A stretch of 32,577 nt of DNA from Singulisphaera sp. GP187 (GTDB lineage: Bacteria; Planctomycetota; Planctomycetia; Gemmatales; Gemmataceae). The stretch's first letter is position 1. The number at the start of each line of letters is the position of its first letter. A program made the translations under genes and the position numbers. Below the pieces are notes generated by a model, which worked only from the letters and a program-made list of their open reading frames with translations, made no database searches and was not told the DNA's origin. The stretch lies in assembly GCA_945905925.1 (NCBI GenBank), contig CAMDQN010000072.1, forward strand, positions 1 to 32,577, given 5' to 3'. This document shows positions 1 to 32,577 of the stretch, piece after piece.

Positions 1-160
1 GGGCAACCGGCGTGTGTCGCGTCGCCGGATCGTGGTGGAGCACGGGATCGGGAAGATGAAGGTGTGGCGCATCGCGGCCGAGCGGTATCGGAACCCGCGT
101 CGCCGGCACACCCTCATCATCAAGAACATCGCCGGACTCCACAACCTCATGTACGCCTGA
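1..160 (+). CDS. IS5-type transposase, C-terminal fragment (cut by window edge)
   Basis: An open frame enters from the left edge (first full codon at base 2) and ends at a TGA at 158-160, giving 52 residues. The residues VVEHGIGKMKVWRI followed by a basic YRNPRRRH stretch and a final IAGLHNLMYA match the end of IS5-like, HARBI1-related transposases (DDE_Tnp_4). In that family the Glu in the VEH motif is the last residue of the catalytic DDE triad. The enzyme would cut and join the ends of its own insertion sequence. Only the C-terminus is visible, so intactness cannot be judged. I could not identify a terminal inverted repeat in 161-264. Confidence 0.75.
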   Translation, partial: GNRRVSRRRIVVEHGIGKMKVWRIAAERYRNPRRRHTLIIKNIAGLHNLMYA

Positions 161-264
161 GGCTGACGAACGAAGGCGGCGAACAGCATCGCACCGACCA
201 ACAACTATTACGCAGCGACTCTACTCTCCCACTTTCCTGATCGTCTCTCCCGAAAGGAAGTAAC

Positions 265-1818
265 GTGCTACGCCATTTCCTCTTCGCCGTCGTGCTGGCG
301 CTACTCGCCGTGCCGGCACTCGCGGCCGACAAGCCGAACATCGTCCTGATCTTCACGGACGACCACGCGTATCAGGCGATCAGCGCCTACGGCGACCCGC
401 GCAAGCTGATCGAGACCCCAAACATCGATCGGTTGGCGAAAGAGGGCGTGCGGTTCGATCGGACGCTGGTCCCCAACTCCATCTGCGGGCCGAGTCGGGC
501 CACCATCCTCACCGGCAAGTATTCGCACCAGAACGGGTTCTACAACAACACCAACAGCCGGTTCGACAGCACGCAGATGACGTTTCCGAAGCTCTTGCAG
601 AAGGCCGGTTACCAGACGGCGGTCATCGGCAAGTGGCACCTCATCTCCGAGCCGACCGGGTTCGACCACTGGCACATCCTCCCCGGCCAGGGGCGGTACT
701 ACAACCCGCCGATGAACAAGGACGGCAAACAGGTTCAGCATCAGGGCTACGTCACCGACCTGATCTCCGATTTCAGTACCGACTGGATCAAGAACCGCGA
801 CAAGACGAAGCCGTTCTTGCTGATGACGCAGCACAAGGCGCCGCACCGCGAGTGGTCCCCGGCGCTGCGCCACCTGGGGCACGACAAGGACCGCAAGTAC
901 CCCGAACCGGAGACGCTGTTCGACAACTACGCCAATCGCGGGCCGGCGGTCAAGGATCAGGACATGACCATCGAGAAGACGTTCACGCAACTCGACGCGA
1001 AACTGGTTCCGCCGCCCGGCATCACCCCGGAACAACTGAAGGAATGGAACGCGTACTACGAGCCGCGGAACAAGGCGTTCCGCGAGGCCAAACTAGAAGG
1101 GAAGGAACTGGTGCGGTGGCGCTACAACCGCTACATGCACGACTACCTCGGGTGCGTCAAGGCTGTGGACGAGGCCGTTGGCAAGTTGCTGAAGACGCTC
1201 GACGACGAGGGAATAACGAAGAACACGCTGGTGGTGTACTGCTCCGACCAGGGCTTTTACTTGGGCGAACACGGCTGGTTCGACAAGCGGTGGATCTTCG
1301 AGGAGTCGCTTCGTACACCGATGGTCGCCCGCTGGCCGGCGGTCGGCAAGCCGGGCCTTGTGAATACGAGCCTCACGAGTACGGTCGATCTCGCCCAAAC
1401 GTTCCTCGACGCGGCCGGCGTGCCCGTTGACAAGGAGATGCAGGGCGCGAGCCTTGTGCCGCTACTCAAAGGTGAGGCACCTAAGGACTGGCGCAAGAGT
1501 TTCTACTACGCGTATTACGAGTACCCGGCGCCGCACCGGGTCATCCCGCATTACGGCGTTGTCACCGACCGGTACAAGTTGGCGAGGTTCTACGTTCCGA
1601 AGTTGGAGGGCAAAGCCGATCCCGACTACTGGGAGTTGTACGACCGCGAGAAAGACCCGAACGAGACGAAGAGCTTCTACGCGGACCCGGCCTACGCGGA
1701 CACCGTCAAAGTACTGAAAAGCGAATTGGACAAGTTGCAGAAGGACTTGAAGGTGCCCGACGAATTGCCGAAGGAGGCGTTCGGCAACCTGCTCACGCCA
1801 CCCAAGAAGAAGAAGTGA
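265..1818 (+). CDS. Secreted formylglycine-dependent sulfatase (arylsulfatase family S1)
   Basis: This 517-residue protein should hydrolyse sulfate esters, probably on sulfated polysaccharides outside the cytoplasm. Residues 1-20 form a signal peptide ending ALA-A. KPNIVLIFTDD (about 23-33) supplies metal-binding Asp residues. CGPSRATILTG (C74) is the sulfatase signature whose Cys is converted to formylglycine. GKWH (122-125), SDQG (327-330), H336 and K341 are further active-site positions. Overall layout resembles N-acetylglucosamine-6-sulfatase-like enzymes, but the substrate cannot be read from sequence. The start is GTG at 265, chosen because AAAGGAAG lies just upstream and the signal peptide begins there. 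The C-terminus is lysine-rich. It is a single gene between a transposase remnant and a convergent gene. Secreted sulfatases are numerous in planctomycetes. Confidence 0.93.
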   Translation: MLRHFLFAVVLALLAVPALAADKPNIVLIFTDDHAYQAISAYGDPRKLIETPNIDRLAKEGVRFDRTLVPNSICGPSRATILTGKYSHQNGFYNNTNSRFDSTQMTFPKLLQKAGYQTAVIGKWHLISEPTGFDHWHILPGQGRYYNPPMNKDGKQVQHQGYVTDLISDFSTDWIKNRDKTKPFLLMTQHKAPHREWSPALRHLGHDKDRKYPEPETLFDNYANRGPAVKDQDMTIEKTFTQLDAKLVPPPGITPEQLKEWNAYYEPRNKAFREAKLEGKELVRWRYNRYMHDYLGCVKAVDEAVGKLLKTLDDEGITKNTLVVYCSDQGFYLGEHGWFDKRWIFEESLRTPMVARWPAVGKPGLVNTSLTSTVDLAQTFLDAAGVPVDKEMQGASLVPLLKGEAPKDWRKSFYYAYYEYPAPHRVIPHYGVVTDRYKLARFYVPKLEGKADPDYWELYDREKDPNETKSFYADPAYADTVKVLKSELDKLQKDLKVPDELPKEAFGNLLTPPKKKK

Positions 1819-1914
1819 CGAACCCCACGCCGGCTCGAACGTGGCAGGCTCACGGTGAGGGAGCGTGTGATCGTCCGCTCGCTTACGGTCACGGCTCTTA
1901 CCCGGCGCTCCTGA

Positions 1915-4900
1915 TTAACTGAAATCGCTCTCGGTCGGAGGCGGTGACAGCACGCCTGCGGGCTCTTCGCAGGGGGGCGGGCAGAACTGTCGATGTGGCA
2001 GTAGAGTGAGGGTGAAGTCCGCCGGGCCAAACCTCGGACGGGTGGGTGCACTCACCACGACGGGCTGTGGATCCTCCGGGCGGGTGGCCCATACACTCAC
2101 CCAATCCGCCCAGGTCAGTTCGACCCGACCGAACACCAGTCGGCGGGCTTTCAGAGCTGGGCACGATACCGCTCGCCGACCCGCTGCGGTGAGCGGTCGC
2201 AACTCGGTCGCCGGATCTGCTAAGTCGTAAAGCACCGGCGGGGTCGATTCGCGTGGCCCGTACCACACCAGCAGGCCATTTGGGGAAACGTCGAAGTGGG
2301 CCGCCGCCGACAACTCGGTCTGCACCTGTTCGCGGAGCAGATCGACCCCGGCTCGGCGGTGTAGATAGGTCAGGGCGTTTTCGAACTCCCGCGTCGGGCC
2401 GGGCGGCAGGTCGGCCAGGAACCCGACCCCGGCCCACCCCGCGACCAGCCAACCGGACCTGTCCTCCCATTCCAGCCAAGCGGACTCGCCAGCGCCGGCG
2501 GTGAATTCGATCTTGATACGGTTCGTGCCCAGGTGAACCTCCCCGACCTCCAGCGCGGGGCCGCCCCACCCCGAGTTCCCAAGGCCGGGGTTGAGAACTG
2601 CAACCAGTTCCCGGGTCACGAACCGGCGGACTGCCTCCTCCAATGCCCCGAGGGCCTGGCGGTGCGTTCGGGCGTCCCGCCAGTTGTCCGTCCGGGCGGC
2701 CTCCCGCTCGGCGGCCCGGAGCCGGGCGTAGAGCCGCGGCTGCGTTCCAGAGTGGAACCCGCGGTGGAGCAATCCCTTCACCGTCTCCCCGTGCGGACCG
2801 ACCGCGACCGGCTTCAGGGCCGTCGGTCGGTTAGCCCGGAACAGCCGCCAGTTCTCCCGCATCTCCCAGACCAGATAGGTGAGCGCGTCCGGCAGCAACC
2901 ACAGAGTGCCCATCACCAACAGGAAAGCCACGGCCTCGCCGAGGTAAGGGGAGAGTAGCGCGACCAGCGGCGAGCCGTACCCGAGCGGGGAGTCCGGGTC
3001 GCGTACCAGAATCTGTGGTGACAGCAGCAGGAGCGGGTAGACGAACTTCGCGCACAGCAGGGTTAGGGGGAGCTTCAGTGGGTTGATCATGGGCTCGATC
3101 AGGACGACCGTGTAGAACCGCACCAGGAAAGCGAACGGCATCCAGATCAGCCCGGCGATCACCCGGAGGGTGACCGAGAGCGGTCCCCCGCGTCCCCGGA
3201 GCCGGAGCCGATCCTCAACGCGGGCGAACGTCCACTCGAGGGCGTACAGCAGGTTCCGGAATAGGTCGTTCACCCACCCCAGCGCGGCGGGGAGGGACGC
3301 GAACAGTTCCAGAATCTCGCGGGCGGCGGCCTGCAGCAACTGTTCGATCGCCTGCCCCGGCCGCGTGTTCACCACGAACATCGTCGCCGCGAACGTGACG
3401 CCCCGAGCCACCCATCCGGCGTCCCACAGTTGCTCTTGGAACACGATCCAGAGGAAGCCGCTAAGAACCAGTGGCTTCATCGCGACGTTAAGCAGGGCAC
3501 GCCCCCCGGCGCTGGAGATGACCGCACGTACCCACGGGGTGTTCCACACCCACGCCGGCAGTTCCCAGAACACGAACCGGGCGGCCCGGTATCCCGTGCG
3601 GAGGACCGACCACGCGGCGGCCCGGACCGCGGCGGATCGGACGGCCGACAGGAAGTAGACCCCGAGCACCCCCCACGCGAGGTGGAACCACCACTCCGCA
3701 TTCCACCCGTCGAAGAACGCCGGCTCGGGTTCCCCCGCCGCCCGAGCCCCGGCCGCCCGCTTATCAAACACGAGCATCCAGACGAACTCAGCCAGCAGGA
3801 ACGCCCCGAGGAAAGGGACCGCGATGTTCGTGATCAGCCAGCGGCCGGTTCGGGTGCCGAACGCGATCGCCGTCAGCCCCTCCAGTAACCGGGTGTACGA
3901 CTCGCCCCGCCGGTAAACCCCGTCCATCTGAGTGCCCAGTCGCTTGTCCAACCTCAGAAGGGGGTCGGCACCGAGGTACTCGGACCCGCCGCTCAGGTCG
4001 GGAAGTTTCATCTGCCCGCGCGCGAGCGCGTCCCGGACGTCGGCGAACTGGAGGAACCCGGACGACGAGACGCGGTCGAGCAACTCTTCGACCGCCTTCT
4101 CGAGGGCCGCCCGTTCGGGCAGGGTCGCGGGTTGCAGCCCGGCGTCGTGAAGCACGTCGGTCAGAACCGGGCGGAACCGCTCGCGGAGTCGGGTCTCGGA
4201 ACGGTCGAGGGCGCCACGCAACAGGGTCGCGAGTGCCTGCCGGTCGGCGTCGCTGAGCCGGGCCGCGGTCAGGCGGTGAGTGGCCGTGCGGAGCTGCGCC
4301 GGGACGCGGACGAACCGCTCGCTGTCGAGCGGGCGACGGATCGGGCGCCTGCCGCCGGACAACGCCCACTCACCTGCGTCCAGTGCGTAGATCGTTTCTT
4401 CGTGGTCGAGACAAGCCCGCTGGAGGTCGTACAGGATCGCCGCCTCGACCGGCCTGGCGCCTTGGTCGGCCTTGTCGAGTAGGGTTGGGAGCACCCGGCG
4501 CCAGCCTTCGACGTCTGCGTCGGTCGATCCGACGGCTAGTCGGAGGCGATCGACCAGCGCGTGGATATCCGCCCGCGCGGCCTCCTGTGCTGAAACCGTG
4601 AGGGCCGCCGGGGCGACCCGCGCCGCCCGAGTGTGGAGGATCGCCGCCGCGACCGTGTCCCCGGCCGCTGCCGCCCGCCGGGCCTGCCGAGTGAGCTTGT
4701 GGTAGAAGTCGTGGGACTCGTCCGACTGGTCGTCGGTCTTCGGGGCTGGGTCTGGAACTCCCGGAGGGCGGGTGCGGAGGAACAGTCCGCCCCCGTCCAG
4801 GTCCCCGGCCAGGACCGCCCACACCTCGTCGGCCGACAGAGCCGGGAAGCAGACCGGAATCAGCGCCGGGTTGAAGAACTGGAGTTCCAGAAAGTACGCC

Positions 4901-5385
4901 GCGAACTCGAAGTACGTGGCCCGATCGTCGGCGGTCGGGACGAGGTGTCCGTCTTGCAGCAGAACGCTCCTGATCTCTTCGAACGCCGACGGCCCAATCG
5001 CCTCGATCCGCTCCCGCAACCCGGTCGGGGTAAGTCCTTCCAGCCGCTGCCCTAGTTCCCTGTGAACGGACGCGTGGAACAGCAGCCGCCAGTATCGGCC
5101 GAGCAGGTCGTCGCGGTTCCCGGTGAGTTGATCGGGAGAGGGCCGCTCCAACAGGAGGACGTGCGGGGGCAGCGAGTGGTCCGACGGGAGGTAGAGCTCA
5201 TCTGGCTCGACGTGCTTGAACAGGGTGAATCGATCGACCACGAAGCAGTGGCTGTGGGGCACCCGCCAGACTGCCCAGGTGAGCCCGGTGACCTGCTGGA
5301 CGACCCGAGCGAGGACGGGTTGGGCGACGAGCACGACGGCCGGGTCGATGTCGCGGAGGAGCCGGCCGAGTTCTTCAACTTTCAT
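1915..5385 (-). CDS. Large multi-spanning membrane protein of unknown function (1156 aa)
   Basis: I do not recognise the family. From the ATG at 5385 (CAGGAG 9 bases upstream) it has about 1156 residues. The frame stays open to 5478, but the extra 31 residues are Arg-rich and run through a palindrome. Residues 1-515 are soluble and largely helical, with a conserved-looking FHASVHREL near 103-111. Hydrophobic segments lie at about 517-540, 567-585, 637-650, 738-760, 773-792 and 806-838. A soluble C-terminal third begins with ENWRLFRANRP and HGETVKGLLHRGFHSG (845-880) and contains Trp-rich, beta-looking sequence. It resembles a membrane-anchored scaffold more than a transporter, but this is inference. 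It is convergent with the sulfatase and separated from nuoN by 240 bases, so it is probably its own transcription unit. Confidence 0.8.
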   Translation of the reverse strand: MKVEELGRLLRDIDPAVVLVAQPVLARVVQQVTGLTWAVWRVPHSHCFVVDRFTLFKHVEPDELYLPSDHSLPPHVLLLERPSPDQLTGNRDDLLGRYWRLLFHASVHRELGQRLEGLTPTGLRERIEAIGPSAFEEIRSVLLQDGHLVPTADDRATYFEFAAYFLELQFFNPALIPVCFPALSADEVWAVLAGDLDGGGLFLRTRPPGVPDPAPKTDDQSDESHDFYHKLTRQARRAAAAGDTVAAAILHTRAARVAPAALTVSAQEAARADIHALVDRLRLAVGSTDADVEGWRRVLPTLLDKADQGARPVEAAILYDLQRACLDHEETIYALDAGEWALSGGRRPIRRPLDSERFVRVPAQLRTATHRLTAARLSDADRQALATLLRGALDRSETRLRERFRPVLTDVLHDAGLQPATLPERAALEKAVEELLDRVSSSGFLQFADVRDALARGQMKLPDLSGGSEYLGADPLLRLDKRLGTQMDGVYRRGESYTRLLEGLTAIAFGTRTGRWLITNIAVPFLGAFLLAEFVWMLVFDKRAAGARAAGEPEPAFFDGWNAEWWFHLAWGVLGVYFLSAVRSAAVRAAAWSVLRTGYRAARFVFWELPAWVWNTPWVRAVISSAGGRALLNVAMKPLVLSGFLWIVFQEQLWDAGWVARGVTFAATMFVVNTRPGQAIEQLLQAAAREILELFASLPAALGWVNDLFRNLLYALEWTFARVEDRLRLRGRGGPLSVTLRVIAGLIWMPFAFLVRFYTVVLIEPMINPLKLPLTLLCAKFVYPLLLLSPQILVRDPDSPLGYGSPLVALLSPYLGEAVAFLLVMGTLWLLPDALTYLVWEMRENWRLFRANRPTALKPVAVGPHGETVKGLLHRGFHSGTQPRLYARLRAAEREAARTDNWRDARTHRQALGALEEAVRRFVTRELVAVLNPGLGNSGWGGPALEVGEVHLGTNRIKIEFTAGAGESAWLEWEDRSGWLVAGWAGVGFLADLPPGPTREFENALTYLHRRAGVDLLREQVQTELSAAAHFDVSPNGLLVWYGPRESTPPVLYDLADPATELRPLTAAGRRAVSCPALKARRLVFGRVELTWADWVSVWATRPEDPQPVVVSAPTRPRFGPADFTLTLLPHRQFCPPPCEEPAGVLSPPPTESDFS

Positions 5386-5428
5386 CTCCAGTCGCTCCTG
5401 TGTTGCGCGCTGGTCTCGGGTTCGGGTA

Positions 5429-5452
5429 GCGGAACCACGACCGTGGTTCCGC
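5429..5452. promoter_or_regulatory. Perfect palindrome upstream of the 1156-aa gene
   Basis: GCGGAACCACG, two bases, then CGTGGTTCCGC form an 11-bp perfect inverted repeat 44 bases before the chosen start at 5385. The short centre fits a dimeric repressor operator or a small hairpin. It argues against the longer start at 5478, which would translate it. Confidence 0.45.
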
Positions 5453-5477
5453 CCGACCCCTTGAAAACCGTACCGCA

Positions 5478-5495
5478 CCCGGAACGGATTCCGGG
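5478..5495. promoter_or_regulatory. Second palindrome upstream of the 1156-aa gene
   Basis: CCCGGAA-CGGA-TTCCGGG is a 7-bp perfect inverted repeat 26 bases from the one at 5429-5452. It is a possible second operator or hairpin. No promoter boxes could be placed with confidence. Confidence 0.3.
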
Positions 5496-5567
5496 CGTAG
5501 TCGGGACCGGTGTCCGGCGTTTGGAGAGGGGGCTTATGTTAGCAAGAGCGCGCCGAGCGACGACCTA

Positions 5568-5587
5568 ACTCGCGACAAGGTGCGAGT
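5568..5587 (-). terminator. Weak hairpin downstream of nuoN
   Basis: ACTCGC (5568-5573) and GCGAGT (5582-5587) flank an 8-base loop 38 bases beyond the nuoN stop. No T-run follows on the minus strand, so intrinsic termination is doubtful. It is the best candidate for the end of the nuo transcript. Confidence 0.3.
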
Positions 5588-5625
5588 CACCGGGCACGAC
5601 GCGCGTGCTGGAGACACCGAAGGGT

Positions 5626-7197
5626 CTATTTCGTGTTTCGGTCGGCAGTCGTCTTCTGCACAGGGGCGGGAACGGGGGCGGCTTTCCGCGCGGCGTTCAC
5701 GATCGGTGCGGGGTAGATGCCAAAGAACAGCGTCGCACCGGCTAGTGCAACCGCCGCCAGAAAGGTCGGCACGGCACGTGAACGGGTCGCTGGGCGAAGC
5801 GGCGTGCGGAAGTACATCACGCCCACCACCCGTAGATAGTAATACGCGCCCACCGCCGCGTTGATTGCTGCGATCACCGCCATTACTTGATACAGGTTCC
5901 GCATCGCGTTTGTATTCGTCGGGGCGCTAAACGCGCCCACGAATAGCAGGAGTTTCCCTGCGAAGCCGGCCGTCAGCGGCAACCCAATCAGACTGAACAG
6001 GAACACCGTCATCGCGCCGGCCGAGATCGGGTGCGATTGACCCGCGCCGGCGAGGTCGTCGAGGGAATCAACCGGGCGCTCCGGTGTGCTGAGGAACAGG
6101 ATCACTGCGAACGCGCCGATGGTCATCATCCCGTAGGCGACGAGGTAGACGAGCAATGCGTCCATCCCGCCGATGCCGGGTTGCCCGGTCGCGTCCGGCA
6201 GCGAACTCGCGATCACGATGCCCATGAGCATGTAACCGCCGTGCGCCACGCTGGAGTACGCGAGCATCCGGCGCACGTTGTCTTGCAGCAATGCCAGGAC
6301 GTTCCCGATGCACATCGTCAGCGCGGCCAGAATCCAGATTAGCAGTGGTAGTTGCGTGTTCGCATCGAACGGGATGCTTCGCACGTCGCCGCCGAGCAAC
6401 CCCAGGATACGCGCGAGCGCGACGAACCCGGCTAACTTCGGGAAGAAGGCGAGTTGCGCCACCACGCCCGCCGGCCCGCCCTCGTACACGTCAGGCGCGT
6501 AGAAGTGGAACGGCACCGCCGTGATGCGGAACCCGATCGCTGCGAGCACCAACACCGCGCCTACCAACGCCATTGGGTTGAGCGATTCTGCGTGTGCCTT
6601 TGTCAGCGCGTCCGTGATAACGGTGAGGTTCGTGCTCCCGGTCAAGCCGTAGAGGTAGCTGAATCCGAACAGCATCACGGCCGACGACAATACACTGAGC
6701 AGGAAGTATTTCGCCGCGGCTTCCTGGTGCAGTCGCGTGCGTGCCGGGAGGTACAGCAAGATGTAGGTCGGGATGGAGAGTAGTTCGAGCGCGAGGAACA
6801 GCGTGATGAGGTCGTTCGCGCGTCCGACCAGCGACACACCCGCGGCGGCGACGAGCAGACAGCCGTAGTATTCGCTCGCGTTCGAGCGGTCCACTTCCGC
6901 CCACGACACGAACAGCAGCACCGCGACCGTGATGAGCGCGACCCACCGCACGAACGTGGCAGCGCCATCGGGAATGATCGCTGAAGCCGTTAGGAGCGGC
7001 GGCATTTCGGTTTTCACGGTACCGGCCAGAACCGCGGCGAGGATCACGCCCAGCAGCGACACAACGAACCAGAGCCACCGCCGGTTGGTGAGGCAGCCGA
7101 ACAGGAATACGACGCATGCCGTGCCAACGAGCGCGATCTCCGGCGCGACGAGCCGGAACACGCCTGTGAACGTCTGTTGCAGTAGCGGGTCGGTCAT
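5626..7197 (-). CDS. nuoN: NADH-quinone oxidoreductase subunit N
   Basis: NuoN is one of three antiporter-like ion-pumping subunits in the membrane arm of complex I. The 523-residue protein has about 14 hydrophobic segments. Family hallmarks include ALELLSIPTYILLY, AAAKYFLLSVLSSAVMLFGFS and PFHFYAPDVYEGGP. It ends in a short charged tail rich in Pro and Lys. The start is ATG at 7197; no strong ribosome-binding site is visible. It is the last gene of the nuo operon, separated from nuoM by 179 bases that hold a long inverted repeat (7228-7368). The length is slightly above the roughly 480 usual for the family because of the tail and loops. Confidence 0.96.
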   Translation of the reverse strand: MTDPLLQQTFTGVFRLVAPEIALVGTACVVFLFGCLTNRRWLWFVVSLLGVILAAVLAGTVKTEMPPLLTASAIIPDGAATFVRWVALITVAVLLFVSWAEVDRSNASEYYGCLLVAAAGVSLVGRANDLITLFLALELLSIPTYILLYLPARTRLHQEAAAKYFLLSVLSSAVMLFGFSYLYGLTGSTNLTVITDALTKAHAESLNPMALVGAVLVLAAIGFRITAVPFHFYAPDVYEGGPAGVVAQLAFFPKLAGFVALARILGLLGGDVRSIPFDANTQLPLLIWILAALTMCIGNVLALLQDNVRRMLAYSSVAHGGYMLMGIVIASSLPDATGQPGIGGMDALLVYLVAYGMMTIGAFAVILFLSTPERPVDSLDDLAGAGQSHPISAGAMTVFLFSLIGLPLTAGFAGKLLLFVGAFSAPTNTNAMRNLYQVMAVIAAINAAVGAYYYLRVVGVMYFRTPLRPATRSRAVPTFLAAVALAGATLFFGIYPAPIVNAARKAAPVPAPVQKTTADRNTK

Positions 7198-7227
7198 GAG
7201 GGGTCACTGGGGTGTCGTGCGATGTTC

Positions 7228-7368
7228 GGCGAGCGGCGCGGCGTAAGCCCGCCGGTGCGACTCCAAGAATCCGAGCGAACAAGCCCGTCAGAAATCGCTG
7301 CTTGCTTTCTGCGTTGTCTCTTTGGCTGGTTGGCCTCGCACCGGTGGGCTGACGCCGCGCCGCTCGCC
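7228..7368. repeat. Long inverted repeat in the nuoM-nuoN spacer
   Basis: Arms of 33 bases at 7228-7260 and 7336-7368 match at 31 of 33 positions when one is inverted, around a 75-base centre. The arms begin GGCGAGCGGCGCGGCGTAAG, resembling the element at 15070-15154, and are probably a diverged member of that family. The element fills most of the spacer. Confidence 0.85.
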
Positions 7369-7376
7369 ATACGCGA

Positions 7377-9266
7377 TTACTCGTCTTCGGCCTTCTGCTC
7401 TTTCTTGTTGCCGCCCTTCTTGGGCGGCGCTTTACCTTTGTCTTTGCCCTTCTCATCGCCGCCCTTGTTGATCGGAATGGGCGCCGGCAAGGCTGTGGGC
7501 TTCGGTTCGTCATCAACGTACACGTAGGGCACACCGCCGACGCGGGCGCGGGCCGAGTCGCCGATGATCGACAGCGTGCGCACATCCGGCTTCATCGTGT
7601 CGAGCAGAATCTGCGGGAACAGCCCGAGCAGCAAACACACGGTCGCGAGGGAGCCGATCGCGCAGAACTCGCGCCGGTTCACGCCAGGAACCGGCGCCTG
7701 AGGCAGCACTGGCTCCGGTTCCTTCGAGGCGTTAAAGAACACTCGCTGTAAAAGCGTGAACGTGTACCACGCGCTCAGGAAGATGCCGACCGCCGCCACC
7801 ACAGCCGGCCACAGTCGCGATGCTCCAGCGTTACGTGCATCGAACAAGCCCGCCATCATGAGCATTTCGCTCACGAAGTTGTTCAGCCCCGGTAGCCCGA
7901 CGCTTGCGAGGCACAGCACGAAGAATAGCAGCGCGAATCCCGGGAACCGGCCCATCAGTCCGCCGAACTTCGATATCTCGGTCGTTCGGTAGCGGTCCAC
8001 CAGGAACGCGAGCGATGCGAACATCGCGCCCGTACTCAACCCGTGGTTCACCATGTGCAGCACCGCGCCGGACAGCCCTTCCTTGTTGAACGCGAACAGC
8101 GCCAGAACGAGGAACCCGAGGTGCGAGACGGAACTGTACGCGATCACCAACTTAATGTCTTTGGAGGCGTAGGCGCAGAGCGCCGCGTAGATGATCCCGA
8201 ACGCGGCAAACCCACCGATCACGGGCAGGCCGTACAGGATCGAGGCGTCCGGCACGAGTGGCAACACGAGCCGCAAGATGCCGAACGCACCGAGTTTCGC
8301 CATGAGCGCGGAGAGCATCACCGTGACGCCGGTCGGGGCTTCGCCGTAGGCCGAGGGCAGCCACGTGTGGAACGGCCAGATCGGAACCTTCACCATGAAT
8401 CCGGCCATCAGCGCGAGGAACAACCAGAACTGCGTGGCGTGTTTTGCTGCGAGGTCTGCGCCGTCGCCCGCGAGCGCCTTCTGGTGCGCGTTCTGCAACC
8501 CCTCTTGCACGTTCACCATCAACTGCGGGATCGAGAACGTGATGGTGCCGTCCGCGTTCGGGTTCGTGAGAACGACCCCGATCACGCCGACGAGCGTGAG
8601 CAAACTCCCTGCGAGCGTGTAGAGGAAGAACTTGCGGGCCGCGTCGCGTCGCCCGGACCCCATCCCCCACTTCCCGATCAGGAAGAACGCCGGGATCAGC
8701 GTCAACTCAAAGAAGATGTAAAACAGGATCACGTCGAAGGAGAGGAACGCGCCGATGATGCCGGCTTGCAGCAGGAACAACCAGCCGAAGAACGCGCCGG
8801 GCTTTTCCTTCACGGACTCCCACGACACGAGGATGACCGGGATCAGCATGAGGCTGGCGAGCGCGACGAGCCAGACGTTCAGCCCGTCGATGCCGATGTA
8901 GAACTGCACGTTCGGCCCGGGTGTGCCGGGCCGGGTTTGCTTGTTCGAGAGACTGAACAGCGTCCAGGTGGTGCGTGCGTCGGTCGCGTCGGAACCGATG
9001 TGGGCCGCGGAATCGCCGGGCACGAACTCCGGGCGGAACTGGAGTTCTGTGGGTGCTGTAGGGTTTGCCACCTTTCCCGCGTTCCGCTCACCGATCGCCA
9101 CGACCGCGACCACGACGACGGCCGCGGTGATGCCCAGGTGAACCAGAGCGAGGATCAGCGACACGCGGCGCGCGCACCGGCCGAACACCGGCACAACCAC
9201 CGCCGACAGCAGCGGCAGCAGCACCAGCAGCAGAACGAGAACACGGATGACGGCGTAGATGGACAT
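7377..9266 (-). CDS. nuoM: NADH-quinone oxidoreductase subunit M, with extended loop and Lys-rich tail
   Basis: NuoM is an antiporter-like proton-pumping subunit of the complex I membrane arm. The 629-residue protein is longer than the roughly 500 usual. The core motif FYIFFELTLIPAFFLIGKWG carries the conserved membrane Glu, and MVKVPIWPFHTWLPSAYGEAP is characteristic. Extra length comes from a hydrophilic stretch at about 60-120, between the first two membrane helices and the conserved QFYIGIDGLN, and from a tail of about 50 residues ending in a run rich in Lys, Gly and Pro. The start is ATG at 9266, with only a weak AAGAAG before it. Both flanking spacers (nuoL-nuoM and nuoM-nuoN) hold palindromic repeats. 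Confidence 0.96.
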   Translation of the reverse strand: MSIYAVIRVLVLLLVLLPLLSAVVVPVFGRCARRVSLILALVHLGITAAVVVVAVVAIGERNAGKVANPTAPTELQFRPEFVPGDSAAHIGSDATDARTTWTLFSLSNKQTRPGTPGPNVQFYIGIDGLNVWLVALASLMLIPVILVSWESVKEKPGAFFGWLFLLQAGIIGAFLSFDVILFYIFFELTLIPAFFLIGKWGMGSGRRDAARKFFLYTLAGSLLTLVGVIGVVLTNPNADGTITFSIPQLMVNVQEGLQNAHQKALAGDGADLAAKHATQFWLFLALMAGFMVKVPIWPFHTWLPSAYGEAPTGVTVMLSALMAKLGAFGILRLVLPLVPDASILYGLPVIGGFAAFGIIYAALCAYASKDIKLVIAYSSVSHLGFLVLALFAFNKEGLSGAVLHMVNHGLSTGAMFASLAFLVDRYRTTEISKFGGLMGRFPGFALLFFVLCLASVGLPGLNNFVSEMLMMAGLFDARNAGASRLWPAVVAAVGIFLSAWYTFTLLQRVFFNASKEPEPVLPQAPVPGVNRREFCAIGSLATVCLLLGLFPQILLDTMKPDVRTLSIIGDSARARVGGVPYVYVDDEPKPTALPAPIPINKGGDEKGKDKGKAPPKKGGNKKEQKAEDE

Positions 9267-9275
9267 CTTCTTGGG

Positions 9276-9370
9276 GTCTCAAGTCCGCAGGTCTCAAGTC
9301 CCAAGTCGAAACTTCGGCACCCGATGGGGCTGTTTTTCGACTTGAGACTTGCGGACTTGCGACCTGCGAC
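9276..9370. repeat. Inverted arrays of AAGTC heptads in the nuoL-nuoM spacer
   Basis: The left arm (9276-9311) consists of units GTCTCAA, GTCCGCAG, GTCTCAA, GTCCCAA, GTCGAAA. The right arm (about 9332-9370) is the inverse series: GACTTGA, GACTTGCG, GACTTGC, GACCTGC, GAC. Spacing is 7, 8, 7, 7 in both arms, so they can fold back on each other. The same family occurs at 29561-29645. Confidence 0.85.
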
Positions 9371-9379
9371 TGTTCTCCC

Positions 9380-11338
9380 CTAGCGGGTGATTCGGAACAC
9401 GACGAACGTCAGGAACACAGCCACGCCCAGTGCCATCGACAGCGCGTAGAACTGCACCAGGCCGTTCTGGATCGGCCGGACCCAGCCGCCGATGAATCGC
9501 GGGATCGTGGAGATCAGGCGGGCCAGTGCGTCCAGGAAGCCGTCGAACACGCGGGCCAGGAACGCGAGAACCTCCACCGGCTTCACCAACGCGGCGCCGT
9601 AGATTTCGTCCACGTACAGCTTCTTCCGCGACAGCTCGAACACCTTTGCCATTCCCGCTGGCGCTCGTTCTGCGCCGCCGTTGCGGTACAGTGCGAACGC
9701 GACGCCGATTCCGCCGAGCGCGAGGACAACGCTCACGCTCGCAATGATCCAGTTGAAGTGGTGCGCCACGTCCTTCGCCGGGGTCCGGCCGCGCGCCTGC
9801 ATGAGCGACGGCGCGCTTCCCAGGAAGTCGCTGAACCAGTGCGTGAACGGTTCCAGCACGATACCCACAGACAATGCGCCCGCCGCCAGAATGAGTAACG
9901 GAATCGTCATCGATCGCGTCGATTCGTGCGCGTGGTGCCCGGCTTCATGCGGGATTTTCTCCGGTCCCCAAAACGTGAGGAAGTACGCGCGGAACGTGTA
10001 GAACGCGGTCAGAAAAGCCGTCACGCACGCGACGAGGAACAGCGTGAAGTAGCCCGCGGTGTAGTGGCTCTCTGTATCGACCGCCGCGAGGAGCGATTCC
10101 AGAATCAGGTCTTTGCTCCAGAATCCCGAGAGGAGCGGGAACCCGGCGAGCGCGAGGGCACCGCACAGGAACGTGAGGTGCGTCGTCGGCATCACCTTGC
10201 GCAACCCGCCGAACTGCCGCACGTCGATCACACCACCCATCGAATGCATCACGCTCCCGGCCGCGAGGAACAAGAGCGCCTTGAAGAACGCGTGCGTGAA
10301 CAAGTGGAACATCGCGGCCGTCACCGCGAACGCGGGGCTAATCGTGCCCGACGTTCCCAGTGCCATGAACATGAACCCCAGTTGGCTGACTGTCGAATAT
10401 GCGAGGATGCGCTTCAGGTCGGTTTGCGCCAGCGCGATGAACGCCGCGAGCAGCGCCGTGATTCCGCCGATCCACGAAACCACGATCTGCGCGTCGGGCG
10501 CCATCGCGAAGAGCGGCGCGCAGCGGGCGAGGAGGTACACGCCGGCGGTCACCATCGTCGCGGCGTGGATGAGCGCGCTGACAGGCGTCGGGCCTTCCAT
10601 CGCGTCCGGCAACCACACGTATAGCGGGAACTGCGCGCTCTTGCCGACCGCGCCGCAGAACAGCAGCAGGCATGCGAGTGTGAGTTGCCATGCGTCCGGT
10701 TGAAAACGCTGGATATGGTCGAACAGCAGGTTGAGGTCGGTGTGCCAGCCTCCGAGCTTCCAGAGCAGGAAGATGCCGAGCAAAAAGCCGGTGTCGCCGA
10801 GTCGCGTGTACAGGAATGCCTTCCGTGCCGCGGCGGCTGCACTTGGCTTCTCGAAGTAGTAACCCACGAGCAGATAAGAGCAAAGGCCGACGCCTTCCCA
10901 AAACGCGACCAGCACGAAGAAGTTGTTCGCCAGTACCAACCCGCACATGCTGAAGACGAAGAGCCCCATCACCGCGAAGAACCGCGGGAAGCCCTTGTCG
11001 CCCCGCATGTAGCCGCCGGCGAACACCGCGATCCATGTCCCGACGAAGGTGATCATTGCCAGCATGATCGCGGAGAGTGCATCCACGGTGATCGTGAACC
11101 GCGCCTGCAAGTGCCCAGCCGCGAACCACGTGATCGGCTTGGAGGGCGGGACCCCGGCGCCGCTGTCGAGCACTTTCAGGAGCAGCAACAGCGCGACCAC
11201 GGCCGCGCTACCGCACGCGACGATCAGCGGCACATGCGCGAGCTTCTTCAGCGGCGTGAGCGAGCTGAACGCCGCGAGCAAACACGCCGACAGCGGTAAC
11301 AGGAGGACGATGAGCGCGAGGCCGATCGGTTCAAACAC
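9380..11338 (-). CDS. nuoL: NADH-quinone oxidoreductase subunit L
   Basis: NuoL is the distal antiporter-like subunit; in the family a long lateral helix runs along the membrane arm. The 652-residue protein shows FWEGVGLCSYLLVGYYF, KSAQFPLYVWLPDAMEGPTPVSALIHAATMVTAGVYL and a hydrophobic C-terminal helix. The start is GTG at 11338 with AGGAGG seven bases upstream. It overlaps the end of nuoK by 8 bases, which points to translational coupling. Length and motifs are normal for NuoL. Confidence 0.97.
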   Translation of the reverse strand: MFEPIGLALIVLLLPLSACLLAAFSSLTPLKKLAHVPLIVACGSAAVVALLLLLKVLDSGAGVPPSKPITWFAAGHLQARFTITVDALSAIMLAMITFVGTWIAVFAGGYMRGDKGFPRFFAVMGLFVFSMCGLVLANNFFVLVAFWEGVGLCSYLLVGYYFEKPSAAAAARKAFLYTRLGDTGFLLGIFLLWKLGGWHTDLNLLFDHIQRFQPDAWQLTLACLLLFCGAVGKSAQFPLYVWLPDAMEGPTPVSALIHAATMVTAGVYLLARCAPLFAMAPDAQIVVSWIGGITALLAAFIALAQTDLKRILAYSTVSQLGFMFMALGTSGTISPAFAVTAAMFHLFTHAFFKALLFLAAGSVMHSMGGVIDVRQFGGLRKVMPTTHLTFLCGALALAGFPLLSGFWSKDLILESLLAAVDTESHYTAGYFTLFLVACVTAFLTAFYTFRAYFLTFWGPEKIPHEAGHHAHESTRSMTIPLLILAAGALSVGIVLEPFTHWFSDFLGSAPSLMQARGRTPAKDVAHHFNWIIASVSVVLALGGIGVAFALYRNGGAERAPAGMAKVFELSRKKLYVDEIYGAALVKPVEVLAFLARVFDGFLDALARLISTIPRFIGGWVRPIQNGLVQFYALSMALGVAVFLTFVVFRITR

Positions 11339-11759
11339 GGGCGGCCTCCTCTGCGGTCAGTTGAGGAACGGGCCTCGCACCGGCCGGCGTGAGCGTCGGT
11401 TCCGGTTCGATTACGGGGCGCTGCAGCGGTTCGTCGTCCACCGTCGCGGGCACGCCGAGTTCGCGCAGTTCTTGCCAGTCGGTCGAGTCGAGCGATCGGC
11501 GGCGCCGGTACAGACTGATGAACAGCGCCAGCGCGACGCCAGCTTCGCACGCCGCAACAGCCAGGATAAAGAGTACGAACACCTGACCCTGTAGGTTCGC
11601 ATGGAAACGCGCGAACGCGACGAAGTTGATCGCGACCGCTTGCAGCATCATCTCGGCGCAGAGGAACATCGTGATGAGGTTCCGTCGGGTGAGGAACCCG
11701 ACCAAACCGATTCCAAAGAGCGCCGCAGCGACCGCGAGGAAGTGCCAGAGCGTGATCAC
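11331..11759 (-). CDS. nuoK: NADH-quinone oxidoreductase subunit K, with C-terminal tail
   Basis: NuoK is a small three-helix subunit of the complex I membrane arm, part of the proton path between NuoJ and NuoN. Residues 1-85 cover the normal family: NLITMFLCAEMMLQAVAINFVAF holds one conserved membrane Glu, and AACEAGVALALFISLYRRRRSLD holds the second. The usual length is about 100; here it is 142, with a hydrophilic Pro/Glu-rich tail after the arginines. The start is GTG at 11759 with AAGGAG eight bases before it; the GTGA overlaps the nuoJ stop by 3 bases. Confidence 0.95.
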   Translation of the reverse strand: MITLWHFLAVAAALFGIGLVGFLTRRNLITMFLCAEMMLQAVAINFVAFARFHANLQGQVFVLFILAVAACEAGVALALFISLYRRRRSLDSTDWQELRELGVPATVDDEPLQRPVIEPEPTLTPAGARPVPQLTAEEAARV

Positions 11760-12979
11760 TTGGCGACTCCTTTCCGGTGCGCGATCGCTATCGCACCAAT
11801 GACAGCGACGAGCAACAGCGTGCCTGCGAGTTCGATCGCCAACAGGTGTTCCGAGTACAACACAAGCCCCAGGTTACGGACGTTGCTCGCGGGCAGGTCG
11901 CTCGCGCCGCGGAGCAGAAGGACTTCGTCGCGGAGTTGCCGCACGGCGGCTTTGGCCGCGTCACGGTCCGGGTTCTCCCCCATCGCGCGCTGGACGGCTT
12001 TGTATGTTGTCGCCTGAGTCTCGCGAACGATCGTGGACCGTTTGACGATCGCCCGGGCTTGCTCGTCCTCGCGGAATAGCGCCGGTCCGTCGCCGCTTGG
12101 CTTGACCGAGAGCTTCACCAGTCGGTCGCGAATCGAGCCGTTCCGGAACGTACCGAAGGTTTCCAGCTCTGATAGGTTGGGCGGCGGAACACCGTCGGGC
12201 ACGTGCGCGCCGCCCACGACCAGTGTGAGGTGGTTCTTGATCGGCAGGTACACCTTCTCGAACGCCTCCAGGCAGTCATTTCGCGCCGTGTTTGTGCTGA
12301 TGTCAGGGTCGAGCAGTTTCTCTGCTTCTTCGAGGCGAGTGGCAATCTCGCCGAGCGATTTACGTTCTTCGGGCGTGATAACCGGCAGGAGCAAGTGCGA
12401 TTGCGGAACCAGTGTGTTCTCGTCGGGCTTCGCGCCGAGGCTCGTCTGGTGGAGCGTGAACAGGATCAGCCCGACGAACGCGAACCCGGCGAACCCGCCG
12501 TAGAGCGGTTCGCGGCTGCGGTCGTTTTCATCCGAGGGGCCTTCGGCGTGGGAGAGCATCAACACGAACAGGAACGTGACGATGATCGCGCCAGCGTAGA
12601 TGATGATGGTCGCGGCCATCAGGAACGGGGCGGCGAGCAACAGGAACAGCCCGCACGTACTCAGCACAACGAACGCGAACGCGATCGCGCCGCGAGCCGG
12701 GTTCTTCTGTACCACGAGGACTGTACCGAAGACCAGGGCGCCCGCTGAGAAGAACACAAACAGGATGGTTCCGACGAGGTCCGGCACGGGCTTCCCGAAC
12801 GTGATGACCAGCCACGACACCAGCACCGCGGCCGATGCGATCAGGGCCGCGATTCCGCCCGGAACGAACCGACCCCGCGGGTTCGGCAACAAGAGGAAGA
12901 ACCCAACGACACCGAGCAGCGCGGCCAGGGCAATGTGCCCGCCGGCTTGCTGCGTCTGACTGAGCGCGAACAGGTTCAT
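11756..12979 (-). CDS. nuoJ: NADH-quinone oxidoreductase subunit J, with large soluble insertion
   Basis: NuoJ is a complex I membrane-arm subunit whose pi-bulge helix couples quinone chemistry to pumping. Starting at ATG 12979 it has 407 residues, about twice the usual length. Residues 21-61 look like two extra N-terminal helices. Canonical NuoJ begins near 70: VFFSAGALVFGTVLVVQKNPARGAIAF, then FLMAATIIIYAGAIIVTFLFVLML (119-142). Residues about 180-365 form a charged, mostly helical insert between the fourth and fifth canonical helices. The protein then resumes with NLGLVLYSEHLLAIELAGTLLLVAVIGAIAIA (369-400), the normal NuoJ ending. The frame is open throughout, so this is an insertion and not two genes. 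The frame is also open upstream to 13105, but that would translate the hairpin at 13061-13128. Confidence 0.92.
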   Translation of the reverse strand: MNLFALSQTQQAGGHIALAALLGVVGFFLLLPNPRGRFVPGGIAALIASAAVLVSWLVITFGKPVPDLVGTILFVFFSAGALVFGTVLVVQKNPARGAIAFAFVVLSTCGLFLLLAAPFLMAATIIIYAGAIIVTFLFVLMLSHAEGPSDENDRSREPLYGGFAGFAFVGLILFTLHQTSLGAKPDENTLVPQSHLLLPVITPEERKSLGEIATRLEEAEKLLDPDISTNTARNDCLEAFEKVYLPIKNHLTLVVGGAHVPDGVPPPNLSELETFGTFRNGSIRDRLVKLSVKPSGDGPALFREDEQARAIVKRSTIVRETQATTYKAVQRAMGENPDRDAAKAAVRQLRDEVLLLRGASDLPASNVRNLGLVLYSEHLLAIELAGTLLLVAVIGAIAIAHRKGVAK

Positions 12980-13060
12980 GCGGACTTCGTGAAGGTTGTC
13001 ACAAGCAGAACTTGACGATGGTATATGGGTGGAGAAGGGTGCGGCAGCGCCGTCAGCGAA

Positions 13061-13128
13061 TTGTTTAGTCGCAACGGCGCAGGGGGTGTGCGTCCCTTCG
13101 CGCACCCCCGCGGGTTGCGACTAAACAA
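13061..13128. repeat. 68-base hairpin in the nuoI-nuoJ spacer
   Basis: TTGTTTAGTCGCAA (13061-13074) and TTGCGACTAAACAA (13115-13128) are perfect 14-base inverted arms. Inside them, GGGGGTG(T)GCG pairs with CGC(G)CACCCCC around CCCTT. It lies just after the nuoI stop and could act as an mRNA stability or processing hairpin. No T-run makes it an obvious terminator. Confidence 0.85.
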
Positions 13129-13133
13129 CGGCC

Positions 13134-13706
13134 TCATTTCTGTTCTGGGGGCGATTCTGAGGCGACGCTCAACTTCCCCGCCTGCGTGCGCACTGGGTCC
13201 GTGCCGGCTTGCGTGGTGGTGTCGAACACGCTCAACAACTTCTCCTTGTCGAACACCATTTGTTCGCGGCTGAACCCGGTGAGGTCGTAGAGCGTGGTGA
13301 GTTCGATCGCGTCCACCGGGCACGCTTCTTCGCACATCCCGCAATAGATGCAGCGTAATTCATCAATGACGAAGGTTTCCGGGTACTTCTCGCGCCCGTC
13401 TTTTTGCCACTCCGCGGGCGCGGGCGCTGCCACAATGTCGATGCAGTGCGCAGGGCAGGCGGTCGCGCACATGTAACAAGCCACGCACTTGACGCGGCCG
13501 TTTGCGTCACGATTCAGCCGATGCACGCCGCGATAGTTCAGCGGCATCGTCGGTTCTTGCTCCGGGTACTGCTCCGTGACCTTGCGGCTGACCATGTGGC
13601 TGAGTGTGGTCTTCAACCCGTCGATGAGTGCGGGGATGTAGAGCTGTTCCCAGAGGCCGAGTTTGGCCTCTTCAACCCACGTCACTTCGGATTCGGCGAT
13701 CGGCAT
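13134..13706 (-). CDS. nuoI: NADH-quinone oxidoreductase subunit I
   Basis: NuoI carries the two 4Fe-4S clusters N6a and N6b that relay electrons toward N2 in the peripheral arm of complex I. The cysteine motifs are CVACYMCATACPAHC (C74, C77, C80, C84, plus C88) and CIYCGMCEEACPVDA (C119, C122, C125, C129). The 190-residue length is normal. The start is ATG at 13706, preceded by GGAGAG. It follows nuoH by 36 bases and is followed by a strong hairpin before nuoJ. Confidence 0.97.
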   Translation of the reverse strand: MPIAESEVTWVEEAKLGLWEQLYIPALIDGLKTTLSHMVSRKVTEQYPEQEPTMPLNYRGVHRLNRDANGRVKCVACYMCATACPAHCIDIVAAPAPAEWQKDGREKYPETFVIDELRCIYCGMCEEACPVDAIELTTLYDLTGFSREQMVFDKEKLLSVFDTTTQAGTDPVRTQAGKLSVASESPPEQK

Positions 13707-13742
13707 ATTCTCTCCGTTTAGCGTGTGACCCGGCGGGGCGCT

Positions 13743-15059
13743 TTACCGCCCGGCGTAAGTCACGCCTGCGGGCAGACCCGGCGGCATCTTCTTCACGGCG
13801 CGCTTCGGGTTGGTGATCGTGCCGCGGCTGCGGGCACCCAACACACCGGCACCGAAGAACAACAGCGCGTTCACGCCGGTCAGCACGATCAGTGACCAGC
13901 CGAACTGCTTCACGAAGATCACCGCGAGCAGGTTCAGCAGTGCCAGTGGGATCATCACTTTCCACGCGAGGTTCATCAGTTGGTCGAACCGGAACCGCGG
14001 AATCGTCCATCGCACCAGTTGCGCGAAGACACACAGCCCAACCATCTTCCCACACAGGATGAGCAACTTCAGCACGGCCGCGACGATCGCATTACTGGAG
14101 ATCGACTCCAGCCCGAACAGACTCCAACCGCCGAGGAACAGCACCGCGACCATGAAGCTCGAAGCGACGAGGTGGATGTATTCCGTGAGCAGCATCAGCC
14201 CGAGTTTAAGCGAACTGTACTCGGTGTGATACCCGCCGATGAGTTCCTGCTCGGCTTCGGGCAGGTCGAATGGGAGCCGGCTGCTCTCGGCGTATGAACT
14301 GGCGAGGAACAGCAGGAGCGCGAGCGGCTGGAACAGCACGAGCCACCAGTTGTTACCGACCGCGAGGCCGATCCCGCGGAGCCAGGCGGTGACGCTTCCG
14401 AGAACCGGGTCCGGCGTGCCGCCTGGGGTCGCTTGCCACGCGATGATCTTTTCCGGGTTCAGCGAACCGACGAGGATGAACACACCGAGCACTGACAGGC
14501 CGAGTGGGATTTCGTAACTCACGATCTGCGCCGAACTCCGCAGAGAGCCGAGCAGCGAGTATTTGTTGTTCGCGCTCCAACCCGCGAGGATGGCGCCGTA
14601 TACCGCGAGGGAGCCGAGCGCGAAGATGTACAGCACACCGATATCCAAGCCCGGGGCGAGCACGAAGTTGAAGCTCTCGGCGTAAGCCTTCTGTTGCGCA
14701 TCGAATGTCGCGACGGCATCCGGTGTCGTGATCGCAACCGGTTCCGGGGCCGGGGTCGTTGAACCAAACGGCACGATTGCGAGCGCCAGGAGCGCGGTTC
14801 CGACCGCGACCGCAGGGGCGAGCAGGTAGAACACGCGGTCCACGTGATCTGGGATCACTTCTTCTTTGAGGAAGAATTTGCCACCGTCGGCGAGTGGTTG
14901 GAGCAAGCCCCCGGGGCCGACACGGTTGGGACCGACGCGGTCCTGTATCCAGGCGGAGATTTTGCGCTCGCCGAGCGTGAGGTAACCGCACACGCCGAGG
15001 ATGCCCCCAATGAGGCCGACGATGACGATCGCGGTGATGGTGATGTCGAAGTTCGGCAT
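13743..15059 (-). CDS. nuoH: NADH-quinone oxidoreductase subunit H
   Basis: NuoH is the membrane subunit that forms the quinone-entry chamber with NuoB and NuoD. ERKISAWIQDRVGPNRVGPGG (31-51) and the charged loop AESSRLPFDLPEAEQELIGGYHTEYS (257-282) are the family signatures. At 438 residues it exceeds the usual 320-350. The extra sequence is mainly a hydrophilic Pro/Thr/Ala segment at about 100-130, a stretch near 200-225 and a basic C-terminal tail. The start is ATG at 15059. The spacer to nuoG contains a GGCGTAAGCC-type inverted repeat that also provides the nuoG stop codon. Confidence 0.97.
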   Translation of the reverse strand: MPNFDITITAIVIVGLIGGILGVCGYLTLGERKISAWIQDRVGPNRVGPGGLLQPLADGGKFFLKEEVIPDHVDRVFYLLAPAVAVGTALLALAIVPFGSTTPAPEPVAITTPDAVATFDAQQKAYAESFNFVLAPGLDIGVLYIFALGSLAVYGAILAGWSANNKYSLLGSLRSSAQIVSYEIPLGLSVLGVFILVGSLNPEKIIAWQATPGGTPDPVLGSVTAWLRGIGLAVGNNWWLVLFQPLALLLFLASSYAESSRLPFDLPEAEQELIGGYHTEYSSLKLGLMLLTEYIHLVASSFMVAVLFLGGWSLFGLESISSNAIVAAVLKLLILCGKMVGLCVFAQLVRWTIPRFRFDQLMNLAWKVMIPLALLNLLAVIFVKQFGWSLIVLTGVNALLFFGAGVLGARSRGTITNPKRAVKKMPPGLPAGVTYAGR

Positions 15060-15069
15060 GATTCGTCTT

Positions 15070-15154
15070 GGCGAGCGGGGGCGTAAGCCCCCTGTTAAGT
15101 TTTACGGTGCCACTTGCGCGAAGGCTAACAGGGGGCTTACGCCCCCCGCTCACC
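15070..15154. repeat. Inverted repeat with GCGTAAGC core, overlapping the nuoG stop
   Basis: The left arm (15070-15097) and right arm (15126-15154, inverted) match almost completely. Both contain GCGGGG(G)GCGTAAGCCCC followed by CTGTTA, with one base missing on the left and one C/T difference. The right arm encodes the last residues GERGA and the TAA stop of nuoG. Single copies of the same element are at 23821-23845 and 27543-27568. Confidence 0.9.
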
Positions 15155-16843
15155 TGCAACTTCCAACGCGATGCGAGTTTCCGGGGCCAGCGCGCCGAAG
15201 AACGGCACGGCCTTCGCCATCTCTTTGCGAACCGCGCCCGGTTGCACCAACCCCTTACGGCCAAGCAGGTCGAACGCGAGTTGCAACTCGGTTCGCGCCT
15301 CCTGCGGTGGGCGCGCCGCACGGCCGAACGTCTGCACGTAGTTCGCGTGGTTCACGAACGTGCCGTCCTTCTCAAACCCAGTCGTCGCGGGGAGGATGTA
15401 CTTTGCGCTCGCGGTGACGACTGTGGGCAGCAGGTCTTGGGCGACGAGCAGCACGGGTGCCTTCCAGCCGGTCGGTACGAGCGCGTCGAGGTGCGATTTA
15501 TCTGGGTAGCCGCCGCTGAACCACATCGCCGAGAGCGATTCCTTCGCGATGCTCGCGAACGTGATCACCTCCCCCTGAAGTTGCTTTAACACGGCTTCGA
15601 CGCCGTTGCGGTTCGGTGCCTTCTCCGCGCGTATGGTGAATTTCACCGGCTCGACCGGTTCGCCTTTCGCGTTCTTCGGGTAGGTGTCGTCAGCGCCGAT
15701 CAGTGGAACCGGCCCCAACACGAGCCGCACGTCCTTCGATAGCGACTTGAAGTAGGTGCCGAGCAAGAAGGCTTCTTCAGCGGTGAGGAACGGCGACAGC
15801 ACCGCGACCACGCCCGTCGCGTTCGCCGTCACCGCGTCGGCAAACTCTTGCTTCAGTTGCGGGAGCAGCGTGCTCCACGCGATCGGCTTGAACTTGCCTT
15901 CCGACTTCGTCACCGGGCGCACGAACCGCTCGCCCGAGTTCGCGTGGTGATATCCGTAGCGGCCCTCATCGCAGATGAAGTGCCCTTGGGCTTCCGGGTT
16001 GTGCCGCGCCCGAATGCGGTACACGATGTCCTTGTTCGCATCGACGTAGGTGCTGCAACCCGTGCTGCAACGGTTACAGACACCGTCCACGGTCTTGAGA
16101 TACCAGACGCGTTGCTTGTAGAGGAAGTCTTTCGAGCCGAGCGCGCCGACGGGGCAGAGGTCAACGACGTTGCCCGCGAGTTTGTTTTCGAGCGGCCGAC
16201 CGGGGAACACGTCGATCTCTTCGTGGTGCCCGCGACCGGAGACGTATAGCTCCGCGGTGCCCGAAATCTCGCGCGTGAAACGCACGCACCGCGTACACAT
16301 GATGCAGCGGTCGGTGAACAGCGTGATCTTGCTCGACAACTGCGGCTTGTTCGGCGGCGTGTTCTTCACGTCCACCATGCGCGACTCGGAGCGCCCGTAC
16401 TTGTACGAGAAGTCTTGAAGCTTGCACTCACCGGCCTTGTCGCATACTGGACAGTCGAGCGGGTGATTGATGAGCAACCCTTCGAGCGTGTCCGCCTGCG
16501 ATTTCTTCGCGCGCTCGCCCAAGGGTGCGGTTCTGGTGTATCCAGGGTCGTAGGCCAGAGCCGGAAGAGATTTGTCGCGCTTGTCGTACTCGCCGGTGAC
16601 GATGACGGTGCCGTCCTTCACGGGCGTCTGGCACCCAGGCAGCACCCGTGGCTGCATCGTCACCTTGCCGTCTTTCAGATCGCCGACTTCGACGAGACAC
16701 ATACGGCACGATGCGACGACGGATAGCGCTTCGTGCCAGCAGTAGTGCGGCACGAACACGCCGGCGAGTTCGGCCACCTGCACGCAGTTGAGCCGCTTCG
16801 TGCCGATCTCGACCGGCTTGTCGTTCACGTAAACCGTCGGCAT
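15137..16843 (-). CDS. nuoG: NADH-quinone oxidoreductase subunit G, short form retaining the N7 motif
   Basis: NuoG holds most iron-sulfur clusters of the peripheral arm of complex I. From ATG 16843 it has 568 residues. Ligands visible: N1b at C35, C46, C49, C71; N5 at H127, C131, C134, C140; N4 at C180, C183, C186, C230; and the off-path N7 as C256-x2-C259-x3-C263-x27-C291, the spacing known from bacterial NuoG. The following molybdopterin-oxidoreductase-like region has only about 275 residues, shorter than in the roughly 700-900-residue homologues. The C-terminus GERGA and the stop codon are encoded by an intergenic repeat, so the original end may have been displaced. A lipoprotein gene separates nuoG from nuoF, which it usually follows directly. 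Confidence 0.95.
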   Translation of the reverse strand: MPTVYVNDKPVEIGTKRLNCVQVAELAGVFVPHYCWHEALSVVASCRMCLVEVGDLKDGKVTMQPRVLPGCQTPVKDGTVIVTGEYDKRDKSLPALAYDPGYTRTAPLGERAKKSQADTLEGLLINHPLDCPVCDKAGECKLQDFSYKYGRSESRMVDVKNTPPNKPQLSSKITLFTDRCIMCTRCVRFTREISGTAELYVSGRGHHEEIDVFPGRPLENKLAGNVVDLCPVGALGSKDFLYKQRVWYLKTVDGVCNRCSTGCSTYVDANKDIVYRIRARHNPEAQGHFICDEGRYGYHHANSGERFVRPVTKSEGKFKPIAWSTLLPQLKQEFADAVTANATGVVAVLSPFLTAEEAFLLGTYFKSLSKDVRLVLGPVPLIGADDTYPKNAKGEPVEPVKFTIRAEKAPNRNGVEAVLKQLQGEVITFASIAKESLSAMWFSGGYPDKSHLDALVPTGWKAPVLLVAQDLLPTVVTASAKYILPATTGFEKDGTFVNHANYVQTFGRAARPPQEARTELQLAFDLLGRKGLVQPGAVRKEMAKAVPFFGALAPETRIALEVAGERGA

Positions 16844-16866
16844 GATCGAACCTGTAGGTGCATTTC

Positions 16867-16967
16867 GTAGGGTGGGTCGAGGCTCGGGTTCGCGAGCCGA
16901 AGGCCCACCACTCACGTCAACGGTTCTTGGTGGGTCTTCGCCGCAAAGCCGGCTCGACCCACCCTAC
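16867..16967. repeat. Nested inverted repeat between the lipoprotein gene and nuoG
   Basis: The outer arms are GTAGGGTGGGTCGAG (16867-16881) and CTCGACCCACCCTAC (16953-16967), perfect over 15 bases. Inside, CGAAGGCCCACCA pairs with TGGTGGGTCTTCG (12 of 13), and GGCTCG with CGAGCC forms a small side hairpin. The element occupies almost the whole spacer and ends 3 bases from the lipoprotein stop. Confidence 0.85.
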
Positions 16968-16969
16968 CA

Positions 16970-17638
16970 CTACTTTCCGAGGCGTTTCTTCAACTCGCTG
17001 GCGGTGAGCGTCTCGACCCCGTTCTGGCTGACAACAAATCCGCCGTTCAGGTACGCGCGTGCCTCGAACGCCCAGATGCTATCGCGCTGGGTTGTCGTGG
17101 TGAGGATGATGGCCCCGTCCTTCACCAGTTCTGCGGCGGGCGACTCCGCTTTGATGAGCGCCGCGTAGGTCAGGGCGGGCGCGGGCATCCGTCCGGTCAC
17201 GAGCGAAGAGTCGTGGATGAATATCTGCACGTGGAACATGTCGTCTTTCGTGACCGTCTTCGTTGAGACCACGGTGGTCGTACCGCCGGCGGGCGGCTTG
17301 TTCGGCTCCGGATTCGGCTGGAGGACGCCAGTCCCGGGTGGCTGAACTGGCGGGACAGTGACCCCGCCCTGCGGCGTAGTGACGCTCGGCAGTTTGCCGC
17401 CGCCGTTCACCGGGGTATCGACCGAAAGTTGGTTCTGGTCCTTATTGCCACCGAGCGGCGTTTTGAGCCAGTTCGGTTCCAGTTCTTTTTCGGTCTTCTT
17501 GTCGTTCTTTGGGGCCAGTTGCGGCGCGGGTTTCACTTTCGCGATTTCGGGGTTCGCGGCTTCGGTAGGCTTTGCTCGCTTGCACCCGACCGCGAGCAGG
17601 AGCGGAACCAGAACCGCGACCAACGTAAACGATCGCAT
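16970..17638 (-). CDS. Lipoprotein of unknown function encoded inside the nuo operon
   Basis: The 222-residue protein begins with a lipoprotein signal peptide (MRSFTLVAVLVPLLLAVGC, lipid-modified Cys at 19). A Pro/Gly/Thr-rich low-complexity linker covers roughly residues 20-125. A compact C-terminal domain of about 95 residues begins at DDMFHVQIFIHDSS and ends with ETLTASELKKRLGK. I do not recognise that domain. The start is ATG at 17638 with GGAGGG upstream. It begins 22 bases after the nuoF stop on the same strand, so it is almost certainly co-transcribed with nuoF and nuoG. It would sit on the periplasmic side, away from the NADH-oxidising arm, so a role in complex I assembly or stability is only a guess. 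Confidence 0.85.
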   Translation of the reverse strand: MRSFTLVAVLVPLLLAVGCKRAKPTEAANPEIAKVKPAPQLAPKNDKKTEKELEPNWLKTPLGGNKDQNQLSVDTPVNGGGKLPSVTTPQGGVTVPPVQPPGTGVLQPNPEPNKPPAGGTTTVVSTKTVTKDDMFHVQIFIHDSSLVTGRMPAPALTYAALIKAESPAAELVKDGAIILTTTTQRDSIWAFEARAYLNGGFVVSQNGVETLTASELKKRLGK

Positions 17639-17660
17639 CGCAGCCCTCCGGTTGGGTGAA

Positions 17661-19028
17661 TCAGTGTGCGCCGACCAGTGCGAGCGACTTCGCGTACTGG
17701 CTCTTCACGCCGCTCTTGATGGTCGCTTCGAAATCTGCACGGAACTTGCGGATGAGGGTCTTCACCGGCCAGCCGGCGCCGTCGGCGAGTCCGCAGATAG
17801 TCGTCCCCGGCATGATGCCGATTCGGTCGCCCACGTCAATCAGGATGTCCAGGTCTTCCTTGTGACCGTGTCCGCGGCGCATCCGGTCGGTGATCTTCAG
17901 CATCCAGCCGGTCCCCTCGCGGCACGGTGTACATTGCCCGCAACTTTCGTGCGCGAAGAACTGACAGACGTTGTGAAGCACGTCAACCATGCTGGTCTGG
18001 TCGTCGACGACGGTGATGGCCGCGGTGCCCAACCCCAGGCACGCGACGCTACCCGGACCATTGAAGTCGAGTGGAATGTCATACTCGGTCTTGCCGTCTT
18101 CTCCCTTGAGTGGGGCATTCACGTCGATGAACCCCATGCTGAGTCCACCGGGATTAACCGCTTTTGCCTTGCGGCCTTTCCACACGCCGCCGCCGTGCTT
18201 CTCCACGAGGTCGCGAATCGTCACACCCATCGGCAACTCGACGCACACCGGCTTCTCGACGTGGCCCGCGAGCGTGTAGAGCTTCGGGCCGTAACTGCCC
18301 GCATCGCGCGGGTTCTTTGGGTCGGGCGGCACACCGAGCGACTTGAACCAGTCGTTCCCGCGTTTCATGATCTGCGTGACGCAAGCGAGCGTCTCGACGT
18401 TGTTCACGATGGTCGGCTTGCGGAACGCGCCTTCGATCGCGGGGAAGGGCGGCTTGATCCGTGGCCACGCTCGCTTGCCTTCGAGTGATTCGATAAGCCC
18501 GGTTTCTTCGCCGCAGACGTAAGCTCCGGCGCCGCGGTGAATCACGATGTCGAGTTCAAAGTTGGTGCCGAGGATGTTCTTGCCTAGCAACTTTGCCGCG
18601 TACAGTTCGTTGACCGCGGCTTCGAGTGAGCGGAACGAATCACCGTACTCATAGCGGACGTAGAAGAATGCCTTCTGGGATTTGATGGCATAGCATGCCA
18701 ACATAATTCCTTCGAGCACCTGATGAGGGTCGCGCTCCATCAAAATTCGATTATTGTACGTACACGGCTCGGATTCATCCGCGTTGACGGCGAGATAGAT
18801 CGGCCCCGGGTGATCCTTCGGCAAGAAGGTCCACTTGAGTCCGCACGGGAAGCCGGCACCGCCGCGCCCGCGCAGCCCAGAGTCTTTCACCTGTGTGACG
18901 ACATCGAGCGGCTTCTTTTCCTTAAGCGCGCGCTCGAAGGTGGCGTAACCGCCGTCCGCGCGATAGCCTTCAAGCTTCCCGCTGTTGGGCTTATTGATGC
19001 GCGCCAGGAGTACAGGTTCGTATGGCAT
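17661..19028 (-). CDS. nuoF: NADH-quinone oxidoreductase subunit F
   Basis: NuoF binds NADH and FMN and carries 4Fe-4S cluster N3, the entry point for electrons into complex I. The 455-residue protein has GLRGRGGAGFPCGLKW (51-66) for nucleotide binding, NADESEPCTYNNRILMERDPH (82-102) for FMN, GAGAYVCGEETGLIESLEG (167-185), and N3 ligands C363, C366, C369 and C412. The length is normal. The start is ATG at 19028, 4 bases after the nuoE stop. Confidence 0.97.
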   Translation of the reverse strand: MPYEPVLLARINKPNSGKLEGYRADGGYATFERALKEKKPLDVVTQVKDSGLRGRGGAGFPCGLKWTFLPKDHPGPIYLAVNADESEPCTYNNRILMERDPHQVLEGIMLACYAIKSQKAFFYVRYEYGDSFRSLEAAVNELYAAKLLGKNILGTNFELDIVIHRGAGAYVCGEETGLIESLEGKRAWPRIKPPFPAIEGAFRKPTIVNNVETLACVTQIMKRGNDWFKSLGVPPDPKNPRDAGSYGPKLYTLAGHVEKPVCVELPMGVTIRDLVEKHGGGVWKGRKAKAVNPGGLSMGFIDVNAPLKGEDGKTEYDIPLDFNGPGSVACLGLGTAAITVVDDQTSMVDVLHNVCQFFAHESCGQCTPCREGTGWMLKITDRMRRGHGHKEDLDILIDVGDRIGIMPGTTICGLADGAGWPVKTLIRKFRADFEATIKSGVKSQYAKSLALVGAH

Positions 19029-19032
19029 GTGA

Positions 19033-19515
19033 TTACTTCAACTTCAATTCTGTAATCAACTGGTCGGCTTTCTCGGTCGTCACATTCATGGCGTGAACGT
19101 CATTAATCAGACACGCCGGGGCGCCGTCACACGCGCCGATGCACTCCGCGAATTCCAGCGTGATCTTCCCGTCAGCGGTCGTGTGACCGCAGTGGACGCC
19201 GAGCTTGCCTTCGCAGTGTTCGATCAGTTCGTAAGCGCCGCGGAGCATACACGCGAGTCCGCGACACACCCACAACCGCGTCGTGCCGAGTTTCTGGCCC
19301 TCGCCTTTGAAGAACTCGTAGAAGGTCATCGTGTCGTGAACTTCCGACGGGTGCAGTTCCAAAAGCTCCGCGATCTCGACGATGGCCTCGTTCGACACGG
19401 TGCGCAGTTCATCGTGGACGAGGTGCAGCGCCGGGAGCGTCACCGCCTGCTTACGCGGGTACTTCGGGATGTACGCCCGGATGCGGTTCTTAATGTCTTC
19501 GGAAAGCGCGGCCAT
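19033..19515 (-). CDS. nuoE: NADH-quinone oxidoreductase subunit E
   Basis: NuoE is the thioredoxin-fold subunit holding 2Fe-2S cluster N1a next to the flavin. From ATG 19515 it has 160 residues. The ligands are C84-x4-C89 in CRGLACMLRGA and C125-x3-C129 in CIGACDGAPACLIND, the family spacing. HPSEVHDTMTFYEFF (55-69) is also characteristic. The frame is open upstream to 19584, but that would overlap the preceding S1-domain gene. The chosen start lies 5 bases after that gene's stop. Confidence 0.96.
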   Translation of the reverse strand: MAALSEDIKNRIRAYIPKYPRKQAVTLPALHLVHDELRTVSNEAIVEIAELLELHPSEVHDTMTFYEFFKGEGQKLGTTRLWVCRGLACMLRGAYELIEHCEGKLGVHCGHTTADGKITLEFAECIGACDGAPACLINDVHAMNVTTEKADQLITELKLK

Positions 19516-19520
19516 TGAGG

Positions 19521-19784
19521 TTATCCCGCAGTGTCCTTGAGCCGTTGAGTGAGCGAGAACTGCTTCCGTTGGTCGTTGTGCCAAAGCACCGTCGCCGTCA
19601 CTGACTGACCGACCTGCGGGTAGTCCTCCATCCGCTTTCTGTTGTCGGCTGCCATTTCTGGAACGAGTAGTAGCCCTTCAAAACCGATACCGAGGTCGAT
19701 GAGTACACCGAACGGGGCAACGACCACCACAGTCCCGCTCACACTACACAGTTGATCGGGAACTGCCGCTTCACCTCGCCCCAA
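19521..19784 (-). CDS. S1-domain (RNA-binding type) protein, apparently frameshifted at its 5' end
   Basis: The readable frame is 87 residues from a TTG at 19784. VSGTVVVVAPFGVLIDLGIGFEGLLLVPEM and YPQVGQSVTATVLWHNDQRKQFSLTQR follow the five-strand OB pattern of an S1 domain (G-x-V, FGV-x-DLG, EGLL-x-x-x-EM, GQ-x-V). S1 domains bind RNA, so a role in translation or RNA stability is possible. The TTG start has no good ribosome site. In the neighbouring frame an ATG at 19810, four bases after the nuoD stop, encodes a typical S1 lead-in (see 19739-19810) that stops where the S1 frame becomes recognisable. The gene therefore looks like one gene broken by a one-base change. It lies between nuoD and nuoE, an unusual place. 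Confidence 0.7.
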   Translation of the reverse strand: MGRGEAAVPDQLCSVSGTVVVVAPFGVLIDLGIGFEGLLLVPEMAADNRKRMEDYPQVGQSVTATVLWHNDQRKQFSLTQRLKDTAG

Positions 19785-19810
19785 TCCCAGCCGGCGGTCG
19801 TGTCACTCAT
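19739..19810 (-). pseudogene. Out-of-frame 5' part of the S1-domain gene
   Basis: From ATG 19810 the frame reads MSDTTAGWDWGEVKRQFPIN-CVV and then TGA (19739-19741). W-x-x-VK-x-x-FP is the usual run-up to the first strand of an S1 domain, and the adjacent frame continues with SGTVVVV. A shift of -1 (or +2) near 19740 would join them into one protein of about 96 residues. This may be a true mutation, a programmed frameshift or a sequencing error. No classic slippery heptamer is evident at the junction. Confidence 0.6.
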
Positions 19811-19814
19811 CCCA

Positions 19815-21044
19815 TCACCGATCCAGCTCCGCCGCGATGATGTTCAGGCTGCCCAGCACTGCGGGAACGTCGGAAATCTGGTGCCCTTCAATCATCAGCG
19901 GGAACACCGCGAAGTGGATGAACGACGGCGGGCGCGTCCGCGCGCGGAACGCTTTGCCGGTGCCGTCCGCCACCAAGTAGAAGCCCAACTCGCCGTTCGC
20001 GGTCTCGTTCGCGCCGTACACCTCTTCCACCGGGGTTTCCCACCGGCGGTTCCACATGAACAACTCGAAGTGCTGAATTAACCCTTCGATGCTTCGGTAG
20101 GTCGCGTTCTTGTCGGGGATGGTGAGCTTGTCGTTGAGATCGACATTCACCGGGCCGGTCGGGAGGTTCTCCACGGCCGCGTGGATGATCTTCCACGACT
20201 CCAGCATTTCGCCCATGCGGACCAGATAGCGGTTGTAGCAGTCGCCGCCCTTGCCACACACGATCTTGAACGCCCCCGACAGTTCCTTGTACGCGAGGTA
20301 CGGTTCGTCTTTGCGGAGGTCGCGAACCACGCCGCTCGCACGCGCCACTGGGCCGGAACAACTGTAGCTGATCGCGTCTTCCTTCGAGAGTACGCCGATG
20401 CCTTTCGTGCGGTCGAGGAAGATACGATTTCGGTTCAGCAGGCGAACGATGTCGCTGTGAACTTTCGGGAACGTCTTCACGAAGTCGCGGATGAGGGCGA
20501 CCACGTCGTCGCTGATGTCGGCCATCAACCCGCCAACGCGGGCATACGACGGGTGGAACCGCTGGCCCGACGAGGACTCCATCACGTTGTATATCTTCTC
20601 TCGCGCGTTGAACGCATACAAGAAGGCGGTCAGCGCGCCGAGATCGAGCGCTGCGGCGCCGACGCAGAGCAGGTGGTCACTAATGCGGGCGAGTTCCGCG
20701 AGGATGACGCGGATGTACTTGCACCGCGGCGTGATCTCGATCCCGAGTAATTTCTCGACCGTCGTGAACCACGCGCATTCGTTCCCGAACGGCGAGATAT
20801 AGTTCATCCGGTCAACAACGGTCACGTACTGGTTGAAGTCGAGGTCTTCGCCGAGCTTTTCGAAGCCGCTGTGGAGGTAACCAATATCGGGGACCGCGTT
20901 GACGATGGTCTCGCCATCGAGCGTGAGAATGAGGCGGAGTGTGGTGTGCGTGGCCGGGTGCTGTGGCCCGAAGTTCAGGGTGTAGAGGAACTCTTGGTCC
21001 GCGCCAGCGATGTCATCTGGGGGAGTCGCGGTGTCTACAGGCAT
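19815..21044 (-). CDS. nuoD: NADH-quinone oxidoreductase subunit D
   Basis: NuoD is the 49-kDa-type subunit that, with NuoB and NuoH, forms the quinone-reduction site. The 409-residue protein starts with a short acidic stretch, then NFGPQHPATHTTLRL (24-38) and DIGYLHSGFEKLGE (53-66), both lining the quinone pocket in the family. It ends LGSLNIIAAELDR. I chose ATG 21044 over the GTG one codon upstream because GGAGAGA is then spaced about 4-5 bases away. There is no fused NuoC domain; nuoC is a separate upstream gene. Confidence 0.97.
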   Translation of the reverse strand: MPVDTATPPDDIAGADQEFLYTLNFGPQHPATHTTLRLILTLDGETIVNAVPDIGYLHSGFEKLGEDLDFNQYVTVVDRMNYISPFGNECAWFTTVEKLLGIEITPRCKYIRVILAELARISDHLLCVGAAALDLGALTAFLYAFNAREKIYNVMESSSGQRFHPSYARVGGLMADISDDVVALIRDFVKTFPKVHSDIVRLLNRNRIFLDRTKGIGVLSKEDAISYSCSGPVARASGVVRDLRKDEPYLAYKELSGAFKIVCGKGGDCYNRYLVRMGEMLESWKIIHAAVENLPTGPVNVDLNDKLTIPDKNATYRSIEGLIQHFELFMWNRRWETPVEEVYGANETANGELGFYLVADGTGKAFRARTRPPSFIHFAVFPLMIEGHQISDVPAVLGSLNIIAAELDR

Positions 21045-21060
21045 CACTCTCTCCGAACAC

Positions 21061-21080
21061 CCCCGGCCTTGTGGCCGGGG
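21061..21080. repeat. GC-rich hairpin in the nuoC-nuoD spacer
   Basis: CCCCGGCC-TTGT-GGCCGGGG is a perfect 8-bp stem with a 4-base loop, between the nuoC stop and the nuoD ribosome site. It has no T-run and is more likely a processing or stability hairpin or dispersed element than a terminator. Confidence 0.75.
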
Positions 21081-21085
21081 TTCGC

Positions 21086-21589
21086 CTAACTGTCGGCCCG
21101 CGTCACGGTCGGGAAGTTGTGCCGCTCGCCGTGGCCGCGCAGTGGGTAGTCCTTGCGGAGCGGGTACGCGGTGTATTCACTTGGCATCAGGATGCGCCGC
21201 AGGTCCGGGTGACCCGTGAACCGCACGCCATACATGTCGTAAACTTCGCGCTCCATCCAATCGGCCCCGCGCCATAACTCCACAGCCGAAGGCAACTCTG
21301 GGGAAGGGTCGTTCGCGAACGCCTTCACCCACAATCGGTCACCGGTCGTGAGGTTCGTGAGGCCGTACACCACGCAGAACCGGTCGGTCGCGCCTTCGTA
21401 GCCGAGGTAGTCGATGCCGCCGAGTTCCGTGAGGAAGTTGAACCCGCACTCTTCTTTCAAGCACTTCAACAGTGGGAACAGCACCTTCGTCGCTCGCTCT
21501 GCGTCGATGAGCACGCGCGCGTTGTCGCGGAACGCGGACGTGGTGAACGCCCCGGCGAAGTTCGCGTTGAGTGTGTCGAGATAGGGCAT
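21086..21589 (-). CDS. nuoC: NADH-quinone oxidoreductase subunit C
   Basis: NuoC is the 30-kDa-type subunit of the complex I peripheral arm, beside NuoD. The 167-residue protein carries the family signature ADWMEREVYDMYGVRFTGHPDLRRIL in its second half and ends with the usual PLRKDYPLRGHGER. The start is ATG at 21589 with TGGAG seven bases before it. It follows nuoB by 33 bases. Confidence 0.96.
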   Translation of the reverse strand: MPYLDTLNANFAGAFTTSAFRDNARVLIDAERATKVLFPLLKCLKEECGFNFLTELGGIDYLGYEGATDRFCVVYGLTNLTTGDRLWVKAFANDPSPELPSAVELWRGADWMEREVYDMYGVRFTGHPDLRRILMPSEYTAYPLRKDYPLRGHGERHNFPTVTRADS

Positions 21590-21622
21590 ACGGTTCTCCA
21601 GTCGCTGAAGCGCCCGGCTCGC

Positions 21623-22225
21623 CTAAACCAGTGGTAGAGAACGCATCCGCGTCGCGGTGTTGTAATCGCCGGGCGCGACGATGGCCTCTTCCGCACCCAG
21701 TTCGCGCGCCAACGCGGTCGGGCCTTCGTAAGCGGTGCGCGATGCGAACTCGCGCGCGTCGATCGTTCCCGTGCGCTGAATCTTCTCTTGCAGGTCGATG
21801 ATTGAGCGAATCAGTTGTTCCGGGCGCGGCGGGCAACCCGGCACGTACACATCAACCGGAATGAACCGGTCGATACCCTGAACCACCGCGTAGGTGTCGA
21901 ACACGCCGCCGCTCGACGCGCAAGCGCCCATCGAGATGCACCACTTCGGTTCGGGCATTTGCAGCCAAATGCGCTGCATCACCGGCACCATCTTCATCGC
22001 CACGCGACCCGCCACAATCATCACGTCGCACTGACGCGGGCTAAACCGCATTGCTTCGGAACCGAACCGGGCCACGTCGTAGCGACTCGAAGCGGTCGCC
22101 ATCAACTCGATGCCACAGCACGCGGTCGCGAACGGCATTGGCCACAAACTGTGCTTACGCGCCATGTTCGCGAGGTAATCGAGCGGGGCGATCAGGAAGT
22201 CCGGCAGCAGGTTCGTTAGCGCCAC
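21623..22225 (-). CDS. nuoB: NADH-quinone oxidoreductase subunit B
   Basis: NuoB carries the terminal 4Fe-4S cluster N2 that reduces quinone. Using GTG 22225 the protein has 200 residues. The N2 ligands are the adjacent C36-C37 ([10 protein letters not shown]), C102 (GACASSGG) and C131 (VPGCPPRPE). The frame is open to a GTG at 22246, but AAGGGAG sits eight bases ahead of GTG 22225 and the family N-terminus fits better there. It overlaps the end of nuoA by 10 bases. The C-terminus runs about 40 residues past the core. Confidence 0.95.
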
Positions 22226-22656
22226 AAGAACACTCCCTTCTTCCACGCGTACACGTAAGCGATCACGAACGTCGCGAGGAACACCATGATTTCAAGGAAC
22301 ACCACGGTGCCGAACACCCTGCGCCAGGTCTGGTCGCCGCCTTCGCTGTAAGCGATCACCGCCCACGGGTACAGGAATAGCAGTTCCACGTCGAACACGA
22401 GGAACAGAATCGCGATCAGGTAGAACTTGATGTCGAACTGCATCCGTGCCGTGCCGACCGGGTCCATGCCGGATTCGTACGGCATCTGCTTGATGCGCGT
22501 CGGCTTGCGAGGCTTGAACGGGAACAGGTGCGTCGCGGCGATCGCGCTGCCCGCGAATAGCACGCACACGACCGCGTAGATCAGGATCGGATAGTACGCC
22601 ACAAGGTCGAACGCCGGTTCGACGCCTGCGGGGGTCTGAACGGGGCTGACGCTCAT
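22216..22656 (-). CDS. nuoA: NADH-quinone oxidoreductase subunit A
   Basis: NuoA is a three-helix membrane subunit next to the quinone chamber. From ATG 22656 (GGGGAAGG just upstream) it has 146 residues. Helices lie at about 21-45, 78-101 and 115-138. YESGMDPVG (60-68) is the conserved loop that shields the quinone site, and [11 protein letters not shown] (88-98) carries the conserved membrane acids. It is the first gene of the operon; a promoter and palindrome lie immediately upstream. Confidence 0.96.
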
Positions 22657-22677
22657 GCCTTCCCCAGTTGTGCGGTT

Positions 22678-22697
22678 CTTGTGAAGGATTTCACAAG
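22678..22697. promoter_or_regulatory. Perfect palindrome in the nuoA leader
   Basis: CTTGTGAA-GGAT-TTCACAAG is an 8-bp perfect inverted repeat 22 bases upstream of the nuoA ATG. It is just downstream of the predicted transcription start on the minus strand, so it may be a repressor operator or a leader hairpin. It also lies upstream of the divergent secretin-like gene. Confidence 0.55.
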
Positions 22698-22708
22698 TAC
22701 GCGGTGGT

Positions 22709-22736
22709 ATGCTACGCCCAGCGGTTGCGCCGTCAA
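22709..22736 (-). promoter_or_regulatory. Sigma70-like promoter for the nuo operon
   Basis: On the minus strand, TTGACG (22731-22736) and TAGCAT (22709-22714) are separated by 16 bases. The first matches 5 of 6 and the second 4 of 6 of the consensus. Transcription would begin near 22702, leaving a leader of about 45 bases before nuoA. Confidence 0.5.
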
Positions 22737-22811
22737 GAATGACCACCAACGACGGCGTCCTCACGCGTGTTGTGGGAGCATCCCGTTCGGCCCATTCAGG
22801 AGAAGTGCGCC

Positions 22812-23804
22812 ATGCCCGCGAAGTTGCTTTTCCTCTCGGTCGCGTTCGCGCTGTGCATTGGGAGCGTGGTGGCACAACCGGACCCGAAGTCGCTCGCTGA
22901 CAAGACGCTCGTCACGGAGGTGTACAACATCAAGCCGCTGCTTGGGGAACGCGGGAAGGGCGCCGGCATCGCGAACGCGGACTCGATCGTGAAGATGATC
23001 CTCGAAACCATCTCGCTCGGCGAACCGAGACCGGGCGCGGATGGACCGCAACTCATCGAGCGCGACGGCGGGAAACTCGAAGTCCGCGCGACCGCGAAGG
23101 TGCATACTGAGGTGAAGGACTTGCTCGACGCGCTCGACCGGCTCGCGGACATCGCCATCGAAGTGAAGGCCGATGTGTACGAACTCGACCCCGCGGCCTT
23201 CGAGAAGTTGGTGAAATCGATCCCGAAGGGCAAGACGAAAGCCCCGGTGCTATTCTCAACTGGTGAGGAGATCGAGGGCAAGGAAGGACCGGCGATTGAT
23301 AAAGCGATGAAGGAAATGAACAAGATCCTCAAGACCGGGCGCGTGGTGCAAACCTCGAGCGATCGGTTCGCGAACGGGCAGGAGGCGACCGTTTCGGCGC
23401 GCCGCGTTGTCGTACCATTCACCAATTTCGCTGACCAGAAGGCCGGCATCGCGCGCGACAATCCGCTATTCGTCAAGGAGGGCTTCGCGCTGGTCGCGGT
23501 GCCGGTGGTGAGTGCCGATCGTCGGTTCGTGCGGTTCAAGTTGAGTGAGCAATCCACGCGCATCACGGGCATCAAGAATCGCGACCTCGGGGAGATCGGC
23601 GGCAAGCAGATCGTGGCGCAGTCGCCGGAAGTGGAAGACCTCGGTGCGACCGGCTCAACCGAGGTCGCAGACGGCGGCACCGCGATCTTCCGCCTCGCCT
23701 ACGCCCCGAAAGACAAGGTGTGGGTTGTGGTGCTGCAGCCCAGGATCTTCATTCAGGCCGAAGAGGACATCTTCAAAAAGGAAGGGAAACCGATCAAGCC
23801 GTAA
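22812..23804 (+). CDS. Exported secretin-like protein
   Basis: The start is ATG at 22812, chosen for AGGAGAAG six bases upstream and because the signal peptide (residues 1-21, ending VVAQ) begins there; it has 330 residues. After the signal, VTEVYNIKPLL...ADSIVKMILETI...LEVRATAKVHTEVKDLLDALDRL resembles the N1-type ring-building domain of type II/III secretins. A later stretch, KEGFALVAVPVVSADRRFVRFKLSEQ, resembles the core of secretin beta domains. The protein is far shorter than a full secretin and has no clear pore-forming C-terminus. It may be a periplasmic secretin-domain protein; the function is unknown. It is divergent from nuoA and convergent with the phosphorylase gene. Confidence 0.75.
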   Translation: MPAKLLFLSVAFALCIGSVVAQPDPKSLADKTLVTEVYNIKPLLGERGKGAGIANADSIVKMILETISLGEPRPGADGPQLIERDGGKLEVRATAKVHTEVKDLLDALDRLADIAIEVKADVYELDPAAFEKLVKSIPKGKTKAPVLFSTGEEIEGKEGPAIDKAMKEMNKILKTGRVVQTSSDRFANGQEATVSARRVVVPFTNFADQKAGIARDNPLFVKEGFALVAVPVVSADRRFVRFKLSEQSTRITGIKNRDLGEIGGKQIVAQSPEVEDLGATGSTEVADGGTAIFRLAYAPKDKVWVVVLQPRIFIQAEEDIFKKEGKPIKP

Positions 23805-23820
23805 GGCGCGACAGTGCAAA

Positions 23821-23845
23821 CAGGGGCTTACGCCCCCCGCTCGCC
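23821..23845. repeat. Single copy of the GCGTAAGC-core element at the phosphorylase 3' end
   Basis: The sequence CAGGGGCTTACG followed by CCCCCCGCTCGCC is the inverted form of the element at 15070-15154. It lies between two convergent genes and encodes the GERGA end and TAA stop of the phosphorylase gene on the minus strand. Confidence 0.85.
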
Positions 23846-24616
23846 AACAAGACGTCCTAATAGTTCACCCATTCGCTCGACTGCGAGTTTTGCGTTCATC
23901 AGCACTTCGGCGTGATCAATCGCCGCGTCGCCGAGACCGGCGGCTTTGTTCGTGATGCACGAGATCGCGGCCACTTGCAGGCCCAATCGCGCCGCTTCTT
24001 CCGCCTCCAGCGCAGTTGACATGCCGACCGCGTCCGCGCCACACGCCGCGAGCGCGCGAATCTCCGCGGGGGTTTCGTAACTCGGACCTGTCAGCGCAGC
24101 GTACACGCCCGCGAGCAGCTCGCGCCCGGCTGCGGCTTCGTGTGAGAGTATCACTTCGATGAGTCGCTCCGAATACGGTTGTGACACAGCGGTGTCGCTC
24201 GCCAGGTTGCGCCAAGCTTTCGAGTTGAGTAGTTTCAGGTGTCCGCGAATCGCCATCAGTCCGCCTGGTTGCAGCGAAGGATGAATCCCACCCGCGGCGT
24301 TCGTCAGCACGATCCGCTTCACGCCGAGTTCGGCCGCGGTGCGAACAGTGCCGACGACGACTTCTCGCGCGTGACCTTCGTAGAAGTGGAGCCGGCCGAG
24401 GAAGAGCAGAGCAGGGACGCCGGACCACTCGCCGACCATGAGCCGGCTGCCGTGTCCGCGGACCGTGGGCGGGACCAATCCCGGGATGTCCGCGAATGCG
24501 ACCGAGGCGCGTTCGGTGAATGCGCTCGCGGTGCCCGCGAGCCCCGAACCGAGGACGACGGCCGTTCGCGGGGCCAAGGTGCGGGTTGTGCGCGCGAACG
24601 CGGCGAACGCCGACAT
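23828..24616 (-). CDS. Purine nucleoside phosphorylase
   Basis: This 262-residue enzyme of the trimeric class-I family cleaves purine nucleosides with phosphate to free base and ribose-1-phosphate (purine salvage, cytoplasm). Motifs: VVLGSGLAG (20-28) for phosphate, GRLHFYEGH (74-82), LTNAAGGI (104-111), GPSYETPAEIR (177-187), GADAVGMSTALE (193-204) and SCITNKAAG (219-227), in which N223 is the base-contacting Asn. The ATG overlaps the upstream stop as TAATG, so it is translationally coupled to the cytidylate-kinase-like gene. The last residues (VGERGA) and the stop codon lie in a repeat element. A methylthioadenosine phosphorylase role is less likely given the Asn. Confidence 0.93.
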   Translation of the reverse strand: MSAFAAFARTTRTLAPRTAVVLGSGLAGTASAFTERASVAFADIPGLVPPTVRGHGSRLMVGEWSGVPALLFLGRLHFYEGHAREVVVGTVRTAAELGVKRIVLTNAAGGIHPSLQPGGLMAIRGHLKLLNSKAWRNLASDTAVSQPYSERLIEVILSHEAAAGRELLAGVYAALTGPSYETPAEIRALAACGADAVGMSTALEAEEAARLGLQVAAISCITNKAAGLGDAAIDHAEVLMNAKLAVERMGELLGRLVGERGA

Positions 24617-25362
24617 TACGCGCCCGCCAGTTCGTCGAGGTCGGTGAACAACGCCCCCGGGGGATCGTCCGCGATTTCGACGAACATCTGCTTGGTGCGG
24701 ACCGCCCAGCCGATGAACTGCGCCGCGCCCTCTACGGTCAATCGTTCGGAGTTCACCACCGCGTCGTAGGCTGTCAGGTCTGCGGGGTCCAGCCCGAGCG
24801 TGCGGTCCAAAAACAGCGCGCGGCGCTCGTCGCGCGCGCGGACTTCTTCGGCCGCTTCAGGGCGAGTGAGTCGCAGTTCCTGCGCAATGTACGCGATCCG
24901 CGATTCAGCAGGCGCAATGATGCGCACGTGGATCGTTGTTTCCGCCGGGAGCATGAACCCCGCGGCGCGACCCACGATTACCGCGTTGCCGCGCGCGGCC
25001 ACCGTCAGGACGAGGCGAATCAGTTGCAGTGCGTCGGGGTCGGCGTTGAGGTTGCGGTCTCGTTGGAGGTGGGCGAGTTGGGCGTCAGCCCACCGGCGCG
25101 CGTCGGCCGGCACGTCGGCCAGAAGTTGCGCGCGGGCGGTGTCGTCCTGCACGAGGTAATCGAGCGTGTCGTGGTCGAACACCTGCCACGCGAGGATGTC
25201 CGCGACTTTCCTCGCGATGGTGGTGCCGCGTGCGCCGGCTAGCCGGCTAATCGCAACCGTCAAACCACGTGGGCGTGTGAGTTCGGTGGTGGGTTCTTCG
25301 CCACGGAACCCGTGCATCGGAACGCCTGGCACGTCGAATGGAATTGAGACTGGAGCAGCCAT
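24616..25362 (-). CDS. Cytidylate kinase-like protein
   Basis: This 248-residue protein (ATG 25362) resembles the cytidylate-kinase-like family. After about 30 residues, LTVAISRLAGARGTTIARKVADIL stands in the place of the P-loop region. It is followed by VFDHDTLDYLV, AVIVGRAAGFML (a family hallmark) and IHVRIIAPAESRIAYIAQELRLTRPEAAEEVRARDERRALFLDRTLG, which matches the lid and base region. The P-loop is degenerate: there is no classical GxxxxGK[ST]. Enzymes of this subgroup are poorly characterised, so nucleotide phosphorylation is inferred. It starts 8 bases after the ABC permease stop and shares bases with the phosphorylase start, so a link to nucleotide salvage is plausible. Confidence 0.82.
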   Translation of the reverse strand: MAAPVSIPFDVPGVPMHGFRGEEPTTELTRPRGLTVAISRLAGARGTTIARKVADILAWQVFDHDTLDYLVQDDTARAQLLADVPADARRWADAQLAHLQRDRNLNADPDALQLIRLVLTVAARGNAVIVGRAAGFMLPAETTIHVRIIAPAESRIAYIAQELRLTRPEAAEEVRARDERRALFLDRTLGLDPADLTAYDAVVNSERLTVEGAAQFIGWAVRTKQMFVEIADDPPGALFTDLDELAGA

Positions 25363-25370
25363 CGAAAATC

Positions 25371-26459
25371 TCACACGTCGTCGCGGTACTCGGATCGGGA
25401 GAACAGCCACATTCCCAGGAGCGTGATCACGATCGGGACCGCGACCAGCACCACCCATGCGGTTTCGGAGGATACGGCTTCCGTCATCGCGGGGAGCATG
25501 TGGGAGGGGTGTTTCGGCTCCGCGTGGACCGCCTCATTGTACATCAGTGAGCGCGCGTAAAAGGTCAGACTGAGTAACTTCAAACTCCCGGGCAGCGCCG
25601 CGACGACCGTCTCGAAGAAGAACACGTACACCAGTCCGACGACAACCGGGCGCCTAAAGATCGCGCCGACCAAATGGAAGAGCGACGCGAACGCGACCGT
25701 TCCCACCACGGCGGCGGGCCAGAACCGCGCCAATGCCTCGCGCCCCACGTCGCCGCCAGCGAAGCACACGGCTGCGAACCCGCCCAACCCGAACGCGACG
25801 CACCACGGGAGCGTGCCCAGGAACTTCGCCAGGTAGATGCCACTCCGCGGGATGGGGCGCGTCATGAGCCACACCAGCGACCGACTCTCTCGCTCCGTGC
25901 CGAACGCCCCGCTCGCGTACGAGAGCGTGAACAGCGGCAGCACGAACCCCATGAACACAAGCATGACGACCCACCGCGAGTACGTCATGAACGCCCAACT
26001 CTTGAGGAATGCCTCGTCCCGCATCGCGGCCTGCGGCACCTCGAAGATCAGCGACGCGAGCGAGTCCTGGGTGGGGTTGAGCGGGTTCGGAACCTCGTGC
26101 GCCCGAAGTTCGTCGCTCTTACCGTCGAGGAGCAGTGTGTAGCGGGCGTCGCGGCTCTGGCGCTGGGCCTCGCGCGCGTTCGTGGTTCGCGGGGCGTCCT
26201 TCGTTGCCGCGGTGCGTCGCGCGCGCTGGCTCGCCACGTCCCACCCGCCGCGCGCCGTGACGACCGCGACCCAGACGACCACGAGCGCGAGCAGACCGGC
26301 CGACACCCAACCCATCTGGCGCACGCGCCAGTGTCGCTGGAAGCTCTGCACCACGAGGACGCACCACGCCCTCAGGGCGGAGGGCGGAAGGCTTTTGCAA
26401 GGCGGAAGGCGGAGGGCGGAGGGCGGATCGGGAGCCGGGTTGGTGGGGTGGGTTGTCAT
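25371..26459 (-). CDS. ABC-2 type transporter permease (second pair)
   Basis: This membrane protein probably forms the channel for the ATPase encoded immediately upstream. After an N-terminal helix (about 54-68) and a long extracytoplasmic loop come several hydrophobic segments: VMLVFMGFVLPLFTLSYASGAFG, FLGTLPWCVAFGLGGFAAVCFAG, VVGTVAFASLFHLVGAIF, VVVGLVYVFFFETVVAALPG and a last one at WVVLVAVPIVITLLGMWLF. ESRSLVWLMTRPIPRSGIYLAKFLG is typical of ABC-2 permeases. The cargo is unknown. The ATG at 26459 gives 362 residues, but codons for residues of about 10-30 are period-7 repeat DNA and no ribosome site precedes that ATG. The true start may be a GTG near residue 36 (VQSFQRHW). Confidence 0.85.
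   Translation of the reverse strand: MTTHPTNPAPDPPSALRLPPCKSLPPSALRAWCVLVVQSFQRHWRVRQMGWVSAGLLALVVVWVAVVTARGGWDVASQRARRTAATKDAPRTTNAREAQRQSRDARYTLLLDGKSDELRAHEVPNPLNPTQDSLASLIFEVPQAAMRDEAFLKSWAFMTYSRWVVMLVFMGFVLPLFTLSYASGAFGTERESRSLVWLMTRPIPRSGIYLAKFLGTLPWCVAFGLGGFAAVCFAGGDVGREALARFWPAAVVGTVAFASLFHLVGAIFRRPVVVGLVYVFFFETVVAALPGSLKLLSLTFYARSLMYNEAVHAEPKHPSHMLPAMTEAVSSETAWVVLVAVPIVITLLGMWLFSRSEYRDDV
26374..26426. repeat. Period-7 array (AGGGCGG/AAGGCGG) in the 5' end of the permease frame
   Basis: AGGGCGG, AGGGCGG, AAGGCTT (26374-26394), five spacer bases, then AAGGCGG, AAGGCGG, AGGGCGG, AGGGCGG (26399-26426) form seven heptads. They are the inverse of the array at 26489-26516 and could pair with it. 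Confidence 0.9.
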
Positions 26460-26488
26460 AATGCCACGAGTGCTCTGTTGTCTTTGCT

Positions 26489-26516
26489 CCGCCTTCCGCC
26501 TTCCGCCTTCCGCCTG
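26489..26516. repeat. Period-7 array (CCGCCTT) after the ATPase stop codon
   Basis: Three perfect CCGCCTT units (26489-26509) and one CCGCCTG. The array directly abuts the stop codon of the upstream ATPase (TAA, 26517-26519) and is complementary to the array at 26399-26426. Confidence 0.92.
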
Positions 26517-27599
26517 TTATGTGCGCCCGGACCCGCCCAGCAAGTACCCGAGGATCGCGTGCGCGGACTCGTCGAGCGGTTCGAGGCGGCGCACGTCGAG
26601 CCGTTGTTCCACCGCGAGCCGTCCGAACAGTTCGAAGAATCGCTTCGGGTTGCGTGCCTTTACCACGAGCGCGGTGCCCCCGTCGGCGAGTTTGGGCGCC
26701 ACGTCCACCGCGAGCACCTCCGGCAACGCGAGAAGCAACCGTGCGACCTCGCGCGGACGGTCCACGTCGATCCGCACCGAGACCGGGTGGTCGTCGAGCA
26801 TCTCGCGGATCTGTTGGAGCGTACCCACCGCCGCGATCCGCCCACGGGCCATGATGACCACGTGGTTCGTGAGTTTCTCCAGCGCTTCGAGTTCGTGACT
26901 CGAAATGAGCAAGCACTTCCCCTGTGCCGCGAGCGCCTGGAAGAGTTCGAGTAACTCTTGCCGGCCGATTGGGTCGATGCCGGAAAGCGGTTCGTCGAGG
27001 ATCAGAAGCTCGGGGTCGTGGAGAAGTGCTTGCGCGAGCTTGATTCGCTGGCGCATTCCCTTCGAGTAGCCGCGGAGTTTGCGGTCGGCGCGCCCGGCCA
27101 TGCCGACGCGCTCCAGAACCGCTTCCGTGCGCCAGTTCGATTCTGTCCGCGTGTACCCACACAGCCGCGCCATCGTCCACACGAACCGTCGCCCGGACAG
27201 GTCTTCGTAGAACGCGTCGATGTCCGGGCAGTAACCGACGAGCCGGCGGGCGCGCCAGTCCCACGCGTCGGTTCCGCGAACGCTGACCTGACCGAGCGTC
27301 GGTTTGAGTTGGCCGTTCGCCATGCGGAGCAGCGTGGACTTGCCTGCGCCGTTCGCGCCCACCAGACCGGTGATGCCGCCCGTGAGTTCGAGCGTCACCT
27401 GATTGAGCGCGAGGACGCTCCCGTACCACTTCGAGACTTGCTCAAAGAGCAACAAGGGCGCGAGTGAACTTGGCTCGCGGGGGTGGGAAGCAGGGGGAGA
27501 CCCCTGTTGAACCAATACCTTGTCTGGCGCGCTGGTGGTTATCAGGGGGCTTACGCCCCCCGCTCGCCCAAGCACGGTTTTCAACTCATCACTCATCAC
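26517..27599 (-). CDS. ABC transporter ATP-binding protein (second pair)
   Basis: This cytoplasmic ATPase probably powers the permease encoded downstream. Counting from GTG 27599 (360 residues): Walker A GANGAGKST (81-89), GYCPDIDAF (122-130) with Asp where the Q-loop Gln is usual, signature YSKGMRQR (178-185), Walker B LLILDEPLSGIDP (198-210) and switch His in SSHELEAL (233-240). A C-terminal domain of about 100 residues follows, as in ABC-2 exporters. The first 50 residues are suspect. They are encoded by a heptad array (27584-27613) and a palindromic repeat (27543-27568), and the ABC fold begins near LLLFEQVSKWYG. A TTG near 27455 is an alternative start, but it has no clear ribosome site. 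Confidence 0.88.
   Translation of the reverse strand: MMSDELKTVLGRAGGVSPLITTSAPDKVLVQQGSPPASHPREPSSLAPLLLFEQVSKWYGSVLALNQVTLELTGGITGLVGANGAGKSTLLRMANGQLKPTLGQVSVRGTDAWDWRARRLVGYCPDIDAFYEDLSGRRFVWTMARLCGYTRTESNWRTEAVLERVGMAGRADRKLRGYSKGMRQRIKLAQALLHDPELLILDEPLSGIDPIGRQELLELFQALAAQGKCLLISSHELEALEKLTNHVVIMARGRIAAVGTLQQIREMLDDHPVSVRIDVDRPREVARLLLALPEVLAVDVAPKLADGGTALVVKARNPKRFFELFGRLAVEQRLDVRRLEPLDESAHAILGYLLGGSGRT
27543..27568. repeat. Copy of the GCGTAAGC-core element in the 5' end of the ATPase frame
   Basis: CAGGGGGCTTACG followed by CCCCCCGCTCGCC matches the element at 23821-23845 and the right arm at 15126-15154. Read on the minus strand in the ATPase frame it gives GRAGGVSPL, a different frame from the GERGA-stop reading. 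A small palindrome CAGGGG-GAGA-CCCCTG-like at 27491-27507 may be a remnant of a partner arm. Confidence 0.85.
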
Positions 27600-27614
27600 T
27601 CGTCACTCATCACT
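27584..27614. repeat. Period-7 array (ACTCATC) between permease and ATPase genes
   Basis: ACTCATC, ACTCATC, ACTCGTC, ACTCATC and a partial ACT run from 27584 to 27614. It fills the whole 14-base gap between the two genes and extends into the first codons of the ATPase frame. It contains the GTG and ATG start candidates. Confidence 0.92.
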
Positions 27615-28546
27615 TACGCAACGATCTCCACTGCCTGAACCCGCTTGCGCAGGTAGAGTACGCACGAACTGACCACGGTCCCGGTTACGAGCCACGCCTG
27701 CCAGAACTCCGGTTGCGGCTGCGGGCGGATCGTCGCGGAGTCCGCGCGCAGGCACGACAGCCCGCACAGGTACAGGTTGTTCCACAGGTCGATGAGCCGC
27801 CAGCGTCGGTCGTCGAGCGTTGCCACCAGCGAACTGGCGAGCATCGGCAGGAGGACAAACAGCCCCATCCAGATCATGGCCATCGGCACTGTTCGCCGAA
27901 CCCACACTGCCGTCGCGACGGTGATGAGGGTGAGCGTGACGGTCAGCACCAACCCGTAACAGATGATACCGAGAAGCAGTCTCCATTGCTTGAAGTAGTA
28001 GGTTTGCCAGTCGTCCAGAAGACCGGCTTCGACCCAGAGGAGGATCGCGGGGACTGTGGTCAACAGATTGATGAGAGTGCTGATCGCGAGGCACTTGCCA
28101 AGAACGTAGTGCCACCGCCCGATGGGTTTCGAGAGGTAGAACGGCAAGCTCCCGTGAGAGAAATCGCTCCCAACCAGCACCGACCCCGCGTACGCGAGGA
28201 AGATCACCAACACGTACCCCTGATACCAGATGAAGTTGCCGAAGGTGTGCGCGGTGCCGTTAAGCGCGAGCGGTTCGAAGAAACGCGTGATGTTCCGAAC
28301 GCTGACCGGGAACCCCGCGAACCGCACCGTATCGGTCGCGAGCAAGTTCGTGATCCACACTACCAGGTATTGCGCATAGAAGAAGAAGAAGAACACCAAC
28401 AGCGAGAGCGCGAGCAGTGACCACGCCTGCCAGTGTCGGAACAGCAACTTGAGCGACGCGCGGGCGAGCGCGGTCGCGGCGTAGAGCGGTCCCCGCGCGG
28501 TTCCGCGCCACGGTCGGTAGCGGAGCAGGGTGTCGGTTTGCGCCAT
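27614..28546 (-). CDS. ABC-2 type transporter permease (first pair)
   Basis: This 310-residue membrane protein should partner the ATPase encoded just upstream (28623-29555). About six hydrophobic segments are visible: WSLLALSLLVFFFFFYAQYLVVWI (43-66), YQGYVLVIFLAYAGSVLVG, KCLAISTLINLLTTVPAILLWV, LLGIICYGLVLTVTLTLITVATAVWV, MAMIWMGLFVLLPMLASSLVA and one near the C-terminus. FSHGSLPFYLSKPIGRWHYVLGK is the usual cytoplasmic loop of ABC-2 permeases. The substrate is unknown. The start is ATG at 28546; no ribosome site is visible because a heptad array begins 8 bases upstream. Confidence 0.86.
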   Translation of the reverse strand: MAQTDTLLRYRPWRGTARGPLYAATALARASLKLLFRHWQAWSLLALSLLVFFFFFYAQYLVVWITNLLATDTVRFAGFPVSVRNITRFFEPLALNGTAHTFGNFIWYQGYVLVIFLAYAGSVLVGSDFSHGSLPFYLSKPIGRWHYVLGKCLAISTLINLLTTVPAILLWVEAGLLDDWQTYYFKQWRLLLGIICYGLVLTVTLTLITVATAVWVRRTVPMAMIWMGLFVLLPMLASSLVATLDDRRWRLIDLWNNLYLCGLSCLRADSATIRPQPQPEFWQAWLVTGTVVSSCVLYLRKRVQAVEIVA

Positions 28547-28553
28547 ACTGGCC

Positions 28554-28584
28554 AGAGGACAGAGGACAGAGGACAGAGGACAGA
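28554..28584. repeat. Period-7 array (AGAGGAC) ahead of the first ABC permease gene
   Basis: Four perfect AGAGGAC units (28554-28581) plus AGA. It lies 7 bases upstream of the permease start codon, where a ribosome site is expected. No inverse partner array was found nearby. Confidence 0.93.
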
Positions 28585-28603
28585 ATCCAATTCGTTCAGC
28601 GTA

Positions 28604-28618
28604 GACCCCGGAGGGGTC
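28604..28618. repeat. Small hairpin after the first ABC ATPase gene
   Basis: GACCCC-GGA-GGGGTC is a perfect 6-bp stem with a 3-base loop, 4 bases beyond the ATPase stop codon. It may be part of the same spacer structure as the adjacent heptad array. No T-run follows. Confidence 0.6.
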
Positions 28619-28622
28619 GCGC

Positions 28623-29555
28623 TCACACCGCTACCGTTCGCAGGAACAGTTCTTCGAGCGTTTCGTCGTCGCGCAGGAGCGAACGGATGACAACGCCCCA
28701 TGTCTCGGCGTGCTGGAAGAATGTGAGGTTCGACCACACGTTCGGCACCGCGACCCGCAACTCGCCCTGTCCATTATCGCCCAAGAACTTCACGCCCGCG
28801 CCTTCAAGGGCGGTGCGGAACGCGGTCAGTTCGCCCTGCACGCGAACGCGGAACCGGCCCTGGCGCCGGGCGCACAACTCCGCGACGGTTCCTTCGCCGC
28901 GAACTTTCCCGCCCGCCATGATGACGACTCGCTCACACACTGCTTCCACGTCGGCGAGCAGGTGCGTGGAGAATAGCACCGACTTCCCGTGATCGGTGCC
29001 GAGCGCCTTCACGAGCCGTAACATCGCGTCGCGGCCGGCCGGGTCGAGACCCGATGTCGGCTCGTCGAGCAACAGCACGGGCGGGTCGTGGACGAGCGCC
29101 TGCGCGAGTTTCGCGCGCTGCTTCATGCCGGCGGAATACTGCTCCACGTACCGGTATCGCGCCTCTTCCAACTCCAGATACGAAAGCACCTCGTGCGCGC
29201 GGCGGGTCGCTTCGCGGCGCGGCATGCCGTAGAGTTCGCCCGCGAGGCTCACGTACTCGACGCCGGTCAACCCGGGCACGAGGGCGTCGGCTTCGGGCAT
29301 GAACCCGATGAGCCGCCGTAATCGCCAGTTGCCTTCGGTGTCGCGGTCACCCCCAAGTTCCTCGTCGAGCACGCGCCCGGTTCCGCTCGACGGTGGGATG
29401 AGGCCCATCAGGATTTTCAACAGCGTGGACTTGCCGGCTCCGTTTGGCCCAAGCAGTCCGATACGCCCCGGCGGGAGTGACAACGTGATGTCACTCAACG
29501 CGGTGAAAGCACCGAACTTGCGCGAGACGGCGTTGAGTTCGATGAGGGGTTGCAT
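28623..29555 (-). CDS. ABC transporter ATP-binding protein (first pair)
   Basis: This 310-residue cytoplasmic ATPase begins at ATG 29555. Upstream in-frame codons are repeat DNA and were excluded. Walker A GPNGAGKST (36-44), GFMPEADAL (84-92) with Glu at the usual Q-loop position, signature YSAGMKQR (140-147), Walker B VLLLDEPTSGLDP (160-172) and switch His in FSTHLLADVE (195-204) are all present. The C-terminal domain after about 215 is of the kind found in ABC-2 exporters. It heads a row of two ATPase-permease pairs on one strand. Confidence 0.9.
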   Translation of the reverse strand: MQPLIELNAVSRKFGAFTALSDITLSLPPGRIGLLGPNGAGKSTLLKILMGLIPPSSGTGRVLDEELGGDRDTEGNWRLRRLIGFMPEADALVPGLTGVEYVSLAGELYGMPRREATRRAHEVLSYLELEEARYRYVEQYSAGMKQRAKLAQALVHDPPVLLLDEPTSGLDPAGRDAMLRLVKALGTDHGKSVLFSTHLLADVEAVCERVVIMAGGKVRGEGTVAELCARRQGRFRVRVQGELTAFRTALEGAGVKFLGDNGQGELRVAVPNVWSNLTFFQHAETWGVVIRSLLRDDETLEELFLRTVAV

Positions 29556-29560
29556 GGGGA

Positions 29561-29645
29561 AGTCGCAAGTCCACAAGCCCCAAGTCACGAGTCAACAAAT
29601 CAACAAGCTTGGGACTTGCGACTTGTGGACTTGCGACTTGGGACT
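29561..29645. repeat. Inverted arrays of AAGTC heptads between argJ and the ABC genes
   Basis: The left arm reads AAGTCGC, AAGTCCAC, AAGCCCC, AAGTCAC; the right arm reads GACTTGC, GACTTGTG, GACTTGC, GACTTGG. The arms are near-perfect inverses (about 22 of 25 bases in the core), around a loop with further degenerate AAATCAAC units. The family is the same as at 9276-9370. It lies between the argJ stop and the ABC start codon. Confidence 0.9.
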
Positions 29646-29647
29646 CC

Positions 29648-30826
29648 CTACGTCGTGTAATCCGCGTTCAGCTTCACATACTCGGTGGTGAGGTCGCACG
29701 TGTAGAACGTGCAGCGCCCACTGCCGAGGGTGAACCGCAGTTTGAAATGAACCTCGCGGTTGTGTTTCAGATACGACGAAGCCGCGCTCGCGTCGAACGG
29801 CAGTGGTGCCCCAGCGCGGTACAGCGGCAAGTCGCCCATCCACAGCGACAGATCCTTTTCGTCGAACATCACGCCGGAATATCCGGCTGCTGACACCACG
29901 CGTCCCCAGTTCGGGTCTGCACCGAACACCGCGGTTTTCACCAGCGCGCTCTCGGCGATGGTCTTCGCGATCTGCTTCGCCTCCGCGTCGGTGCGGCAAC
30001 CGTCCACCTCGATCGTGATGAGGTGTTCCGCGCCTTCGGCGTCGATGATGATCTTGCGCGCGAGTTCCACGCAAACGTGACGCACTTCGAGTGCGAAGGC
30101 TTCTAGCGCCTGACCCGCGAGCGGAGGGCCGCTGCCGTTCGCGAGTAACAACACCGTGTCGTTCGTGCTGGTGTGCCCTTCAACGGAAATGCTGTTGAAG
30201 CTCTGTTCGGCAGCGACCTTCAGAATGCGGTGAAGGTCGGCCGGTGCGACCGAGGCGTCGGTCATCACGAAGCCAAGCATGGTCGCCATGTTCGGGCCGA
30301 TCATCGCGGCGCCCTTGGCGAAGCCCGTGACGGTGAATCCAGCGTGCTGGCGTGTCGCGATCTTGATGCCAGTGTCGGTTGTGAGGATCGCGTGCGCCGC
30401 GTGCGAGAACGCGTCGCGCCCCGCGACCGCTTCGCGCGCGGCTTTCGGAACGCCGGCTTCGAGAATCGACATTGGAAGTGGGCGCCCGATCACGCCCGTC
30501 GATGCGACTAACACCTGCTCAGGCGTGCAGCCGATCTCGATCGCGACAAGCTCTGCCATGCGGCGCGCATCGGCGAGTCCCTGTTCACCGGTGCAGGCGT
30601 TCGCGTTGCCCGAACAGATGACGATCGCGCGTGCGTCGGCGCGAGGCAGTCGCTCGCGGCTCACTTGTACGGGGGCGGCGCAGACGCGGTTCTGAGTGAA
30701 TACGCCCGCTGCAGTCGCGGGGGTGTCGCTCACGATTACCGCGATGTCGCGCCGGTCCGGTTCTGTGCGTAATCCACTAACGATGCCCGCGAACCGGTAG
30801 CCGCGGGCGAGATGCCATTCGCTCAT
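29648..30826 (-). CDS. argJ: Bifunctional glutamate N-acetyltransferase / ornithine acetyltransferase
   Basis: ArgJ recycles the acetyl group from N-acetylornithine to glutamate in arginine synthesis, and in the bifunctional form also makes N-acetylglutamate from acetyl-CoA. The 392-residue protein has the self-cleavage site in GPNMATMLGF (177-186); by family precedent Thr182 becomes the N-terminal nucleophile of the beta chain. Other hallmarks are SGNANACTGEQGL (72-84), GVIGRPLP (111-118) and SVEGHTSTNDT. Whether it is mono- or bifunctional cannot be decided from sequence. The start is ATG at 30826. No other arg genes are in the window, so arginine synthesis is dispersed here. Confidence 0.95.
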   Translation of the reverse strand: MSEWHLARGYRFAGIVSGLRTEPDRRDIAVIVSDTPATAAGVFTQNRVCAAPVQVSRERLPRADARAIVICSGNANACTGEQGLADARRMAELVAIEIGCTPEQVLVASTGVIGRPLPMSILEAGVPKAAREAVAGRDAFSHAAHAILTTDTGIKIATRQHAGFTVTGFAKGAAMIGPNMATMLGFVMTDASVAPADLHRILKVAAEQSFNSISVEGHTSTNDTVLLLANGSGPPLAGQALEAFALEVRHVCVELARKIIIDAEGAEHLITIEVDGCRTDAEAKQIAKTIAESALVKTAVFGADPNWGRVVSAAGYSGVMFDEKDLSLWMGDLPLYRAGAPLPFDASAASSYLKHNREVHFKLRFTLGSGRCTFYTCDLTTEYVKLNADYTT

Positions 30827-30871
30827 GTCCCAATACTACGCGGGCGGAGTGGCGAGAGAAAGGCACGCCTG

Positions 30872-30895
30872 CGGAAGGCGCGGGAAAACCTTCCG
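30872..30895 (-). terminator. Hairpin between the small lipoprotein gene and argJ
   Basis: CGGAAGG (30872-30878) and CCTTCCG (30889-30895) form a 7-bp stem with a 10-base loop, 10 bases beyond the lipoprotein stop. The loop has TTTT on the minus strand, but no T-run follows the stem, so termination is uncertain. Confidence 0.35.
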
Positions 30896-30905
30896 GTGAG
30901 TGCGA

Positions 30906-31280
30906 TCAGTTGGTGAGCTTGATCGTCAGGTTCGGGTTGCCGCCGCTGGGCACCTCGAACGTGTGTACTGGGTCGTTACTCAGGTACTTCGTGGGGACCT
31001 TCTTGAGCGCAGCAGCGCTACCCTCGATGCTGTACGTGTACTTGCCCGGAATCAACTGTACGGCGAACTTCCCGTCGCTCTTCAGAGCGGTGCCGACTTG
31101 CACCTGACTGGGACTAGTCGGTAGAAAGTTCACGGTTACGTCTTTCAGCGGTTGCTCGTTGGGGAGCTGAACCACCCCCTCGACATCGACCGGTTCGGCT
31201 CTCTGTGGCGGGGCCGAGTTTGAACAGCCGACGAACAGAGCAATGCTCAACCCAATCAGACTCGCGAAACGTGTCGTCAT
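30906..31280 (-). CDS. Small lipoprotein with carboxypeptidase-regulatory-like fold
   Basis: Starting at ATG 31280 the protein has 124 residues. MTTRFASLIGLSIALFVGC is a lipoprotein signal with Cys19; the -3 residue is Phe, which is less common. The remainder, VEGVVQLPNEQPLKDVTVNFLPTS...GTALKSDGKFAVQLIPGKYTYSIEG, follows the pattern of small beta-sandwich (transthyretin-like) domains common in planctomycete lipoproteins. The function is unknown; cell-surface or periplasmic anchoring is inferred. It follows the DUF1559 gene by 80 bases, a pairing seen often in planctomycetes. Confidence 0.82.
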   Translation of the reverse strand: MTTRFASLIGLSIALFVGCSNSAPPQRAEPVDVEGVVQLPNEQPLKDVTVNFLPTSPSQVQVGTALKSDGKFAVQLIPGKYTYSIEGSAAALKKVPTKYLSNDPVHTFEVPSGGNPNLTIKLTN

Positions 31281-31318
31281 TACTGGGGGACCCCAAATGA
31301 GAGGCGGTGGAATGAACG

Positions 31319-31340
31319 CGGGCCGGCGATTGCCGGCCCG
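31319..31340 (-). terminator. Strong GC hairpin between the DUF1559 and lipoprotein genes
   Basis: CGGGCCGGC-GATT-GCCGGCCCG is a perfect 9-bp stem with a 4-base loop, about 20 bases beyond the DUF1559 stop. There is no T-run. It may attenuate read-through into the lipoprotein gene or protect the 3' end of the upstream message. Confidence 0.5.
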
Positions 31341-31360
31341 TGCGCTGCCCTGAGTGGGCG

Positions 31361-32473
31361 TCAGTCGATGGTCACGACCTGGCCATCGTCGGCTCCGGCG
31401 AGGAACTTCAAGGTGACTGCCGGGATCGAGTCGCGGAGGAACTTGACCGAGCCGTCGGCGAATACTGCGTTGCATCCACCGCTGTGGAAGCCGAACGGCT
31501 CGTCGTTCGGGCCGCAGTTGTTCAAACTCCACAGGCAGGTGCTCGGACCACCGATCGGGCTCGCGTTGTTGTTGATTCGGGCCTGACCGGCCCCGCCGGT
31601 CTGACCGTTCGGGCCGGAAATACCGTTGGTCGCGGCGTCCGCGTCGGCCCACGCGAACACGCGGCGGGCATTGGTCGCAGGCGTGGCCATGGGGTTCGCG
31701 GGGGTGTTCATGGCCGACAGACGCCCGTTGCTGGCGTTGGCGCCGAAAAGGCCGACGGTTGGGGCCGCACGGCCAGCGTCTTCGATCAGCAGGATAGTGT
31801 TCGAGGATCCGTCGGTGATCCCGATGATGGTTCGCCCTTCACAGGTCATTGCCCCGTAGACGCGGTCGCCGGTACCGCCACGGGTGCCCACCGCGCCGGC
31901 GTTGCCAGCGTCATCGTTCACGTTGGAGACGATATCACTCAAGGCGACGGCCATGTAGTCGATCCCGCCGAGCTGGTGTGTTGGGTCGCGGGCTTCGTTG
32001 GCGATCGGTGTACTCGGGCAAACGTAGGTCTTGATCTTCGTCTTGGCAGCCACCATGCCGTTCGGGTGGCCGGAGTCGTCGTAGGCTCGGCCGCGTGAAG
32101 CGTTCGGGTGCAGGCTGGCGTTCCGGTAGTTGGTATCAGCGTAGTGGTTGTAATTGGTGTCGAAAAGCGCGAACACGGCCCCCTGCTCGATGTAAGGCAG
32201 GATCAGCACAGACCACCCGTGGACGGTGTACGTCACCGACCCAGCGTTCGACTCGCACTGGCCGACCGACGGCGTCTTGCCGTACGCACTTTCGTACGCG
32301 TGGATGCCTAACCCCATTTGCTTGAGGTTGTTGGTACAGGTCATGCGGGACGCAGCCTCGCGCACCTTCTGCACGGCCGGCAGCAACAAGCCGATCAGAA
32401 TGGCGATGATCGCGATCACCACCAGCAACTCGATCAGTGTGAACGCCGACCTACGACCCGTAGGACGAGTCAT
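31361..32473 (-). CDS. DUF1559 pseudopilin-like protein
   Basis: Starting at ATG 32473 (GAGGG about six bases upstream) the protein has 370 residues. It opens with a type IV pilin-like leader, [29 protein letters not shown] basic stretch precedes the cleavage point, then a hydrophobic helix with Glu at +5. The residue before the cut is Ala, where Gly is usual. A DUF1559 domain follows, with [29 protein letters not shown] and the C-terminal [17 protein letters not shown] end motif. Such proteins are present in large numbers in planctomycetes; export by a type II or type IV pilus-like system is inferred and the role is unknown. The frame is open upstream to 32536, but the leader fixes the start. 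Confidence 0.93.
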
Positions 32474-32577
32474 GTTTGACCCTCGAAGTAAGGAAAAAGA
32501 GAATAGCCAACTGTTGGGATGAGCCGGGCAGCTCATTGCAGCGTGCTAACAGCAGTAACTTAATCGATGGATCGGAA

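Follow-up and report, generated by a model that had tools for sequence, protein, structure and literature searches.

A dispersed palindromic element of the REP/REPIN type supplies the TAA stop codon of nuoG and of a purine nucleoside phosphorylase (PNP)-family gene in the 32,577-nt stretch of Singulisphaera sp. GP187 DNA analysed here (contig CAMDQN010000072.1, hereafter the window), and in both cases the element also encodes the C-terminal pentapeptide GERGA. The favoured explanation, given a probability of about 0.8, is that a REP/REPIN-type element inserts near gene ends without regard to frame and that selection leaves mainly the cases in which an in-frame stop results. The mobility of the element, selection as the filter and retention of the stop after loss of the palindrome are the steps that we infer in this explanation.

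The element and its copies in the window

The loci concerned are as follows.

13743-15059, minus strand: nuoH (Pfam NADHdh)
15070-15154, no strand assigned: REPIN-like inverted pair between nuoG and nuoH, with arms 15077-15097 and 15126-15146 that are 100% complementary
15070-15097, plus strand: left arm, 5-G form, 10 nt upstream of the nuoH ATG as read from the sequence
15126-15154, minus strand: right arm, 6-G form, over the nuoG 3' end, with one mismatch to the consensus
15137-16843, minus strand: nuoG, NADH-quinone oxidoreductase subunit G (Pfam Fer4_Nqo3, NADH-G_4Fe-4S_3 and Molybdopterin), with the start given by the gene caller
15137-15139, minus strand: nuoG TAA stop within the right arm (sequence and folds)
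15140-15154, minus strand: GERGA tag of NuoG, 15 nt of the element read as GGT GAG CGG GGG GCG, missing in orthologues without the element
23828-24616, minus strand: PNP-family gene (Pfam PNP_UDP_1)
23820-23845, minus strand: single REP arm over the PNP gene 3' end, with GERGA codons GGC GAG CGG GGG GCG at 23831-23845 and then TAA at 23828-23830
27543-27568, minus strand: third copy, a perfect arm that gives no stop, in the gap between genes 26517-27452 and 27614-28546

The genes nuoG and nuoH are neighbours on one strand. A preliminary description of this DNA had nuoG ending in GERGA and then TAA within the right arm of the 15070-15154 pair, and the sequence bears this out; it also had the phosphorylase gene ending in GERGA-TAA inside another copy of the element, which holds with the refinement that this copy is one arm and no pair, its stem being shorter by one C. 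Three matches to GGCGAGCGGGGGGCGTAAGCCCCCTG (up to three mismatches) were found in the window, versus none in 100 shuffles.

The element has the consensus GGCGAGCGGGGGGCGTAAGCCCCCTGTT and is a REP/REPIN-like palindrome. In the broad sense of the term, REPs are short palindromes in many dispersed copies that lie mainly outside genes and near gene 3' ends, and both properties were observed here; inverted REP doublets with a spacer, the arrangement of REPINs, were found as plus-minus pairs at 46 of 123 sites of the source genome. At its 5' end the single arm has an unpaired GGCG, which places the element outside the GTAG and CGTC super-families, and there were no Rfam matches in the window at the gathering score.

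Folded as RNA, the lone 28-mer is predicted at -19.8 kcal/mol (z -3.55), with GGCG unpaired, a stem of ten pairs and a GUAA loop, so that the UAA of a lone arm is predicted to lie in the loop; the predicted fold of the single-arm PNP copy likewise puts GUAA there. For the full nuoG pair (-61.1 kcal/mol, z -7.47 versus shuffles) the arms are predicted to pair with one another, and the UAA would therefore sit inside the long stem and not in a loop.

Other repeats were also observed in the window. At 7228-7368 lies a larger inverted pair from a related family (GGCGAGCGGCGCGGCGTAAGCCCGCCGG), its end 8 nt beyond the stop of gene 7377-9266, and seemingly the same family gives an ASGAA* ending in the congener G010 (L256:9164-10000). 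A different family with GACTTGCGACTTG-like units is found at 9276-9371 and 29560-29645, and an inverted repeat of CGGAAGGCGGA-type units at 26399-26515.

Genomes and element calling

The source genome (G000) was compared with congener genomes, namely G025, G010, G008 and others (G001, G003, G004 and further ones); of the first four, G000, G025 and G010 carry the 6-G family. The source genome was sampled as 893 kb of stretches picked around listed element places, and the stretches of G008, G010 and G025 were likewise picked around listed copies. The 23-base core occurs at 175 places in the whole source genome (up to three mismatches; reversed control 0). Sites were drawn from the listed places, about 100 of the 175 being given individually, and about 129 of the 175 fall inside the stretches, so that degenerate copies are under-sampled. 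Copies with up to four mismatches were kept in G000, and ten more with five mismatches were excluded. Gene ends are the calls of a purpose-built dicodon model trained on the stretches themselves.

Abundance, placement and in-gene copies

The 893 kb of G000 hold 173 copies at 123 sites, with none for the reversed control. The 46 sites that are single inverted pairs have 14-64 nt, mostly 30-37, between the scored cores. Not wholly within a called gene are 118 of the 173 copies (110 intergenic, 8 at a stop), while genes make up about 86% of the bases. The exact 14-base core was found in 7 of 13 genomes examined in the genus, the source genome included, and in none of 8 outside it. The broader pattern GGCGAGC..GCGTAAGC was found in 16 of 19 congeners, in several of which the counts are at or below the reversed control, and a related pattern in 3 of 149 genomes of a phylum sample (106 places in the source, which is part of the sample, and one in each of two others). 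Its dispersal lies within a single genus of the Gemmata type, probably Gemmata itself.

Across the four genomes, 96 element-bearing gaps lie between genes of the same strand. In 59 of them the distance from the upstream stop to the element is 3-15 nt, versus 22.5 under even placement within each gap, and in 12 the element sits 3-15 nt before the downstream start. This agrees with the REP placement described in the parts of PMC3733652 and PMC12306157 that deal with it. The tetranucleotide TCTT is found at one end or both in 33 of 97 intact REPINs, versus 3 of 194 ends at a control offset, which suggests that it is a target tetranucleotide. Transposition of IS200/IS605 elements uses such a target tetranucleotide, which the TCTT flank resembles.

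No convincing cognate transposase or RAYT was found beside the element at 32 Y1_Tnp loci, under half of the Y1_Tnp matches listed, where two weak, chance-like matches to the element were seen. Y1_Tnp matches occur in 16 of 19 congeners. Three longer own-genome Y1_Tnp contexts gave one element match with six mismatches, and two of the three own-genome proteins resemble NCBIfam REP_Tyr_transpos well below the cut-off (41.6 and 39.8 vs 80).

Where the element lies inside a gene, its reading frame yields peptides that recur between copies, among them QGAYAPRSP, TGGLRPPLA and ASGGRKPP in three genomes. Of 97 such copies tallied there, not one has the same-strand offset that would make the 6-G form read TAA; this is expected, because it would stop the gene. 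In the G000 copies a loop variant with TCA (GCGTCAGC) is found in 17 of 55 within genes versus 10 of 118 elsewhere (Fisher 4.7e-4). Conserved genes with in-gene copies encode the 2-oxoacid dehydrogenase E2, DNA polymerase I, MutL, a ModF-like ABC protein and others (examples from the G000, G025 and G010 stretches: L080:4087-5319, L114:3026-5620, L242:2636-4705, L069:4241-5755), and the E2 and ABC genes carry copies in both G000 and G025.

Stop codons supplied by the element

The stop codon of a gene is the element's TAA at 8 of 123 sites in G000, 2 of 63 in G025 and 5 of 25 in G010; at the 31 element sites of G008 no such ending was found. The five of G010 include one of another family (ASGAA*) and a variant tag, GERVA, and nuoG is common to G000 and G025. 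The eight G000 genes are nuoG, the PNP gene, those of a metallophosphoesterase, a DHDPS-family protein, Ham1/RdgB (GERGV), a glycosyltransferase (GEQGA) and a fatty acid desaturase, plus one small gene that matches nothing in Pfam; they are unrelated. Of the 633 genes scored in the G000 stretches, which were chosen for elements, 6 end in GERGA, more than in any other pentamer, and every gene with a GERGA-type end in the four listed sets sits on an element.

Orthologues with and without the element

GERGA-like ends were found among congeners in 3 of 19 genomes for nuoG, 1 of 19 for PNP and 1 of 18 for rdgB. The nuoG genes of G000 and G025 end in GERGA with the element, and that of G001 ends in GQRGA on a decayed copy. 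The remaining 16 of the 19 end otherwise, for example in ALETAQV* in the close relative G003; among these 16, the element begins 13 and 22 nt past the gene's own stop in G026 and G021. In 50 named nuoG loci, mostly planctomycete, one GERGA end was found, apparently that of G025 itself, and three loci end before the stop. Read by eye, G000 and G025 both lack a segment of about 25 nt that in G012 includes the native stop, so insertion plus deletion is as likely at nuoG as simple insertion. In the nuoG tree G000, G025 and G003 form one clade (99/96), within which G000 and G003 pair weakly (89/73). The tree allows a single gain followed by loss in G003, a single gain if the weak pairing is wrong, or two separate gains. 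The nuoG-site REPINs of G000 (L124) and G025 (L125) share both junctions and have unrelated spacers, which hints at spacer replacement or repeated insertion at one spot.

At the 20 PNP loci GERGA was found in G000 alone; G022 ends in LASVGA* on a different family (GGCGAGCGTCGGGGCGTAAGCCCGACG), and the other 18 loci, from 17 genomes, have neither tag nor element. Twelve orthologue loci were compared for the DHDPS-like gene: G000 ends in GERGA with a REPIN, G008 in GERPA with another variant, the TGA of G021 overlaps an element head, G004 ends in GERSA without a palindrome and with the leader of the next gene directly after, and 8 have none. We read the G004 ending as a relic, but it can also be read as a refuting case for this gene. 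The left junction at this gene, GCTCTT, is also found at the empty site of G003.

For RdgB, 18 loci comprise the GERGV ending of G000, a read-through in G008 and 16 with none. The G008 frame continues as GERGGVSPRV... through a family one base longer and into a downstream Xer-type gene, giving the open frame L200:4418-6181, in which Ham1/RdgB and an Xer-type recombinase are joined through a REPIN (Pfam Ham1, Phage_int_SAM_1, Phage_integrase). This apparent fusion may alternatively reflect a separate downstream start or an assembly error.

Orthologues with the same C-termini and no repeat, which would make the residues ancestral, were sought, and ancestry of the C-termini was rejected for nuoG, PNP and rdgB, whose element-free orthologues end otherwise. 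The earlier idea that unrelated proteins carry a C-terminal tag imposed by a REP-like repeat is supported, with eight such genes in 893 kb and orthologues without the repeat that end differently.

Reading frame at covered gene ends

The frame test covers genes whose end is met head-first by the 6-G family in G000, G025 and G010, and its control consists of copies that start 0-30 nt past a stop and lie wholly after it. Fourteen covered ends stop at the element's TAA and three read through, that is, 14 of 17 in the TAA frame versus 1/3 (binomial 4.7e-5), or 13 of 16 with nuoG counted once (1.2e-4), small numbers from a test conceived after the first cases had already been seen. Control copies of the same three genomes fall 19 in the TAA frame and 16 and 21 in the others (n = 56). 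Covered versus control ends, 14/3 vs 19/37, give a Fisher value of 6.3e-4 (13/3: 1.3e-3), or 3.3e-4 with G008 kept in the control; adding both the read-throughs and the controls of G008 gives 13/5 vs 23/46 and 0.006. The counts 13:3 and 13:5 take nuoG of G000 and G025 as one event. The contrast is not significant in G000 alone (8/3 vs 12/16, 0.16).

The control in all four genomes is 23/22/24 (n = 69); per genome (in frame, +1, +2) it is 12/8/8 in G000, which leans slightly toward the TAA frame, 4/7/8 in G025, 3/1/5 in G010 and 4/6/3 in G008. The in-frame TAA excess after stops that is predicted by phase-targeted insertion or by selection for a backup stop is absent (23/22/24; 19/16/21), and both candidates were rejected.

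The count of 14:3 leaves out G010 L256:9164-10000 (TAA stop, other family, ASGAA*), G008 L195 and L200 (other family, restored in 13:5), L105:1329-2297, whose TAG stop ends in the first base of the element, and L110:4831-7050 and L217:1710-2204, where the element is met reversed. L092 was scored as read-through, yet its copy has TCC for TAA and allows no stop in any frame; without it the count is 14:2 (Fisher 1.7e-4). Hidden read-throughs were checked by Pfam in 37 proteins (head-first in-gene cases with a called stop, and gene-end cases), nine of which were rescanned with NCBIfam and ten inspected around the site. Only L200 of G008 joins two clearly different genes. In L069 and L208 the palindrome lies between or before ABC domains; they were counted as in-gene, since their best NCBIfam hit, though below the cut-off, is to ModF with its two domains and the site is not followed by a start codon. 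L041, L054, L214:6310-8763, L217:1710-2204, L255 and L198 show no site-spanning family and were placed by reading frame alone.

Explanations for the stop supply

In the favoured explanation, frame-blind insertion filtered by selection, the element would often come to lie within about 15 nt past a stop and would sometimes cover the last few codons of a gene. A frame entering it as GGC GAG CGG GGG GCG TAA would end the gene at once, a few native residues being replaced by GERGA, and in the two remaining frames the ribosome would continue through the arm; purifying selection would remove most of these read-through cases. Once the element's TAA serves as the stop of a gene, it may persist even after loss of the palindrome. 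The element had also been proposed to insert safely at gene ends. This is only partly supported: nothing points to an element that aims for the stop frame, since copies after stops are even in frame (19/16/21), and the in-frame TAA excess at covered ends (14:3) is better read as the survival of harmless insertions. The 6-G form is open in five of six frames and has a clean stop in the sixth, so an insertion within or close to a gene should mostly give an in-frame peptide or an immediate short ending. Families with different stems have GGCGAGC...GCGTAAGC in common. It seems improbable that the element is a selfish one that has retained its stop codon as a trait reducing the cost of its own insertion.

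Another order of events is conceivable, though we lean against it: the element may first have come to lie past the stop, and a later deletion may have taken the native stop and exposed the element's TAA. The segment with the G012 stop that is missing at nuoG in G000 and G025 (about 25 nt) fits this, as does the AAGA to the right of the nuoG element, which by eye resembles G012 sequence further downstream; at the DHDPS-like gene, however, the left junction GCTCTT is present at the empty G003 site, as direct insertion predicts. A hairpin at or after the stop might instead slow termination or protect the mRNA, the overlap being kept for regulation, as has been suggested for E. coli REPs located close to stop codons. 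Placement within 15 nt of stops, as for E. coli REPs, the stable predicted fold and the adjacency of nuoG and nuoH on one strand are consistent with such a function, but its presence at any one gene varies within the genus, and we consider this unlikely. Insertion targeted to stop codons in a fixed phase, with no selective filter, would account for the concentration of elements just past stops (3-15 nt in 59 of 96 same-strand gaps) and for TCTT beside at least one end of 33 of 97 intact REPINs versus 3 of 194 control ends; it is very improbable, as the TAA frame is even among copies past a stop (19/16/21) and copies also lie within genes in several frames. Ancestral or convergent C-termini that overlap the palindrome by chance are hardly tenable: the GERSA end of the DHDPS-like gene in G004, similar and without a palindrome, speaks for them, whereas the element-free nuoG, PNP and rdgB orthologues lack the tag, the tagged genes are unrelated, and the tag DNA matches the element consensus.

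Relation to known repeats

In the passages of Di Nocera, De Gregorio and Rocco (2013, PMC3733652) that bear on this, GTAG REPs often provide TAG stops to genes, and the GTAG/CGTC REPs share with the present element that they are dispersed palindromes of 20-40 bp with an unpaired terminal tag, often in inverted dimers, close to gene 3' ends and sometimes inside ORFs. The unpaired end is GGCG here versus GTAG or CGTC in those super-families, and the stop is a TAA within the palindrome versus a terminal TAG; unlike the GTAG REPs as described there, the 6-G form adds one and the same pentapeptide whenever it is used in this phase. Rickettsia palindromic elements, as described in the same paper, are also palindromes read as peptides in ORFs, a likeness by description only. 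REPINs, in the relevant part of Bertels and Rainey (2011, PMC3116915), are likewise REP doublets arranged as inverted repeats with a spacer and predicted to form hairpins, but beside the present element no RAYT was seen in the loci examined. E. coli REPs, as cited in PMC12306157, share the placement a few nt past a stop, within 15 nt, but sit downstream of the stop, whereas here the stop is inside the REP. The enterobacterial RU-1 at the ECA3499 3' end, according to the account in PMC2759123, is a mobile repeat that seems to remove a native stop and adds residues; RU elements are of 100 bp or more, and the ECA3499 stop is attributed there to a point mutation rather than to a constant part of the element.

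Already in print, as far as these accounts go, are REPs that give TAG stops, lie near gene ends and occur in ORFs (PMC3733652) and an RU-1 that replaces a native stop (PMC2759123). New are the TAA in the hairpin loop of the arm, the recurrent pentapeptide, the element family, and the orthologue and frame evidence. No published precedent for a TAA from within the palindrome with a recurrent pentapeptide, or for the element family, was found in a search that mostly left subscription journals outside; ten literature matches listed include none on Gemmata bacteria, and the MIRU literature yielded no precedent used here.

The element provides a natural experiment in the tolerance of gene ends toward a small repeated palindrome. 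With insertion at roughly the same position, one base of element length decides between a five-residue tag and a read-through fusion. For annotation there is a warning: a C-terminal motif shared by proteins may be the signature of a repeat and no protein signal.
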